Shown: positions 1 to 64,000 of the stretch, in pieces | How positions within the stretch are numbered: position 1 is the first letter of the stretch | How the letters are laid out: every line of letters begins with the position of its first letter | NCBI RefSeq assembly: GCF_018780565.1 | Contig: NZ_JADMJN010000005.1 | Span: 1-64,000 of the forward strand | DNA length: 64,000 bases | Origin: Rhodoferax sp. | GTDB taxonomy: Bacteria; Pseudomonadota; Gammaproteobacteria; Burkholderiales; Burkholderiaceae_C | Direction of reading: 5' to 3' | Notes under the pieces: model-generated | Seen by the model: the letters and a program-made list of their open reading frames with translations, nothing else | Told to the model about the DNA's origin: nothing | Database searches by the model: none | Program-made: the position numbers and the translations under genes

Positions 1-396
1 GTGTGTCGCTTGATGGACTACGGCAAGTTCAAGTACCAGGAGCAGAAGAAGGCGGCAGAAGCGAAGGCCAAGCAAACGGTTATCGAGATCAAGGAAATCA
101 AGTTCCGTCCAGGAACCGATGACGGTGACTACAACATCAAGATGCGCAATATCAAGCGCTTTCTGGCTGAAGGCGATAAGTGCAAGATTACCCTGCGGTT
201 TCGGGGGCGCGAGATCACGCACCAGGAAATCGGCATGGCTTTGTTGAACCGTATTCGGGCGGAGTTGGGTGATTCGATCGTGATCGAGCAGTTTCCCAAG
301 CTTGAAGGGCGCCAGATGATCATGATGATCGCGCCCGGTAAAAAGAAGGTTGCGGCAAAGCCGGTGGCAGACACTGCACCGGTTTCTGCATCGTAA
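1..396 (+). CDS. infC: Translation initiation factor IF-3, 5' end outside window
   Basis: The window opens inside this gene, so the leading GTG is an internal Val codon rather than the start. About 131 C-terminal residues are visible of a protein that is usually about 175-180 aa. They hold the end of the N-domain ([13 protein letters not shown]), the linker and the C-domain, with the typical [21 protein letters not shown] stretch and a Lys/Ala-rich tail. IF-3 binds the 30S subunit, prevents premature 50S joining and proofreads the initiator tRNA. rpmI and rplT follow on the same strand, the standard IF3-L35-L20 operon. Family assignment is certain; the N-terminus and start codon cannot be judged here. 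Confidence 0.97.
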
Positions 397-443
397 AAAC
401 GAATTTGCGGTGTATTGGTTCGCAGGAATCAATGCGCTGCGAG

Positions 444-514
444 AAGTGGTGAGCTAAAAGGCACCACTTAAAAGTGGCTCGGGGCCAACAAGGCTGCAAG
501 TAGTTTGCAGACGC
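444..514 (+). promoter_or_regulatory. Structured leader before rpmI, candidate L20 autoregulatory site
   Basis: The infC-rpmI gap can fold. AAGTGGT (444-450) pairs with ACCACTT (463-469), and the second segment can instead pair with AGTGG (473-477), so the two hairpins exclude each other. A third hairpin, CTGCAA (494-499) with TTGCAG (505-510), lies just before the rpmI ribosome binding site. In E. coli, L20 represses rpmI-rplT by binding an RNA structure in this same gap. Location and alternative pairing are seen; L20 binding is inferred by analogy. Confidence 0.4.
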
Positions 515-545
515 CTCACGAGCACAATGAAGAAGGAGCATGAAT

Positions 546-749
546 ATGCCCAAAATGAAGACCAAGAGCGCGGCGAAGAAACGCTTCCGCGTCCGTCCAG
601 GTGGCACCGTCAAGCGCGGTCAAGCCTTCAAACGTCACATTCTGACCAAGAAGACCACCAAAAATAAACGCCAGTTGCGTGGTGCTACAGCTGTTCATGA
701 GACCAATATGGGTCACATGGCACAGATGTTGCCAGGCCGTGGTATTTAA
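546..749 (+). CDS. rpmI: 50S ribosomal protein L35 (bL35)
   Basis: A 67-aa basic protein beginning [16 protein letters not shown], the standard L35 N-terminus, and ending in a short Met/Gly-rich tail. An in-frame ATG lies 6 bases upstream at 540, but the ribosome binding site AGAAGGAG (531-538) leaves a normal spacing of 7 nt to 546 and only 1 nt to 540, so 546 is the start. L35 is a late-assembly protein of the large subunit. rplT follows after 25 nt with its own ribosome binding site, so the two are probably co-transcribed with infC. A folded leader precedes it. Confidence 0.97.
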
Positions 750-774
750 TTAACGACGAACAAGGAGTAATCAC

Positions 775-1134
775 ATGCCTCGCGTCAAACGTGGTGTAAC
801 GGCTCGCGCCCGCCACAAAAAAGTCTTAGCCCTTGCAAAAGGTTTCCGTGGTCGCCGCGGTAATGTCTTCCGTATCGCCAAAGAAGCGGTGATGAAGGCT
901 GGGCAATATGCCTACCGTGACCGTCGTACCAAAAAGCGTGTTTTCCGTCAGTTGTGGATTGCCCGTATCAATGCCGCTGCTCGTCAGTGTGGCATGACTT
1001 ACAGCCAGTTCGCCAATGGCCTGAAGAAAGCCAACATCGAGATCGACCGCAAAGTGCTGTCCGATATCGCTGTGCATGACATGGCCGCATTTGCCGGCAT
1101 CGTGGAGCAAGTCAAGGCCAAGCTGGCTGCTTGA
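775..1134 (+). CDS. rplT: 50S ribosomal protein L20 (bL20)
   Basis: A 119-aa, very basic protein of normal length. It has the long extended N-terminus ([20 protein letters not shown]) that threads into 23S rRNA and a globular C-domain with the conserved RDRRTKKR and LWIARINAA stretches. L20 is essential for early 50S assembly and in several bacteria represses its own operon. An AAGGAG ribosome binding site precedes the ATG. It is the last gene before a strong terminator at 1184-1218, so the infC-rpmI-rplT unit probably ends here and pheST is transcribed largely separately. Confidence 0.98.
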
Positions 1135-1147
1135 GTTCACGGCAGTT

Positions 1148-1197
1148 CGCTATTCATTGAATAGCGGTCCATGCATCAGAAACAAGGGCTAGAGCTT
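1148..1197 (+). repeat. Bipartite 3'-end repeat, copy 1 (after rplT)
   Basis: Left half GCTAT-N7-ATAGC is a nearly perfect palindrome (1148-1166, 9-bp arms around one base). After 20 nt comes GGGCTAGAGCTT (1186-1197), close to the shared consensus GGGCTAGAGGCC. The copy lies 13 bases after the rplT stop and in the same orientation. Its right box doubles as the left arm of the terminator at 1184-1218. The same geometry recurs five more times in the window. Confidence 0.75.
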
Positions 1198-1218
1198 GAA
1201 AGAGCACTAGCCCTTTTT
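1184..1218 (+). terminator. Rho-independent terminator after rplT
   Basis: AAGGGCTAG (1184-1192) pairs with CTAGCCCTT (1207-1215), a 9-bp stem followed by a T run to 1218. It sits between rplT and pheS. No short Phe-rich leader ORF is visible in front of it, so it looks like a plain terminator rather than a pheM-type attenuator. Confidence 0.8.
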
Positions 1219-1285
1219 CATTGAAAACGCAGTTTCAGAGCAGACGGGCCTGATCCCAGGTTGTGTCGGAACTACAAGAGAATTT

Positions 1286-2338
1286 ATGAACGAGTTGAAC
1301 ATCGTTGTTGACAGCGCCAAAGCCGCCTTTGGCCAGGCCCTTACGCCTGCCGATCTGGAAAACGCCAAGGCGCTATATTTGGGCAAGTCGGGCCGCATCA
1401 CTGAATTGATGAAAGGCATGGCCGCCTTGTCGGTAGACGAGAAAAAAACGCTCGGTGCCGCCATCAATCTTGCCAAGCAGGCCATTGAGGCCGCATTGAA
1501 CAACCGCCGCCAGGCACTGGCTGATGCCGAACTGCAGGCACAGTTACAGGCAGAAGCGCTGGACGTAACCCTGCCGGGTCGCCAGCGCGGGCAGGGCGGT
1601 TTGCATCCGGTGTCGCTCACGATGGAGCGCATTGAAGCCATCTTTGGCTCCATGGGGTTTGAGGTCGCGCAGGGTCCCGAGATTGAGTCGGACTGGTTCA
1701 ACTTCACAGCCTTGAACACGCCCGAAGATCATCCGGCGCGCTCCATGCACGATACGTTCTACGTTGAAGGCGGTTCCGAAACTGCGCCCAATCTTTTGCG
1801 CACCCACACCAGCCCGATGCAGATTCGTCATGCCGTGCAGCACGTTAAACGCTACCGCGCCAGGCTCGATGCGGGGCAGAGCATGCCGGAAATTCGAGTC
1901 ATTGCGCCAGGGCGTACCTACCGTGTGGACAGCGACGCCACCCATTCGCCCATGTTCCATCAGTGCGAAGGTTTGTGGGTCGGGGAGAACGTCAGTTTCA
2001 AAGACCTCAAGTACGTGTTCACCGATTTGTGTCGCACCTTCTTCGAGTCCAATGACCTGGTTTTGCGATTTCGTCCCAGCTTCTTTCCATTCACAGAGCC
2101 TAGTGCTGAAATTGATATTCAATTCCAGGCCGGCACTCTGGCCGGCCGTTGGCTGGAAGTGGCAGGCTCGGGCCAGGTGCATCCCAACGTGATCCGCAAT
2201 ATGGGGCTGGACCCCGAAAAATACATCGGCTTTGCCTTTGGCATGGGGATGGACCGGCTCACCATGCTGCGCTACGGCGTCAATGACTTGCGCCTGTTTT
2301 TTGACGGTGATATTCGTTTCCTGTCGCAATTTCAGTAA
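1286..2338 (+). CDS. pheS: Phenylalanine--tRNA ligase alpha subunit
   Basis: A 350-aa class II aminoacyl-tRNA synthetase subunit. The N-terminal coiled-coil arm covers about residues 1-90. The catalytic core carries motif 2 (FHQCEGLWV near residue 225) and motif 3 ([17 protein letters not shown] near the C-terminus). With PheT it forms an alpha2beta2 enzyme that charges tRNA-Phe; PheS holds the Phe and ATP site. Length is normal. pheT starts 21 nt after the stop on the same strand, so the two are co-transcribed. The ribosome binding site is weak (AGAGA-type). Confidence 0.97.
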
Positions 2339-2359
2339 CCCACAGAACACCTCATCGTC

Positions 2360-4798
2360 ATGCAATTCCCTGAATCCTGGTTGCGCGAGTTTTGCAACCC
2401 TTCACTGACTACCGAGCAACTGGCTGAAACGCTCACCATGGCTGGGCTTGAAGTTGAAGAACTCAGTACCGTAGCGCCCCCTTTCTCCCAAATTGTGGTG
2501 GGTGAAATCAAGGAAGCCGTCCAGCACCCCAACGCAGACCGTTTGCGTGTGTGCAAGGTCGACGTGGGCCAAGCCGATTGGCTCGACATTGTGTGTGGTG
2601 CACCCAATGCCCGCGCAGGCATACGTGTGCCGGTGGCGCTGGTGGGGGCAGAGTTGCCTCCGGGCGAGGATGGCAAGCCTTTCCTGATCAAGGTCGGGAA
2701 ACTGCGTGGCGTGGAGAGTCAGGGCATGTTGTGCTCGGCACGCGAACTCAAGTTGTCCGAAGACCATGGTGGTCTGCTGGAGCTTGCGCTGGACGCCCCT
2801 CTGGGACAAAACATCCGCCAGCACTTGAATCTGGACGACACCTTGTTCACCCTCAAGCTGACGCCCAATCTGGCGCATTGCCTGAGCGTCTACGGCGTTG
2901 CCCGTGAAGTGGCCGCACTGACCGGCGCGCCTTTGATGGCACCCGGTTTTCCCGCTGTCAAGACGGGCAGCGCAGACCAGTTGCCGGTGAAGATCAGCGC
3001 CCCCGATTTGTGCGGTCGCTTCTCGGGTCGCATTGTGCGCAACGTCAACACCCGTGCCACCACGCCGCAATGGATGGTGGACCGTCTGGCCCGTTGCGGC
3101 CAGCGCAGTGTCACGGCACTGGTGGACATTTCGAACTACGTCATGTTCGAGTTGGGCCGTCCGTCGCACATTTTTGACCTGGACAAGATCCATGGTGGAC
3201 TCGACGTGCGCTGGGGCAAGCCCGGCGAGCAGATCAAACTGCTCAATGGCAGCACCGTGAGCGTTGACGAGAAGGTCGGTGTCATTGCCGACCAGCAACA
3301 GGTGGAGTCTCTCGCAGGCATCATGGGTGGGGATGCCACGGCCGTGTCCGATGACACGCAACACGTTTACCTGGAGGCCGCCTTCTGGTGGCCCAAGGCG
3401 ATTGCGGGCCGTTCACGGCGTTTCAACTTCGCCACCGATGCGGGTCACCGGTTTGAGCGTGGTGTCGATCCGAGCCAGACCGTGGAGCATATCGAGCGCA
3501 TCACGCAACTGATCCTTGACATCTGCGGCACCGATGCCACGGTATGCGGTCCTGTGGATGATCTGAAAGTCAACGTTCCGGCGGCCCCTGCGGTCACGCT
3601 GCGCGTTGCCCGGGCCAGCAAGGTGATCGGCATGCCGCTCACGCAGGCGCAATGTGCCGACGCGCTGGCGCGTTTGGGGTTGCCGTTGACCGAAGGTGAT
3701 GGCGTGATCACGGTCATGCCGCCGCCCTACCGTTTTGACCTGCAGATTGAAGAAGACCTGATCGAGGAAGTGGCACGCATGGTGGGCTACAACAATCTGC
3801 CGCAAACGCCGCCGCTTGCACCTATTACTGCCAAGATTCGTACCGAAGCCGAGCGCAGTCCATTCGCCGTGCGTCGTGCCATTGCGGCCCTGGGTTATCA
3901 GGAAACCATCAACTTCAGTTTCGTGGAAGAGCGCTGGGAGCATGAGCTTGCGGGCAATCCGAACCCGATCAGGTTGATCAATCCCATTGCGAGCCAGATG
4001 AGTGTGATGCGCTCGTCCTTACTGGGGTCCCTGCTACAAGTTTTGAAGTTCAACCTGGATCGCAAGGCGCAGCGCGTGCGCGTGTTTGAGCTGGGGCGTG
4101 TGTTCCTGCGCGATGCATCCGTCAAGAGTACCGACACCACGGTGGAGGGATTTCATCAACCTATGCGTTTGTCTGGCATGGTATGCGGCAGTGCCGATGC
4201 CCTGCAGTGGGGGCGCAAAGAGCAGGGTGCTGACTTCTTTGATGTCAAAGGCGATGTAGAGGCTTTGCTGGCACCGCGCCAGCCTGTGTTTGAGCCCGCC
4301 GAGTATCCGGCCATGCACCCGGGGCGTTGTGCGCGCGTCATGCTCAATGGCGTTGCTATCGGGTTTGTGGGTGAGTTGCACCCGCGTTGGCGCCAGGCCT
4401 ACGATCTGGCGCAGGCGCCTGTCATGTTTGAGCTGGATCTGGATGCCGTGTTGCAGCGTGATGTGCCGGCCTTCAAGGCCGTGACCAAGCACCAGGCCGT
4501 GGAGCGTGACATTGCGGTGATGGTCGATGAAAAAATTGGTCATGCGGCCTTGATGGGTGCGGTGTGGGCCGCGCCTACTGCCGGGCTTCTGCGCGATGCC
4601 ACCCTGTTTGATATCTATCGCCCCAAACCGGCCAAAGACCCCGATGGTGCGCCGGTGCCAAGTCAGGAAAAAAGCATGGCAGTGCGTTTAACGCTCAACA
4701 GCGAAGAGGCTACTTTGACCGAAGATCAAATCGACGGCGCGGTTCAGGCCGTAGTGAATTCACTGGTGAATACACTGGGCGCCCGGCAGCGCGCCTGA
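2360..4798 (+). CDS. pheT: Phenylalanine--tRNA ligase beta subunit
   Basis: An 812-aa protein of normal size. Domain order is the N-terminal tRNA-binding (EMAP-like) domain at about 40-150 with [11 protein letters not shown] and [18 protein letters not shown], then B3/B4 editing, B5, the catalytically inactive class II-like core ([11 protein letters not shown] region) and a C-terminal anticodon-binding FDX-ACB domain from about 715. It recognises tRNA-Phe and hydrolyses mischarged Tyr-tRNA-Phe. It lies between pheS and ihfA on the same strand, the usual gammaproteobacterial and betaproteobacterial order. Confidence 0.97.
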
Positions 4799-4835
4799 AA
4801 CGCTATCATTTGCTCAAACAAGAAACGAGGACTGC

Positions 4836-5171
4836 ATGGACATTTCGGTTGAAAGTCTGGAAACCCCGGCGCTGACGAAAGCGCAGCTGGCGGAATTGTT
4901 GTTTGAACAGATCGGCCTGAACAAGCGCGAATCCAAGGACATGATCGATGCGTTTTTTGACCTCGTCTCGGATGGCTTGGTCGAAGGCGAAGACGTCAAG
5001 ATATCGGGCTTTGGCAACTTCCAGATCCGCACCAAGGCACCCCGGCCTGGGCGTAACCCGCGCACCGGCGAGGCCATCCCGATTGAGGCTCGCCGTGTCG
5101 TGACCTTCCATGCCAGTCATAAACTCAAAGAGCAAATTCAGGAAGAAGGGCGTCCGCCCTCGGTGATTTAA
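4836..5171 (+). CDS. ihfA: Integration host factor subunit alpha
   Basis: A 111-aa DNA-bending protein of the HU/IHF family, about 10 residues longer than E. coli IhfA because of an N-terminal extension ([12 protein letters not shown]). It carries the beta-arm signature [20 protein letters not shown] with the intercalating proline. With IhfB it introduces sharp bends used in recombination, replication and sigma-54 transcription. A GAGGA-type ribosome binding site lies before the ATG. Its position just after pheT and before a MerR gene matches many Burkholderiales and Pseudomonas genomes and supports alpha rather than beta. Confidence 0.95.
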
Positions 5172-5274
5172 TACCGACTTTTGTTTATTTGGGGTTTGGG
5201 GGTCAATTGCGGCTTTACACATCGTGTTGACTTAGAGTAATCTCGAAGCTTTCTCTCCTACAGCATTGATTTCA

Positions 5275-5724
5275 ATGGAGAAAGCTCTCCCTCCCATTCC
5301 TGCCAAGCGTTATTTCACCATCGGTGAGGTGGGGGATTTGTGCGGCGTAAAACCTCACGTGCTACGGTATTGGGAGCAGGAATTCACGCAGCTACGCCCG
5401 ATGAAGCGCCGTGGCAACCGACGCTACTACCAGCATCATGAAGTGCTGATGATCCGCCGAATCCGGGATTTGCTCTACGACCAGGGCTTCACCATCAGCG
5501 GCGCCCGTAACAAAATGCAGGAAATCCTCCAGGCCGAGCGCGACAAGAAGCGCAACGGAGAGGTCATGCTTGATGGCGTGGAGGTTATTGAGATGAGCGA
5601 TTCCGAACTGCAGGACTTTGAAGACAGCCAGAGCGACGCCTTGACCGAGACTGCATCCGACGACTTGCTCTTTGTCCGGCGCGAGTTGAACGAAATTCGC
5701 GATCTCCTCTCGCTGTCCAACTGA
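5275..5724 (+). CDS. MerR-family transcriptional regulator
   Basis: A 149-aa protein with an N-terminal MerR winged helix (YFTIGEVGDLCGVKPHVLRYWEQEF, split here as a helix-turn-helix plus the RYWE signature) at about 12-80. The RRGNRRYYQ wing follows, then an acidic C-terminal helix. There is no Cys-rich metal site, so the effector is unknown. The ATG at 5275 is chosen; a TTG at 5266 would add three residues and neither has a good ribosome binding site. This ihfA-linked MerR gene is widely conserved next to tRNA-Pro, and its targets are not established to my knowledge. Confidence 0.9.
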   Translation: MEKALPPIPAKRYFTIGEVGDLCGVKPHVLRYWEQEFTQLRPMKRRGNRRYYQHHEVLMIRRIRDLLYDQGFTISGARNKMQEILQAERDKKRNGEVMLDGVEVIEMSDSELQDFEDSQSDALTETASDDLLFVRRELNEIRDLLSLSN

Positions 5725-5749
5725 ATTTTCAGCTTCTACCGGGTATAAT
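5721..5749 (+). promoter_or_regulatory. Promoter of tRNA-Pro
   Basis: A perfect -10 TATAAT lies at 5744-5749. A weak -35 CTGAAT lies at 5721-5726 with a 17-bp spacer and overlaps the end of the merR gene. The predicted start point, about 5756, is a few bases before the mature tRNA 5' end at 5762. Confidence 0.6.
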
Positions 5750-5761
5750 CTGAGGCTGATT

Positions 5762-5838
5762 CGGTGTGTGGCGCAGCCTGGTAGCGCACTTGCATGGGGT
5801 GCAAGGGGTCGAAGGTTCGAATCCTTTCACACCGACCA
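5762..5838 (+). tRNA. tRNA-Pro (anticodon GGG)
   Basis: A 77-nt cloverleaf with the CCA tail encoded. The acceptor stem starts CGGTGTG and pairs with CACACCG. The anticodon stem CTTGC/GCAAG encloses the loop ATGGGGT, with anticodon GGG at 5796-5798, and the T arm contains GGTTCGAATCC. It reads CCC and CCT codons. A dedicated promoter and terminator flank it, so it is a monocistronic tRNA unit. Confidence 0.97.
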
Positions 5839-5850
5839 AGACGAACGATA

Positions 5851-5886
5851 AAGGCCTCTAAGTAGCGATACTCAGAGGCCTTTTTC
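5851..5886 (+). terminator. Rho-independent terminator after tRNA-Pro
   Basis: AAGGCCTCT (5851-5859) pairs with AGAGGCCTT (5874-5882), a 9-bp stem with a 14-nt loop and a T run. It ends the tRNA transcript. The next gene is on the opposite strand and ends at 5931, so the hairpin may serve both directions. Confidence 0.85.
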
Positions 5887-5930
5887 ATTGGTAAATCAAA
5901 TAAGCGACTCGATGGTGCGAGTGCGCCCGT

Positions 5931-7211
5931 CTATTTCACATTGCATTCCCGCCGCAGCAGGGCCAATGCGTCCTGGAGCGTGTAGTCCCTATCGCTTTCC
6001 AGGGTGGCTTGGGCTTCCTCGATGAAGTCGTCCCACATGCGGGCGTAATCGTCCTGGTGCAGTTCCGGGGCGTGATCGCGGATGTATTGGCTGGCCAGGG
6101 CTGCCTGAATGCCGGTTTTCCGGATCTTGCGAATCAAGGTCACTGCGGCTTTTTCGGTCAGCAGCGTTTTGGGTGTGGCTCCGGCGGCCACGCAGACGAA
6201 CAGGGTGAGCAGGGAGCTGTCATCGCTGTGGCCTGCGGTGGCTTTGCTCCAGGCAAGAGATGTGGTGCGGTCGTAGTGGTCCACCTCGGTCAGGCCATCT
6301 TCCACCCAGAAATAGCGACCCATGAAAGCGGGGGTTTGGTCAAACAGTTTCCGGTTGTTCAAGCTCGCATCGACGATTTTGGGCAGGTCCGCGATGACCG
6401 ATTTGCGCACTGTCTGAACGACGTTTTTGAACTGTTCGGGCAAGTCTTTGGGAATGGCAATCGGCAGCATCGGCGGGCGGGTGCGCTTGCCGGGCGCCGC
6501 CGGGGCTTTGTCGGTGCTGGTTGCCTGCTTGGAGGCGCCATATTTCTTGCGCAGAGCGGCCATCATTTTGTCAAACGAAGCCCAGTCGGGCATCTCGGTG
6601 CGACCGGTGGCAAAGACCAGCAGTGCGGTGCGAATCACGGCTTCAGCGTCGCGTCCTGCGTCCTCCAGTTCCGTGGCGTCCATGCCCAGTTGGTCCGCCA
6701 TCCAGATCGCGGCCTTGATGACTTGCATGACCTGGCTGCGTTTGGCGAACTCGGCCTGGTAGTCGGCGAGGCTTCTCAGCGACCATTTGGCGAGTTGGGG
6801 GATGTGGTCGTCAGTGAAGCCGGCGTGTTCGTTCATGCCGAAGTGACTGTTTTGCGGCATGGCAATCAGGCTTTTGAGCAGATCCGAGCCGCCCTTGGAT
6901 CGGGACAAAAATGAGTTGTCACGCAGTGATTCGGCCGCGTGCCGCAGGTCGCCGCCACTGGCGTTTTCAAGGTACAGGCTGACCAGGTTGACCATGCGGT
7001 CTTTGGCCCTTTCCAGTTCCGGACGCAGGAATTCGCTGCCAAAGTAGCGCGCGATTTGCACCATGCCCTTTGGGGCCTCGACGCCAATTGCGTCCAGCTT
7101 TTCCTGGTTGATGATGCCGTTTTGCACGCCAAACAGCAATGCCTTCTCGAAGAAGGGGCGTGCGTCGTACAGCGAGATGGCGCTCGGTGGAGCAGTGTGC
7201 GGGGTGGCCAT
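5931..7211 (-). CDS. Uncharacterised protein, last gene of J-domain operon
   Basis: A 426-aa soluble protein with no signal peptide or membrane segment, and no family I recognise. It looks largely helical. Residues about 1-215 (LYDARPFFEKALLFGVQNG, and RTALLVFATGRTEMPDW) are separated by a Pro/Ala/Lys-rich linker near 225-245 from a second part holding TPAFMGRYFWVEDGLTEVD. It follows a 248-aa gene by 38 nt and is the last of four same-strand genes headed by a J-domain protein. A role with DnaK/Hsp70 is inferred only from that context. No specific function can be assigned. Confidence 0.8.
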   Translation of the reverse strand: MATPHTAPPSAISLYDARPFFEKALLFGVQNGIINQEKLDAIGVEAPKGMVQIARYFGSEFLRPELERAKDRMVNLVSLYLENASGGDLRHAAESLRDNSFLSRSKGGSDLLKSLIAMPQNSHFGMNEHAGFTDDHIPQLAKWSLRSLADYQAEFAKRSQVMQVIKAAIWMADQLGMDATELEDAGRDAEAVIRTALLVFATGRTEMPDWASFDKMMAALRKKYGASKQATSTDKAPAAPGKRTRPPMLPIAIPKDLPEQFKNVVQTVRKSVIADLPKIVDASLNNRKLFDQTPAFMGRYFWVEDGLTEVDHYDRTTSLAWSKATAGHSDDSSLLTLFVCVAAGATPKTLLTEKAAVTLIRKIRKTGIQAALASQYIRDHAPELHQDDYARMWDDFIEEAQATLESDRDYTLQDALALLRRECNVK

Positions 7212-7249
7212 TGGAACGGATCGTTGGGTGGGGGCGACCTCGTGGGGCC

Positions 7250-7996
7250 CTAGATCGCCGATTCCTCGTCCGACTCGCGGGCGGCGGGCGTGGCCTTGCC
7301 GCGATCGGTGTCGCCAGTTTCAACCTTGCCGTCGTCCTCTTCGAACTCTTCCTCTTCGCCCAGTCCCATGTCGTGGGCGCGTGCCTTGGCACGCAGCACG
7401 ATCAGCATTTCAATGAACAGGTCCGGGCACTCATGGCGCAGCAGCCAGGCCAGTTCCATCCAGTCCTGGTCGGCCACTTCATCCTGTTCCACGCGGGGTT
7501 TCACGTAGGCGGAGGCGAGCAGGGCGGTCTCGGACAGCATCTCGCCGTCGTCTTCCATGGGGTCAAAGGTTCCGCAGCGGGCAAACGCTTCGATCCTGCT
7601 CCATTTTTCGGAAAAGTAGTCTGCCAGTGCTTCGCTGCCGCCTTCGAGATCGCCCATCGCGTTCAAAAAATCGACTGGATTCGCGTCTTCGCGGAAGATG
7701 ATCGAATTGACCATGCCGCGCAGGTGGGTGCGGGTCAGGTCGCGGTATTGCTTTTCAATCACCACGGCGCGGGCGAACTGGGCGGGCGTGACCAGCAGGT
7801 TGATGACCGATTCCTTGGAGTTGTCGTATTCGCGGATCACAGCCAGGATGTCCTTGGGTGGCAACTGGTCCAGTACGACCAGCAATGCCCCGTCGCCCTC
7901 GATGTCGGCCAGTTCGACCAGTGCGGACTCGGCGCCCACGATATCGCCGGCAGCGATCAGGCTTTGTGTTTTTGCGATGAGGGCAAGGTGGTTCAT
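7250..7996 (-). CDS. Uncharacterised acidic helical protein in J-domain operon
   Basis: A 248-aa protein without signal peptide or membrane segments. The ATG at 7996 has a GGAAG ribosome binding site at normal spacing; a TTG at 8017, abutting the previous stop, would add seven residues but lacks one. The N-terminal part (LVVLDQLPPKDILAVIREYD) looks like short helical repeats and faintly recalls the MgtE N-terminal fold; I would not rely on this. The C-terminus is a charged, probably disordered tail with EEEEFEEDD. It lies 20 nt after the 185-aa gene. Function unknown. Confidence 0.8.
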   Translation of the reverse strand: MNHLALIAKTQSLIAAGDIVGAESALVELADIEGDGALLVVLDQLPPKDILAVIREYDNSKESVINLLVTPAQFARAVVIEKQYRDLTRTHLRGMVNSIIFREDANPVDFLNAMGDLEGGSEALADYFSEKWSRIEAFARCGTFDPMEDDGEMLSETALLASAYVKPRVEQDEVADQDWMELAWLLRHECPDLFIEMLIVLRAKARAHDMGLGEEEEFEEDDGKVETGDTDRGKATPAARESDEESAI

Positions 7997-8017
7997 CAGG
8001 ACTTCCAGTTCAAGCAA

Positions 8018-8575
8018 TCAATCTTTGCGGTCGAAACCTTGTTCAACCATCCAGTCGGCGCCGGCATCTTCACGGGCGCGGGCTTCGTCTTCCTCGTCGG
8101 CGTCGTAGTCGTCCAGGCGATCTGTATCGCCACCTTCGCCTTCGTCGTCATCGGCGTTGTCGTCATGGCTGGCGGCAGCGGGGGCCTCCAGTTTGCCGTA
8201 CATGTATTCCAGCCCGGCCGCCACGGCCAGAAACCATTCGCCTTGTGGCTCTTTGAGTATCAGCTGAGCCACATCCTGTGCCCATGGGGCCAGCTGAACC
8301 GCCCCCACCAGACTGCTCCAGTCTGGCAGTTCATCCGATTCATGGCTGATAAGGTGTTCCATGGCGCCTGGCAACTTGAAGCGAAAGCCCTGGTGAAACA
8401 CCACGGCCACCATCTCGGGGCTGAGCTCCATCATCTGGAGCAAAAAGCCGACTTCTTTGCGTCGCTCGGCCAGTCGCTGGCGCAGTACATCCCGCCCTTC
8501 GGAGTCAAAAGTCAAATCATCCAGCTCGGCCTGGTAAGCCGAACGCAGATGGAGGAAAAAGGGGGAAATGCTCAT
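8018..8575 (-). CDS. Uncharacterised protein with long acidic tail, J-domain operon
   Basis: A 185-aa protein. About residues 1-130 are predicted helical (MSISPFFLHLRSAYQAELDD, then LLQMMELSPEMVAVVFHQGF). Residues about 135-175 are extremely rich in Asp and Glu (DDNADDDEGEGGDTD), followed by a short WMVEQGF end. It is soluble with no recognised family. It starts 12 nt after the J-domain gene and nearly abuts the next, so co-translation is likely. Acidic tails are found on some chaperone clients and histone-like chaperones, but here that is only a resemblance in composition. Confidence 0.78.
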   Translation of the reverse strand: MSISPFFLHLRSAYQAELDDLTFDSEGRDVLRQRLAERRKEVGFLLQMMELSPEMVAVVFHQGFRFKLPGAMEHLISHESDELPDWSSLVGAVQLAPWAQDVAQLILKEPQGEWFLAVAAGLEYMYGKLEAPAAASHDDNADDDEGEGGDTDRLDDYDADEEDEARAREDAGADWMVEQGFDRKD

Positions 8576-8587
8576 GTCGCAGGGGTT

Positions 8588-8863
8588 TCAAAGTAAGGGG
8601 TTGAAGTAGTTTTGCCAGATGTCCCGTGCGGTCTCAAGGGGGTTGTCCAGCAGGTTGCGCCGGCGGTTGTCGTCGTAGGCCTGGCGCTTGCTGTCATCGG
8701 ATAGCACTTCGTAGGCCTCCTGTACGGCCCGAAACCGCGCCGGCGCATCCGGTGCGTGGTTGCGGTCAGGGTGGTAGAACGAGGCCTTCTGGCGAAACGC
8801 CTTTTTAACATCGGCCAGCGATGCACTACTGGCCAACCCGAGGTCTGCGTAATAGTCTTTCAT
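8588..8863 (-). CDS. Small J-domain protein (DnaJ-like co-chaperone)
   Basis: A 91-aa protein that is almost only a J domain: MKDYYADLGL, helix II with KKAFRQKASFYHPDRNH (HPD at about 31-33) and helix III/IV FRAVQEAYEVLSDDSKRQAYD. There is no G/F region, zinc finger or substrate-binding C-domain, only about 20 extra residues. J domains stimulate Hsp70 ATPase activity, so this is expected to recruit DnaK to something, perhaps the three acidic proteins encoded downstream. It heads the four-gene minus-strand operon. The ribosome binding site is poor. Confidence 0.92.
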   Translation of the reverse strand: MKDYYADLGLASSASLADVKKAFRQKASFYHPDRNHAPDAPARFRAVQEAYEVLSDDSKRQAYDDNRRRNLLDNPLETARDIWQNYFNPLL

Positions 8864-9057
8864 GTGTCGTAAGCTGTTGGCGTATCAAGGCTGGGGTGGG
8901 TTCAGGTGACCCCTGGGGACGGGCATCGGCGACGCCGGGGCAGTTGGCCGCGGTTGGCTTGGGGGCCGACGCGATGCGTGCGACGGCCGCAAACGTCTGA
9001 TTATCTCAGAGTCTCGATTTTTCGCGATAAAGCTGTTATTCAATAATTCGATCAAAT

Positions 9058-9092
9058 GTTAATAAATTTAAACAATGTTTAAATTTATTAAC
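9058..9092. repeat. 35-bp A/T-rich perfect palindrome
   Basis: Two 17-bp arms, GTTAATAAATTTAAACA (9058-9074) and its exact reverse complement (9076-9092), surround a single base at 9075. It lies in the 240-bp gap between the J-domain operon start (8863) and the CHRD gene end (9104), in DNA much richer in A/T than its surroundings. It may end the CHRD transcript or act as a protein-binding site for the J-domain operon. There is no clear T run in either direction. Confidence 0.75.
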
Positions 9093-9103
9093 CTAAGTTC
9101 AAT

Positions 9104-9556
9104 TCATTCCCGAAGAATCATCTGACCGCGAATCTCACCGCCAGGGTGGGCGGCGGTGTGAATGGCCAGGTACCACTTGCCCGCCAGCAGATCGGCAGCC
9201 TGTGCGGCTGTCAGCGTGGCCTGGCCTTCCAGTGGGCTTTTGACGGGGACTTTCAGAGGCAGGGCGATGGCGGCTTTGGTGCCAATGGCGGCCGGGCCAT
9301 GAAAGTGGCCAGCCGTGGCCGGACCACTCAGGCCGGAAAACGAAACCTTCCAGCGCAGCAGCAGGGTATTCTTGTTCAGCACGGCATCGACCCGCCCGGT
9401 GGCCGGTGTGGCTACGGGCGGCACCTGGTTCATACCGGTCATCTGTGTGCTGAACGCCGCCAGATGCGCGTCGGGTTGCAAGATACTGCAACCGGAAGCG
9501 GCAAAGGCCATGACGGTGGTAGCGATGACGCTGCGCGCAGCCATATAAAGACGCAT
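9104..9556 (-). CDS. CHRD-domain lipoprotein
   Basis: A 150-aa protein starting MRLYMAARSVIATTVMAFAA with a lipobox AASGC near residue 20-24, so it is probably an outer or inner membrane lipoprotein. The rest is one CHRD (chordin) domain: NQVPPVATPATGRVDAVLN, HFHGPAAIGTKAAIALPL and GGEIRGQMIL. The start at 9556 has a strong GGGGGGA ribosome binding site; the frame stays open upstream but without signals. CHRD domains in bacteria have no established biochemical role. It appears monocistronic. Confidence 0.85.
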   Translation of the reverse strand: MRLYMAARSVIATTVMAFAASGCSILQPDAHLAAFSTQMTGMNQVPPVATPATGRVDAVLNKNTLLLRWKVSFSGLSGPATAGHFHGPAAIGTKAAIALPLKVPVKSPLEGQATLTAAQAADLLAGKWYLAIHTAAHPGGEIRGQMILRE

Positions 9557-9663
9557 GAAGCATTCCCCCCTGTTGACTTGTTTTGTGGACTGAATTTTCG
9601 GCCTGAGTGTAGGGGTGGATGCGATGGGTATCCCGCTTAAGGCGTGCAAAATTTGTAACAAAA

Positions 9664-9716
9664 TGCCGCACAGGCCCTTGTCAATACTGCACAATTAGCT
9701 ATCATTATTGTAGCAA
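9664..9716 (-). repeat. Bipartite 3'-end repeat, copy 2 (after GGDEF gene)
   Basis: Read on the minus strand, GCTAC-N7-ATAGC (9714-9698) is followed after 20 nt by GGGCCTGTGCGG (from 9677 downward). The spacing and GGGC start match the family; the rest of the right box has diverged but can form its own GC-rich hairpin. The copy lies about 50 bases beyond the stop of the minus-strand GGDEF gene, in that gene's orientation. Confidence 0.55.
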
Positions 9717-9763
9717 ATGGGTGCGCTTCCCACTGCGTCGGCTGCTGCCGGAGGCGGATATCC

Positions 9764-11392
9764 TCAGGCTAGGGCCTTGCCGGCTTTTTTCTCGTCATAC
9801 ATGGCGCTGTCGCTGCGCTGGCTCAGCGAAACCACCGTGTCTCCCGCTTGTGCGCGCGCCATGCCCATGCTGATACTGCATTGCAAGCCGGCACTGATGC
9901 CAGACCAGTCGAACTCGCGCACTGCCAGGGTGATGCGCCTGCACACCTGCCGCACCACCTGGATATCGGTGTGTTTGAAGACGATGACGAATTCGTCACC
10001 CCCAAGGCGAGCCGCCATATCTTCCTCTCGCAAATGGGATTTCAGAATATGGGCAATGCGCTTGAGAACCTCGTCGCCCACATGGTGCGAGAAGTTATCG
10101 TTGATCTGTTTGAATTTATCTACATCCACCAGTGCCATGCAGGGTGGCTGGCCACGCTCCAGACCGGTCCGCAGCAGCTCAGCGGCATAGCGTTCAAAGT
10201 TGCGCCGGTTGGGAATGCCGGTGAGGGTGTCCTCAAGGGACAGCTTTTCCAGCTGGCGCGCCGTCAGCTCCAGCCGCTCAATGCTTTGCTGGCCCAGGCG
10301 CAGACTCAGCTGCCAGTCGATCACGTTCTCGCGCGTTTCCATGCAGTCGCTGCGGATCAGCTGCTCGCGCAGGCGCAGGCGGCGCAGTTCATCCAGCGCC
10401 CGGCCATCCATGCCCTGGGCGGTGAATAGCTGCGAGGCCAGCAAGTGGCCCAGGCAGGCGAGTTGCTCGTGCTCTACAGTGACTGCGATCTCGATCATTT
10501 TGGCGGCCTGCAGGGTGGCCACAGGCCAGTCGTGCCGGGCCCAGGCAATCTCGGTGCGGACCCATGCCTCCAGTGCGGACAGCCAGGTCAGCGTGCCATA
10601 TCTTTGGGCCCAGCCGCTCAGGGCATCTGCATCGTCCGACGCCTGGTCCAACTGCCCGTGCCAACAGGCTTCCAGACTGGCGCCGAAGAGCAAAACGGCC
10701 TCGGTGGTGACGTTGGCGCTGGCGGCTGTGCTGCCGCCCTGGGGTGGCGGCACCAGCCGCATGACCGACTCCCGGTGCACCCGCAACAAGGCCAGCGAGG
10801 GCAGGGCACCCTCGTAATAGCGATCATGAAAAACGCGGATCAGCTGGGTCCACCACTGGTTGATTTTGGGCTGGAAAACGCTCAGGGGTGGCTTGGCGCG
10901 TTCGGCAAACTCGATGGCTGTGGCCAGTGCCTGGTCCGCCTTGTCAAAGTTGTGGCTCCAGAAATAAGCCACACCCAGGGCGTTGTAGGACAGCACACTG
11001 TGCTCATCCTTTTCCAGAAATTCACTCAGGCGCACGCTCAGCAGCGCGGCTTCCACCGCTTCTTCGTTGCGTCCCAGGTTGATGGACACAAAGGCGTGCG
11101 TGGTCAAGGCCATCACCTCGCCCGAGGTATCCCCCAGCACCTGAAAACCCTGGGCGGCGCGCTGGCTGGCACGGTGGGCGCGCCGGTAGCGCGACAGCAT
11201 GCGGTCGCAATGGGCCAGGCATAACAAGGCCCGGGCCTCATAGCGCTTGCTGCCCGAAGCCTCGGCCGCCTTGAGCACCTTGTGTGACAACTCCCGCCCG
11301 CTCTGTACGTCGCCCTCGTCCAAGGCCGCATGGGCGCTTTTCAGGAGGGTATCCAGGCGGGCTTCGGGCAGATCGCGGGCATCAGGCTTCAT
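9764..11392 (-). CDS. TPR-repeat GGDEF diguanylate cyclase
   Basis: A 542-aa cytoplasmic protein. Residues about 15-370 form helical tetratricopeptide-like repeats (ARALLCLAHCDRMLSRYRRA, ALGVAYFWSHNFDKADQAL). They lead to a C-terminal GGDEF domain with an intact GGDEF at 464-468. An RxxD inhibitory site (REED) lies five residues before it, so it should make c-di-GMP with product inhibition. The final MYDEKKAGKALA is typical. The start at 11392 is the first ATG that avoids overlapping the divergent helicase gene. The input signal sensed by the TPR part is unknown. Confidence 0.9.
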   Translation of the reverse strand: MKPDARDLPEARLDTLLKSAHAALDEGDVQSGRELSHKVLKAAEASGSKRYEARALLCLAHCDRMLSRYRRAHRASQRAAQGFQVLGDTSGEVMALTTHAFVSINLGRNEEAVEAALLSVRLSEFLEKDEHSVLSYNALGVAYFWSHNFDKADQALATAIEFAERAKPPLSVFQPKINQWWTQLIRVFHDRYYEGALPSLALLRVHRESVMRLVPPPQGGSTAASANVTTEAVLLFGASLEACWHGQLDQASDDADALSGWAQRYGTLTWLSALEAWVRTEIAWARHDWPVATLQAAKMIEIAVTVEHEQLACLGHLLASQLFTAQGMDGRALDELRRLRLREQLIRSDCMETRENVIDWQLSLRLGQQSIERLELTARQLEKLSLEDTLTGIPNRRNFERYAAELLRTGLERGQPPCMALVDVDKFKQINDNFSHHVGDEVLKRIAHILKSHLREEDMAARLGGDEFVIVFKHTDIQVVRQVCRRITLAVREFDWSGISAGLQCSISMGMARAQAGDTVVSLSQRSDSAMYDEKKAGKALA

Positions 11393-11495
11393 ATTGCTAT
11401 TTTGCTTGAGGAATATGTCCCGTCTCGCGGTGTAATAGAAGTCGTATGCATCAAAAAACAACAAATCCGATAAAACCAAGCCAGGGGTATTTCTT

Positions 11496-13640
11496 TTGAG
11501 CACTGATTCACTGGCCAGGCAGTCCCTGTCCGCCTTTGACCGGGTGGTGAGTGCCACCTCCGGCTTTCGTTCTCGCCCTGGGCAGCGCGAGATGGCGCAG
11601 CGCATCGCCACGGCTTTGTCGGAGGTGACGCTGGGCGAGCACCCCAACCCTGGCAAGGCCATTACCGTGATTCAAGCGGGTACCGGGGTCGGCAAGTCGG
11701 CGGCTTACCTTTCCACTACCGTAGCCCTGGCGCTGGCCCTGAAGACGCGGGTGGTCGTGTCTACTGCCACGGTAGCGCTGCAAGAGCAGCTCATGACCAA
11801 GGACCTGCCCGCACTGGCCGCTGCACTGGACACGCCTTTTGTGTATGCCCTGGCCAAAGGGCGGGGCCGCTACGTGTGCAAGCTCAAGCTGGAGCGGCTG
11901 GTAGGGCTGGGCGATGCAACCGATGACATGTTCGAGCCCGACGAAGACCAGCCCCCGCCGCGTAACGCGTTTGCCAGACAACTGGAAGGTGACGACCCCG
12001 AAGAGCGCCGCATCAAACTCTACGAATCCCTGGCGGTGGCGCTGGCCGGTGGCAAATGGGACGGCGACCGCGACACCCTGGCCGAGCAGCCCGAACCGCG
12101 TGACTGGTCGGCCGTGGCCGCCGAGCGCCACACCTGCACGGCCCGGCATTGCCCCCGTTTTCGGGAGTGCAGCTACTACAACGCTCGCACCAAGCTGGCG
12201 GAGGCTCAGGTGATAGTGGCCAACCACGACCTGGTGCTGGCGTCCCTCGGGCGCAAGGCTTTGCCGGAGTTGGACAACTGCCTGGTGGTGTTTGACGAAG
12301 GCCACCACCTGCCCGCCGTGGCGCTGGACCAGTTCTCCAGCAGCATGGATTTGTCCAACCTGCGCTGGCTGGACAAATTGCCCAGAACCCTGCAGGAGGT
12401 CAGCGAAAAAATCCACATGACCCTGGCGCAGGACGTGACCACGCTGGCGCAGCAGCTCAAAGGCGCCCTGCATGACGTTGGCCGTATTTTGATGGACCTG
12501 CTCAAGGTCAACAGTACCGGCTATGACGCAGTGCACCGCTTCAAAAACGGGGTTCTGCCCGAAGCGCTGGTTGACCCCATGACGCTGATCCAGGGCCATG
12601 CCGGCGGCTTGTCCAAAGCGCTGGAAGCCCTGGGTGCAGAGGTCAAGTTGCTGGCCAAGGAAGACCCCTCGCAAGCGGTGAGCTGCTCCCTGCTGTACGC
12701 CAGGCTGGGACAACTGGCGCCCAAATTGGGCAGCGTGGTCGAAACCAGCGGCCTGTTGCTGACCCATGGCCCGCAGCCGCTGGCCAAGTGGCTCAAGTCC
12801 GACACCAGTTCCGGGCTGGTTTTTTTGACGGCGCATGCCTGCCCCATCGTGCCGGGTGACTTGCTGCGCCAAAGCCTTTGGAGCCAGGTACGCGGTGTTG
12901 TCATTACTTCGGCATCGCTCACCAGTTGCGGCAGTTTTGATTACTTTCTGAAAGAAGCAGGCCTGGTCAACAACCCCAACGTCTCAACCCTGGAAGTGGA
13001 GAGCCCGTTCAATTACCGAACTCAGGGCCGCATGGTGGTGGTGGAGACCGAGGCCGACCCCAAGAATGCCGACGCCTACACCCAGGAGATGGTGCTTGAA
13101 TTGATGGCGGACCTGGCCCAGGTGGCACATGGTGCGCTGGTATTGTTCACTTCGCGCGTGCAGATGAAGGCGGCGGTGGATGCGCTGGATGCGAGCCTGC
13201 AGGAGGCCGTGCTGGTGCAGGGGCAAATGGCACGCACTCGCTTGCTGGGCGCGCACCAGGCGCGGGTGGAGGCCGGGCTGCCTTCAGTGATCTTTGGCTT
13301 GCAGTCCTTCGGCGAAGGGCTGGACCTGCCCGGTCAGCTGTGCGAAACCGTGTTCATCGCCAAGCTACCCTTCAGCCCGCCCTCCGACCCGGTTGAAGAG
13401 GCTCGCTCCGAATGGCTCAAGAGCGTGGGGCGCGACCCGTTTGCCGAACTGGTGGTGCCGGCGACCGGCATCAAGCTGCTGCAATGGACTGGCCGCGCCA
13501 TCCGCACCGAAGACGACCACGCCACCGTGATTTGTTACGACCGGCGTCTGCTGCGTCAAAGCTTTGGCCGGCGTATGCTGCAGGGCTTGCCGCCCTATGC
13601 CGTGTCGCGTCGCGTCCGTGGTGTGGCATTGGCGGTTTAG
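11496..13640 (+). CDS. DinG-type ATP-dependent DNA helicase
   Basis: A 714-aa superfamily 2 helicase of the XPD/DinG class. Walker A GTGVGKS is at 62-68, the DEGH box at 267-270, and the C-terminal motifs are SFGEGLDLPG and QWTGRAIRT. Four cysteines (C128, C214, C219, C225) are placed like the 4Fe-4S cluster ligands of this family. Such enzymes unwind DNA with 5'-3' polarity and resolve R-loops or repair intermediates. The start is TTG at 11496 with AGGGG upstream at normal spacing. It is transcribed divergently from the GGDEF gene across about 100 bp. Confidence 0.9.
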   Translation: MSTDSLARQSLSAFDRVVSATSGFRSRPGQREMAQRIATALSEVTLGEHPNPGKAITVIQAGTGVGKSAAYLSTTVALALALKTRVVVSTATVALQEQLMTKDLPALAAALDTPFVYALAKGRGRYVCKLKLERLVGLGDATDDMFEPDEDQPPPRNAFARQLEGDDPEERRIKLYESLAVALAGGKWDGDRDTLAEQPEPRDWSAVAAERHTCTARHCPRFRECSYYNARTKLAEAQVIVANHDLVLASLGRKALPELDNCLVVFDEGHHLPAVALDQFSSSMDLSNLRWLDKLPRTLQEVSEKIHMTLAQDVTTLAQQLKGALHDVGRILMDLLKVNSTGYDAVHRFKNGVLPEALVDPMTLIQGHAGGLSKALEALGAEVKLLAKEDPSQAVSCSLLYARLGQLAPKLGSVVETSGLLLTHGPQPLAKWLKSDTSSGLVFLTAHACPIVPGDLLRQSLWSQVRGVVITSASLTSCGSFDYFLKEAGLVNNPNVSTLEVESPFNYRTQGRMVVVETEADPKNADAYTQEMVLELMADLAQVAHGALVLFTSRVQMKAAVDALDASLQEAVLVQGQMARTRLLGAHQARVEAGLPSVIFGLQSFGEGLDLPGQLCETVFIAKLPFSPPSDPVEEARSEWLKSVGRDPFAELVVPATGIKLLQWTGRAIRTEDDHATVICYDRRLLRQSFGRRMLQGLPPYAVSRRVRGVALAV

Positions 13641-13730
13641 CCAGGGCGCCGTGGTGGCTCTTGCAATTGCGTTCAATGGTCGCCACCTGCTGGAGTCAGG
13701 GTTGACGCAAAGTTTGAAAGAAGGATTTGA

Positions 13731-14054
13731 ATGTTGAGCCGTGTGATGAGATCGATTCTGGGCCTGGTACTGCGTGTTGTTCTGTTGCTGGCCGGGCTGG
13801 TGTTTCTGGCCAGTTTGCTGGCCGCCGCATTGCTGGTGCTGGTGGTTTGGCTGCTGCGCGCCCTGTGGGCACGCCTCACCGGCAAGCCGGTGCAACCCTG
13901 GACGTTTCAGATCAACCGGCAGGCGATGTGGAACCGTTTCCATCAAGCGCAGGGCGGCGGGCAGGCTGCAGCGGGTGATCAGTCGGATGTGATTGACGTG
14001 GAAGCCAAGCCGGTGAAAGCAGCTGGCGACCCCACGCAACTGCCGTTTAGGTGA
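13731..14054 (+). CDS. Small membrane protein, unknown
   Basis: A 107-aa protein with one long hydrophobic stretch (about residues 9-45, LVLRVVLLLAGLVFLASLLA and onward) that could be one long or two tightly packed transmembrane helices. A basic, then polar tail follows (VQPWTFQINRQAMWNRF). No family is recognised. A clear AAGGA ribosome binding site precedes the ATG. It lies 90 bp after the helicase gene and may be read from the same transcript. A bipartite repeat follows its stop. Confidence 0.75.
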   Translation: MLSRVMRSILGLVLRVVLLLAGLVFLASLLAAALLVLVVWLLRALWARLTGKPVQPWTFQINRQAMWNRFHQAQGGGQAAAGDQSDVIDVEAKPVKAAGDPTQLPFR

Positions 14055-14060
14055 CATGAT

Positions 14061-14116
14061 TTGCTATTTAATCGATAGCAATTTGTATCCGTTGAATGAG
14101 GGCGAGAAGCCCGTTT
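14061..14116 (+). repeat. Bipartite 3'-end repeat, copy 3
   Basis: TTGCTAT-N7-ATAGCAA (14061-14081) is followed after 18 further bases by GGGCGAGAAGCC (14100-14111). GGGC and GCCC in the right box pair into a small hairpin followed by GTTT. It starts 6 bases after the stop of the small membrane protein gene, in the same orientation. Confidence 0.75.
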
Positions 14117-14151
14117 GATGGGTCAGTGCACCGCTGGCTTGTTCGCCAGTT

Positions 14152-15474
14152 TCAAACACTGCGGTTGCGTGCCAGCGGGGGATTCTTCGCAAAGTAGGAT
14201 TCAATGCCGCGCATCAGGGCATCGGCCAGCTGGGTCTGGTATTCCTCGCTGTTGAGCTTGATTTCTTCCGCCGGGTTGCTGATGAAGGCGGCTTCGACCA
14301 GCACACTGGGAATGTCGGGGGCCTTGAGCACGGCAAAGCCGGCTTGTTCCACCTTGCCTTTGTGCAGCTTGCCCACGCGACCGATTTCGCCCAGCAGATT
14401 TTTGCCCAACTTCAGGCTGTCGTTGATTTGGGCGGTGGTGCTCATATCCAGCAGGGCGCGCTGCACGGTGGCGTCTTTGCTTTTCACATTCAGGCCGCCA
14501 ATCAGATCGGCCTTGTTTTCCTTGGCGGCCATCCAGCGCGCAGCGCTGCTGGAGGCACCGCCCTGGCTCAGCGCAAACACACTGGCGCCTTGCGGCTGGG
14601 GTGTAAAAAATGCGTCGGCATGCAAACTCACGAACAAGTCGGCTTGCACCCTGCGGGCTTTTTGCACGCGCACATGCAGTGGCACAAAGAAGTCGGCATC
14701 GCGAGTCAGGTAAGCGCGCATGGTGTTACCGTTGATGCTGGCGGCGTTGATACGGTCGCGCAGCAGGTGGGCCAGGCGCAGCACAACATCTTTTTCGCGG
14801 GTTCCACCGGGGCCGACTGCGCCGGGGTCTTCGCCGCCGTGGCCGGGGTCCAGGGCGACGATGATCAGGCGGTCTGTCCGTGCGGCGGGTGCGCCCGCGC
14901 CGGCAGGCTCGCTGCCCTTGGCCAATGCAACCGGCTTTTTGGTGCTCTGGGCGATCAGGTCACCCAGCGGGTCATGCCCCGATGTGCTGCCCGGCTTGCT
15001 GCCTTGGGCGGTTTGTGCGTCTTGCAGACGCTCGGCTATCAGCGCCTCCAGCGGGTCGGTCGCCTGCGTGGGGTAGAGATCAAACACCAGCCGGTGCTGG
15101 TAGGCCGCGACCGGCGACAGGGTGAACACCTGCGGTGCAATGGGTTGCTTCAGATCCAGCACCAGCCGAACAATGCCCGGCGCAAATTGGCCGACGCGAA
15201 TACCGGCAATGTTCGGGTCGTCCGCACGCACCTTGGCTACCAGTTCTTTCAAGGCGGGGTTGAGGTCAATGCCTTCAATGTCCACCGCCAGGCGCGGCGG
15301 GCTGGCCACAAAGATGTGTTTGGTGGTGAGTGCGGTGTCTGATTCGATGGTGACGCGCGAGTAGTCGGGCGCCGGCCACACGCGCACCGCCAGGATGGTG
15401 GCGCCACGTGCAATATGCTGTGCGCCCAGCAGCAGCACCAAAGCACCGGATTGCAGAACGCTGCGGCGCTTCAT
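14152..15474 (-). CDS. amiC: N-acetylmuramoyl-L-alanine amidase
   Basis: A 440-aa periplasmic hydrolase. The N-terminus MKRRSVLQSGALVLLLGA looks like a Tat signal (RR followed by a hydrophobic core), as in AmiA/AmiC. An AMIN domain at about 28-125 targets the septum, and an Amidase_3 zinc domain fills about 205-430 with DPGHGGEDPGA, REKDVVLRLA, SLHADAF and VEAAFISN as metal and catalytic motifs. It cleaves septal peptidoglycan for daughter cell separation. The ATG overlaps the tsaE stop (ATGA), so the two genes are translationally coupled, as tsaE-amiB is in enterobacteria. Confidence 0.93.
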   Translation of the reverse strand: MKRRSVLQSGALVLLLGAQHIARGATILAVRVWPAPDYSRVTIESDTALTTKHIFVASPPRLAVDIEGIDLNPALKELVAKVRADDPNIAGIRVGQFAPGIVRLVLDLKQPIAPQVFTLSPVAAYQHRLVFDLYPTQATDPLEALIAERLQDAQTAQGSKPGSTSGHDPLGDLIAQSTKKPVALAKGSEPAGAGAPAARTDRLIIVALDPGHGGEDPGAVGPGGTREKDVVLRLAHLLRDRINAASINGNTMRAYLTRDADFFVPLHVRVQKARRVQADLFVSLHADAFFTPQPQGASVFALSQGGASSSAARWMAAKENKADLIGGLNVKSKDATVQRALLDMSTTAQINDSLKLGKNLLGEIGRVGKLHKGKVEQAGFAVLKAPDIPSVLVEAAFISNPAEEIKLNSEEYQTQLADALMRGIESYFAKNPPLARNRSV

Positions 15475-15995
15475 GGCGGGCCTTCCTGGCTGCGCTGCGG
15501 CAGGCCATGGTTGGCGGCCCGGAGCAGGGTGGCGCCGTTGGGGGTTTGCGCCGTCAGCGTGACCTCGCGCGTGTCGTTGTCCAGTGCGACGAGATGGATC
15601 ACCAAGTCAGCGCGCGGTATGAATCCGGCAGCCTTCTCAGGCCATTCGGCCAGCTTGAGGCCGGGGCTGGCAAAGATGTCGCGAAAACCGGCGTCTTCCC
15701 ATTCGCGTGGATCGCTGAAACGGTAAAAATCAAAGTGCCAGACAGCAAGTTCTGGCAGCTCATAGGGTTCGACCACGGCGTAGGTGGGGCTTTTGATGCG
15801 GCCCTGCACACCCAAGGCCCGCAACAGGTGGCGTACCAGGGTGGTTTTGCCGGCACCCAAATCGCCATGCAACTCAATGAACGCGTTGCGCAGGGCCGGC
15901 TGCGCAGCAAGCGCCGAGGCGAACAGTTGCGTGGCCGTTTCGTCCGGCCAGAGCAGACTTTTTACAATGGGGATGTGACCATCTCCAGCACTCAT
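15471..15995 (-). CDS. tsaE: tRNA threonylcarbamoyladenosine biosynthesis ATPase
   Basis: A 174-aa P-loop protein with Walker A GDLGAGKTTLVRHLL, SPTYAVVEPY and the HFDFYRF and AEWPEKA motifs specific to TsaE. With TsaB and TsaD it makes t6A37 on ANN-decoding tRNAs; TsaE hydrolyses ATP to reset the complex. The ATG at 15995 (MSAGDGHIPIVKSLLWPDE) fits the usual N-terminus; an upstream ATG at 16058 would give an atypical 21-residue extension. The chosen start overlaps the divergent queG start region. The amiC start overlaps its stop. Confidence 0.93.
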   Translation of the reverse strand: MSAGDGHIPIVKSLLWPDETATQLFASALAAQPALRNAFIELHGDLGAGKTTLVRHLLRALGVQGRIKSPTYAVVEPYELPELAVWHFDFYRFSDPREWEDAGFRDIFASPGLKLAEWPEKAAGFIPRADLVIHLVALDNDTREVTLTAQTPNGATLLRAANHGLPQRSQEGPP

Positions 15996-17060
15996 ATCAA
16001 CAGCAGCCAATTGTTGTCCAAAATTCAGGCTTGGGCCCGGGAACTTGGATTCTCCCAAATTGGCGTGGCGGGTGTTGATTTGTCTTCATCTGAGGCTGGA
16101 TTATCAGCCTGGCTGGCGCGCGGCTTTCACGGCGACATGGCTTATATGGCTGCGCATGGCCTCAAGCGCGCCCGGCCTGCCGAGCTGGTGCCCGGCACCG
16201 TGAGTGTCATCACTGCCCGCATGGACTATCTGCCTGCCGCTACTCCGGATGGCTGGCAGGCACTTGAGTTCGACCGCTTGAGGCGACCCCATGAGGGCAT
16301 TGTGTCGGTTTACGCCCGTGGACGGGATTACCACAAGGTGTTGCGCCAGCGTTTGCAAAGTCTCAGTGACCGCATTGCAGAGCACCTGGGGCCATTTGGG
16401 CACCGCGTATTCACCGATTCGGCGCCCGTGCTGGAGGCCGAGCTGGCTGCGCGCAGCGGGCAGGGCTGGCGTGGCAAGCACACGCTGCTGCTCAGTCGTG
16501 AGGCGGGTTCGATGTTTTTTCTGGGCGAAATTTACGTGGATCTGGCCTTGCCGCCGTCAGCAGCGGTGACCGGTCATTGCGGTAGTTGCAGTGCCTGTAT
16601 CGACATCTGCCCGACCCAGGCCATCGTGGCGCCGCACAGGCTGGATGCGCGACGTTGCATCTCTTACCTCACCATTGAGCACGCGGGGCCGATTCCGCTG
16701 GAACTGCGCCCACTGATGGGCAACCGCATCTACGGCTGTGACGACTGTCAGCTGATTTGCCCCTGGAACAAGTTCGCGCAGCGTAGCGTGTTGCCGGATT
16801 TTGACGAACGCAAGGGTCTGGTGGGCAGCCAGTTGGTGACCCTGCTGGGCTGGAGCGAGGAGGAATTTTTGCGTTTTACCGAAGGCAGCCCCATCCGGCG
16901 CATTGGGCATGAGCGCTGGCTGCGCAACATTGCAGTGGCCATGGGCAACGCACTGCGTGCTGGCGATCCTGATGCCAGCTTGCGTACAGCGCTGGCGCTG
17001 CGTGCCTTGCATCCTAGTGATCTGGTGCGCGAGCATGTGGCCTGGGCGCTCGATTTATAG
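15975..17060 (+). CDS. queG: Epoxyqueuosine reductase
   Basis: A 361-aa protein with the QueG layout. The N-terminal cobalamin-binding part (ARELGFSQIGVAGVDL) precedes a ferredoxin-like domain with two 4Fe-4S motifs: C202, C205, C208, C212 and a second set around RRCIS and GCDDCQLICPW. It reduces epoxyqueuosine to queuosine in the tRNA wobble position. The GTG at 15975 gives normal length and N-terminus, but there is no good ribosome binding site, so the start is uncertain by some codons. It diverges from tsaE with overlapping 5' ends. Confidence 0.92.
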   Translation: MTISSTHINSSQLLSKIQAWARELGFSQIGVAGVDLSSSEAGLSAWLARGFHGDMAYMAAHGLKRARPAELVPGTVSVITARMDYLPAATPDGWQALEFDRLRRPHEGIVSVYARGRDYHKVLRQRLQSLSDRIAEHLGPFGHRVFTDSAPVLEAELAARSGQGWRGKHTLLLSREAGSMFFLGEIYVDLALPPSAAVTGHCGSCSACIDICPTQAIVAPHRLDARRCISYLTIEHAGPIPLELRPLMGNRIYGCDDCQLICPWNKFAQRSVLPDFDERKGLVGSQLVTLLGWSEEEFLRFTEGSPIRRIGHERWLRNIAVAMGNALRAGDPDASLRTALALRALHPSDLVREHVAWALDL

Positions 17061-17066
17061 GCGATT

Positions 17067-17119
17067 TTGGCCTCTGCCCCTCATCGGATATCCACTTCTA
17101 GCTATTCAAACTATAGCGA
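17067..17119 (-). repeat. Bipartite 3'-end repeat, copy 4 (between queG and AEC gene)
   Basis: On the minus strand GCTAT-N7-ATAGC (17117-17101) is followed after 20 nt by GGGGCAGAGGCC (17080-17069), 10 of 12 bases as in the consensus. It lies between two convergent genes. The TAG stop of the AEC transporter (17113-17111) is inside the palindrome, so the repeat provides the end of that gene. Confidence 0.75.
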
Positions 17120-18022
17120 TCGCAGCACGCCCAGCGCAAAGGGCAGACTCAGCATGCCAAGCAGCGTCGACAGCGTGACCAGACCTGCCACATACGCGCC
17201 GTCGTAGCCCATGCGCGCCGCCAGCACATAGCAACTCGACGCAGTGGGCAGGGCAGAGAAAGCCAACAGCACGGTGGTTTGTACCGGGTCCAGGCGAAAC
17301 AGGTGCGAGAAACCCAGCGCCATCAGCGGCAGGAAAAAATGCTTGATCGAGAGCACCGCCACCGCCAGGGTTTTGGCCCGGGTCAGGGCGCCGAACTGCA
17401 TGCCGGCGCCCGCGGCCATGAGCCCCAGTGCCAATGAGGCCGCTCCAATGCGGCTGACCGTCGGTTCGAGCCAGATTGGCAACGTGAATCCGAGCAGGTT
17501 GGCGATCAGCCCCGAAGCGGTACCGATGATGAGGGGATTGCGTACCAGTTCACGCAGAAAACCACGCTGGGCATGGCGAGCCATGGGCCAAACGGCACCC
17601 ACGTTGAACAGCGGCACGCATACACCGATCAGCACGGCAATCAGCAGCAGGCCCTGGGGACCTGCCAGGCGGTCTGCCAGGGCCAGCCCGATGAACGAGT
17701 TGAAGCGAAAGGCCACCTGTGCGCTGGCCGCGTGGTCGCGGGTGGGGATGTAGCGCTTGAGCCAAGGCAGATGCGGGATGGCATAGGCCAGGGCGATTCC
17801 CGTGAGTCCCATGGCCCAGCCCGCTCCAATCAGGCTGGACGCGGAGCCCAGGTCCAGCGGACTTTTGACAATGGAATGAAAAAGCAGAACCGGGAAGAAC
17901 AGGTAATAAACCAGGGTTTCAACTTGTTCCCACACAGTGCGGTTGAGAGCGGTGTAGCGGCACACCAGGTAGCCGCACAGGATCAGGGAAAAGTCGGGAA
18001 AAAGAAGTTGAGCGTAATTCAC
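17111..18022 (-). CDS. AEC-family transporter (auxin efflux carrier type)
   Basis: A 303-aa integral membrane protein with about eight to ten hydrophobic segments. It starts MNYAQLLFPDFSLILCGYLV and includes the typical RFNSFIGLAL region and the C-terminal FSALPTASSCYVLAARMG found in AEC family permeases. Members export or import small organic acids or amino acids; the substrate cannot be predicted here. It appears monocistronic. Its stop codon is formed by a bipartite repeat, so the last residues may have been altered by that sequence. Confidence 0.9.
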   Translation of the reverse strand: MNYAQLLFPDFSLILCGYLVCRYTALNRTVWEQVETLVYYLFFPVLLFHSIVKSPLDLGSASSLIGAGWAMGLTGIALAYAIPHLPWLKRYIPTRDHAASAQVAFRFNSFIGLALADRLAGPQGLLLIAVLIGVCVPLFNVGAVWPMARHAQRGFLRELVRNPLIIGTASGLIANLLGFTLPIWLEPTVSRIGAASLALGLMAAGAGMQFGALTRAKTLAVAVLSIKHFFLPLMALGFSHLFRLDPVQTTVLLAFSALPTASSCYVLAARMGYDGAYVAGLVTLSTLLGMLSLPFALGVLRSL

Positions 18023-18166
18023 CCTTTGAGAATACCAGCCAAACCAGCGGCGAACTGCCTGTGCCGCGGGTTTGCCCGTAAGTGATTGCCGCAGCCAAAA
18101 CCTGGGGGCGCGCGGTTACCATGTTCTGTAAACGTATTTCTTATCTGAAACTCAAGGATATCAACC

Positions 18167-19132
18167 ATGCTGCATCGTCGTTCCCTAGTCGCCCTCAGCC
18201 TGTTGGCTGTTGCTGGCACCGCCATGGCTCAGGCCTACCCGAGCAAGGTCATCAAGCTGCAGGTTCCATTTGCGCCGGGCGGGACCACCGACATCATTGC
18301 CCGTACGATCTCGGACGCGCTGGGCAAGGCCCTGGGCCAAACCGTGGTGGTGGAGAACAAAGCTGGTGGGGGCGGCGTTATTGGCGCCAATGAGACCGCC
18401 AAGGCGCCGCCTGATGGCTATTCGCTGGGTATGGCAACCGTGTCTACAACAGCGGCCAATCCTGCCATCAATGCCCGCATACCCTACAACCCACTGACTG
18501 ATTTCACCGCCATCATCAACATTGCGGCCACACCCAATGTGATTGCCGTGCACCCCAGCTTCCCCGCGAAGGACTACAAGAGCTTTGTCGCCGAACTGAA
18601 AAAGAACCCTGGCAAATACTCCTACTCGTCGTCGGGCACGGGTGGTATTGGGCATTTGCAGATGGAGTTGTACAAGAATTTGAGTGGTACTTTCGTGACC
18701 CACATTCCCTACCGGGGTGCCGGTCCGGCCCTGAATGACACAGTGGCGGGCCAGGTGCCCATGACCTTTGACAACCTGCCGTCCTCCATGCCCTTCATCC
18801 AGTCTGGCCGGCTGGTGCCGATCGTGGTGGCCGCGCCCCAGCGCCTGGCCCAATTGCCCAATGTGCCAACTTTCAAGGAGGTTGGACTGGAACCAGTGAA
18901 CCGCATGGCTTATTACGGCATCTACGGACCCAAGGGTTTGCCCAAAGACATTGTTGACAAGATCAATGCTGGCGTTCGCAAGGCGCTGGAAGATCCGGCA
19001 GTGAAAAAGCGAATCGAAGAAACCGGCTCCTTCATTGTGGCCAATACGCCCGAGCAATTCGCCGCCCAGATGAAGGCTGAATACGAGGTCTACAAAAAGG
19101 TGGTTGACTCAGCCAAACTCAAGCTCGATTGA
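18167..19132 (+). CDS. Bug-family (TctC-like) periplasmic solute-binding protein
   Basis: A 321-aa protein with a Sec signal peptide ([23 protein letters not shown], cleavage after AMA). The Bug signature follows: [31 protein letters not shown] and the [19 protein letters not shown] segment. Such proteins bind carboxylates for tripartite tricarboxylate transporters or act as extracytoplasmic sensors. No tctA or tctB gene is nearby, so it is an orphan. An AAGGA ribosome binding site precedes the ATG. Its stop overlaps the xerD start, an unusual pairing. Confidence 0.93.
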
Positions 19133-20040
19133 AGGCGACAGCTGCCCTTGAGGCGCCCATCGACGCATTCATAGATGCGTTGTGGCTGGAGGAGGGCTTG
19201 TCCAAAAACACGCTGGGCGCCTACCGGCGTGACCTGACGCTGTATTCGGTCTGGCTTCAGGCCCGCAACAAGGCGCTGATTGACACAGTGGAGAACGACC
19301 TGAACGGCTACTTTGCCGCTCAGCACAGTACCAGCAAGGCGACCACCGCCAACCGGCGACTCACGGTTTTCAAGCGCTACTTTCGGTGGGCGTTGCGCGA
19401 GCGACTGATTGAATCCGACCCCACGCTGAAGTTGCAGGCGGCCAAGCAGGCCTTGCGCGTGCCCAAGACCCTGTCTGAGGCGCAAGTGGAAGCCTTGCTC
19501 GCAGCGCCTGACACCTCCATGGCGCTGGGTGTGCGTGATCGCACCATGCTGGAACTGATGTACGCCAGCGGTTTGCGGGTCAGCGAGCTGGTGACGCTCA
19601 AAGTGTTCAATATCAGCCTGTCGGAAAACGTGATCCGGGTTTTCGGCAAGGGCAACAAGGAGCGGCTGGTGCCTTTTGGTGAGGTGGCCAGTGTCTGGCT
19701 GGGGCGCTACCTGAGCGGCGCACGCGCTGAATTGCTGGCGGGCAAACAGACGCCAGACTTGTTCGTGACTCATCGGGGTGTGAAAGCCGGAAGCGCCATG
19801 AGCCGCGTGATGTTCTGGATGATTGTGAAGAAGCACGCACTGAGCGCGGGCATCACCGCACCCCTGTCACCGCACACGCTGCGGCATGCTTTCGCGACCC
19901 ATCTGCTGAACCATGGGGCCGATCTGCGTGCGGTGCAGATGCTGCTCGGTCACGCGGATATATCCACCACCACCATCTACACCCATATCGCACGCGAGCG
20001 CTTGAATGCCTTGCATGCCCGGCACCACCCCCGAGGCTAG
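19129..20040 (+). CDS. xerD: Tyrosine recombinase XerD
   Basis: A 303-aa recombinase with the N-terminal SAM-like core-binding domain ([17 protein letters not shown]). The C-terminal catalytic domain has R150 in [30 protein letters not shown] and nucleophile Y284. With XerC it resolves chromosome dimers at dif during FtsK-dependent segregation. The start is a TTG at 19129 overlapping the Bug gene stop (TTGA) without a clear ribosome binding site, which suggests translational coupling. Length and N-terminus are normal from there. A housekeeping role, not a mobile-element integrase, is favoured by the XerD-like motifs. Confidence 0.93.
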
Positions 20041-20068
20041 GGCACTTGCCGCACAAAGGCGAAGCGGT

Positions 20069-21325
20069 TCAGTCTGACAGTGTTTCAGCCCAGGCCAGTG
20101 CCTGCAGATGGGCCCAGTTCACCTGCTGGTTGGTCAATTGCAGGGCGTCAGCCGCCTTGGAGAAAGCCGCATCATCGGCGCTTTCGCAGGCCTTGGCCAG
20201 GTCCAGGAACGGAGCCAGAACGCCGGTGTCATGCAGCAGGGCATTGACCACGGTCTCGGGCAATGAAATCGACTCCAGTGCCTTGGTCAGGGACATGCCC
20301 AGCATGGTGTCGAGCAGGGAAAAAACACCCACCACGAAAGCGTTGTCACATTCTTCGGGGGGCAGCAGTTCAGCCGCCAGCAGTTCCATCAAGCGCCCGC
20401 GCACCACGGCCATGCTGCCTACTGCAGGCGGCGAGCCCCCGGGGCGGGAGGTTGTCATCAATAGCGCAGCCCATCGAAACAATTTCTTGAGACCGAGAAT
20501 CATCACGGCATGCCGAAAGGAGGTGATCTCGCAGCTCAGGCCAAAGCCCGATGAATTGATGAAGCGCAGCAGGTTGAACGACAGGGTCGGGTCTCTCTTG
20601 AGGACTTCCTCGATCTCGACGGTGCTGGCCTGTTTGCGAACCAGGTTGATGAGCTGAATGATGGCCGCTTGCGCGGGCCGCAGGGTCTGCCCGGTGATGA
20701 GCACCGGTTGGGCAAACCAATAGCCCTGGAATAACTTGATGCCCAGGCTGGCCGCCAGCTCATATTGCTCGGCGGTTTCGACCTTTTCCGCCACGAGGCG
20801 GGCACCCGGACTTTGCCTGGCGCGCTGGGTGAGCGAGCGCAGGAGGTCAGCCGACAGATGGGAAATGTCCAGCTTGATGAACGAAGCCAGTGGCAGCCAG
20901 CTGGCATAGTCATCGGTCAACACGCTTTCATTGAAGGCGAACCGAAAGCCGCGCTTCGCAATCTCCGACAGGGTTTGCCGGTGGGCGTCGATGTCCTCCC
21001 CATTGGCCATGGCCAATGGCGGAATCTCCAGTACCACCCGGTCGGGCTGAATCAACTCCAGATGGCCGCCAGCCAGGGTTTCATGGGTGCAGTTGATGAA
21101 AATGGTTTTTCGGTCAATCAGCACTTCGCTGTCTGCATGGGACAGTACGTTGAACAGCAGGGCGGCATCGCTGGCGGCAGTATGCGACTGTGAGTCGCGC
21201 GAACGATCAAATAGCTCATAGCCAAAAACGGCGCGGTTTGCATCCAGGATGGCCTGGCGCGCGATAGCGCCAGAGTCGCTCGGGTTGGGCTGCGGCAGGG
21301 TTTCGGTTTCAGAGTGGTTTGACAT
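20069..21325 (-). CDS. EAL-HDOD signalling protein with degenerate EAL domain
   Basis: A 418-aa cytoplasmic protein. The N-terminal EAL fold (ILDANRAVFGYELFDRS to FQGYWFAQP, about 25-215) lacks the catalytic EAL triplet (YELF instead), and the DDFGTG loop is replaced by FNESVLTDD. It should therefore neither hydrolyse nor perhaps bind c-di-GMP normally. A C-terminal HDOD domain (about 215-400, RDPTLSFNLLRFINSSGFGL) follows. This YuxH/CdgJ-type architecture is linked to motility and c-di-GMP responses. The ATG at 21325 is chosen over an upstream GTG at 21349. Confidence 0.87.
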   Translation of the reverse strand: MSNHSETETLPQPNPSDSGAIARQAILDANRAVFGYELFDRSRDSQSHTAASDAALLFNVLSHADSEVLIDRKTIFINCTHETLAGGHLELIQPDRVVLEIPPLAMANGEDIDAHRQTLSEIAKRGFRFAFNESVLTDDYASWLPLASFIKLDISHLSADLLRSLTQRARQSPGARLVAEKVETAEQYELAASLGIKLFQGYWFAQPVLITGQTLRPAQAAIIQLINLVRKQASTVEIEEVLKRDPTLSFNLLRFINSSGFGLSCEITSFRHAVMILGLKKLFRWAALLMTTSRPGGSPPAVGSMAVVRGRLMELLAAELLPPEECDNAFVVGVFSLLDTMLGMSLTKALESISLPETVVNALLHDTGVLAPFLDLAKACESADDAAFSKAADALQLTNQQVNWAHLQALAWAETLSD

Positions 21326-21393
21326 GAGGTGCCACGAATGCGTAAGCACCTATTTTAGGCAGCATTCAAGTTGGGCGGACACGCCACGGGCCC

Positions 21394-22179
21394 TCAGGCG
21401 CAGAGTTGTGCCAGTTCGGCCTCATCAAAGCCCGCAGCCCGGCGTGCCTCCATGTTGAAGGGTCCGCTGAGCTTTCTCGCGCCGTAGGCTTTGGCCAGGT
21501 TCGCATAGGTGCTGACAGGGTCCAACTCCCGCAAGGTACAAAGATGCCTGTACCAATGGTTCCCGATGGCCACATGCCCGATCTCGTCGCGCAGAATAAT
21601 GTCAAGAATGTCCGCACCCTTTTTATCGCCCACCGAGATGAGCTTGTTGCGGATGGGGAGGGAGGCGTCCAGACCCCTGGCTTCCAGCGTTCGGGGTACC
21701 AAAGCCAGACGCGCCAGCAGATCGCCGCGGGTCTTCTCGGCCATTTCCCACAGGCCATCGTGGGCTGGCAAGTCTCCATACTCATAGCCGATGCCTGCCA
21801 GATGGCCAGCGAGCAATTGAAAGTGCAGGGCTTCTTCCTGTGCGACTTTGAGCCAGTCCCGGTAGAAGCGCTCCGGCATGCCGGGAAATCGCCAAATCAC
21901 GTCCAAGGCCAGATTGACGGCGTTGGCTTCAATGTGCGTGAGCGCGTGGATCAGGGCGCCCCGGCCTTCGCGCGTGCCCACGGCCCGGTGTTTGAGTTGC
22001 CCGGGATGCACCAGAACCGGCTTCAAGGGGCGACCCGGAAGGTTGGCTGGCTCCTCAATCAATTCGGCAGGATCGATGCTCAAGGAGGCCGGCTCAAGCA
22101 AGAGCACGGCCGCAGCTTTCTCCTGAGGCGATGAGATCAGAAGGAGCTGCTGGGCCAGTCGCCGGGCTGAGTTGGTCAT
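21394..22179 (-). CDS. DUF455 ferritin-like protein
   Basis: A 261-aa helical protein of the DUF455 ferritin-like family. Candidate di-metal ligands follow the usual pattern: HALTHIEANAVNLALD, AQEEALHFQLL and ILRDEIGHVAIGNHWY. No enzyme reaction is established for the family. There is no signal peptide. It is transcribed divergently from the gamma carbonic anhydrase-like gene across about 50 bp and seems monocistronic. Metal binding is inferred from the spaced Glu and His residues. Confidence 0.88.
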   Translation of the reverse strand: MTNSARRLAQQLLLISSPQEKAAAVLLLEPASLSIDPAELIEEPANLPGRPLKPVLVHPGQLKHRAVGTREGRGALIHALTHIEANAVNLALDVIWRFPGMPERFYRDWLKVAQEEALHFQLLAGHLAGIGYEYGDLPAHDGLWEMAEKTRGDLLARLALVPRTLEARGLDASLPIRNKLISVGDKKGADILDIILRDEIGHVAIGNHWYRHLCTLRELDPVSTYANLAKAYGARKLSGPFNMEARRAAGFDEAELAQLCA

Positions 22180-22231
22180 GCTTGGGTTTCCATCTTTACA
22201 ATTCTAGGCATATTGAACAATTGGAATAAAC

Positions 22232-22756
22232 ATGGCGATCTATGAACTTGACGGTGTGACTCCCCGAATGGCTGAATCGACCTGGGTGGCCGACAGTGCC
22301 CAGGTGATGGGCAATGTAGAGTTGGCCGATGGCGCCAGCGTATGGTTTGGTGCCGTGATCCGTGGCGACACCGAGACCATCCGGATAGGGAAACGCTCCA
22401 ATATTCAGGATATGAGCGTCTTGCACGCTGATGTCGGCATGCCCCTGACGGTGGGTGACGATGTGACCGTGGGCCACAAGGTCATGCTGCATGGATGCAC
22501 CATTGGCGATGGTTCTCTGATCGGCATCGGTGCAGTCGTTCTGAATGGCGCGAAAATCGGCAAGGGTTGCCTGGTCGGGGCCGGTTCCCTGGTCACCGAA
22601 GGCAAGGAATTTCCCGATGGCTCCATGATTCTGGGCAGTCCGGCCAAGGCGGTGCGTCAGCTCACACCCGAGCAACTGGAAGGTTTGCGACTCAGCGCCT
22701 TGCACTATGTCGAGAATGCCAACCGCTTTCGCAAAAGCCTTAAAAAAGTCGCCTGA
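22232..22756 (+). CDS. Gamma-class carbonic anhydrase-like protein
   Basis: A 174-aa left-handed beta-helix protein with hexapeptide repeats throughout ([32 protein letters not shown]). Zinc-ligand histidines appear in [23 protein letters not shown]. It is of the YrdA/PaaY type. These are trimeric; some are carbonic anhydrases and others act as thioesterases or have no known activity, so CO2 hydration is possible but not certain. A GGAA-type ribosome binding site precedes the ATG, and hslO follows after 42 bp. Confidence 0.9.
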
Positions 22757-22798
22757 TCCCGGTTTGGGATGAGGCATTGAATTTGAAAGAGCAAGCGC

Positions 22799-23788
22799 GT
22801 GTCTGAACTTCACAAGTTTTTATTTGACGGTCTGCCGGTGCGCGGCATGGTGGTGCGCCTGACCGATGCATGGGTTGAAATTCTGCGCCGTCGGGCCTCC
22901 GCGCATCCCACCGCCGCTTACCCTTTGCCCGTGCAAAACTTGTTGGGGGAGATGGTGGCTGCGGCAACGCTGATGCAGTCCAACATCAAGTTCAATGGCT
23001 CGCTCATTTTGCAGATATTTGGCGATGGACCTGTGAAGCTGGCCGTGGTTGAGGTACAGCCCGATTTGGGTTTGCGCGCCACGGCGACTGTTTCGGGAGA
23101 CGTCGCCGCTGAGGCAAGCCTGAGCACGATGGTCAACGTGAACAACGAGGGAAAATGCGCCATCACGCTGGACCCCAAGACCCGTTTCCCTGGTCAGCAG
23201 CCCTACCAGGGCGTTGTGCCCTTGTTTGGAGACCAGCGCGAAAAGCTTGAGAGCCTGAGCGATGTCCTGCAGCACTACATGCTGCAAAGCGAGCAACTGG
23301 ATACAACCCTGGTGCTCGCGGCTGACGACAAGGTTGCAGCAGGTCTGCTCATTCAGCGTTTGCCCATGGAGGGTGTGGGCAACCTTGCCGGTAGCGCCGT
23401 GAGCCAGGCCAACGAGGATGAAATTGGCCTCAACGAGCACTACAACCGGATCGCCATCCTGGCATCCACCCTGAAGCGCGAAGAGCTTCTGACGCTGGAT
23501 GTAGAAACCATTCTCCGGCGCTTGTTCTGGGAAGAAAAATTGTTGCGCTTTGAACCTTTGACAGGTGATGCCGCGCCACGTTTTGAGTGTACTTGCAGCC
23601 GCGAGCGTGTGAGCCGGATGATTGCCGGGCTGGGCCTTGAGGAAGCACAAAGTATTTTGGCCGAGCGCGGTGGCATCGAAGTCGGGTGCGAATTTTGCGG
23701 TGTGCAATACCAGTTCGACCCGATCGACGTGGCCCAGATATTCACGGTGGCCGGTGCTTTGCCACCATCGAGCGATATCGTTCAATAA
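22799..23788 (+). CDS. hslO: Redox-regulated chaperone Hsp33
   Basis: A 329-aa protein with the Hsp33 N-domain (HKFLFDGLPVRGMVVRL). The C-terminal redox switch has zinc-binding cysteines C264, C266, C297 and C300 in the CxC...CxxC arrangement. Oxidative unfolding frees the cysteines and activates holdase activity. The start is GTG at 22799 with an AAGAG ribosome binding site. It is longer than E. coli Hsp33 (292 aa), as is common in Burkholderiales. It is probably co-transcribed with the carbonic anhydrase-like gene upstream. Confidence 0.94.
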   Translation: MSELHKFLFDGLPVRGMVVRLTDAWVEILRRRASAHPTAAYPLPVQNLLGEMVAAATLMQSNIKFNGSLILQIFGDGPVKLAVVEVQPDLGLRATATVSGDVAAEASLSTMVNVNNEGKCAITLDPKTRFPGQQPYQGVVPLFGDQREKLESLSDVLQHYMLQSEQLDTTLVLAADDKVAAGLLIQRLPMEGVGNLAGSAVSQANEDEIGLNEHYNRIAILASTLKREELLTLDVETILRRLFWEEKLLRFEPLTGDAAPRFECTCSRERVSRMIAGLGLEEAQSILAERGGIEVGCEFCGVQYQFDPIDVAQIFTVAGALPPSSDIVQ

Positions 23789-23830
23789 TTTGTACGGTTG
23801 ATATATTCGGCCTTGCCATCCGCCTGTTTA

Positions 23831-24469
23831 TTACGTATTACCAATTTTGAGACGACCTGTGAATATGTGGTGTTCACAGGTCGCATCGCTGCACTTTTCA
23901 CACGACCATTGCCATGGTGGCTGGTCTGCGTCCAGTGGCGCAATCTGGGAGTCCCTGTGATGGGCGATGGCCTGTAGCGCGCGTTGAACCCGTACCTGTC
24001 CTGCGCCGTACACCACGGTATGGCTCAATGCGTTGGCGAGAAGTACCTGGCGCAAGCGCGCATCGAAAGGTTCGCGCCATGGAAGTCCTGGCCGCTCCGG
24101 CCTGTCAGGTACCCAGTCAAGGTCCAGGCCAGTGAGCAGGGTCAGATCGAAGCGGCGTTGATGTTGAAGCGCGTCGGCGTAGAGGGAATCATCATGGAAC
24201 AGCAGGTCGCTGTAGACGGCGGTCATCAGGGATGGTGAATCGACCACCAGCGCGTCCGTTGGCAAGGATGCGTGGACCCGGCGTGTCTGCTCGGTGGCCA
24301 TCGCGGCGTGATCGTGGCTGTTGGGTGTGCGGCCATGCAGTGTGCACCACTCATGCAACACATCTGGCACAAGAAGCGAACTGTTTTCAATGCTGCGTAG
24401 TGCCTGTACCAAGGCCTGCGACAACAGGGTTTTGCCTGTGCCTTCCGCGCCCAGAATTGCAATTTTCAT
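23831..24469 (-). CDS. NadR-like P-loop ATPase
   Basis: A 212-aa protein beginning MKIAILGAEGTGKTLLSQAL, a Walker A of the AAA_28/NadR kinase-like type, with VVDSPSLMTAVYSD as a probable Walker B region and WVPDRPERPGL further on. Near the C-terminus CEKCSDATCEHH could hold a metal. Relatives are often called ATPases or nicotinamide-nucleotide adenylyltransferase-like kinases; the substrate is unknown. It is the last gene of the pyrG-kdsA-eno-ftsB minus-strand cluster, 21 nt after ftsB. The ATG at 24469 is used; a TTG just upstream is less likely. Confidence 0.82.
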   Translation of the reverse strand: MKIAILGAEGTGKTLLSQALVQALRSIENSSLLVPDVLHEWCTLHGRTPNSHDHAAMATEQTRRVHASLPTDALVVDSPSLMTAVYSDLLFHDDSLYADALQHQRRFDLTLLTGLDLDWVPDRPERPGLPWREPFDARLRQVLLANALSHTVVYGAGQVRVQRALQAIAHHRDSQIAPLDADQPPWQWSCEKCSDATCEHHIFTGRLKIGNT

Positions 24470-24490
24470 CAAGATGAAGCGTATGGACGA

Positions 24491-24766
24491 CTACTTCGCG
24501 ATCTGGACGTAAATTTCGTTGGTCTTGACCATGCCGAGTTCAAGACGCGCTTTTTCCTCGACCATTTCCAGGCCTTCCTTCAGATCGCGAACTTCCGCAG
24601 CCAATCGATTGTTGGCCAGCAGCGCCTGCTGGTTCTGCTGGTTCTGTGCATGGAGCTGTTCAGTCATGCGCGCCACAGTGGGTACGCTGCCACGGCCAAA
24701 CCACAACTGCGCGTGAAGAATTACGAGCAGGGCGATGAGAATGGCCGGGACAACGCGATTACCCAT
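24491..24766 (-). CDS. ftsB: Cell division protein FtsB
   Basis: A 91-aa bitopic protein with an N-terminal transmembrane helix (VVPAILIALLVILHAQLWFG, about 5-24). A periplasmic coiled coil rich in Gln and Leu (LHAQNQQNQQALLANNRL) and the conserved EEKARLELGMVK end follow. It links FtsL and FtsQ in the divisome and signals to FtsWI. Its place directly after eno (8 nt) is the classical location of ftsB in proteobacteria and supports the call. Confidence 0.93.
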   Translation of the reverse strand: MGNRVVPAILIALLVILHAQLWFGRGSVPTVARMTEQLHAQNQQNQQALLANNRLAAEVRDLKEGLEMVEEKARLELGMVKTNEIYVQIAK

Positions 24767-24774
24767 GCATCGGT

Positions 24775-26067
<1,293 letters not shown>

Positions 26068-26092
26068 TCAAAAACAAAAAACAAAACTGAAA

Positions 26093-26200
26093 TTAGGAAA
26101 TAGACAATAAAAAACGAATACGCCTTCGACCATTTTTGTGCCCTTTGTAGCGCGAAGGCTTGATCTCGGTCACGTTGGCGATAATGCAGGCACGGGTCAT
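26093..26200 (-). pseudogene. Truncated DUF1330-like remnant between kdsA and eno
   Basis: A 35-codon frame starts with ATG at 26200, two bases past the kdsA stop. Its first 20 residues, MTRACIIANVTEIKPSRYKG, resemble the N-terminus of DUF1330 proteins, which typically start with a few residues then an I-I/V-A-N-V beta strand and a DP-x-x-Y-x-x-Y helix. The frame then turns basic and ends at 26093 rather than continuing to the usual 95-100 aa. From memory, a DUF1330 gene occurs between kdsA and eno in related genomes. Remnant status is inference; it could also be an unrelated chance frame. Confidence 0.4.
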
Positions 26201-26202
26201 GG

Positions 26203-27059
26203 TCAGGCGTCGAAATTGTTTTCAAGGAAACCATTTTTCTTGGTCACGCTGTCCAGCGCCACCAAAGTCTCCAGCAGGGCTTTCATGTGCTTGAGTGGTA
26301 CCGCGTTGGGCCCATCACTCATTGCCTTGGCCGGGTCGGGGTGGGTTTCCATGAACAAACCGGCGACGCCAACCGCAACGGCCGCACGCGCCAGCACCGG
26401 AACCATTTCACGTTGCCCGCCGCTGCTGGTGCCTTGTCCGCCGGGCAGTTGCACCGAGTGGGTGGCATCAAAAACGACTGGCGCGCCGGTTTCGCGCATG
26501 ATGGCCAGCGAACGCATGTCACTGACCAGGTTGTTGTAGCCAAAACTGGCACCACGCTCGCAGGCCATGAAATTGTCTTCTTCCAAACCTTTTTCCCGTG
26601 CCGCGGCGCGTGCCTTGTCGATCACGTTCTTCATGTCGCTAGGGGCCAGAAACTGGCCTTTTTTTATATTCACCGGCAAGCCTGATTGCGCGACCGCCCG
26701 GATAAAGTCAGTCTGGCGACACAAAAAAGCAGGGGTCTGCAGCACATCCACCACCGAGGCAACCTGTGCAATCTGGTCTTCCGAATGAATGTCCGTCAAA
26801 ACGGGCAAACCCAGTTCACGTTTCACCTTGGCCAGAATTTCCAATCCCTTGTCGATACCGGGCCCGCGAAAGGTACTGCCGCTGGAGCGGTTGGCCTTGT
26901 CAAAGCTGCTTTTGAAGATGAATGGAATACCCAGACTCGAAGTGATTTCCTTCAGCGTGCCGGCCGTATCCATCTGCAATTGTTCCGACTCGATGACGCA
27001 GGGACCCGCGATCAGAAAAAACCGGTGCTGCAGTCCAATATCAAAGCCGCACAGCTTCA

Positions 27060-27060
<1 letters not shown>
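26203..27060 (-). CDS. kdsA: 3-deoxy-8-phosphooctulonate synthase
   Basis: A 285-aa TIM-barrel enzyme that condenses phosphoenolpyruvate with arabinose 5-phosphate to KDO 8-phosphate for lipopolysaccharide. Visible motifs are [32 protein letters not shown] and [12 protein letters not shown], with the [13 protein letters not shown] end typical of the family. The ATG overlaps the pyrG stop (ATGA), so translation is coupled. The gene order pyrG-kdsA-eno is conserved in betaproteobacteria and gammaproteobacteria. Confidence 0.97.
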
Positions 27061-28844
<1,784 letters not shown>

Positions 28845-28857
28845 CTACATTGCCGGC

Positions 28858-30084
28858 ATGAATGAGCTTGCTGGAAAACATATTGTTCTTGGGCTGACGG
28901 GTGGCATTGCCTGCTACAAGGCGGCCGACTTGTGCCGGGCCCTGGTCAAGGAGGGTGCGACGGTACAGGTGGTGATGACGGAAGCCGCGCAGCAGTTCAT
29001 GACGCCTGTGACCATGCAGGCCTTGAGCAATCGCACGGTTTATGGTTCGCAATGGGATCCGCGTGAACCCAACAACATGCCGCACATCAATCTGAGCCGG
29101 GAGGCTGATGCCATCCTGATTGCGCCCTGCAGTGCCGATTTCATGGCCAAGCTCCTGCATGGCCGTGCAGACGATCTCCTGAGCCTGATGTGCCTGGCAC
29201 GCCCCCTGCAGAGTGTGCCTTTGCTGATTGCGCCCGCCATGAACCGTGAAATGTGGGCGCATCCTGCCACCCAACGCAACCGGGCCCAACTGGTATCGGA
29301 TGGGGCAACGATTTTTGATGTGGGAAACGGAGATCAGGCCTGTGGCGAAACGGGTGATGGTCGCATGTTGGAGTCCCATGAGTTGCTGGAAGAGGTGATT
29401 GCCTTTTTCCAGCCCAAAACGCTGGCGGGGCAGCATGTGCTGGTGACGGCAGGGCCGACCTACGAAGCGATTGACCCGGTGCGGGGTATTACCAACCTGT
29501 CCAGCGGGAAAATGGGGTTTTCTATTGCCCGGGCGGCGCGTGAAGCCGGGGCCGTCGTGACGCTGGTCGCTGGTCCGGTCAGTCTGGCAACGCCCCGCGG
29601 TGTCAATCGTGTGGATGTGCGGTCCGCAAGAGACATGTTCCAGGCGGTTCAGGACAAGGTTGCTGCTGCGACCGTGTTTATTGCGACGGCTGCGGTGGCT
29701 GATTGGCGGCCGGCCCATGCGGCGGATCAAAAAATCAAAAAGGACGGCTCGGGCAAAACGCCGGAATTGAGTTTTGTCGAGAATCCGGACATTCTGGCTG
29801 CCGTTGCGCAGTCCACCCGCGCCCAAGCCGGGGACTTGTATTGCGTGGGCTTTGCGGCGGAGAGTCAGGATCTGCTGGCCAACGCGCAGGCCAAGCGCCT
29901 GCGCAAGGGCGTTCCCTTGCTGGTGGGAAACATCGGTCCCGCCACCTTTGGGCAGGACGACAACGCACTACTTTTGGTGGACGAGTCCGGTACCCAGGAA
30001 ATGGAGCGCGACAGCAAGTTGTCGCTTGCTCGTAAATTGATAGCAAACATTGCAATAAGAATGAAGGCTAGAGGCCAGAAATGA
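28858..30084 (+). CDS. coaBC: Bifunctional phosphopantothenoylcysteine decarboxylase/synthetase
   Basis: A 408-aa flavoprotein with two steps of coenzyme A synthesis. The N-terminal CoaC part (about 1-190) has [38 protein letters not shown] and the substrate-clamp Cys region [11 protein letters not shown]. The CoaB part (about 195-400) begins [16 protein letters not shown]. The last 15-20 codons, from about 30026, lie inside a bipartite repeat (copy 5), so the C-terminal end is repeat-derived. Its stop overlaps the dut start. Confidence 0.96.
30026..30076 (+). repeat. Bipartite 3'-end repeat, copy 5 (inside coaBC 3' end)
   Basis: TTGCTCG-N7-ATAGCAA (30026-30046) is followed after 18 bases by AGGCTAGAGGCC (30065-30076), 11 of 12 bases as in the consensus. 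Two bases of the left arm differ. Unlike most copies it lies within coding DNA, forming the last codons of coaBC, and the dut start is at 30081. Orientation is that of coaBC. Confidence 0.7.
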
Positions 30085-30530
30085 TGAAAATAGATGTCAA
30101 GATCATGGATTCACGCATGGCAGAGCAGTTGCCGGCGTATGCGACGCCAGGCAGCGCCGGGCTTGATTTGCGCGCTTGCCTGAGTGAGCCCTTGACCTTG
30201 GAGCCCAATGCCTGGCAACTCGTGCCCACCGGCATCGCCATTTATCTGAATGATCCGAATTTTGCAGCGCTCATCCTGCCCCGCTCGGGCCTGGGTCACA
30301 AGCACGGCATCGTGCTTGGAAACCTGGTGGGGTTGATTGACAGTGATTACCAGGGCCAGTTGATGGTCAGCGCCTGGAATCGCAGTGATGTCGCTTTCAC
30401 GATAGCCCCGATGGAGCGCATTGCCCAACTCGTTATTGTTCCCGTGGTCCAGGCGCAATTCAACGTGGTGACTGAATTCCCCGCCAGCGAGCGTGGCGAG
30501 GGGGGTTATGGTTCTACTGGCAAGTCCTGA
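30081..30530 (+). CDS. dut: dUTP diphosphatase
   Basis: A 149-aa trimeric dUTPase with all five motifs: [40 protein letters not shown] and the glycine-rich arm [13 protein letters not shown]. It hydrolyses dUTP to dUMP, limiting uracil in DNA. The start ATGATG overlaps the coaBC stop by 4 bases. The coaBC-dut pair is conserved in proteobacteria. It converges on the slyD-type gene with only one base between stop codons. Confidence 0.97.
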
Positions 30531-30531
30531 G

Positions 30532-31065
30532 TCAGTGCAGGGTGTCGTTGCCGGGCGGTGTTGCGTGCAGCGCGTGGACCTTGAAAAACCCGGTGCCTGC
30601 TGAGCCGCGTCCAATTTCCTCTTCGGTGGCTTCGCGAATGCCCTCAACCTTCAGATTCAGACGAAGTGCAATTCCCGCAAGGGGGTGATTTCCGTCCAGC
30701 ACGATGTGCTCGGGGTAGATTTCGGTGACGGTGTAAATAACGTCTTTGGGGGCATCAGGGTTGCAGCCAACCGGCAATGCGCTTCCCTCAATCGTCATGC
30801 CTTCTTCGAGTTCGGGCGGGAAAAGTCCCCGCGCTTCAAGGAAGATGAGCTGATCATTGAAATCGCCAAAACCCTGTTCGGGTTCGATTTGCAGATCCAG
30901 TCTGGCGCCAACTTCATGGCCTTGCAGCGCTTCTTCAATCGCATCGAAAAGATCTTCGCCGCCGACCAGAAATTCAACGGGCTCATCGAGTACATCAAGT
31001 TCCTCGCCCAGGGTGTCTTTCAGCGTCCAGGTCAGAGCGACCACACATTGTTGTTTAATTTCCAT
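30532..31065 (-). CDS. SlyD-type FKBP peptidyl-prolyl isomerase
   Basis: A 177-aa protein with the split FKBP domain of SlyD. DTLGEELDVLDEPVEFLVG and the C-terminal strand VLDGNHPLAGIALRLNLKVE flank an insert-in-flap domain (EPEQGFGDFNDQLIF to VTEIYPEHI). It lacks the His/Cys-rich metal tail of E. coli SlyD. It is expected to act as a prolyl isomerase and chaperone in the cytoplasm. It is divergent from roxA. There is no terminator between it and dut. Confidence 0.9.
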   Translation of the reverse strand: MEIKQQCVVALTWTLKDTLGEELDVLDEPVEFLVGGEDLFDAIEEALQGHEVGARLDLQIEPEQGFGDFNDQLIFLEARGLFPPELEEGMTIEGSALPVGCNPDAPKDVIYTVTEIYPEHIVLDGNHPLAGIALRLNLKVEGIREATEEEIGRGSAGTGFFKVHALHATPPGNDTLH

Positions 31066-31126
31066 ATGAGAATTGTCGCAGTTTGAATTGACAATGTCTT
31101 TTCCCCCAACGTCACCGGAGATTTTT

Positions 31127-32263
31127 ATGGATGTAGATCAGCCACTGCAACTGCTGGGCGGTTTGAGTCCCCAGCTGTTCATGAAGCGGCATTGGCAAAA
31201 AAAACCCTTGCTGGTTCGCCAGGCCATTCCCGGTTTCAAGCCTTTGCTGGACCGCGGCGAGTTGTTTGAGCTTGCATCCCGCGAGGATGTGCAGGCGCGC
31301 ATGGTGATCCAGCAGCAGGGCAAGCATGCTCCGGGCTGGCGTTTCAGGCAGGGGCCGTTTGAGCGGCGCGCCCTGCCGGCTCTGAAGCAGCCGGGTTGGA
31401 CGCTTTTGTTGCAGGGAGTTGATTTGCAGCATCAGGCGGTGCATGACCTGATGAACAAGTTTCGTTTTGTTCCGGACGCTCGACTGGACGATCTGATGAT
31501 CAGCTACGCCACGGACGGTGGTGGTGTTGGCCCGCACTTTGACAGCTATGACGTGTTTTTGCTGCAGGCGCACGGTCGCAGGCGCTGGCGTATCGGCCGT
31601 CAGAAAGACCTGTCCTTGCAGGAGGGCGTTCCGTTGAAAATCCTGGCTAACTTTGTGCCTGAAGAGGAGTTCGTCCTGGAGCCCGGCGACATGTTGTATC
31701 TCCCGCCCCGGTATGCGCACGACGGTGGAGCAGAAGGGGAGTGCATGACGTACTCCATTGGATTTCGTTCGCCGAGCCAGGGCGAGTTGGCCCGCGAGAT
31801 GTTGTCGCGCCTGGCCGAGGATGCGGAGGATATGGTGGGCGTGGCCTTGTACAAGGACCCCCGGCAGGTCGCGGTAACGCAACCTGGGGAAATTCCAGCG
31901 CAAATGGTCGAATTTGCGCGCGATGCGCTTGAAAAAGCCTTGCGTGATCCGGATGCGTTGGCACGGGCGCTGGGCGAGTACCTGACTGAACCAAAGGCCA
32001 ATGTCTGGTTCGAGGATGGTGAGCGGGGGGCTGCGGAACCAAATACTTGTGTACAGCTGGACCGTCGCACCAAAATGATGTTTGATGCCCGTCATATTTT
32101 TATCAATGGCGAGAGCTTTCGGGCCGCCGGGCGCGATGCGACATTGATGCAGCAACTGTCGGACCAGCGCAGTCTGAGTCATCGGGACTTGGGCCGTGCC
32201 AGCGCTGAAGCCAGGGCATTGTTGCAGGACTGGTGCGATGCGGGGTGGTTACATGGACTCTGA
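31127..32263 (+). CDS. roxA: Ribosomal protein L16 arginine hydroxylase family (RoxA/YcfD), JmjC oxygenase
   Basis: A 378-aa cupin/JmjC Fe(II)- and 2-oxoglutarate-dependent oxygenase. It starts MDVDQPLQLLGGLSPQLFMK and carries the WQKKPLLVRQA motif, the iron-binding PHFDSYDVF (HxD) and the distal His in PRYAHDG. A C-terminal winged-helix part follows. E. coli YcfD hydroxylates an Arg of uL16. The ATG at 31127 has GGAG 6 nt upstream; ATG 31094 and TTG 31073 lack ribosome binding sites. The next gene overlaps its end by 11 bases. Confidence 0.9.
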   Translation: MDVDQPLQLLGGLSPQLFMKRHWQKKPLLVRQAIPGFKPLLDRGELFELASREDVQARMVIQQQGKHAPGWRFRQGPFERRALPALKQPGWTLLLQGVDLQHQAVHDLMNKFRFVPDARLDDLMISYATDGGGVGPHFDSYDVFLLQAHGRRRWRIGRQKDLSLQEGVPLKILANFVPEEEFVLEPGDMLYLPPRYAHDGGAEGECMTYSIGFRSPSQGELAREMLSRLAEDAEDMVGVALYKDPRQVAVTQPGEIPAQMVEFARDALEKALRDPDALARALGEYLTEPKANVWFEDGERGAAEPNTCVQLDRRTKMMFDARHIFINGESFRAAGRDATLMQQLSDQRSLSHRDLGRASAEARALLQDWCDAGWLHGL

Positions 32264-32777
32264 ACAGCCGGCCAAACCAGCCGGCGAGCCATCGGAAGGA
32301 CTGCTCAGCGGCAGATTTTCCGGTCGCAGTGACTTTGAGCAACTGGTTCGGGACGCTCTGGCTCGCGCTGCCAGAGAGGGTTGGCGGGAGATCATCCTGT
32401 GCGACGCCACTTTCGAGGATTGGCCTTTGCGCGAGCGTGAGGTCGTGGCGTCATTGCAGGCGTGGTCGTCATCGGGGCGCCGCCTGACCATGCTTGCCAC
32501 CCGCTATGACGAGGTAATGCGTCATCAGCCCCGTTTTGTCGCATGGCGGAAAACATGGGGACATATTCTCGACTGCCGGGTGTGTCGCACGGCGTCTGCG
32601 CTTGATTTTCCCAGCGTCATTTTGAGTCCGGCCTGGTTCATGCACCGACTGGACCCATCGCAGAGCCGCGGAATTTGCGGCGATGGGCGAGAGTATTGGG
32701 TGAAGCTGCGCGAGATGCTGGATGAACATATCCGGAACAGCTCACCCGGATTCCCGGCATCCACACTGGGTTTGTGA
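32253..32777 (+). CDS. Conserved hypothetical protein downstream of roxA
   Basis: A 174-aa soluble protein without signal peptide. Recognisable stretches are FEQLVRDALARAAREGWREI, LCDATFEDWPLRER and SPAWFMHRLDPSQ. I recognise it only as a type seen next to roxA genes in Burkholderiales, with no known function; its fold may relate to phospholipase D-like or similar domains, but I cannot show that. The ATG at 32253 has a GGGGTGG ribosome binding site inside roxA and overlaps its 3' end by 11 bases, implying coupling. Confidence 0.8.
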   Translation: MDSEQPAKPAGEPSEGLLSGRFSGRSDFEQLVRDALARAAREGWREIILCDATFEDWPLREREVVASLQAWSSSGRRLTMLATRYDEVMRHQPRFVAWRKTWGHILDCRVCRTASALDFPSVILSPAWFMHRLDPSQSRGICGDGREYWVKLREMLDEHIRNSSPGFPASTLGL

Positions 32778-32822
32778 TTCACACTTGTTGAAGTTTCAAG
32801 TGAATAGAAGAAAATATTGCGA

Positions 32823-32828
32823 TATAAT
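32823..32828 (+). promoter_or_regulatory. -10 element for the Ala/Pro-rich lipoprotein gene
   Basis: A perfect TATAAT lies about 105 bases before the lipoprotein ATG, in A/T-rich DNA. No good -35 is found at 17 +/- 1 bp, so it may depend on an activator or another sigma subunit. A small inverted repeat CACTTG/CAAGTG (about 32782-32802) lies just upstream. Confidence 0.4.
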
Positions 32829-32933
32829 TTGGGGCTAAGCAAAAAGAGCTCGAGTCCTTTTGCTTGGTCCTTGCAGTTCGCTGCACTGACAATTTCCGGA
32901 AATTGTTTCGTTAACTCACTAGGTATTTTTCAA

Positions 32934-33266
32934 ATGAATAAATCGCTCGTTTTGGCTGCTGTTATCGCTGCCGCTGCTCTGGCTGCTTGTGGTAAAAAAG
33001 AAGAAGCTCCTGCTCCTGCAGCCGCTCCTGCTCCTGCTCCTGTTGCTGCTCCAGCACCTGCTGCTGCTCCAGCACCTGCTGCTGCTCCCGCTCCTGAAGC
33101 TGCTGCTTCTGGTGCTGCTGCCGGCGCTGCTGCTGTTACCGGCGCTGCTGCTGATGCTGCCAAGGGTGCTGCTGTTGCTGTTGGCGCTGCTGCCGACGCT
33201 GCCAAAGGCGCTGCTAACGATGCTGCCAAGAAGGCTGCTGAAGTTGCTGCCCCAGCGAAGAAGTAA
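32934..33266 (+). CDS. Ala/Pro-rich repetitive lipoprotein
   Basis: A 110-aa protein with a lipoprotein signal (MNKSLVLAAVIAAAALAAC, Cys19 as lipidation site) followed by KKEE. A low-complexity region of Ala and Pro (APAPAAAPAPAP pattern, about 25-55) comes next. Then two related segments, each containing GAAADAAKGA, and an AAKKAAEVAAPAKK end form a probable amphipathic helix. It is probably an outer membrane lipoprotein; such Ala-rich helices recall Lpp-like or YtxH/late-embryogenesis-type proteins. Function is unknown. It has its own promoter region and a strong terminator, so it is likely monocistronic and well expressed. Confidence 0.85.
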   Translation: MNKSLVLAAVIAAAALAACGKKEEAPAPAAAPAPAPVAAPAPAAAPAPAAAPAPEAAASGAAAGAAAVTGAAADAAKGAAVAVGAAADAAKGAANDAAKKAAEVAAPAKK

Positions 33267-33293
33267 GCTTTTGCTTTCTCAACTTTGTTGATG

Positions 33294-33320
33294 AAAAAGC
33301 CACCGTCAGGTGGCTTTTTT
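33294..33320 (+). terminator. Rho-independent terminator after Ala/Pro-rich lipoprotein
   Basis: AAAAAGCCACC (33294-33304) pairs with GGTGGCTTTTT around a 4-nt loop GTCA and ends in a run of six T. The A run on the left makes it usable in both directions, including for the convergent gene ending at 33336. Confidence 0.92.
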
Positions 33321-33335
33321 ATTGCCTGAAAGAAT

Positions 33336-34112
33336 TTAGAGTTGTAGCCACACCGTGCCGGATGCTGGATGTGCGGCCACAATTTCTGACGGGTCCCGAC
33401 CTGTTGCGCGGGCCAGGGTTTGTATGGCAAGTTCGGGATGATTGTTGCGTTCGCTTAAATGAGCCGCAATGAGATGCTTCAGGCCGTCGTGGCAAACCGC
33501 AGTGGCAATGCCTGCTGCTTGATCATTGGACAAGTGGCCGAATCGTCCCCCGACGCGTCGTTTGAGAAACTCGGGATAGCTTGAACTTGCGAGGAGATCC
33601 GGGTCGTGGTTGCATTCAAGGATCAGCGCGTGGCAACCCGCCAATTGCTCGATTACATGGGGTGTGGCGTGTCCCAAATCGGTCAGAATGCCGAGCCGTT
33701 TCGAGGTATCCGAGATCACCAACTGGAGTGGCTCCTGCGCATCGTGGGGCACAGTGAAGGGCATGATCTGCAGGTCTTTGATCTGGATGCTGGTGCAGTC
33801 GCAGGCTCGCATCAGCAATCCGTCGAAATCGGGAGAACCCATAGCGGCATGGGTGCCATGACTCATCCACACGGGCGTTCGCCATCGCAGGGCAAATTGA
33901 CGGGCATGGCCGATGTGATCACTGTGCTCATGTGTGATGAAAACAGCATCAATCGCGTCGGCTGATAATCCCGCCAGCGCCAAACGCTCGTCCAGTTGCC
34001 TGAGGGGCAGTCCGCAATCTACCAGCACCCGTGTAAAGCCGTTTGCACTGCCGGCTTCAACCACCATAGCGTTTCCCGAACTGCCACTGCCCAGGATCTT
34101 GAATCGCAGCAT
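33336..34112 (-). CDS. MBL-fold metallo-hydrolase (YycJ/WalJ-like)
   Basis: A 258-aa cytoplasmic metallo-beta-lactamase-fold protein: LRFKILGSGSSGNAMVVEAG at the start, the metal motif THEHSDHIGH, GILTDLGHATPH, ALILECNHD and HLSERNNHPELA. It matches the YycJ/VicX subgroup, in which some members have nuclease activity with a role in DNA or RNA processing; the substrate here is unknown. It lies 12 bp after bamC on the same strand, so it is probably part of the dapA-bamC transcript. Confidence 0.88.
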   Translation of the reverse strand: MLRFKILGSGSSGNAMVVEAGSANGFTRVLVDCGLPLRQLDERLALAGLSADAIDAVFITHEHSDHIGHARQFALRWRTPVWMSHGTHAAMGSPDFDGLLMRACDCTSIQIKDLQIMPFTVPHDAQEPLQLVISDTSKRLGILTDLGHATPHVIEQLAGCHALILECNHDPDLLASSSYPEFLKRRVGGRFGHLSNDQAAGIATAVCHDGLKHLIAAHLSERNNHPELAIQTLARATGRDPSEIVAAHPASGTVWLQL

Positions 34113-34124
34113 CCCGCGATTCGT

Positions 34125-35204
34125 TTATTTGAGGTCTTCGGCAATCACTTTGACGATTCGCTGAGCCGTACCCGTTGTGTCAGGTGCGCCCGCATTGTCA
34201 AGTACCGAGACGACGGTGGAGTCCCCCTGGCTGACGACAGCGATCCGGTATTTCAAAGGTTTGGCGTCCGCTTTGGAAGGGCCAAAGAGTTTGCTGAAGA
34301 AGCCGGGCTCGGCTTTGTCTGCATTGGGTTCCACATAGCGGACAAAATAGATGCCTTTGCTGCGATCCCGGTCTTCAACTGTGAAGCCGGTGCGATCCAG
34401 CGACAAACCAACACGCCGCCAAGCGCGGTCGAATCCCTCGTCAATTTGAACCACGGGTTGTCCGTTCACGGTCGCCACGCGAGAGGTGTTTTTGAGGGCA
34501 CCTGCAGAAATCAGCGCCTTGGATTGCTCATGGGTGACGCCCAGCTTGACCATCAGGCGGCGCAGAAACTCTGCTTCGAGTTCGGGGTCCACGGCACGAG
34601 GCTGCCACACCGTCCGGTCCTTTTGTGCGCTGTCATACACCTCCAGCATGCCGCGATGGCTGATAAAGATGTCGGTTCCGCCGGTTGCATTTCGTTCCAG
34701 GCGGGTGCGAAACTTGTCGCGTTCACCTGTCGAGTACAGCGAGTCAAATACTTTTCCCAGCGTTCCGCGAATGATGTCTTGCGGCAGTTTGGCGCGGTTT
34801 TCCGCCCAGTCTGTTTCCATGATGCCCAGATTGGCCTGATCGAGAGCGAGCAGGAAGCCATTTTCTTGCCAGAAGTCACGCACGGGCTCCCACAGTTTGT
34901 CGGCCGGCCGATTGATGACCAGCCAGCGCTGGGTGCCCGCACGTTCAATGCGAACGTCGCCAATGGAGGTGACGGCCGTAGGCACCGTGTCGGTCGCTTG
35001 TCCAAGCTTGAAGCTTGATGCCGTCACCGGACCGCCAGGAACGGCGTACCGGGTTTCGCGGGACAGTTGTGTCAGGTCGGGCGGGACTTCCAGCGTAGGC
35101 GCCTTGCCTGAGCTTTTGTAGTCAATTTTGTCGCTCTCGAGAACGGAGCACGCACCAAGCGTCATGGAAAGGCTCAGCAGCGCAATTCTGGAAAAATGAT
35201 TCAC
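34125..35204 (-). CDS. bamC: Outer membrane protein assembly factor BamC
   Basis: A 359-aa lipoprotein of the Bam complex. The GTG at 35204 gives the N-terminus VNHFSRIALLSLSMTLGAC with lipobox LGAC. A long conserved unstructured segment (DKIDYKSSGKAPTLEVPPDL) follows, then two helix-grip domains (LVINRPADKLWEPVRDFW and VQIDEGFDRAWRRVGLSLDR). BamC binds BamD in outer membrane protein insertion. A GGGAC-type ribosome binding site precedes the GTG; the open frame upstream to 35282 overlaps dapA. dapA-bamC order is conserved with E. coli. Confidence 0.92.
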   Translation of the reverse strand: MNHFSRIALLSLSMTLGACSVLESDKIDYKSSGKAPTLEVPPDLTQLSRETRYAVPGGPVTASSFKLGQATDTVPTAVTSIGDVRIERAGTQRWLVINRPADKLWEPVRDFWQENGFLLALDQANLGIMETDWAENRAKLPQDIIRGTLGKVFDSLYSTGERDKFRTRLERNATGGTDIFISHRGMLEVYDSAQKDRTVWQPRAVDPELEAEFLRRLMVKLGVTHEQSKALISAGALKNTSRVATVNGQPVVQIDEGFDRAWRRVGLSLDRTGFTVEDRDRSKGIYFVRYVEPNADKAEPGFFSKLFGPSKADAKPLKYRIAVVSQGDSTVVSVLDNAGAPDTTGTAQRIVKVIAEDLK

Positions 35205-35247
35205 AAGAGTGTCCCTAGGGGTAATGAGAGAGGTCTGACCGGATCGA

Positions 35248-36141
35248 TCAGACCAGGCCGCATGCCAGCAAAGCGCTTTCAACGACCACTTCGTTGACGG
35301 AGGTCAGAGGTGTCATGGGCAGCCGCATTGTGGCACCACACAGCTTCATTCTGGCCATCGCCCATTTCACGGGGATGGGGTTGGCCTCGACAAAGAGGTT
35401 TTTGTGCAGGGGCATCAGTTCAAACTGGATTTCCATGGCGCGCTTCGTGTTACCTGCCATGGCGGCAACGCACAGTTCGTGCATGAGCCGGGGCGCTACG
35501 TTGGCGGTGACGCTGACGTTGCCATGCCCACCGCACAGCATGAGGGCGACGGCAGTCGGATCATCACCCGAGTAAATGGCAAAGCCCTTGGGCGCTTCAC
35601 GGATCAACCACTGGGCGCGCTCGATGTTGCCTGTCGCTTCCTTGATGCCAACGATTCCTGGCACTTTGGCCAGACGCAGAACCGTGTCATGTGCCATATC
35701 TGCAACTGAACGGCCAGGGACGTTGTACAGGACCATGGGAAGTTCAACGGCTTCGGCGATCGCCTTGAAGTGCAAAAACTGCCCTTCCTGGGTTGGCTTG
35801 TTGTAATAGGGAACGACCTGCAATTGGCAATCTGCACCGACTGCTTTGGCAAATTTGGCCAATTCGATGGCCTCGGCTGTCGAGTTGGCGCCACAACCCG
35901 CCATCACCGGTACCCGGCCTGCGGCTTGCTCCACCGATACGCGGATGATTTCGCAATGTTCCTGCACATTGACCGTGGGCGATTCACCAGTGGTGCCAAC
36001 GACGCCAATGCAGTCGGTGCCCTCTGTGATGTGCCAGTCGATCAGTTTACGCAGCGTGGGGTAGTCAACACTACCATCCTCATGCATAGGGGTGACAAGT
36101 GCGACGATGCTGCCCGAGATTTGGCCGGTTGAGGATGTCAT
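35248..36141 (-). CDS. dapA: 4-hydroxy-tetrahydrodipicolinate synthase
   Basis: A 297-aa TIM-barrel enzyme condensing pyruvate with aspartate semialdehyde, the first committed step to lysine and diaminopimelate. Visible are the GTTGESPT loop, [17 protein letters not shown] and the Schiff-base Lys in GIKEATG. Normal length. It is upstream of bamC on the minus strand with 43 bp between. Confidence 0.97.
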
Positions 36142-36189
36142 GTCCGAGTAATTAAACGGTAAATCAGCATTTTAACTAGAGTGAGAAAA

Positions 36190-36810
36190 TCAAAGCGGAT
36201 ATCGCTTGGGTACTCGGTGGTCCGAGCCCGTCAAATCATCGCGAACCGCAGCAATGCGTTGTACGAAACGGGGGGGATTGTCCAGAAAACCGTCTTCAAA
36301 GGCGATCAAGCGCATACCCCGGAACGTGGTGAGCAATTCAGCAGGCTGCAGCAGGAAATCGGGTCTTGACGGCTTTCCCACCGTTTCATTGCCTGTGGCA
36401 AAGGTTTCGTAAATCAGCAGACCTCCGGGTGCAACGCTTTGGGCAATGACCGGAAATAGTGCTCGCCACAGGTAGTTGGTGACGATCACGGCGTCAAACT
36501 GACGCAGTTGGTCGCCGTTCCCGAGGGGCCAGGGACCCTGTTCGATGTCTGCCAGAACGGCTTCGCCGTAAGCGGCTGCCGCGTTGATGGCTTCAGGCGA
36601 GCGGTCAATGCCCGTGACGCGGTGGCCCAGTTCTGAAAACCATTTCATGTGCCGACCATGGCCGCAGGCAATGTCCAGCACCGAGCCTGGGCGCGGGGCG
36701 AGGTGGCTCCAGCGTCGAACCCAGCTGGATGCTGGTTCCCTGCCGTGAGCGGGAGAACTTGGTGATTTATCCACAGTAGAGGAGTTGCTTGGTCTCAGAA
36801 ACAGGCCCAA
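36190..36810 (-). CDS. Class I SAM-dependent methyltransferase
   Basis: A 206-aa protein of the small UbiE/TehB-like Rossmann methyltransferase type. Motif I is SVLDIACGHGRHMKWF, then GIDRSPEAINAA, DAVIVTNYLWR and LLIYETFATGNE. Substrate unknown. A TTG at 36810 is the longest start and overlaps the 41-aa gene upstream; a GTG at 36774 is an alternative with 12 fewer residues, and neither has a strong ribosome binding site. It is the third gene of an MFS / small protein / methyltransferase unit. Confidence 0.85.
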   Translation of the reverse strand: MGLFLRPSNSSTVDKSPSSPAHGREPASSWVRRWSHLAPRPGSVLDIACGHGRHMKWFSELGHRVTGIDRSPEAINAAAAYGEAVLADIEQGPWPLGNGDQLRQFDAVIVTNYLWRALFPVIAQSVAPGGLLIYETFATGNETVGKPSRPDFLLQPAELLTTFRGMRLIAFEDGFLDNPPRFVQRIAAVRDDLTGSDHRVPKRYPL

Positions 36811-36920
36811 ATCTGATCTGCCAGCTTGAGCAGGAAGTCAGGGCGTGTGTACAAGGAGAACACCGCCAGGAGGAGGGTCAAAGCACCCGCATAGAGGAGT
36901 GCCTTGTAGCCATGCTTCAT
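36795..36920 (-). CDS. 41-aa single-span membrane protein, coupled to MFS gene
   Basis: A 41-codon frame starting MKHGYKALLYAGALTLLLAV, with a transmembrane helix at about 8-22, and ending in DQIWACF. Its ATG (36920-36918) overlaps the MFS stop TGA (36919-36917) in an ATGA, and its 3' end overlaps the methyltransferase TTG start. This coupling and its clear hydrophobic design argue that it is real. From memory, similar short membrane proteins with a TRPDF...DQxWxCF end occur in Burkholderiales. Function unknown. Confidence 0.7.
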   Translation of the reverse strand: MKHGYKALLYAGALTLLLAVFSLYTRPDFLLKLADQIWACF

Positions 36921-38152
36921 GATGTTGATGTCAGGCCACCCTGCGGCGCAGTTCTGCGAACGATGGATGCTTCCTTCACCGGCATATTTGCCAGGGCCGC
37001 CAATACCCCCAGCGCAATGGCGATGTACCAGACCACGTCATAACTGCCGGTGCGATCGTACAGGTAGCCGCCCAGCCACACGCCCAGAAAAGAGCCGATC
37101 TGATGGCTGAAAAACACAAAGCCACTGAGCATGGACAGGTGTGCAACGCCGAAGATCTGCGCCACCGTGGCGTTGGTGGGAGGCACTGTGGAGAGCCACA
37201 ACAGTCCCATCACGGCCGAAAAAACATAGACGCTCAGCGGCGACAGGGGGACCAGCAGAAACAGGGAGATTGCCACCGTTCTTGCGAGGTAGATGAAGAC
37301 CAGGATGTTCTTCTTGGGCATTCTTTGCCCCAGTGAGCCGGCCGCATAAGTGCCAAAGACGTTGAACAGGCCAATCAGCGCCAGGGCATAGCTGGCGACC
37401 TGGGGTGACAAACCGTGGTCCTTCAGGTAACTGGGCATGTGCACCCCAATGAAAACCACCTGGAAGCCGCAAACGAAATAGCCCGCCATGAGCAACTGAA
37501 AGCTGCGGTATTGGAATGCTTCTTTCAGTGCCTGAACGATGCTTTGATCGCGCTTTGAAGCGGTGCCAGCAGAAAATCCAGGCTCACGCAATCCCCAGGC
37601 CAGTGGCGCGATCAGCAGTGCTGCAAGACCCAAGGCCACCAGGGCCTCTTTCCAGCCCAGGCTGTCAATCAGAAAGCCTTCCGTCGGCACCATCAGGAAC
37701 TGGCCGAAAGAACCCGCAGCGGCGGCCACGCCCATGGCCCAGGAGCGCTTATCCAGACTGACGTTGCGCCCGATCACCCCGTAGACCACAGCATAGGTGG
37801 TTCCCGCCTGGGCCATGCCGATAAGCACGCCAGCCGTCATGGCAAACCAGAATGGCGTGGACGAGTTGGCCATCCCGACCAAACCCAGCGCGTAAAGCAC
37901 TGCACCCAGCACAATGACCTTAAAGGCGCCAAATTTGTCGGCAGCCATGCCGGCAAAAATACCGGCGAAGCCCCAAGTGAGGTTCTGGATGGCAATGGCC
38001 AGCGCAAAGGTCTCACGGCTCCAGTTCTGGGTTTGGGTGATGGGTTGCAGCCACAGGCCGAAGCCGTGGCGGATGCCCATGGACAGGGTCACGATGGCTG
38101 CGCCGCAAATGAGAACCTGTGTGATCGAGAGCGGTCTGGAGGGTGTTGTCAT
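36917..38152 (-). CDS. MFS transporter
   Basis: A 411-aa permease with 12 predicted transmembrane segments, starting MTTPSRPLSITQVLICGAA. It contains the MFS loop 2-3 motif AGMAADKFGAFKVIVLG and the mid-protein loop GLREPGF. It resembles monocarboxylate or oxalate/formate-type MFS members; the substrate cannot be inferred. The ATG at 38152 is preferred to 38212, which would add 20 polar residues and come close to parE. It is co-transcribed with a 41-aa protein and a methyltransferase. Confidence 0.88.
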   Translation of the reverse strand: MTTPSRPLSITQVLICGAAIVTLSMGIRHGFGLWLQPITQTQNWSRETFALAIAIQNLTWGFAGIFAGMAADKFGAFKVIVLGAVLYALGLVGMANSSTPFWFAMTAGVLIGMAQAGTTYAVVYGVIGRNVSLDKRSWAMGVAAAAGSFGQFLMVPTEGFLIDSLGWKEALVALGLAALLIAPLAWGLREPGFSAGTASKRDQSIVQALKEAFQYRSFQLLMAGYFVCGFQVVFIGVHMPSYLKDHGLSPQVASYALALIGLFNVFGTYAAGSLGQRMPKKNILVFIYLARTVAISLFLLVPLSPLSVYVFSAVMGLLWLSTVPPTNATVAQIFGVAHLSMLSGFVFFSHQIGSFLGVWLGGYLYDRTGSYDVVWYIAIALGVLAALANMPVKEASIVRRTAPQGGLTSTS

Positions 38153-38266
38153 GAGCCAAATATAGTCGCTCTCGGCAGCGGCCGCTCTGTCGCCAAATTG
38201 GGCTTGCGGCATGAGGCCTGTATTTTCATCCAGTTGTTTGATGGCAAGCGACTACAATTCAAGGCT

Positions 38267-40237
38267 ATGGCAGTTAAACCAATATCCGAATATTCAGAGG
38301 GTTCCATCCGCGTGCTCAAGGGCCTGGAGCCGGTCAAGCAGCGGCCCGGGATGTACACCCGCACCGACAATCCGCTTCATGTGATCCAGGAAGTGCTGGA
38401 CAACGCGGCCGACGAGGCGCTGGCGGGGCATGGCAAGAAAATCAAGGTTTTGTTGCATACGGACGGATCCGTCAGCATTGAAGATGATGGCCGGGGCATC
38501 CCCTTTGGCCTGCATCCCGAAGAAAATGCACCCGTGATCGAACTGGTTTTCACACGTTTGCATGCGGGCGGCAAGTTTGACAAAGGCAAGGGCGGCGCTT
38601 ACAGCTTTTCGGGCGGTCTGCACGGCGTGGGTGTCAGCGTGACCAATGCCTTGGCCAAGCGTCTGGAAGCCACAACCTACCGCGAAGGCATGGTGGCGCG
38701 CCTGGTTTTTGAAAATGGCGACGTGGCGGAAGCCTTGCAGGCACGCAAGGCTGGCGAAGGTGACCGGAAGTCGGGCACGACTGTGCGCGTGTGGCCCGAT
38801 GGCAAATATTTCGAGGCATTGGCACTCCCCATGGGGCAGCTGACGCATCTGCTGCGCAGCAAGGCTGTCCTGATGCCAGGCGTGACGGTCAGTCTCATCA
38901 ACGAGAAAGCCGGTGAAACCCAAACCTGGATTTACAAGGGCGGCTTGCGCGACTACTTGATGCAGACGCTGGGTGGCGAACCCGTTATTCCTCTGTTCGA
39001 GGGCGAGGGCTTTGCCGACGCGCAGCACGACAGTTTTGCTGAAGGCGAGGGCGCTTCCTGGTGCGTTGCGTTCACGGAGGATGGTCAGCCGGTGCGTGAG
39101 AGTTACGTCAATCTGATCCCCACCAGCGCTGGCGGGACCCATGAAAGCGGCTTGCGCGACGGCCTGTTCACGGCGGTCAAGAGCTTCATCGAGTTGCATT
39201 CCCTGCTGCCCAAAGGCGTCAAACTGCTGCCGGAAGATGTGTTTGCCCGTGCCAGTTATGTGCTGTCCGCCAAAGTTCTGGACCCGCAGTTTCAGGGGCA
39301 GATCAAGGAGCGCCTGAACTCGCGCGATGCGGTGCGCCTGGTATCGAGTTTTGTACGCCCGACGCTGGAGCTCTGGCTGAACCAGCACGTTGAATACGGC
39401 AAGAAGCTTGCCGAACTCGCCATCAAGGCGGCCCAGACCCGGCAGAAGGCCGGTCAGAAAGTCGAGAAACGAAAGGGCTCTGGCGTGGCCGTATTGCCAG
39501 GCAAGCTGACCGACTGCGAAAGCCGGGACCTGGCCCACAATGAAGTGTTTCTGGTGGAAGGAGACTCCGCCGGGGGCAGCGCCAAGATGGGCCGCGACAA
39601 GGAAAGCCAGGCCATCCTGCCTTTGCGCGGCAAGGTGCTCAATACCTGGGAAGTCGAACGCGATCGCCTGTTTGCCAATACTGAAATCCACGACATTGCG
39701 GTGGCGATCGGTGTCGATCCGCATGGTCCCAATGACAGCCCTGACCTGAGTGGGTTGCGCTACGGCAAGGTGTGTATCTTGTCGGACGCCGATGTGGATG
39801 GCTCGCATATTCAGGTCTTGCTGCTCACCCTGTTCTTCAGGCACTTTCCCAAGCTGATTGAAACGGGCCATGTGTTTGTGGCACGCCCGCCGCTGTTTCG
39901 CGTCGACGCCCCGGCCCGCGGCAAGAAGCCTGCTTCCAAAGCCTACGCGCTCGATGACGGCGAGTTGACCGCCATCCTCGACAAGCTGCGCAAAGAAGGC
40001 GTGCGGGAAGGGGCCTGGAGCATCAGCCGCTTCAAGGGTCTGGGCGAGATGAACGCCGAGCAGCTGTGGGACACCACACTCAATCCGGACACCCGGCGTT
40101 TGCTGCCGGTACAACTGGGCAGCATGGATTTTGCGCAAACCGAAGGGCTGATCACCAAACTGATGGGCAAAGGTGAGGCTGCGGCGCGCCGTGAGCTGAT
40201 GGAGCTTCACGGAGACTCTGTCGAGATCGATATTTGA
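38267..40237 (+). CDS. parE: DNA topoisomerase IV subunit B
   Basis: A 656-aa GHKL ATPase/TOPRIM protein. The N-terminus VKPISEYSEGSIRVLKGLEP precedes the ATP site LDNAADEALAG, DDGRGIP and GGLHGVGVSVTNAL, then transducer and TOPRIM EGDSAGGSAK with DADVDGSHI. The end QTEGLITKLMGKGEAAARRE is typical of ParE. With ParC it decatenates daughter chromosomes. ParE rather than GyrB is favoured by size and by parC two genes on. The upstream open frame to 38033 is antisense to the MFS gene and not used. Confidence 0.96.
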   Translation: MAVKPISEYSEGSIRVLKGLEPVKQRPGMYTRTDNPLHVIQEVLDNAADEALAGHGKKIKVLLHTDGSVSIEDDGRGIPFGLHPEENAPVIELVFTRLHAGGKFDKGKGGAYSFSGGLHGVGVSVTNALAKRLEATTYREGMVARLVFENGDVAEALQARKAGEGDRKSGTTVRVWPDGKYFEALALPMGQLTHLLRSKAVLMPGVTVSLINEKAGETQTWIYKGGLRDYLMQTLGGEPVIPLFEGEGFADAQHDSFAEGEGASWCVAFTEDGQPVRESYVNLIPTSAGGTHESGLRDGLFTAVKSFIELHSLLPKGVKLLPEDVFARASYVLSAKVLDPQFQGQIKERLNSRDAVRLVSSFVRPTLELWLNQHVEYGKKLAELAIKAAQTRQKAGQKVEKRKGSGVAVLPGKLTDCESRDLAHNEVFLVEGDSAGGSAKMGRDKESQAILPLRGKVLNTWEVERDRLFANTEIHDIAVAIGVDPHGPNDSPDLSGLRYGKVCILSDADVDGSHIQVLLLTLFFRHFPKLIETGHVFVARPPLFRVDAPARGKKPASKAYALDDGELTAILDKLRKEGVREGAWSISRFKGLGEMNAEQLWDTTLNPDTRRLLPVQLGSMDFAQTEGLITKLMGKGEAAARRELMELHGDSVEIDI

Positions 40238-41112
40238 TGCACCTGCTGCTTCGTTGTCGTCGGGTTGCTTCAGGTTTTTTTGGCCTGATGCCCTCGTTTT
40301 ATATAGGCTTATTGCTATTATTTTTGCAGCAATCGGCGCATGCGGATATCTGGGCTTATGTGGACGACAAGGGCGTTGCCCACTTTGCAACAGAACGCTT
40401 GGACGAGCGGTATGAAATCTTTTCCCGAGGTGGCGAAAACTTCGATACCGCCACGGGCCAGAGGGGTGCAGGCGCTTCTGGCAGTCCGGTGGTAGCGCCG
40501 GCAGTCTTGTCGGCGGCAGGGGCCCGGATGCTTGGTTTTTTTGAAGTCTCGCCCAGCTTCCGAGTCGTCAAGACCTACCTGCGCGAAGCGTCCACCTTTC
40601 ACAGTATCGATTTTGAGTTGCTGCAGGCCCTGATTGCGACCGAGTCCGGCTTTGACGCCATGGCGGTGTCACCCAAGGGCGCCATTGGATTGATGCAGAT
40701 CATGCCCGCCACAGCGGCGCGCTATGGCCTTGAAGGGGACAAGCGCACATCCATCGAGAAAAAGCTTTCTGACCCCAGGACCAATGTCAGAACCGGCAGT
40801 CGCTATTTGCGGGATCTGCTCAATCTTTTCCCCGGGCAGCTTGAACTGGCTTTGGCCGCTTACAACGCGGGCGAGGGGGCCGTGCAGCGTGCGGGCAACA
40901 AGATCCCCAATTACAAAGAGACGCAGAACTACGTCAAAACCGTGATGCAGCTCTACACCCTGCTCAAGCCTTCCGCCTTGAGCCAGAACCCACGCCAGGC
41001 GCCGACCCGGGTGCGCATGGAAATGCAGGGGGGCGCTTTGAGCCGCGGCAACATGATTTCATCGGCTCCACCGCCGATCCCCAATGCCAACTTCAAGACC
41101 GAGACTGACTAG
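40237..41112 (+). CDS. Lytic murein transglycosylase between parE and parC
   Basis: A 291-aa exported protein. The signal peptide region ([14 protein letters not shown]) is followed by a DUF4124-like start ([18 protein letters not shown]). A C-terminal SLT domain (about 125-240) has catalytic Glu in [27 protein letters not shown] and [13 protein letters not shown]. It cleaves peptidoglycan to 1,6-anhydromuropeptides. The ATG overlaps the parE stop (TGATG) and parC starts 5 bases after its stop, so the three are one unit. The signal-peptide DNA holds a possible decayed copy of the bipartite repeat. Confidence 0.92.
40312..40363 (+). repeat. Possible decayed bipartite repeat in transglycosylase signal peptide
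   Basis: TTGCTAT-N7-GCAGCAA (40312-40332) has the exact 21-base length of the family's left half and is followed after 19 bases by GGGCTTATGTGG. The right box is poor and the spacing off by one. The local A/T richness stands out. It may be chance in a Leu-rich signal sequence. Confidence 0.25.
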
Positions 41113-41117
41113 TTTTC

Positions 41118-43481
41118 ATGACTGACCAACCGATACTCGATTTTTCCCAGAGTCCAGAGCCCACCGACGGCGACGACGCTCCCAGCCTTGCTTCGTACGC
41201 GCAACGCGCCTACCTTGAATACGCTCTGAGCGTGGTCAAGGGTCGCGCCTTGCCCGACGTGTGCGATGGTCAGAAGCCGGTGCAACGGCGCATTCTGTAT
41301 TCCATGTCGCGCATGGGCTTGGGCTTTGGCGGTGCCAACGGCAACACTGGCGCCAAACCTGTTAAATCTGCCCGGGTCGTGGGTGATGTGCTGGGTCGTT
41401 TTCATCCGCACGGTGACTCGTCGGTGTATGACGCTGCGGTGCGTATGGCGCAGGACTTTTCCTTGCGTTACCCGTTGATTGACGGCCAGGGCAACTTTGG
41501 CTCACGGGACGGCGATGGCGCCGCTGCGATGCGCTACACCGAGGCGCGGCTGGCCAAGATCACCAGCTTGCTGCTGGATGAAATCGACGAAGGTACTGTT
41601 GATTTCACGCCCAACTACGATGGCTCCACTGAGGAGCCGCGCCAGTTGCCGGCCCGCTTGCCGTTTGCCTTGCTGAATGGCGCCAGTGGCATCGCCGTGG
41701 GCTTGGCCACTGAAATCCCCAGTCACAATTTGCGGGAAATTGCCGATGCCTGTGTGGCACTCATCAAGTCCCCCAAGCTCGGCGATGACGAATTGTTTGC
41801 CATTGTTCCGGGCCCCGACTATCCGGGGGGCGGTCAGATCATCAGTAGCGCTGGCGACATTGCCGATACCTACCGCAGCGGGCGTGGTTCGCTCAAGGTG
41901 CGGGCGCGCTGGAAGATCGAGGAACTGGCGCGCGGCCAATGGCAACTGGTTGTCACTGAGCTGCCGCCAGGCGTCAGTACCCAGCGCGTGCTGGAAGAAA
42001 TTGAGGAGTTGAGCAACCCCAAAATCAAGGCCGGCAAGAAGGCGCTATCGCTGGAGCAAACCCAGCTCAAGGCCACCGTGCTGTCGGTGTTGGATGTGGT
42101 GCGTGACGAGTCCAGCAAGGATGCGGCAGTGCGTCTGGTGTGCGAACCCAAGACCAGCCGGATCCAGCAGCAGGAACTCATTACCACCTTGCTGGCGCAC
42201 ACCAGCCTGGAGACTTCCTCGCCGATCAATCTGACCATGGTCGGACTCGATGGCCGGCCCACCCAGAAGTCCCTGCGGCAGATGCTCAACGAGTGGATCG
42301 AGTTCCGCCAGGTCACGATCGAACGCCGCTCGCAGTATCGCCTGGACAAGGTTCTGTCCCGCATCCATATTCTGGAAGGCCGTCAGCTGGTGCTGCTCAA
42401 TATTGATGAAGTGATTGCCATCATTCGTCAGGCAGACGACCCCAAGGCCGCGCTCATTGCACGCTTCAATTTGTCGGAGCGTCAGGCCGAAGACATTCTT
42501 GAAATTCGCCTGCGCCAGTTGGCTCGTCTGGAAGCCATCAAGATTGAGCAAGAGCTCAAAGAGTTGCGCGATGAGCAGAAGAAGCTTGAAGAAATTTTGG
42601 GCAGCCCCACGGCGCTGCGCAAATTGATGATCAAGGAAATCGAGGCCGATGCCAAAACCTTCGCCGATCCGCGCCGTACCCTGATCCAGGCCGAGAAAAA
42701 AGCGGTCCTGGAAGTCAAGGTGGTGGACGAACCCGTGACCGTGGTGGTGAGCCAAAAAGGCTGGGTTCGTGCGCGCAGCGGGCATGGGCATGATGCATCC
42801 AGCTTCGCCTTCAAGTCGGGCGACGGCTTGTATGGCACTTTTGAGTGCCGCACGGTGGACACCTTGCTGGCCTTTGGTAACAACGGCCGCGTTTACTCGG
42901 TGGCCGTTTCGCTGTTGCCTGGCGCCCGTGGCGATGGACAACCACTGACAACCCTGCTGGAGCTGGAAGCCGGCACCCAATTGCTGTATTACTACGCGGG
43001 CCCAGCCAGCGCCACCCTTTTGCTCAGCAGTTCAGGTGGTTATGGGTTCCTGGCCTCGGTGGAGAACATGACTTCCCGACTCAAAGGCGGCAAGGCCTTT
43101 GTGAGTTGCAGTGACGGCGAGTCCTTGTGCCAGCCCTCGCCAGTGGCGGGTAGCTCAGGCGCCGTGCCGCTGACACCTGCTACCCACGTGGCCTGTGCTT
43201 CCACCGGAGGCCGGATCCTGACGTTTGAGATCAACGAACTCAAATCCATGGCCAACGGCGGTCGGGGACTGATGCTGATTGACCTTGAACCCAAGGATGC
43301 CCTGGCCGGTGCTGCTGCCTACACGCGCAGCATTCGCATCGAAGGTATTGGCCGGGGCGGAAAAGCCAGGGAAGAGACGCTGGAGATCCGAAGTCTCAAC
43401 AACGCCCGTACGGCCCGCGCCCGCAAGGGCAAGGCTGCCGATCTGGGCTTCAAGCCCACCTCGATCACACGCGTCGAGTAA
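41118..43481 (+). CDS. parC: DNA topoisomerase IV subunit A
   Basis: A 787-aa type IIA topoisomerase subunit. The winged-helix breakage domain has [31 protein letters not shown] and the active-site Tyr at about residue 140 in AAMRYTEAR. The coiled-coil/tower ([18 protein letters not shown]) and a C-terminal beta-propeller with degenerate repeats follow. Size and propeller fit ParC rather than GyrA. It forms the topoisomerase IV tetramer with the ParE encoded just upstream. Confidence 0.96.
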
Positions 43482-43496
43482 GGGCCTCAAGCCCGA

Positions 43497-44408
43497 TCAA
43501 TCAGGCTTGGGCAGCTGGTCCACGATCTGGCGTATCAGGGTGAGCGTGGCCTGCTGCGTCAGCGTGGCGGGTCGCAGTGAGCTGGTTGCCAGCGAAACCT
43601 TGGTGCGCAGTGCTGGATCACGGATCTTGCGCACGGTGAAGGCAGAGGGCCTGACCGAATTCGCCACTGCGTTGCGCGACAGCACGGCGCAGCCTGCGCC
43701 GTCGGCCACCAGATCGAGAATGGCCGACACGCCGTCAATCTCCAAGGCGATTTTCAGGCGGCAGCCAATGTTGGCCAGTTCCGATTCCACGTGCATGCGA
43801 ATGGCATTGGGTCGGCTTGGAATCACCAGGGGCAACTCCGCGACCGCTTTCAATGAAATGGGACCGGGGGAGGGGTCTTCCTGCAGGCCCGGCGGGCGGG
43901 CCTGGACCAATGCCAGGTCTTCCTCGAGCAGTGGGGAGATGTCTATGTCGGTGCTTGGCTGAGCGTTGTACAGCACGGCAATGTCCAGTCGCCCATTCAC
44001 CAAGGACTCCTGCATGGCCACGGACAGGCCTTCGCTGATTGAAATGCTGGCGTCGGGCATTTGCTGGCGAAAAGCCCGCGTCAGTGGTACCGTCAGCACC
44101 CGTGCCAGGCTGCTGGGTAATCCCACTGCCACGCGGCCGGCCAAGGCTCCGCGCACCCGGCCCAATTCCTCGCGCGCTCGCTCCACCTGATGCAAGATGC
44201 CACGGCCATGGGCCAGCAGAAGGCGTCCGGCTTCGGTGGGTATGGCACCACGCCCATTGCGGGTTAACAGGTTCTGCCGCAGTTCTACTTCCAGCAGGCG
44301 TACCTGGCGGCTGAGCGCGGGTTGTGCCACGTCCAGCGCGATGGAGGCGCGGGTGAAGCTGCCGAGTTCGGCTACGCGCACAAAGTACTCGAGTTGTTTC
44401 AGATCCAT
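43497..44408 (-). CDS. LysR-type transcriptional regulator of the protocatechuate cluster
   Basis: A 303-aa LTTR with the N-terminal winged helix (MDLKQLEYFVRVAELGSFTR, then VAQPALSRQVRLLE) and a substrate-binding domain from about 90. It is divergent from the protocatechuate 4,5-cleavage genes with about 95 bp between, the standard arrangement for a pathway regulator, so control by a pathway intermediate is likely. Which one is not evident. A small inverted repeat in the gap may be its site. Confidence 0.9.
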   Translation of the reverse strand: MDLKQLEYFVRVAELGSFTRASIALDVAQPALSRQVRLLEVELRQNLLTRNGRGAIPTEAGRLLLAHGRGILHQVERAREELGRVRGALAGRVAVGLPSSLARVLTVPLTRAFRQQMPDASISISEGLSVAMQESLVNGRLDIAVLYNAQPSTDIDISPLLEEDLALVQARPPGLQEDPSPGPISLKAVAELPLVIPSRPNAIRMHVESELANIGCRLKIALEIDGVSAILDLVADGAGCAVLSRNAVANSVRPSAFTVRKIRDPALRTKVSLATSSLRPATLTQQATLTLIRQIVDQLPKPD

Positions 44409-44422
44409 GGGTGCTGCTGGGG

Positions 44423-44440
44423 AATAACTGATGCCTTATT
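44423..44440. promoter_or_regulatory. Inverted repeat in LysR/catabolic intergenic region
   Basis: AATAA (44423-44427), 8 bases, TTATT (44436-44440) form an 18-bp dyad in the 96-bp gap between the LysR gene and the divergent catabolic operon. LysR regulators bind A/T-rich dyads around a T-N11-A core; here the T to A spacing is 12, so the match is imperfect. Confidence 0.35.
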
Positions 44441-44504
44441 ATGCCAATTGGATATAGCTGCTAGTGGTCCGCCTGTCTTAGCAAGCAGCACTGATCCCGC
44501 CAAA

Positions 44505-45224
44505 ATGCAGTTCATGCAAAACGCCGTTTCTTCATCGCGACCCACCCTGCGGGGTATTTCGTCCATGGCCACCCGCCAGTTGCTGGCAGAACTGGTGCAG
44601 ATGTATGCACAGCGTTCGGACGGTGAAATCGCCATCGAATCGGTCGGCGGCGTGGATGCTGCCAAACGTGTGCAAGCGGGGGAACCTTTTGATCTGGTCA
44701 TTCTGGCTTCCGACGCGATTGACAAGCTGATTGCAACGGGTCACATCGATGCGAGCAGCAAGGTTGATCTGGTGCACTCCGGCGTCGCAGTCGCGGTGCG
44801 CGCCGGTACGCCGCAGCCTGATATTGCTTCGGAAAACGCCGTACGGCAGGCTGTGCTGGCGGCGCGCAGCATCAGTTATTCCACCGGACCCAGCGGCGTG
44901 GCCTTGGTCAAACTGTTCGAACGTTGGGGCATTGCAGACCTCATTCGAGAACGCATTGTGCAGGCGCCTCCCGGTGTTCCGGTGGGGGCGCTTGTGGCGC
45001 GGGGTGAGGTTGAATTGGGCTTTCAGCAGCTCAGTGAATTGATCCACGTGCCCGGCATCACCCTCGTGGGATCCTTGCCGCCAGAGATCCAGATCACAAC
45101 CACTTTTTCTGCCGGCATAGGCAGCGGCTCGACCCAGGCTGCGGCCGCGCACGATCTGCTTGAATTCATGGCCTCTGCGCAGGCTGCAGAGGCCAAGCGG
45201 CGCCAGGGTATGGAGCCTGCCTGA
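44505..45224 (+). CDS. Periplasmic-binding-protein-like protein without signal peptide
   Basis: A 239-aa protein of the molybdate/tungstate-binding (ModA-like) solute-binding fold: ESVGGVDAAKRVQAGEPFDL, ILASDAIDKL, SISYSTGPSGVALVKLFERW and GELGFQQLSEL-type motifs (VELGFQQLSELIHVPG). The ATG at 44505 gives MQFMQNAVSSSRPTLRGISS with no hydrophobic signal, so it may stay in the cytoplasm; the frame is open upstream but overlaps the LysR start. First gene of the catabolic unit. Transport, ligand-sensing or another role are all possible; no ABC permease is nearby. Confidence 0.8.
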   Translation: MQFMQNAVSSSRPTLRGISSMATRQLLAELVQMYAQRSDGEIAIESVGGVDAAKRVQAGEPFDLVILASDAIDKLIATGHIDASSKVDLVHSGVAVAVRAGTPQPDIASENAVRQAVLAARSISYSTGPSGVALVKLFERWGIADLIRERIVQAPPGVPVGALVARGEVELGFQQLSELIHVPGITLVGSLPPEIQITTTFSAGIGSGSTQAAAAHDLLEFMASAQAAEAKRRQGMEPA

Positions 45225-45269
45225 CGGCTGTCGCTTTCGCCCAATTTTTGTATACATCAGGAGACCTTC

Positions 45270-46325
45270 GTGAAGAACCCCATGATCATTGACTGTCACG
45301 GCCACTACACCACCGCGCCCAAGGCGCTGGAGAACTGGCGCAACCAGCAGATTGCCGGCATCAAGGACCCGGCCCTCATGCCCAAAGTCGCAGACCTCAA
45401 GATCAGCGACGATGAGCTGCGCGAGTCGATTGAGACCAATCAGCTCAAGTTGATGAAAGAGCGCGGCTCCGACCTCACCATCTTCAGCCCGCGCGCCAGT
45501 TTCATGGCACACCACATCGGCGACTTCAATGTCAGCTCGACCTGGGCGGCCATCTGCAATGAGCTGTGCTACCGCGTGAGCCAGCTGTTCCCCGACAACT
45601 TCATCCCCGCTGCCATGCTGCCTCAAAGCCCGGGCGTGGACCCCCGCACCAGCATTCCCGAGCTGGAAAAATGCGTCAAGGAATACGGCAATGTGGGCAT
45701 CAACCTCAATCCCGACCCCAGTGGCGGCCACTGGACCTCGCCACCCTTGAGCGACCGGCACTGGTACCCGATCTACGAGAAGATGGTCGAGTACGACATC
45801 CCCGCGATGATTCACGTGTCCACCAGCTGCAACGCGTGCTTTCACACCACCGGTGCCCACTATCTGAACGCCGACACCACCGCCTTCATGCAGTGCCTGA
45901 CCTCGGACTTGTTCAAGGACTTTCCGACATTGAAGTTCATCATTCCGCACGGCGGCGGCGCGGTGCCTTACCACTGGGGTCGTTTTCGCGGTCTGGCGCA
46001 GGAGCTGAAAAAGCCGCTGCTGAAGGATCACCTGCTGAACAACATCTTCTTTGACACCTGCGTCTACCACCAGCCCGGCATCGACCTGCTGACCAAGGTC
46101 ATCCCGGTCGACAACATTCTGTTTGCCAGCGAGATGATCGGCGCCGTGCGTGGCATCGATCCTGAGACCGGCAATTACTTTGATGACACCAAGCGTTATA
46201 TCCAGGCATCCACCATCCTCAATGACGAGCAACGCTACAAAGTCTATGAGGGCAATGCACGGCGCGTGTTCCCGCGCCTGGATGCTGCATTGAAAGCCAA
46301 AGAAAGCAAGCAGGTGAAAGCATGA
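45270..46325 (+). CDS. ligJ: 4-oxalomesaconate hydratase
   Basis: A 351-aa amidohydrolase-superfamily enzyme of the LigJ/PmdE type that adds water to 4-oxalomesaconate to give 4-carboxy-4-hydroxy-2-oxoadipate. Metal-binding motifs are [10 protein letters not shown] (HxH), [18 protein letters not shown] and [15 protein letters not shown]. The start is GTG at 45270 with a GGAGA ribosome binding site at good spacing; an ATG four codons in is less likely. Its stop overlaps the ligK ATG (ATGA). Confidence 0.9.
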
Positions 46326-47017
46326 GCACCCCCATGAACAATCTCGGCATCGTCAAACGCCATATCACCCGTGCCGACAAGGCAGCAGTTGACAAACTCT
46401 CGCGTTTTGGCGTGGCCACCATTCACGAGGCCATGGGTCGCGTGGGCCTGATGAAGCCTTACATGCGGCCCATCTACACCAGCGCGCATATCTGCGGCAC
46501 AGCAGTCACTGTACTGCTGCAGCCCGGTGACAACTGGATGATGCACGTGGCCGCCGAGCAACTCCAGCCGGGTGACGTGGTAGTGGCCGCCTGCACCACG
46601 GACAACGAAGATGGGTTCTTTGGCGACCTGCTGGCAACATCCTTTCAGGCGCGTGGCGCGATGGGTTTGATCATCGATGGCGGCGTGCGCGATGTGAAGG
46701 ACCTCACCGAGATGAACTTCCCCGTGTTCAGTCGCGCCATCCATGCCAAGGGCACCATCAAGGCCACACTGGGCTCGGTCAACGTCCCCGTGGTGTGTGC
46801 GGGTGCCGCCGTCAACCCGGGCGATGTGGTGATTGCCGACATTGACGGCGTGGTGGTGGTGCCTGCGGCTATTGCCATGCAGGTGGCCGATGCCGCTGAA
46901 GCCCGCGAAGCCAATGAAGGTGCCAAGCGTGCCGTCTTTGCCTCGGGCGTGCTGGGTCTGGATTACTACAAGATGCGTGAAGGTCTGGAAAAGGCCGGTC
47001 TCAAGTACATCGACTGA
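46322..47017 (+). CDS. ligK: 4-carboxy-4-hydroxy-2-oxoadipate aldolase / oxaloacetate decarboxylase
   Basis: A 231-aa RraA-like class II aldolase (LigK/PmdF type) that splits the hydrated intermediate into pyruvate and oxaloacetate, the last step of the pathway. Visible are [27 protein letters not shown], the RraA-type motif [11 protein letters not shown] and the [17 protein letters not shown] stretch. Normal length. Its ATG overlaps the ligJ stop, so the two are coupled. Confidence 0.92.
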
Positions 47018-47056
47018 TACGGCTTGTGATGATCTAACCATAACGACGAGCCAACC

Positions 47057-48043
47057 ATGTTCAACTCATTCAACAGAACCTCATCCCGGCTGCTTGCCGG
47101 CCTCGCTGCGTTGACATTGGCTTGCCCGCTGTGGGCCCAGTCGCAGCCGTTCCCGAGCAAGCCGGTCAAGGTCGTGGTGGGCTACTCGGCGGGTGGCGCT
47201 GTCGATGCCGTGGCGCGCACCATAGGCCAGGCGCTTTCAAGCAGCCTGGGCCAGCCCGTGATCGTGGAAAACAAACCCGGTGCTGGTACCAATATCGCAG
47301 TCAAGTCGGTCATCGATGCCGCGCCCGATGGCTACACCCTGTTGATGGCGGCCAATGCACTGGCCGCCAATATGGCGCTGTACCAGCCGGCTCCATTTGA
47401 TGCTGAACGCGACCTGGTTGCCGTGTCGCTGGTGGGCCGCGTGCCGGTGGTGATTGCCGCCAATGCCAGTGCGTCGTATGCGAGCATTGCCAGTCTGATT
47501 GCATCCGCCAAGGCCAAGCCCGGCGGCATTGCCTTCGCCACGCCTGGCAATGGTTCCACGCCGCACATGGCCGTGGAGTTGTTCGAACGTGCCGCCGGCA
47601 TCACGCTGCAGCATGTGCCTTACCGTGGTGGCGCCCAGGCTATTACGGATGTGATTGGCGGTCAGGTGCCGCTGGTGGCAGTGAATGCCCTGGAGGTGCA
47701 ACCCCATGTGAAAAGCGGCAAGCTCAAGGTGCTGGCAGTGCTCAGCACCAACCGCTCGGCGATCTTTCCGGACGCGCCCACCATTGCCGAATCCGGCTTC
47801 CCTGGCTTCGAGGCCTCGGTCTGGTACGGCCTGGTCGCGCCTGCCGCCACGCCCAAGGCTACGGTAGCCAAGCTGCACGCTGAAGTGCAAAAAGCCCTGC
47901 AGACCAAGGAAGTGCGTGAGCGTATGACGCAGGTTGGCGGCGAGGTTTTGCCCGGAAGCTCCGAGATGTTCTCAGCCCTGATCCATTCCGAGCGCCAGCG
48001 TTACGAAAAGCTGGTGCGTGAGGCCAATATCAAGCCAGATTGA
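47057..48043 (+). CDS. Bug-family solute-binding protein in protocatechuate operon
   Basis: A 328-aa TctC-like protein with a Sec signal (SRLLAGLAALTLACPLWAQ) and the Bug core: FPSKPVKVVVGYSAGGAVDA, VIVENKPGAGTN and HVPYRGGAQAITDVIGGQVP. It sits between ligK and ligI on the same strand, so it probably binds protocatechuate, a related aromatic acid or a pathway acid outside the cell. No tctAB partner genes are in the cluster. The ligI gene starts 14 bases after its stop. Confidence 0.92.
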   Translation: MFNSFNRTSSRLLAGLAALTLACPLWAQSQPFPSKPVKVVVGYSAGGAVDAVARTIGQALSSSLGQPVIVENKPGAGTNIAVKSVIDAAPDGYTLLMAANALAANMALYQPAPFDAERDLVAVSLVGRVPVVIAANASASYASIASLIASAKAKPGGIAFATPGNGSTPHMAVELFERAAGITLQHVPYRGGAQAITDVIGGQVPLVAVNALEVQPHVKSGKLKVLAVLSTNRSAIFPDAPTIAESGFPGFEASVWYGLVAPAATPKATVAKLHAEVQKALQTKEVRERMTQVGGEVLPGSSEMFSALIHSERQRYEKLVREANIKPD

Positions 48044-48057
48044 GAAGAAGGAAAACC

Positions 48058-48977
48058 ATGGAATTCACCAAAACGCCAGGCTGGCTCGACTGGTATGCCG
48101 GTCCCAGCAAGCCCCGCTTCAAGCTGCCAGCGGGTGCGGTCGATGCGCACTGCCATGTGTTTGGTCCAGGCGACCAGTTTCCCTATGCCCCCGAGCGCAA
48201 GTACACACCGTGCGATGCGTCCAAGGACCAACTGTTCGCCCTGCGCGACCATCTGGGGTTCGACAAGAATGTGATCGTGCAGGCTACCTGCCATGGCTCG
48301 GACAATCGCGCGCTGGTCGATGCCCTGAAGGCCTCCAACAACAGGGCCCGCGGCGTGGCCACCGTCAACCGCAGCGTGACGGATGCCGAGCTGCAGGACA
48401 TGCATGCCGCCGGTGTGCGCGGTACCCGCTTCAATTTCGTCAAACGCCTGGCCGACTTCACGCCGCGTGAAGTGTTGCTGGAAATTGCCAACCGCATTGC
48501 GCCGCTGGGCTGGCATGTGGTGGTGTACTTTGAGGCGCAGGACCTGCCCGAGTTGTACGACTTCTTCACCGCCTTGCCTACCACGGTGGTGGTGGACCAC
48601 ATGGGGCGCCCCGATGTGAGTAAACCGGTGAGCGGCCCCGAGTTCGAGTTGTTCGTCAAGATGATGCGTGAGCACCGCAATATCTGGAGCAAGGTGAGCT
48701 GTCCCGAGCGCCTGAGCGTGGGCGGCCCGCCGGCCCTGAACGGCGAGCAAAATGCTTACCGCGATGTGGTGCCGTTTGCCCGGCGACTGGTGGAAACCTT
48801 TTCCGACCGTGTGCTATGGGGCACCGACTGGCCGCATCCCAACCTGAAGAACCACATGCCGGACGATGGCCTGCTGGTGGACTACATTCCCCACATCGCC
48901 ACCACGCCAGCTCTGCAGCATCAACTGCTGGTAGACAACCCAACCCGCCTGTACTGGCCTGAACTTGTGAAAGGCTG

Positions 48978-48978
<1 letters not shown>
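48058..48978 (+). CDS. ligI: 2-pyrone-4,6-dicarboxylate hydrolase
   Basis: A 306-aa amidohydrolase-family lactonase (LigI/PmdD type) opening the pyrone ring to 4-oxalomesaconate. Motifs: GAVDAHCHVFGPG, NVIVQATCHGSDNRALVDA, VVVDHMGRPD and WGTDWPHPN with the catalytic Asp. The ATG at 48058 has an AAGGA ribosome binding site; the frame is open to 48040 upstream. Its TGA overlaps the ligA ATG by one base. Confidence 0.93.
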
Positions 48979-50281
<1,303 letters not shown>

Positions 50282-51238
50282 ATGAGCAAAACCATCAAAG
50301 TTGCCCTGGCAGGAGCGGGTGCCTTTGGCATCAAGCATCTCGATGGCATCAAAAATATCGAGGGCGTTGAAGTCATCTCCTTGATCAGTCGTGATCTGGA
50401 AAAAACCAAAGAGGTCGCAGCCAAATATGGCATCGGCCATGTCAGCACCCATCTGGCGGATAGCCTGGCGTTGAAGGAGGTGGACGCCGTCATTCTGTGC
50501 ACGCCCACGCAAATGCACGCCGAGCAGTCGATCGCCTGCATGCGGGCGGGCAAACACGTGCAGGTGGAGATTCCCCTGGCTGACAGTCTGCGAGGCGCCC
50601 TCGAGGTTGCTGCTACCCAGGAAGAGACCGGCCTGGTGGCGATGTGTGGCCACACGCGTCGCTTCAACCCCAGCCACCAGTATGTGCACAAGCAGATTGC
50701 GGCGGGCAAGTTCAACATTCAGCAAATGGATGTGCAAACCTACTTCTTTCGCCGTACCAACATGAATGCGCTGGGTCAGGCGCGTAGCTGGACCGATCAC
50801 CTGCTGTGGCACCACGCTGCGCACACGGTGGATTTGTTTGCCTACCAGTGCGGCAGTCCGATCGTGAAAGCCAATGCGGTGCAGGGGCCGATCCATCCCA
50901 CACTGGGCATTGCGATGGACATGAGCATCCAGCTCAAGGCTGCCAACGGTGCCATTTGCACGCTGAGTCTGAGTTTCAACAACGACGGCCCCTTGGGCAC
51001 CTTCTTTCGCTACATCGGCGACAGTGCGACCTACATCGCCCGCTATGACGATCTGTTCAATGGCAAGGAAGAAAAAATCGATGTGAGCAAGGTGGATGTG
51101 TCCATGAACGGCATCGAGTTGCAGGACCGCGAGTTCTTTGCCGCCATCCGTGAGGGCCGCCAGCCCAACAGCAGTGTGGCGCAGGTGTTGCCGTGCTACC
51201 AGGTGCTGCACGATCTCGAGCAGCAGCTCAAGGCCTGA
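50282..51238 (+). CDS. ligC: 4-carboxy-2-hydroxymuconate-6-semialdehyde dehydrogenase
   Basis: A 318-aa Gfo/Idh/MocA-family NAD(P)-dependent dehydrogenase. The N-terminal Rossmann motif is VALAGAGAFGIKHLDGI, then the NAD-binding ILCTPTQMHAEQS and the catalytic-region KHVQVEIPLADS. It oxidises the cyclised semialdehyde to 2-pyrone-4,6-dicarboxylate. Its ATG immediately follows the ligB stop, and the order A-B-C is that of other protocatechuate 4,5-cleavage operons. Confidence 0.93.
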   Translation: MSKTIKVALAGAGAFGIKHLDGIKNIEGVEVISLISRDLEKTKEVAAKYGIGHVSTHLADSLALKEVDAVILCTPTQMHAEQSIACMRAGKHVQVEIPLADSLRGALEVAATQEETGLVAMCGHTRRFNPSHQYVHKQIAAGKFNIQQMDVQTYFFRRTNMNALGQARSWTDHLLWHHAAHTVDLFAYQCGSPIVKANAVQGPIHPTLGIAMDMSIQLKAANGAICTLSLSFNNDGPLGTFFRYIGDSATYIARYDDLFNGKEEKIDVSKVDVSMNGIELQDREFFAAIREGRQPNSSVAQVLPCYQVLHDLEQQLKA

Positions 51239-51249
51239 GCGGAGCCAGC

Positions 51250-52251
51250 ATGCAGCAAAGAAAACTGGGTGAATTCACGGTCAGTGCCATCGGCCTGGGA
51301 TGTATGAACCTCAGCCACGCCTACGGTCCGGCCGTGTCGGCAGAGCAGGGCGAACGTGTGCTGCTCGGTGCTCTGGACGCGGGCGTTACGCTGTTTGACA
51401 CCGCTGCCCTTTACGGCTTTGGTGCCAATGAAACCTTGGTGGGCAAGGTCATGAAACCGCACCGCCAGAAATTCACCCTGGCCAGCAAGTGCGGCATGCA
51501 GGGTGTGGATCTTGGCGACGGCAAACCCGTGCGTGTGATCGACGGACGCCCCGACACCATTCGCAAGACCTGCGAGGACAGCCTGCGTCGCCTGCAAACC
51601 GACGTGATTGACTTGTACTACCTGCACCGTTGGGATAAAAGAGTTCCCATTGAAGACAGTGTGGGAGCCCTGAGCGATCTGGTGCGCAAAGGCCACATCC
51701 GCTGCATTGGCCTGAGCGAAGTGTCCGCCGCGACCTTGCGTCGCGCGCATGCCGTGCATCCGATTGCAGCCCTTCAAACCGAGTATTCCTTGTGGACGCG
51801 CAACCCGGAGATAGCTGTGCTGGATGCCTGCAAACAACTTGGCGTGGCCTTTGTGGCCTTCAGCCCGGTGGCGCGGGGCTTTTTGTGTGGCGATCTGAAA
51901 GACGTGAGTACGCTGGATGCCAAAGACATCCGTCGTACCATGCCACGTTTCGAGCCAGCCAACTATGCGGCCAACCTGATGTTGCTACCGGCCTACAACG
52001 CTGTTGCCAAAGAGGTGGGGTGCACCCCATCGCAGTTGGCCATTGCCTGGCTGCTGCACCAGGGCGAGCACATCATCCCCATTCCCGGCACCACCAGCGT
52101 GGCACATCTGGCGCAAGACCTGGAAGCAGAACAAGTGCAACTAAGCCCGGCCACCATGGCGCGGCTCGACACCCTGATCAACCAGAACAAGGTGACGGGT
52201 AGCCGCTACAACGCCCAGGGCAACAGCGAAGTCGATACCGAAAATTTCTAA
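51250..52251 (+). CDS. Aldo/keto reductase at end of protocatechuate operon
   Basis: A 333-aa TIM-barrel aldo/keto reductase starting MQQRKLGEFTVSAIGLGCMN, with catalytic Asp and Tyr in TLFDTAALYGFGANE, Lys in FTLASKCGM and His in YLHRWD, and the NADPH-binding PIPGTTSVAHL near the end. The ATG at 51250 has a GGAG ribosome binding site, 11 bases after the ligC stop. Its part in the pathway is unknown; it may reduce an aldehyde intermediate or serve another aromatic substrate. Confidence 0.9.
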   Translation: MQQRKLGEFTVSAIGLGCMNLSHAYGPAVSAEQGERVLLGALDAGVTLFDTAALYGFGANETLVGKVMKPHRQKFTLASKCGMQGVDLGDGKPVRVIDGRPDTIRKTCEDSLRRLQTDVIDLYYLHRWDKRVPIEDSVGALSDLVRKGHIRCIGLSEVSAATLRRAHAVHPIAALQTEYSLWTRNPEIAVLDACKQLGVAFVAFSPVARGFLCGDLKDVSTLDAKDIRRTMPRFEPANYAANLMLLPAYNAVAKEVGCTPSQLAIAWLLHQGEHIIPIPGTTSVAHLAQDLEAEQVQLSPATMARLDTLINQNKVTGSRYNAQGNSEVDTENF

Positions 52252-52269
52252 GCAGGGCAGGGTATCGCA

Positions 52270-52929
52270 TCAACGCCAGTGGTGATGACCGCGATAGCCA
52301 CCCCAGTAGCCAAAGCCCAACTGAACCGCCACTGGTGGGTAGTAGGGCTGTACGTAATAGCCCGGATAAATAACGGTGGGCGCAGCCATAACCACGTTGG
52401 GTGATTGCGCATATGTCGTCTGCGGTGCCTGCGCGGTATAGGTGGGCGGCGCTGCCTGCGCTGCAGCACCGATGGGTGATACCTGAAGCCGTATGGTGGG
52501 CCCCGGGTCATTTGGCATTTGCACCGAATACTGCTTGCCAGCGTATTCGTACACGACGTTATAGGCCACGGGCCGACTCTCGTAAAACGTTTGGGTGCCA
52601 CAGCGCTGCACGTTTTGGAGCTGCTGCTGTGGAGCGCCTTCGACGCGGTCGCCAACGATGGCACCACCGATGATGCCAATCATGGTCGCAGCTGCTTTGC
52701 CCGTACCACCACCCACCGCGTTGCCCATCGCCCCGCCAGCCACGGCACCCATGACCGCGCCTGCGCCGCTCTTGGGTTGTTGCACTGCAATCTGCTCCGT
52801 GGAACACACCTGCCGGGGCACTCCGACTTGTTCAACAATCGGCGTTGCGGAAATGACGCGCCCCATCTCCTGCGCGCCGCACAGGCCGCTGGCAAGCATC
52901 GCGGCTGACAAAAGAAGCAGTTTTTTCAT
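52270..52929 (-). CDS. Glycine-zipper 2TM-domain surface protein
   Basis: A 219-aa exported protein: signal peptide MKKLLLLSAAMLASGLCGAQ, a glycine-zipper segment (AVMGAVAGGAMGNAVGGGTG, then IGIIGGAIVGDRV), QRCGTQTFYESRP with a beta-rich part, and a Pro/Tyr/Gly-rich C-terminus ending GGYRGHHHWR. It resembles the SlyB/Rickettsia 17-kDa family of envelope proteins, which are usually lipoproteins; here a Cys near the signal end (LCGAQ) might be lipidated. The ATG at 52929 has a GAAGGTG ribosome binding site. Function unknown. Confidence 0.85.
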   Translation of the reverse strand: MKKLLLLSAAMLASGLCGAQEMGRVISATPIVEQVGVPRQVCSTEQIAVQQPKSGAGAVMGAVAGGAMGNAVGGGTGKAAATMIGIIGGAIVGDRVEGAPQQQLQNVQRCGTQTFYESRPVAYNVVYEYAGKQYSVQMPNDPGPTIRLQVSPIGAAAQAAPPTYTAQAPQTTYAQSPNVVMAAPTVIYPGYYVQPYYPPVAVQLGFGYWGGYRGHHHWR

Positions 52930-53076
52930 GATATTCACCTTCGTAAGCCTGCATGGCGGTATGGCAATTTGAATCATGCTTCTTTGAGGTTCATTCTTTA
53001 TTGGAGTTCGGTGAAGGGTATGTAAAGATGGAACAATGTTGTAACTCGGCTCCGCCGATAGCCATTTACCCTATCC

Positions 53077-54111
53077 ATGACGCCATCTCACCACCTCAGC
53101 AGCGGCTTTCGCAATAGTGATTCTCACATTCAGATTGGCAACTTTCCCTGGTACGAGATGGTGTGGCGTGGCTTGCGTGGTGATTTCAAACCACTGGCCG
53201 CACCCACGGGCGGCTACGAGGCCTTTGCCCGCGAATGGAGCACCGCAGTCGATCACGCCCGTCTCGCCAAGCGTCAGCACGATCCTGTGGTGACCTGGCT
53301 CGGGCACGTTACCGTCTTGCTGCAAGTGGGTGGGCTCAATATCCTTACCGATCCCACGCTGGCCGGCTTTGCCGGGCCGTATGGCCGCTACGGCGCGCCG
53401 CGCCGCGTACCCGCACCTCTGCAACCCCAGGATCTGCCGCCGATTGATGTGCTGCTGGTCTCGCACAACCACTACGATCACCTGTGTGATGCCACGATCG
53501 CCGGTCTGATGGCTGCCGGTCAACGGCCGCAGATTTTTGTGCCCCTGGGCCTGAAGCCCTGGTTCGATGCACGCCAGATCGCCAATGTGACCGAATTGGA
53601 CTGGTGGAGCCATGCCGAGATCCATGCCAACGCCCAGGGTGCTGCCCTTAAAGACCCGGTACGGCTTCACTTCACCCCCGCGCAGCACTGGAGCCGGCGT
53701 ACGCCTTTCGATACCAATGCCTCACTCTGGGGTGGCTATATGGTGGAGTGGCACCGTGGCGGCGCTGAACCCTGGCGTTTTTTGTTTCCTGGCGACACCG
53801 GTTACTCAGCCGACTTCAAAGCGATACGCAAGCGCCTGGGGGCTGTGGATTTTCTGGCGTTGCCGATTGGCGCCTACCTGCCACGGGATTTCATGAAGAA
53901 TATGCACGTCAACCCTGCCGACGCGGTGCAGCTCATGCTGGATCTGGACGCCCGGCAATCGATGGGTGTGCACTGGGGAACTTTCATGCTGACGCAGGAG
54001 TCTTTCGACCATCCCCCGCGGGACCTTGCCGCCGCATTGCGCCAGCGTGGACTGAGGGATGAACTTGTGTGGCTGATGCGCCATGGCGAAACGCGCACCA
54101 TACCTTTGTGA
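53077..54111 (+). CDS. MBL-fold hydrolase, NAPE-PLD/UlaG-like
   Basis: A 344-aa metallo-beta-lactamase-fold protein with the metal motif LLVSHNHYDHLCDAT, VTWLGHVTVLLQVGG, PAQHWSRRTPFDTNASLWGG and LFPGDTGYSADF. It matches the NAPE-hydrolysing phospholipase D and RomA-type subgroup, so a phospholipid or other phosphodiester substrate is possible. There is no signal peptide. A small lipoprotein gene follows after 12 bp and may be co-transcribed. Confidence 0.88.
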   Translation: MTPSHHLSSGFRNSDSHIQIGNFPWYEMVWRGLRGDFKPLAAPTGGYEAFAREWSTAVDHARLAKRQHDPVVTWLGHVTVLLQVGGLNILTDPTLAGFAGPYGRYGAPRRVPAPLQPQDLPPIDVLLVSHNHYDHLCDATIAGLMAAGQRPQIFVPLGLKPWFDARQIANVTELDWWSHAEIHANAQGAALKDPVRLHFTPAQHWSRRTPFDTNASLWGGYMVEWHRGGAEPWRFLFPGDTGYSADFKAIRKRLGAVDFLALPIGAYLPRDFMKNMHVNPADAVQLMLDLDARQSMGVHWGTFMLTQESFDHPPRDLAAALRQRGLRDELVWLMRHGETRTIPL

Positions 54112-54123
54112 TGAAAGGCTTTG

Positions 54124-54609
54124 ATGAAGTATCTTTTCTTTCCCCGGAGTTCCCTGTGCTTGTGTTTGTCGCTGCTGACGGCGTGCAGCACTTATGCACC
54201 GCCCACCGCGCTCAACGGCATGGGTCGCGAGGACCTTGTGGCCCGCATGGGGCCTCCTGCCATGGAGCGAAAAGTTGATGGAAATACGCGCCTGGAATTT
54301 CCACGTGGACCGCGTGGTACGCAGACCTGGTTCGTCTATTTGGATGGCACTGGCCGGGCCAGCCGCGCAGAGCAGGTTTTGACCGAGCAAAATTTCAGTC
54401 GCATCGCCGTCGGCATGGCGAAGGGTGATGTGCACTTGTTGTTGGGGCAACCCAGTGAGGTGCAGGTACTCGGGCGCGCGCGCGGTGAGGTGTGGAGCTA
54501 CCGTTACGACAACTACCAGTGCAACTGGTTCCAGGTTGAGTTGACACAGGAGCAGCAAGTACGTTCAACTGGCTACGGTCCACCGCCTGAATGCGAGAGG
54601 CGCGACTAG
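54124..54609 (+). CDS. Putative lipoprotein with BamE-like repeats
   Basis: A 161-aa protein with a lipoprotein signal (MKYLFFPRSSLCLCLSLLTAC). Two related segments follow, LNGMGREDLVARMGPPAMER and VGMAKGDVHLLLGQPSEVQV, each a start like SmpA/BamE-type domains, and WSYRYDNYQCNWFQVE near the end. It is probably periplasm-facing. Function unknown. The ATG at 54124 has an AAAGG ribosome binding site; an upstream TTG is less likely. Confidence 0.8.
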   Translation: MKYLFFPRSSLCLCLSLLTACSTYAPPTALNGMGREDLVARMGPPAMERKVDGNTRLEFPRGPRGTQTWFVYLDGTGRASRAEQVLTEQNFSRIAVGMAKGDVHLLLGQPSEVQVLGRARGEVWSYRYDNYQCNWFQVELTQEQQVRSTGYGPPPECERRD

Positions 54610-54721
54610 TGCACTGACGGGTGAGCACTCGGATTGTGATGCCGCGGGCATCCCTCTTTCGCTGTGTGCCACTTTGATGTGTAATCAAGATCCCTTGTGA
54701 CAGGTAAGAAAGGATGCTCTC

Positions 54722-55132
54722 ATGAAGATCTCCATTCGCGCTACCCGGTTGTTTGCATCGCTGTTGCTCACTTTGCCGCTGATGGTGCAAGCGCAGGGCA
54801 CAGCCAAACCCGAAACAATCCTGAGCGAAGTCATATCCGGTATGCCCAGAGGCGACAAGCAGGAGATACGGGTGCTCACCGCTAGTTTCAAACCGGGCGA
54901 TAAAACCGTCTTTCATTCGCATCGTTTTCCGGTGACTGTATTCGTATTGGAAGGCGCATTCACCCTGGAGATGGCCGGACGTTCGCCGGTTGTCGTCAAG
55001 GCCGGCGAAGCATTCGTAGAACCACCCAACGTCAAGATGACGGGCTATAACCGCAGCACCACCGACCCGCTCCGCGTTGTAATTTTCTACACCAGTGACC
55101 CCAAGACACCGTTCCTTGACCTCATTCAATAG
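54722..55132 (+). CDS. Exported cupin-domain protein
   Basis: A 136-aa protein with a Sec signal peptide (MKISIRATRLFASLLLTLPL, cleavage near VQAQG) followed by one cupin barrel: PGDKTVFHSHRFPVTVFVLE and VVVKAGEAFVEPPNVKM, with His and Glu metal ligands. Likely periplasmic metal-binding; reaction unknown. It looks like a single-gene unit between a lipoprotein and an oxidoreductase gene. Confidence 0.88.
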   Translation: MKISIRATRLFASLLLTLPLMVQAQGTAKPETILSEVISGMPRGDKQEIRVLTASFKPGDKTVFHSHRFPVTVFVLEGAFTLEMAGRSPVVVKAGEAFVEPPNVKMTGYNRSTTDPLRVVIFYTSDPKTPFLDLIQ

Positions 55133-55238
55133 CGGACACAACACTGCCAAGCGTTAATCGTCCAGTCTTTGAGGGGACTCCATCAAGCCCATGCCCGGGG
55201 CAAAATAGCTGTTTTTTCAACCAATCAAGAGGCATTCT

Positions 55239-56408
55239 GTGAGCAAAGAATTTGACATCGTCGTCCATGGCGCAACTGGTTTTACGGGGCGCCTTGTGGT
55301 TGAGTACTTGTTGACGCAGTCTGATAAAAGCCTGCGCTGGGCCATGGGCGGGCGCAGCGCCGAAAAGCTGGCCGCTGTGCGCGATGAGCTGGGTGCCCCG
55401 GCGGATACCCCTTTGGTGGTCACCGACAGTGCCGATGCCGCCAGCCTGCAGGCGCTGATGGACCGCACGCGGCTGGTGTTGACCACGGTAGGCCCCTACC
55501 AGCTGTATGGTAATGAGCTGGTGCAGGCTTGCGCGACATCGGGCGTGGATTATGTGGATCTGTGCGGCGAGCCCGCCTGGATGCGCAAGATGATCGATGC
55601 CCACCACGCGCAAGCCCAGGCCAGCGGTGCCCGCATCGTGTTCTCCTGCGGGTTTGATTCCATCCCCTTCGATCTCGGCGTGTTGATGCTGCAAAACGAG
55701 ATGAAGGCGCGCTTTGGTGGCCCGGCGTCACGCGTGCGCGGGAGGGTGCGCAAGATGAAAGGCACGTTTTCCGGGGGCACGGCTGCCAGCTTGCAAGCCA
55801 CCATGGCGGCTGCCGCGACCGACCCCAGCGTGTTGAATCTGCTTCGCGACCCGTTTGCCTTGACCCCCGGTTTTGAAGGACCGCGCCAGCCGTCAGGCAC
55901 CAAACCCATGCTGGATGAAGCGCTGGGTGTGTGGGTGGCACCGTTCATCATGGCGGCGATCAACACGCGCAATGTGCACCGTTCCAACTTCTTGCTGGGC
56001 CAAGCCTATGGCGCAGATTTTGTCTACGACGAAATGCTGATAACCGGCCCGGGCGACAAAGGCGAGGCCATTGCCAAGGCCGTGGCGGCGGACAAGTCCA
56101 TGGGCTCCAGTGATGGCCCCAAGCCCGGCGAAGGCCCCTCACGCGCCGAGCGTGAAGCCGGCTACTACGACGTGCTTTTTGTCGGCAACAACGAACGCGG
56201 CGACACCCTGCGCGTGAGCGTGCGGGGCGACCGGGACCCCGGCTATGGCTCCACCTCCAAAATGATCACCCAGGCGGCCATTTGCCTGCTCAAGGACGCC
56301 AGCCAAACGCCGGGCGGCATCTGGACGCCAGCCGCCGCCATGGGCGTGCCTTTGATTCAGCGCTTGCAAGCCCATGCGGGCTTGACCTTTGCGGTAGAGG
56401 CCGCGTAA
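55239..56408 (+). CDS. Saccharopine-dehydrogenase-like reductase
   Basis: A 389-aa protein with an N-terminal Rossmann nucleotide-binding motif (DIVVHGATGFTGRLVVEYL) and YVDLCGEPAWMRKMID, as in the saccharopine dehydrogenase-like, trans-acting enoyl reductase family. Members often act on lipids; some are enoyl reductases of polyketide lipids. Substrate unknown. The start is GTG at 55239 with AAGAGG upstream. It is convergent with a short-chain dehydrogenase gene. Confidence 0.87.
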   Translation: MSKEFDIVVHGATGFTGRLVVEYLLTQSDKSLRWAMGGRSAEKLAAVRDELGAPADTPLVVTDSADAASLQALMDRTRLVLTTVGPYQLYGNELVQACATSGVDYVDLCGEPAWMRKMIDAHHAQAQASGARIVFSCGFDSIPFDLGVLMLQNEMKARFGGPASRVRGRVRKMKGTFSGGTAASLQATMAAAATDPSVLNLLRDPFALTPGFEGPRQPSGTKPMLDEALGVWVAPFIMAAINTRNVHRSNFLLGQAYGADFVYDEMLITGPGDKGEAIAKAVAADKSMGSSDGPKPGEGPSRAEREAGYYDVLFVGNNERGDTLRVSVRGDRDPGYGSTSKMITQAAICLLKDASQTPGGIWTPAAAMGVPLIQRLQAHAGLTFAVEAA

Positions 56409-56417
56409 ACGCTGGGC

Positions 56418-57272
56418 TCAGTTGAACTTCATCATGCTCGGGTTGCGGCCTTGAAGCATGTCCTGCATCCGCTTTTCGACGGCTGGCAAGGTGGTCTTCT
56501 GGTGGGTGATGATGTAAAACTGCTTGGCCTGTACTGCGGCGAAGACCTTGTCGGCCACTTCGTCCGGTGAGATACCTGTTTCCACCGCGCTGCTGACGGT
56601 CGAGGTAATCGACATCAGTACCGGGTCGGCCTGGCGGGCCGCCGTCAGCTTCGCATCCGGTTCGTGCTGAACGCTGGTATGGATGGATGTTTTGACCCAC
56701 TCAGGGCACAACACCGACACGCCCAGCTTCGTTTTACGCAGGCTCAAATCGTGATGCAAGCCTTCTGACACCGCCACCACCGCAAACTTGCTGGCGTTGT
56801 AGCTGGCAAACGAGGGGGCCGGTATCAAACCCGCAGCCGATGCGGTGTTGACGATATGGCCTTCTTCGTTCGCTTCCAGCATGCGTGGCACAAACGCCCG
56901 CAGGCCGTTGGTGACTCCGTACAAATTGATGCCCATCACGCGGTCCCATTCCGACTGGGGTGCCGTCCAGGCGGTGTTGGTGGCTGCCACACCGGCGTTG
57001 TTCACCAGCAAATGCACTTTGCCAAACCGCTCAAACGCAAGATCGGCCAAGGCCATCACCTCTGACTCCCTGGAGACATCGGTGCGCAGGCCAACGGCCT
57101 CACAGCCCTTTTGAGAGAACTCCGCCACCACCTTGTCCAGCCCAGCGGCATCCACATCGGCCAATACCAGTTTCATGCCGGCCTGGGCGGCCCGCTCGGC
57201 AATGGCTTTGCCAATGCCGCTTGCGGCCCCGGTGATCACTGCAACTTTTCCCTTGAATTCTTTCATGCTCAT
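56418..57272 (-). CDS. Short-chain dehydrogenase/reductase
   Basis: A 284-aa NAD(P)-dependent SDR with VAVITGAASGIGKAIAERA (TGxxxGxG), LLVNNAGVAATN, catalytic Ser in IVNTASAAGL and YxxxK in YNASKFAVVAVSEGL. The C-terminal extension (DKVFAAVQAKQFYIITHQKT) is common in steroid- or lipid-related SDRs. The substrate is unknown. Probably a separate unit; a patatin gene is upstream on the same strand, 60 bp away. Confidence 0.9.
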   Translation of the reverse strand: MSMKEFKGKVAVITGAASGIGKAIAERAAQAGMKLVLADVDAAGLDKVVAEFSQKGCEAVGLRTDVSRESEVMALADLAFERFGKVHLLVNNAGVAATNTAWTAPQSEWDRVMGINLYGVTNGLRAFVPRMLEANEEGHIVNTASAAGLIPAPSFASYNASKFAVVAVSEGLHHDLSLRKTKLGVSVLCPEWVKTSIHTSVQHEPDAKLTAARQADPVLMSITSTVSSAVETGISPDEVADKVFAAVQAKQFYIITHQKTTLPAVEKRMQDMLQGRNPSMMKFN

Positions 57273-57332
57273 GGTTCCTGTTTGAATGGGGGCGCGGGGA
57301 TGACTCTCCCGGCGCAGGCGTGTAGCTTAGCG

Positions 57333-58454
57333 TCAAGGGCCAGGTTTCACCGGCACACGCAAATCATCCAGGTAATCCTGTTTGATGTTCACCGTGCTCT
57401 GCACACCCAGCGAACTGAAGTGTTCAATCAACCAGGCCTTGGCGTGGGTGCGGCCCAGCTCGTGCAAAGACTGAATCAGGCTGGCGCTGATCGACGTCTT
57501 GGTAGACGCTGCAAACGCTTCCAACGCCTCGCCGCCGTCAATGCGGTGCATCAGCACATCCTTGTAGTGCGCCGGGTCCAGCTTGCCCTCGGCCAGCAGG
57601 CGTTTGACGAAATCAATCGCGCGCATCTCGGCAATCAGGCCCGCGTTGAAGGTCACCTCGTTGATGCGGTCCATGATTTGCGCACTGGTGGTGGGCAACT
57701 GGCTGCGCTTGATCGGGTTGATCTGCACCAGCAGGATGTCGCGCCCCGCGCAGTTGTAAATCAAGGGGTGGATGGCGGGGTTGCCCGAGTAGCCACCATC
57801 CCAAAAGTGGTCGCCCTCTATCTCCACCGCATGAAACGCCAGGGGCAGGCAGGCCGAGGCCATCACCGCTTTGGCGGTCAGGCGCTTGCCCGAGAACACT
57901 TCGGCCTTGCCGGTGGACACGCGGGTGGCCACCACAAACACCTTGAGCGAGTCCAGCCGCTCCAGCGCTTCAAAATCAATCTGCTGCTCCAGAAACTTGC
58001 GCAGCGGGTTGATGTCAAACGGGTTGCTCTGGTAGGGCGACACGGTGCTGCTCCAGAAATTGGTCATGGCGTTGGCCCAGGCGGCCGCAGGCGAGTCGCT
58101 GCCAGCGGCGCGGCCAAACAGCACCTCAAACGGCCCGCGCTGCGCTTCTGACAAGGCACCCATGGTCACAATGCCATTCCAGAAGCTCGCCAGCGCCTGG
58201 CGCGCAGCCTCTCGCGGGTCGCCCTGACCCTTGGTCTGCACCTGGGCAAAGCCATGCGCCAGCGCCACCGCGTTCATGGCCCCGGCGCTGGTGCCGCTGA
58301 TGCCTTCCAATGCAATGCGCCCGTCTTCCAGCAGTGCGTCCAGCACGCCCCACGTGAAGGCCCCGTGCGAGCCGCCACCCTGCAAGGCCAGGTTAACGCC
58401 CGCAGAGCGGGGCAGGGAAGGCTGGGCCGGTTGGGTGTGGGTATTCGAGTTCAT
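57333..58454 (-). CDS. Patatin-like phospholipase
   Basis: A 373-aa patatin-family acyl hydrolase with the oxyanion hole LALQGGGSHGAF, nucleophile Ser in GISGTSAGAMNAV and the DGGYSGNPAI Asp of the catalytic dyad. No signal peptide is evident, so it may be cytoplasmic or injected; no secretion genes are near. Members hydrolyse phospholipids or storage lipids, possibly polyhydroxyalkanoate-related. It is divergent from the spy-like gene. Confidence 0.9.
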   Translation of the reverse strand: MNSNTHTQPAQPSLPRSAGVNLALQGGGSHGAFTWGVLDALLEDGRIALEGISGTSAGAMNAVALAHGFAQVQTKGQGDPREAARQALASFWNGIVTMGALSEAQRGPFEVLFGRAAGSDSPAAAWANAMTNFWSSTVSPYQSNPFDINPLRKFLEQQIDFEALERLDSLKVFVVATRVSTGKAEVFSGKRLTAKAVMASACLPLAFHAVEIEGDHFWDGGYSGNPAIHPLIYNCAGRDILLVQINPIKRSQLPTTSAQIMDRINEVTFNAGLIAEMRAIDFVKRLLAEGKLDPAHYKDVLMHRIDGGEALEAFAASTKTSISASLIQSLHELGRTHAKAWLIEHFSSLGVQSTVNIKQDYLDDLRVPVKPGP

Positions 58455-58490
58455 GTTTCAAGAATAGCAAGAAAGCCCTGCGGCTGAAAT

Positions 58491-58510
58491 AAACCGAAAC
58501 AAACCGATAC
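58491..58510 (+). promoter_or_regulatory. 10-bp-phased direct repeat before the spy-like/two-component operon
   Basis: AAACCGAAAC (58491-58500) is followed immediately by AAACCGATAC (58501-58510), nine of ten bases alike. OmpR-family regulators bind as dimers to two direct half-sites about one helical turn apart, which this matches. It lies 80 bp before an operon that encodes such a regulator, and also in front of the divergent patatin gene. Confidence 0.5.
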
Positions 58511-58590
58511 CGCCCAGACAGCACAGCGCAGCCGGCCGCCCCCATGATTGGCACCATGTTCAACCCCTTCTTCAACAAGGAAACACTGTC

Positions 58591-59061
58591 ATGAAACTCT
58601 GGATCAAACGCACCCTGTTCGGCCTCTTGGGCGCCACCATTCTCGTGGGCGGCCTCAGCGCCTGCGGTCATCGCCACCACGGCTGGGGCGCCAACATGAG
58701 CGCCGAAGAATCGGCCCAGTACCGCAGCAAAATGGTGGACCGTGTCGCCAGCAAGCTCGACCTCAATGTCGACCAGAAAGCCCGCCTGACCGTGCTGGGC
58801 AACAAGCTGCACGATCAGCGCATTGCTTTGATGGGCCAAACCAAAGACCCGCGAGCCGAAATGAAGGCGCTGGTGGCTGGCGACAAATTTGACAAGGCCC
58901 GCGCCCAAACCCTGGTCACTGAAAAAACCACCGCTCTGCAAGCCAAAAGCCCTGAAGTCATTGCCGCCCTGGCTGACTTTTACGACAGCCTGAACCCGGC
59001 CCAGCAGCAAAAGGTGCGCGACTTCATGGAGCACCGCGGCCGCTGGTTCAGCCGCGGATAA
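58591..59061 (+). CDS. Spy/CpxP-like periplasmic stress protein
   Basis: A 156-aa exported protein with a lipobox-like signal (TLFGLLGATILVGGLSAC). A His-rich patch (GHRHHGWG) and a helical body follow, ending in NPAQQQKVRDFMEHRGRW, a degenerate LTxxQ motif. Spy and CpxP act as periplasmic chaperones and feedback inhibitors of the CpxA sensor. It lies 17 bp before a response regulator and histidine kinase, the same arrangement as cpxP-cpxRA, so a metal or misfolding stress feedback role is likely. Confidence 0.87.
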   Translation: MKLWIKRTLFGLLGATILVGGLSACGHRHHGWGANMSAEESAQYRSKMVDRVASKLDLNVDQKARLTVLGNKLHDQRIALMGQTKDPRAEMKALVAGDKFDKARAQTLVTEKTTALQAKSPEVIAALADFYDSLNPAQQQKVRDFMEHRGRWFSRG

Positions 59062-59078
59062 GCGGTGACAATGTCAGC

Positions 59079-59771
59079 ATGACCCGCATCCTGCTGATCG
59101 ACGACGACGCTCAACTCGGGCCGCCCCTGGCGGCCTATTTTCAGCGCTTTGACATGACCCTGGAGTGCGCCCTGCGCCCCAGCGCAGGGCTTGCGCTCTT
59201 GCGCCAGAGCGGCCACCAAAACGGCTTCGACGCCGCCATCCTGGATGTGATGCTGCCTGAGATGGACGGCTTTGAACTCTGCCGCACCATCCGCAAAGAG
59301 AGCGACATTCCCATCATCATGCTCACCGCCCGTGGCGACGTGATGGACCGTGTGGTTGGCCTGGAGCTGGGTGCCGACGACTACGTGCCCAAACCCTTTG
59401 AACCGCGCGAACTGGTGGCCCGTGTGCAAACCGTGCTGCGCCGTCGCAGCACCAGCGCTCCGGCGGCAGCGCGGCTCACATTTGAAGGCCTGGTGATTGA
59501 CCCGAGCACCCGCACCGTGCTGCGCAACAGCGAGCCAGTGGAGCTGACCAGCACCGAATTTGACCTGCTGCACCTGCTGGCGCGTGACGCCGGCAAGGTG
59601 TTTACCCGCGACGACATCCTCAACCACCTGCGCGGCCACGAGGCCGAGCTCTACACCCGCGCGGTCGACATCGTAGTGAGCCGCCTGCGCAAAAAGCTTG
59701 AACCATTGGATTGCATTAAAACCCTGCGCAACGCCGGCTACTCACTCGCGGTAGGCCGCGTCCAGCCATGA
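59079..59771 (+). CDS. OmpR-family response regulator
   Basis: A 230-aa regulator. The receiver domain (1-120) has ILLIDDDAQLG and the phospho-acceptor D56 in AAILDVMLPEMDGFELC, with Lys in DDYVPKPFEPRE. The C-terminal winged helix (about 130-228) has LTSTEFDLLHLLARDAGKVF and TLRNAGYSLAV. It is the partner of the kinase gene, which starts with ATGA overlap, and resembles CpxR in context. Direct repeats upstream of the operon may be its target. Confidence 0.94.
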   Translation: MTRILLIDDDAQLGPPLAAYFQRFDMTLECALRPSAGLALLRQSGHQNGFDAAILDVMLPEMDGFELCRTIRKESDIPIIMLTARGDVMDRVVGLELGADDYVPKPFEPRELVARVQTVLRRRSTSAPAAARLTFEGLVIDPSTRTVLRNSEPVELTSTEFDLLHLLARDAGKVFTRDDILNHLRGHEAELYTRAVDIVVSRLRKKLEPLDCIKTLRNAGYSLAVGRVQP

Positions 59772-61144
59772 ACAAGCCGCAAACTGCCCAGCACCCGCGT
59801 TGGCACCGCCGTGCCCGCCACGCGCTGGCCCACTCGCTGCGTGTGCGACTGGTGGCCCTGTTTTTGCTGCTGGCCCTGGCCATGGCGGCAACGTTTTTGT
59901 TTGGCATGCAGCATGCTTTGTCTAGCGGCTGGCGCGAGGCGGCCCGCCCGCTGGTGAGCGACTATGTGGACCGCCTGGCTACCGAGCTGGGCAGCCCGCC
60001 CAGCGTGGAGCGCGCTCAAGCCCTGGTGCAGCGCCTGCCGGTAACCGTGCGCATCAGCGGCCCGCAAGTCAACTGGCGCAGCCACCCCAGCACGCCCGAG
60101 CGCGAGCATCGCTTGAACGACGACAACCGCTGGAACCGCGACGAGCCGCGCCTGCTGGAGCGCACCACCGCCGATGGTCACCGCATCCACTTTGGCCTGA
60201 ACGTGCAGGTGTGGCAAGACCGCCCGCGCTATGTCGGCTGGGCCACCCTGGCCGGGCTGCTGCTGCTCACTGCGCTGGCCTACGCCCGCGTGCGCCGCCT
60301 GCTGCGCCCGCTGGATGACATTCGCGCCGGTGCCTTGCGCTTTGGCCAGGGCGACTTTGCCCAGCCCATACCCGTGCGCCATCCGGCCCGGCCCGATGAA
60401 CTGGGCGAGCTCGCTGCCACCATCAACACCATGGGTGGTGATATTCACCAAATGCTGGAGGCCAAGCGCGCACTTCTGCTGGCCATCAGCCATGAGCTGC
60501 GCAGCCCGCTGACCCGCGCGCGCCTGAACACCGAGCTGTTGCCCGAAACCCCGGAGGTGCAACCCAGCCGCGAAGCCCTGCTGCGCGACCTGGCCCAAAT
60601 GCGCGACCTCATCACCGACCTGTTGGAAAGCGAACGCCTGGCCAGCCCGCACGCTGCGTTGCACCGCGAACCCACCGACCTGGCCGCGCTGGTGGCCGAG
60701 GTGGTGGCCGGGCTGGACGGCGCGCCCGCCGTCACGCAGCTACTGCCCGCCGACTTGCCGCCCATGGCGCTGGACCGCACCCGCATACGCCTGCTGCTGC
60801 GCAACCTGCTGGACAACGCATTGCGCCACAGCGGCAATGCCGCGCAGCCGCCCAGCATTGCCGTGCACACCGAGCCGGGTAACGTTGGGCAGGGCAAAGC
60901 AGGGCCGGGCGTGCGCATCACTGTGCGCGACTTCGGCCCCGGCGTCGACGAAGCCGCCTTGCCCCACTTGGCCCAACCCTTCTACCGCCCTGACGCCGCC
61001 CGCACCCGCGCCGAAGGCGGCGTGGGTTTGGGCCTGTACCTGTGCAAGCTGGTGGCCCAGGCCCATGGCGGCAGCTTCACGGTGCGCAATGCGCAGCCGG
61101 GGCTGGAGGTGAGTGTGCTGTTGCCCAGGATAGATGCTATTTAA
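59768..61144 (+). CDS. Sensor histidine kinase
   Basis: A 458-aa membrane kinase. TM1 is at about 25-46 (LVALFLLLALAMAATFLF), followed by a periplasmic region, TM2 at about 157-178 (LAGLLLLTALAYARV) and HAMP. The dimerisation domain has the phospho-acceptor H242 in AISHELRSPLTRARLN, and the HATPase domain has LLRNLLDNALRHSG and GVGLGLYLCKLVAQAHGG. EnvZ/CpxA type. It overlaps the regulator gene by 4 bases. Its last codons and TAA stop are made from a bipartite repeat. Confidence 0.94.
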   Translation: MNKPQTAQHPRWHRRARHALAHSLRVRLVALFLLLALAMAATFLFGMQHALSSGWREAARPLVSDYVDRLATELGSPPSVERAQALVQRLPVTVRISGPQVNWRSHPSTPEREHRLNDDNRWNRDEPRLLERTTADGHRIHFGLNVQVWQDRPRYVGWATLAGLLLLTALAYARVRRLLRPLDDIRAGALRFGQGDFAQPIPVRHPARPDELGELAATINTMGGDIHQMLEAKRALLLAISHELRSPLTRARLNTELLPETPEVQPSREALLRDLAQMRDLITDLLESERLASPHAALHREPTDLAALVAEVVAGLDGAPAVTQLLPADLPPMALDRTRIRLLLRNLLDNALRHSGNAAQPPSIAVHTEPGNVGQGKAGPGVRITVRDFGPGVDEAALPHLAQPFYRPDAARTRAEGGVGLGLYLCKLVAQAHGGSFTVRNAQPGLEVSVLLPRIDAI

Positions 61145-61190
61145 TTAATAGCTCTTTGTGCAATAGATACGAGGGCTACAGGCCGTTTTT
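61134..61190 (+). repeat. Bipartite 3'-end repeat, copy 6 (histidine kinase stop)
   Basis: GCTAT-N7-ATAGC (61136-61152) is followed after 20 nt by GGGCTACAGGCC (61173-61184), 11 of 12 bases as in the consensus, and then GTTTTTT. The TAA of the histidine kinase gene (61142-61144) is within the palindrome. Orientation is that of the kinase gene. Confidence 0.75.
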
Positions 61191-61304
61191 TCTCTAAAAT
61201 TCGTTCGCTTTGACCGAGGCCCTGGAACGGCTGCCGACGCAGGCAATATAAACAGCTGAAGAGGCCATCTCCGACTCGAACTTTTGCAAGCACGGCCCGT
61301 CTAG

Positions 61305-63011
61305 TCAGGCCTCATCATCCAGATTGCGCCCCCGGCTGCTGCGCCAGATCGAGCGCACCAGCCACAGGCCGCCAACCACGGCGCCGCTGAAACCCAGGAA
61401 GCCGAACGCGGGCAGGCCGAACAGACTGGGGCCACCCTGCACGTTCATGACGATGGACGAGCCAATGATCAGTGCTGCAATCACCAGTGCCATCGCCAGG
61501 CGGTTGGCGGCGCGGTCGATCTGGTCGCCCACGCGCTTGAGATGCGCCAGTTCGATGCCCACGTGCACCCGTCCGCGCCGCGCATTGCGCAGCAGGCGCG
61601 ACACATCGTGTGGCAGTTGTTCGGCCAGCGCCAGTGTGCGGCGCAGTGTTTTCCAGGCGCGCGTGGCAAGGACCTTGGGCTGGTAATTTGTTCGCACCAT
61701 CTGGCGTAGCATGGGGGTGGCCTGCGTGGCCATGTGAAAGTCGGGGTCCAGCCCACGCCCCATGCCTTCAAGCGAGATAAAGGCCTTGATCAGCAGCGCC
61801 AGATCCGACGGCAGACCCAGGTGGTGGTCGCGCAGGATGGCGGTCACATCGCCGAGCATCTGGCCCAGGCTGAGTTGGGCCAGCGGTGTGCCGTGGTACT
61901 GGTCTACAAACGCCTCAATCTCGGTTTCAAGCTGCGACAGGTTCACGCCATGGTCGTCACCGGTCCAGTCCAGCAGTACGTCGGCCACGGTTTGTGGATG
62001 GCGCTCCACCAGGCCCAGCAGCAGTTGCAGCAGCTCTTCGCGCCGCCGCTCCGACAGGCGGCCGATCATGCCGAAATCAATGAAGGCAATGCGGTTGTCG
62101 CTCAGGTAAAACACGTTACCGGGGTGCGGATCGGCATGAAAGAAGCCATCCTGCACAATCATCTTGAGTACCGCGTGGGCGCCGCGCTGTGCCAGCAGGG
62201 TGCGGTTGAAACCGGCCTGCGGGGTGAGCTGGTCCAGCTTGTCGCCGGGAATACCGCCCACATAGTCCTGTACATTGACGCGTTCGCCAGTGTGAGCCCA
62301 GTGCACACGTGGAATCACGATATGGGGCAGCAGCGCCATGTTGGCGGCAATGCGTTCAGCGTGGCGGCATTCGGCGGCCAGGTCCAGCTCGCGGCGCAGT
62401 GATTTGGCAAACTCGCGCACCAGCAGTTGTGGGCGATAGGGTTTGAGCGCGGGCATTTCGGACTCTGCCAGCGCTGCCAGGCGCCCCAGCAGGCGCAAGT
62501 CGGCTTCGATCACGTCTGTGATGCCGGGGCGGCGGATCTTGACGATGACTTCGGTGCCGTCCTTGAGTTGTGCGCGATGTACCTGTGCGATGGACGCTGC
62601 CGCCAGCGGCTCCACGTCAAAGCGGGCAAAAATGTCTTGCGGTTCACCGCCCAGGTCTTCGCGCAATTGGGGTAGCAGCACATCGAGCGCGATCGCCGGC
62701 ACGTGGCTGTGAAGTTTTTCAAACTCGGTAATCCACTCGGGGCCAAACAGGTCGGCACGGCCCGCCAGGATTTGCCCGAGTTTGACGAAGGTGGGGCCCA
62801 GCTCTTCCATGGCCAGCCGCACCTGAACCGGGGGCTCAATGCGCGCGAGATCGGCCGCGTGCTCCCAGTGCAGGGCGTGACCCGCCCGCTCCAGCCGGTC
62901 GGCAAGGCCCAGGCGGCGTACGCTGTCGCCAAAGCCGTGGCGAATCAACACACCCACAATTTCATTGAGGCGGCCCATGTCACGGGCAGCGCCCAAAGTC
63001 TCGATCAGCAT
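61305..63011 (-). CDS. ABC1/UbiB-family kinase-like protein
   Basis: A 568-aa protein of the UbiB/ABC1 (ADCK) atypical kinase family: the KxGQ-type motif FVKLGQILAGRADLF, Ala-rich loop AAASIAQVHRAQLKDG, ion-pair Lys in EVIVKIRRPG, and IAFIDFGMIGRLSE (DFG-like). Two hydrophobic segments near the C-terminus (about 500-545) form a membrane anchor. These proteins support ubiquinone synthesis or act as ATPases; the relationship to a particular ubi gene is not shown here. It is the only gene on its unit. Confidence 0.92.
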   Translation of the reverse strand: MLIETLGAARDMGRLNEIVGVLIRHGFGDSVRRLGLADRLERAGHALHWEHAADLARIEPPVQVRLAMEELGPTFVKLGQILAGRADLFGPEWITEFEKLHSHVPAIALDVLLPQLREDLGGEPQDIFARFDVEPLAAASIAQVHRAQLKDGTEVIVKIRRPGITDVIEADLRLLGRLAALAESEMPALKPYRPQLLVREFAKSLRRELDLAAECRHAERIAANMALLPHIVIPRVHWAHTGERVNVQDYVGGIPGDKLDQLTPQAGFNRTLLAQRGAHAVLKMIVQDGFFHADPHPGNVFYLSDNRIAFIDFGMIGRLSERRREELLQLLLGLVERHPQTVADVLLDWTGDDHGVNLSQLETEIEAFVDQYHGTPLAQLSLGQMLGDVTAILRDHHLGLPSDLALLIKAFISLEGMGRGLDPDFHMATQATPMLRQMVRTNYQPKVLATRAWKTLRRTLALAEQLPHDVSRLLRNARRGRVHVGIELAHLKRVGDQIDRAANRLAMALVIAALIIGSSIVMNVQGGPSLFGLPAFGFLGFSGAVVGGLWLVRSIWRSSRGRNLDDEA

Positions 63012-63041
63012 GATCGGATGATAGCGCCGCGTTCCCTGTCT

Positions 63042-63944
63042 TTAAGGTTTGCCTGACTTTGCTGGCAGGTTGCTCAGGTAAAGATGCAGCGCGCGCACGT
63101 CGGTGTCGCTCATTTCACTCAAGGAGGTAAAGGGCATGACCTGCACTGCGCTGCCGTCAGCGCGTTTGCCGGTTTTGAACATTTTCATGAATGCATCGGC
63201 ATTCGCATAGCGCGCCATGACGGCGCCCGGGCGCAGGTCGGCAGCGGCGGGCCATTCCGGCGGACCACCCGGTATCTTGCCGCCAGCCAGATTGGCGCCG
63301 TGGCAGCCTATGCACATATGGGCCACATAGGCGCCATGCGCGAGGTTCACACCTTCGGCCACAGGCTGGGCGGGCGCCAGCGCGTGGTTGATTTTTTCGG
63401 CTGCATCGGGTATCAGGCCAATGCCGTAGAGCGCCTTGACGGGTGGTGGAAGGTCCACTACCGGCCCACCGCCGGACGCCGCTGCCAGGTTGCGTACCCA
63501 GGCCACCAGCGACGCGAGGTCGTCATCGGTGAGGCGGTTGTAGTCTTCGCTGGGCATGATCATCAGCGCTCGTCCAGTGGGGCTGATGCCATGGCGGATG
63601 CTGCGCTCCCAGTCTTGCGCGGTGTAGCGCACCGTGACGCTGCCGGGGCCTGAGGTGATGTTGGGCCCCGCGATGCGCAGACCTTTGCCGTCGTCCAGAA
63701 ACATGCGGCCGGCGCCGTTTTTGCCATGGCAGTCCACGCAGCCGCGGGAGGCGTACAGATAGCGGCCACGCGCCAGTGCCGCCGCATCGCTGCGCAGGGC
63801 CACGCCCTTGACGTTGACCTGAATCTGGCGGTTCATCTTGCGTTCGGCCAGCAAAGTGCCAGCCAGGAGGGCTGCGCCTGCCAGGACAACAAGCGCGGCC
63901 AACGCAAGGGCGGCGCGCAGAGTCCATTTCTTCCATTTGTTCAT
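63042..63944 (-). CDS. Diheme cytochrome c
   Basis: A 300-aa protein with an N-terminal membrane anchor or signal (ALALAALVVLAGAALLAGTL, about 12-31) and two class I heme sites: CVDCH at 69-73 and CIGCH at 211-215, with Met-rich axial-ligand regions (ALMIMPSEDYN, VMPFTSLSEMSD). It is similar to the cytochrome subunits of periplasmic dehydrogenases, but no dehydrogenase gene is in view. The ATG at 63944 has a strong GGAGGT ribosome binding site; the frame is open further up without one. Confidence 0.9.
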   Translation of the reverse strand: MNKWKKWTLRAALALAALVVLAGAALLAGTLLAERKMNRQIQVNVKGVALRSDAAALARGRYLYASRGCVDCHGKNGAGRMFLDDGKGLRIAGPNITSGPGSVTVRYTAQDWERSIRHGISPTGRALMIMPSEDYNRLTDDDLASLVAWVRNLAAASGGGPVVDLPPPVKALYGIGLIPDAAEKINHALAPAQPVAEGVNLAHGAYVAHMCIGCHGANLAGGKIPGGPPEWPAAADLRPGAVMARYANADAFMKMFKTGKRADGSAVQVMPFTSLSEMSDTDVRALHLYLSNLPAKSGKP

Positions 63945-64000
63945 GGGTACCTCCCTATAGGCAAGGGCTTGAAAAGTCACATTTCATCCAAAAATAGAAA

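Follow-up and report, generated by a model that had tools for sequence, protein, structure and literature searches.

In Rhodoferax sp., an array of direct repeats lies 95 bp before an operon coding for a spy-like protein, an OmpR-family response regulator and a sensor histidine kinase. Judged from comparative sequence analysis, this array very probably (at a probability of about 0.85) forms the core of the operator for the operon's own promoter, where it would act in an autoregulatory and activating manner. The full array, GAAAT-N5-GAAAC-N5-GATAC-N6-GACA, occupies positions 58486-58520 of the window (i.e., the whole stretch of 64,000 nucleotides analysed), with a spacing of 10, 10 and 11 bp. 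It is composed of three half-sites on the + strand, GAAAT (58486..58490), GAAAC (58496..58500) and GATAC (58506..58510), followed by a GANA element, GACA (58517..58520, + strand), which is located 11 bp past the third half-site. Offsets are counted from the GAAAC half-site (58496-58500). The conserved letters of the first half-site are G (0.99), A (0.96) and A (0.99) at offsets -10, -9 and -7, and those of the GANA element are G (0.97), A (0.95) and A (0.99) at +21, +22 and +24; the second and third half-sites are defined by a weight matrix and by counts in orthologs. The GACA element may represent either a degenerate fourth half-site or a promoter element that touches the -35.

The initial annotation had described a tandem 10-bp repeat, AAACCGAAAC-AAACCGATAC, at 58491-58510. 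This 20-mer is located exactly there and is real, but it under-describes the element: it forms the middle of the array and contains the second and third half-sites. Its 10-bp periodicity stands, whereas its register is only one phase of the longer array, as the unit kept in relatives is GANAC-N5, with the GACA element one base out of step (+11). The 20-mer is the sole match in the window at up to three mismatches, and one of 100 shuffles gave such a match. A looser form, AAACCGNNACAAACCGNNAC, has two matches at up to three mismatches, a number reached by 10 of 100 shuffles; the repeat could therefore not be settled from the window alone, and it is its conservation that settles the matter.

The operon is read from the + strand. 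Its first gene (58591..59061) codes for a spy/CpxP-like protein (LTXXQ, Metal_resist), the second (59079..59771) for an OmpR/PhoB-family response regulator, recognized by its domains and profile matches and presumed to bind the array, and the third (59768..61144) for a sensor histidine kinase (HAMP, HisKA, HATPase_c), the start of which overlaps the regulator stop by 4 bp. The assignment of the regulator to the OmpR family, already made from the sequence, is confirmed by its Response_reg (PF00072, 8.2e-24) and Trans_reg_C (PF00486, 1.2e-21) domains. The divergent neighbour, a patatin-like phospholipase gene (57333..58454, - strand), lies outside the conserved unit. The spy-like protein exhibits a lipobox-like LSAC motif, seen by eye near the N-terminus after the signal stretch, and may therefore be a lipoprotein. 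In some relatives (e.g., L143, L145, L149, L151, L158, L160 and L161) the predicted N-terminus of the spy-like protein is His-rich instead.

The conservation of the array was assessed in 138 loci that encode the regulator, comprising that of the window, 11 found among 60 genomes of the genus and 126 found among 399 genomes of the family. Regulator matches cut by contig ends or by a late start were left out of this set (G100, G244, G318, G332, G375 and G433). The genomes are related by descent, and all counts of loci and genomes are non-independent. A spy-like gene was detected by tblastn in 137 of the 138 loci, and likewise in L157 in a separate search (E 7.6e-8). In 115 of 137 operons, the 200 bp preceding spy contain the pattern GAAAC-N5-GAWAC with up to one mismatch; shuffled sequences gave a mean of 1.6 of 137, and a 200-bp stretch inside the spy coding sequence gave none in 137. 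An iterated weight matrix gave a consensus of roughly YGAMAY-AAAMC-GAAAC-AMRSC-GAWAC-CGCSCY-GARA-N-GAC, in which the four GANA cores are placed at -10, 0, +10 and +21. With this matrix, 129 of 137 loci showed the array no more than 330 bp from spy, and its usual distance to the spy start is 82 to 115 bp. In 132 of the 138 loci (scores 28 to 65) it is situated 5' of the regulator and near the operon start; in the six others (L240-L245; 42 to 51 bits) it is further up, before an extra leading gene, such that all 138 orthologous operons possess it. The other scanned loci score at most 4.5, second arrays excepted. In the genomes outside the set, a spy-like gene follows the array in G433, G100, G244, G318 and G332, and G375 has it at the expected distance on the contig that also carries the regulator gene. 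Hardly any conservation is seen in the DNA at -60 to -15 from the array, which therefore stands out as a conserved island.

A short exported-protein gene separates the array from spy in L240-L245, in L091 (the same as L247) and in L111. Wherever such an extra gene leads the operon (eight loci), the array is found 87-94 bp before it, which argues that it belongs to the operon start and not to the adjacent gene. The exported protein, of 120-127 aa, is the first gene product of the operon, encoded directly 3' of the array, in L240-L247 and L290, representing several genera; the only one tested (L241) has no Pfam match. Loss of the repeat in relatives with the same operon had been named at the outset as an outcome that would refute the proposal, and the repeat is retained in 138 of 138 loci. 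Half-sites one helical turn apart, as originally proposed, are likewise a property of the orthologous operons at large. The array is unusually well conserved and ordinary in kind, its direct repeats being spaced by one helical turn ahead of the target.

The position of the array relative to the -35 and -10 elements is also conserved (132 loci). A NANNAT hexamer occurs at exactly +47 in 121 of the 132 loci and in two at most at any other offset tested between +30 and +69; the remaining 11 have no NANNAT at +47. The most common +47 hexamer is CACCAT (69 of 132 loci), and GAC is found at +26, 17 bp before this hexamer, in 71. We infer that the +47 hexamer is the -10 and that the element at +24/+26 is the -35. 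In the window, the putative -35 would be AGCACA (58520..58525, + strand), at the fixed offset of +24 and with CAC at +26, and the putative -10 CATGAT (58543..58548, + strand), 17 bp after the -35, with its NANNAT at +47. A generic sigma-70 scan called no promoter in the 58520-58548 region, nor a consensus promoter on either strand, a result to be expected of an activator-dependent promoter and equally of no promoter. An activator positioned just upstream of a poor -35 would fit an activator-dependent promoter, a reading drawn from the general behaviour of OmpR-family regulators.

In the proposed mechanism, phosphorylated regulator molecules would bind head-to-tail, one per helical turn, on GAAAT, GAAAC and GATAC, and a fourth, degenerate contact (GACA) may touch the -35. 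The bound regulator would recruit RNA polymerase to a weak sigma-70-type promoter (-35 AGCACA, -10 CATGAT), and envelope stress would thereby raise the transcription of spy, the regulator gene and the kinase gene. Autoregulation by the operon's OmpR-family regulator, as suggested by the initial annotation, appears strongly supported, since the array is conserved in both sequence and position, occurs together with the operon and keeps a fixed distance to a -10-like hexamer, and the regulation is probably activating. We infer the role of the regulator as the binder, as well as activation, the dependence on phosphorylation and the envelope signal.

Control of the divergent patatin gene had been postulated in addition. 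The local layout of the window gives some reason for it: the patatin start (58454) is only 31 bp from half-site 1, such that the patatin promoter must lie in or beside the array, and in some distant relatives an array is found between a regulator gene and a divergent gene. Nevertheless, it is unlikely that the array also controls patatin in the window's species, as patatin adjoins the array in one of 138 loci, the window alone (the sequence available ahead of the array amounts to 786 bases in the median locus and to fewer than 300 in 4 of 132). A search for patatin in the further-upstream DNA of L240-L245 and L247 found none. Among 16 genomes searched, 9 contain patatin relatives, the window's included; in the 8 others these relatives (44-79% identity) reside on a different contig from the spy operon, or ~450 kb off (G036), and the strong array there occurs only at the spy operon. 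The lack of a consensus promoter on either strand at the locus counts against the proposal as well, although it says little. A shared lipase regulon was also considered and rejected: in G130 (genus g72) a patatin-like gene is divergent from a metallo-beta-lactamase-fold gene preceded by an array, but it matches the window's patatin no better than at E 0.49. Steric effects on patatin are possible in the window's species; on present data, the link to patatin is an accident of one genome's arrangement, and it warns against taking divergent neighbours as targets.

It is improbable that the operon's regulator binds the array to repress its own promoter, or to both repress and activate it. The array does reach the inferred -35, where a bound protein could block the polymerase, but the three well-conserved half-sites are upstream of the -35 and leave the -10 free, and the weak hexamers suit an activated promoter. 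The comparable cpxP gene of P. aeruginosa, moreover, is up in a Cpx-activating mutant, with a log2FC of 8.79 (available text of PMC12802237).

The association of the array with the regulator was examined using model R1, a sequence-only model of 31 arrays and 44 columns. Operon loci served to train both R1 and the weight matrix; training sequences came from 26 of the 133 operon-positive family genomes, and 107 are outside the training set, though all share descent. Of the 399 family genomes, 140 have an R1 match at E up to 0.01. All 133 regulator-positive genomes (regulator match at E up to 1e-60) carry an array at E<1e-3, compared to two of the 266 regulator-negative ones, G258 (3.8e-6) and G249 (6.7e-6). 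In G249 the array is followed by a spy gene that a contig end truncates, and in G258 it stops 8 bases from the contig end. Five further regulator-negative genomes have matches with E between 0.0016 and 0.0092. The window's own genome contains one strong array (R1: 38 bits, E 5.1e-9), the next match being at 14.6 bits (E 0.13), and the second-best score of the extended matrix in the window is -13.7. Each of the 11 same-genus relatives that possess the operon likewise contains one strong array, at the spy operon, and a scan of the 18 nearest paralogous regulator loci of the genus (L013-L030) found no array.

These distributions bear on the reading in which another family-wide transcription factor, and not the operon's regulator, binds the array. 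Co-occurrence shows linkage, and dozens of related regulators exist in these genomes; yet, of the 266 family genomes without the regulator, 264 have no array at E<1e-3, all 19 family genomes with a second array have the operon, and in the distant loci L302 and L379 an array that does not precede a spy gene still adjoins the regulator gene. We consider this reading improbable as well. Chance origin of the repeat, or an RNA leader element, can practically be dismissed: short imperfect repeats can arise by chance, but conservation in 115 of 137 operons against a shuffled mean of 1.6 refutes this, and the array is upstream of the inferred -10, in a region that folds no better than shuffles (z -0.14). 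No Rfam family reached its gathering score at 57000-62000, and neither the RNA-element nor the terminator readings gained support from the folding, promoter and Rfam scans.

A genome-wide regulon defined by a loose 15-mer (up to two mismatches) was rejected, as the window's genome has 82 matches compared to 95 for the reversed control; among 30 of these matches with loci, only the array's own two overlapping matches exceed 0 with the extended matrix. Even the exact 15-mer is unspecific, occurring in 53 of the 133 genomes with the operon and in 19 of the 266 without it, whereas the 44-column model is specific. The circuit in the window's genome thus seems devoted to itself and its Spy-like protein.

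The initial annotation had suggested a search for the same repeat before other envelope-stress genes. The window's own genome, with its one strong site, shows no such sites, whereas some other genera do. Second array matches were found in 19 family genomes, all operon-positive, and 18 of them (all but G201) were inspected. They precede small exported proteins in five g86 genomes, G337 and G272, the array of G272 being inside the operon itself. The G337 protein is a DUF4148 protein (92.8 bits), and the one g86 protein tested scored 26.8 compared to a DUF4148 cut-off of 27 bits; DUF4148 or DUF4148-like small exported proteins follow the second arrays of L280-L284 and L289. In g86 the array is ~350 bp before the ORF, a gap wide enough for a leader or a small gene that escaped annotation. 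Other second arrays are found before an outer-membrane efflux protein in two g40 genomes (one tested: OEP), a metallo-beta-lactamase-fold protein in three g72 genomes (one tested: PF12706), a protein without a Pfam match in two g139 genomes (one tested) and a LysR regulator in four g70 genomes (one tested). In L285 and L286, from two genomes of one genus, the array lies ~180-190 bp before the OEP gene, which suggests that the regulator is linked to efflux there. In the g70 loci (L220-L223) it is directly upstream of the LysR-type gene, and its -10-like hexamer immediately precedes the probable start ATG. All inspected second arrays except the three g72 sites retain the -10 at +47. This distribution suggests a small, envelope-flavoured regulon that was recruited separately per lineage, none of it in the window's genome. 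The window does code for a PF12706 protein (53077-54108) related to that of g72 (34.6%, 6.8e-38); the extended-matrix scan found no array upstream of it.

The system was compared with known two-component systems. Like Cpx (CpxP-CpxR-CpxA/CpxS; E. coli, Pseudomonas), it links an LTXXQ-type periplasmic protein to an OmpR-family regulator and a kinase, and its direct repeats have a period of 10. The CpxR site of P. aeruginosa cpxP is located at -81 from the ATG (available text of PMC12802237), compared to 95 bp here, and in both Cpx and Rst the ten-bp direct repeats of an OmpR-family regulator, together with the LTXXQ protein in the case of Cpx, resemble the present arrangement 80-95 bp upstream (excerpts of PMC12802237 and PMC4117788). 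Unlike Cpx, for which the same available text gives ~100 target promoters in E. coli and 37 predicted units in PAO1 (PMC12802237), the window's genome has one strong site. The CpxR box is GTAAA-N5-GTAAA, whereas inspection of the DNA before the window's cpxP-like gene reveals GANAC-N5-GAWAC, as part of three half-sites spaced 10/10 and a fourth element at +11. The window's proteins scored below the NCBIfam cut-offs for CpxR (154/341 bits), CpxA (101.8/486) and Spy (36.5/174). RstA/RstB also employs tandem half-sites one turn apart, and the GTTAC form of the array found outside the family (see below) resembles the RstA box TACATNTNGTTACA (available text of PMC4117788). The window operon differs from RstA/RstB in its spy-like gene and in the family half-site GAAAC/GATAC, and the equivalog cut-offs were missed again (RstA 151.1/330 bits, RstB 123.5/478), although the kinase scores highest with the EnvZ, MtrB and RstB models. 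OmpR/EnvZ belongs to the same protein family, and its 20-bp sites consist of two tandem 10-bp half-sites (accessible part of PMC7380067), a layout like that of the array; here too the scores were below the cut-offs (OmpR 176.7/331 bits, EnvZ 128.3/415). The system was not assigned to Cpx, Rst or OmpR because its proteins fall below the equivalog cut-offs, and for Cpx and Rst the box sequence disagrees as well. BesR, DzrR and AgrR of Burkholderiales and Dickeya are likewise OmpR-family regulators of envelope or metal stress, some of them in related bacteria. Their boxes, as given in the available text of PMC9426598, PMC10052836 and PMC7380067, are a TGCG-type element, CTCCAT repeats and an ATTACA inverted repeat, and none of these equals the window array. 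In the open-licence literature, judged mostly by title and the start of the abstract, we found no identifiable description of the box or of the operon in the family. A widespread envelope-stress two-component system, apparently undescribed in the literature searched, thus gains a precise candidate operator.

Outside the family, a search of 300 genomes of the order yielded four relatives (G593, G673, G702 and G523). In G593 (72% identity) a GAAAC-type array is accompanied by a -10 at +47, no array was found in G673 and G702 (50-51% identity), and the array-like element of G523 (GTTAC/GAAAC/GATAC, 4.5 bits) is oriented away from the regulator. Among 80 named loci, only L298-L300 score as arrays (above 50 bits); GTTAC-like repeats were seen by eye in L301-L303. 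The array is present in records from Acidovorax sp. and Polaromonas sp. In L301 (a gammaproteobacterial MAG) and L303 (a desulfobacterial MAG), the GTTAC-like half-sites have the same arrangement, before genes for a small exported protein, the regulator and the kinase, with TACTAT at +47 and TATAGT at +46, respectively.

The pattern GTTAC-N5-GTTAC-N5-GTTAC was then sought in 350 genomes of the class and gave 16 matches in 15 genomes, compared to seven matches in four genomes (four of them in one genome) for the reversed pattern. In ten of the 16, the gene that follows is spy-like or a small exported gene in the equivalent position, identified by a tblastn spy match in eight and by the regulator and position in L410 and L417; L410 is apparently the same sequence as L301. 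A regulator match is present in nine of the ten loci, with none in L422. The listed ORF starts at +83 to +98 in eight of the ten; L421 has no ATG ORF listed, and the ORF of L422 is open further upstream. GANA at +21 and TANNNT at +47 each occur in nine of the ten and in none of the other six matches, the TANNNT criterion having been chosen post hoc; the NANNAT rule of the family is passed by four of the ten. The +21 element is GAAA or GATA in nine of the ten spy-linked loci. This persistence beside GTTAC half-sites indicates either a degenerate half-site or a promoter element, and the lack of covariation with the half-site sequence in GTTAC lineages weakens the notion of a full half-site.

The DNA-binding domains of the two types of regulator were then compared, using 137 GAAAC-type proteins and eight of the GTTAC type (L302 and L303 included, and L301 and L410 probably identical; four others were cut or not found). 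Among the GAAAC-type proteins, the recognition-helix region TRAVDI-VSRLRKKL hardly varies: R194, A195, D197, S201, R202 and R204 are present in all 137, and V196 in 133. Position 187 is occupied by H, Q or R in 131 of 137 GAAAC-type proteins and by I in all eight GTTAC-type ones. The corresponding residues in position 193 are T (127 of 137) and S or N (8/8), those in position 205 are K/R (137 of 137) and mostly Q, and those in position 218, in the wing, are N (129 of 137) and G (7/8). These differences, which are confounded with ancestry, provide a lead as to the change in specificity. We consider it reasonably probable, from the sequences compared, that the geometry (half-sites at -10/0/+10, GANA at +21, -10 at +47 and the first ATG at ~+90) was preserved in beta- and gammaproteobacterial lineages alike as the half-site went from GTTAC to GAAAC/GATAC, accompanied by changes in a few positions of the DNA-binding domain (187 from Ile to His/Gln/Arg and, in the wing, 218 from Gly to Asn), in a near-dedicated single-operon circuit to which a few further envelope genes were recruited per lineage. 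The series from GTTAC to GAAAC at constant spacing would then represent a natural experiment on specificity change in the OmpR family with promoter geometry kept.

In L302, L379, L413 and L414, an array-like repeat is located 59-96 bp from the regulator gene and reads away from it, and it is therefore not simply the promoter array of the operon. An exported-protein ORF follows the repeat at +131 to +167 in L379, L413 and L414, an arrangement that possibly reflects a related circuit with another partner.
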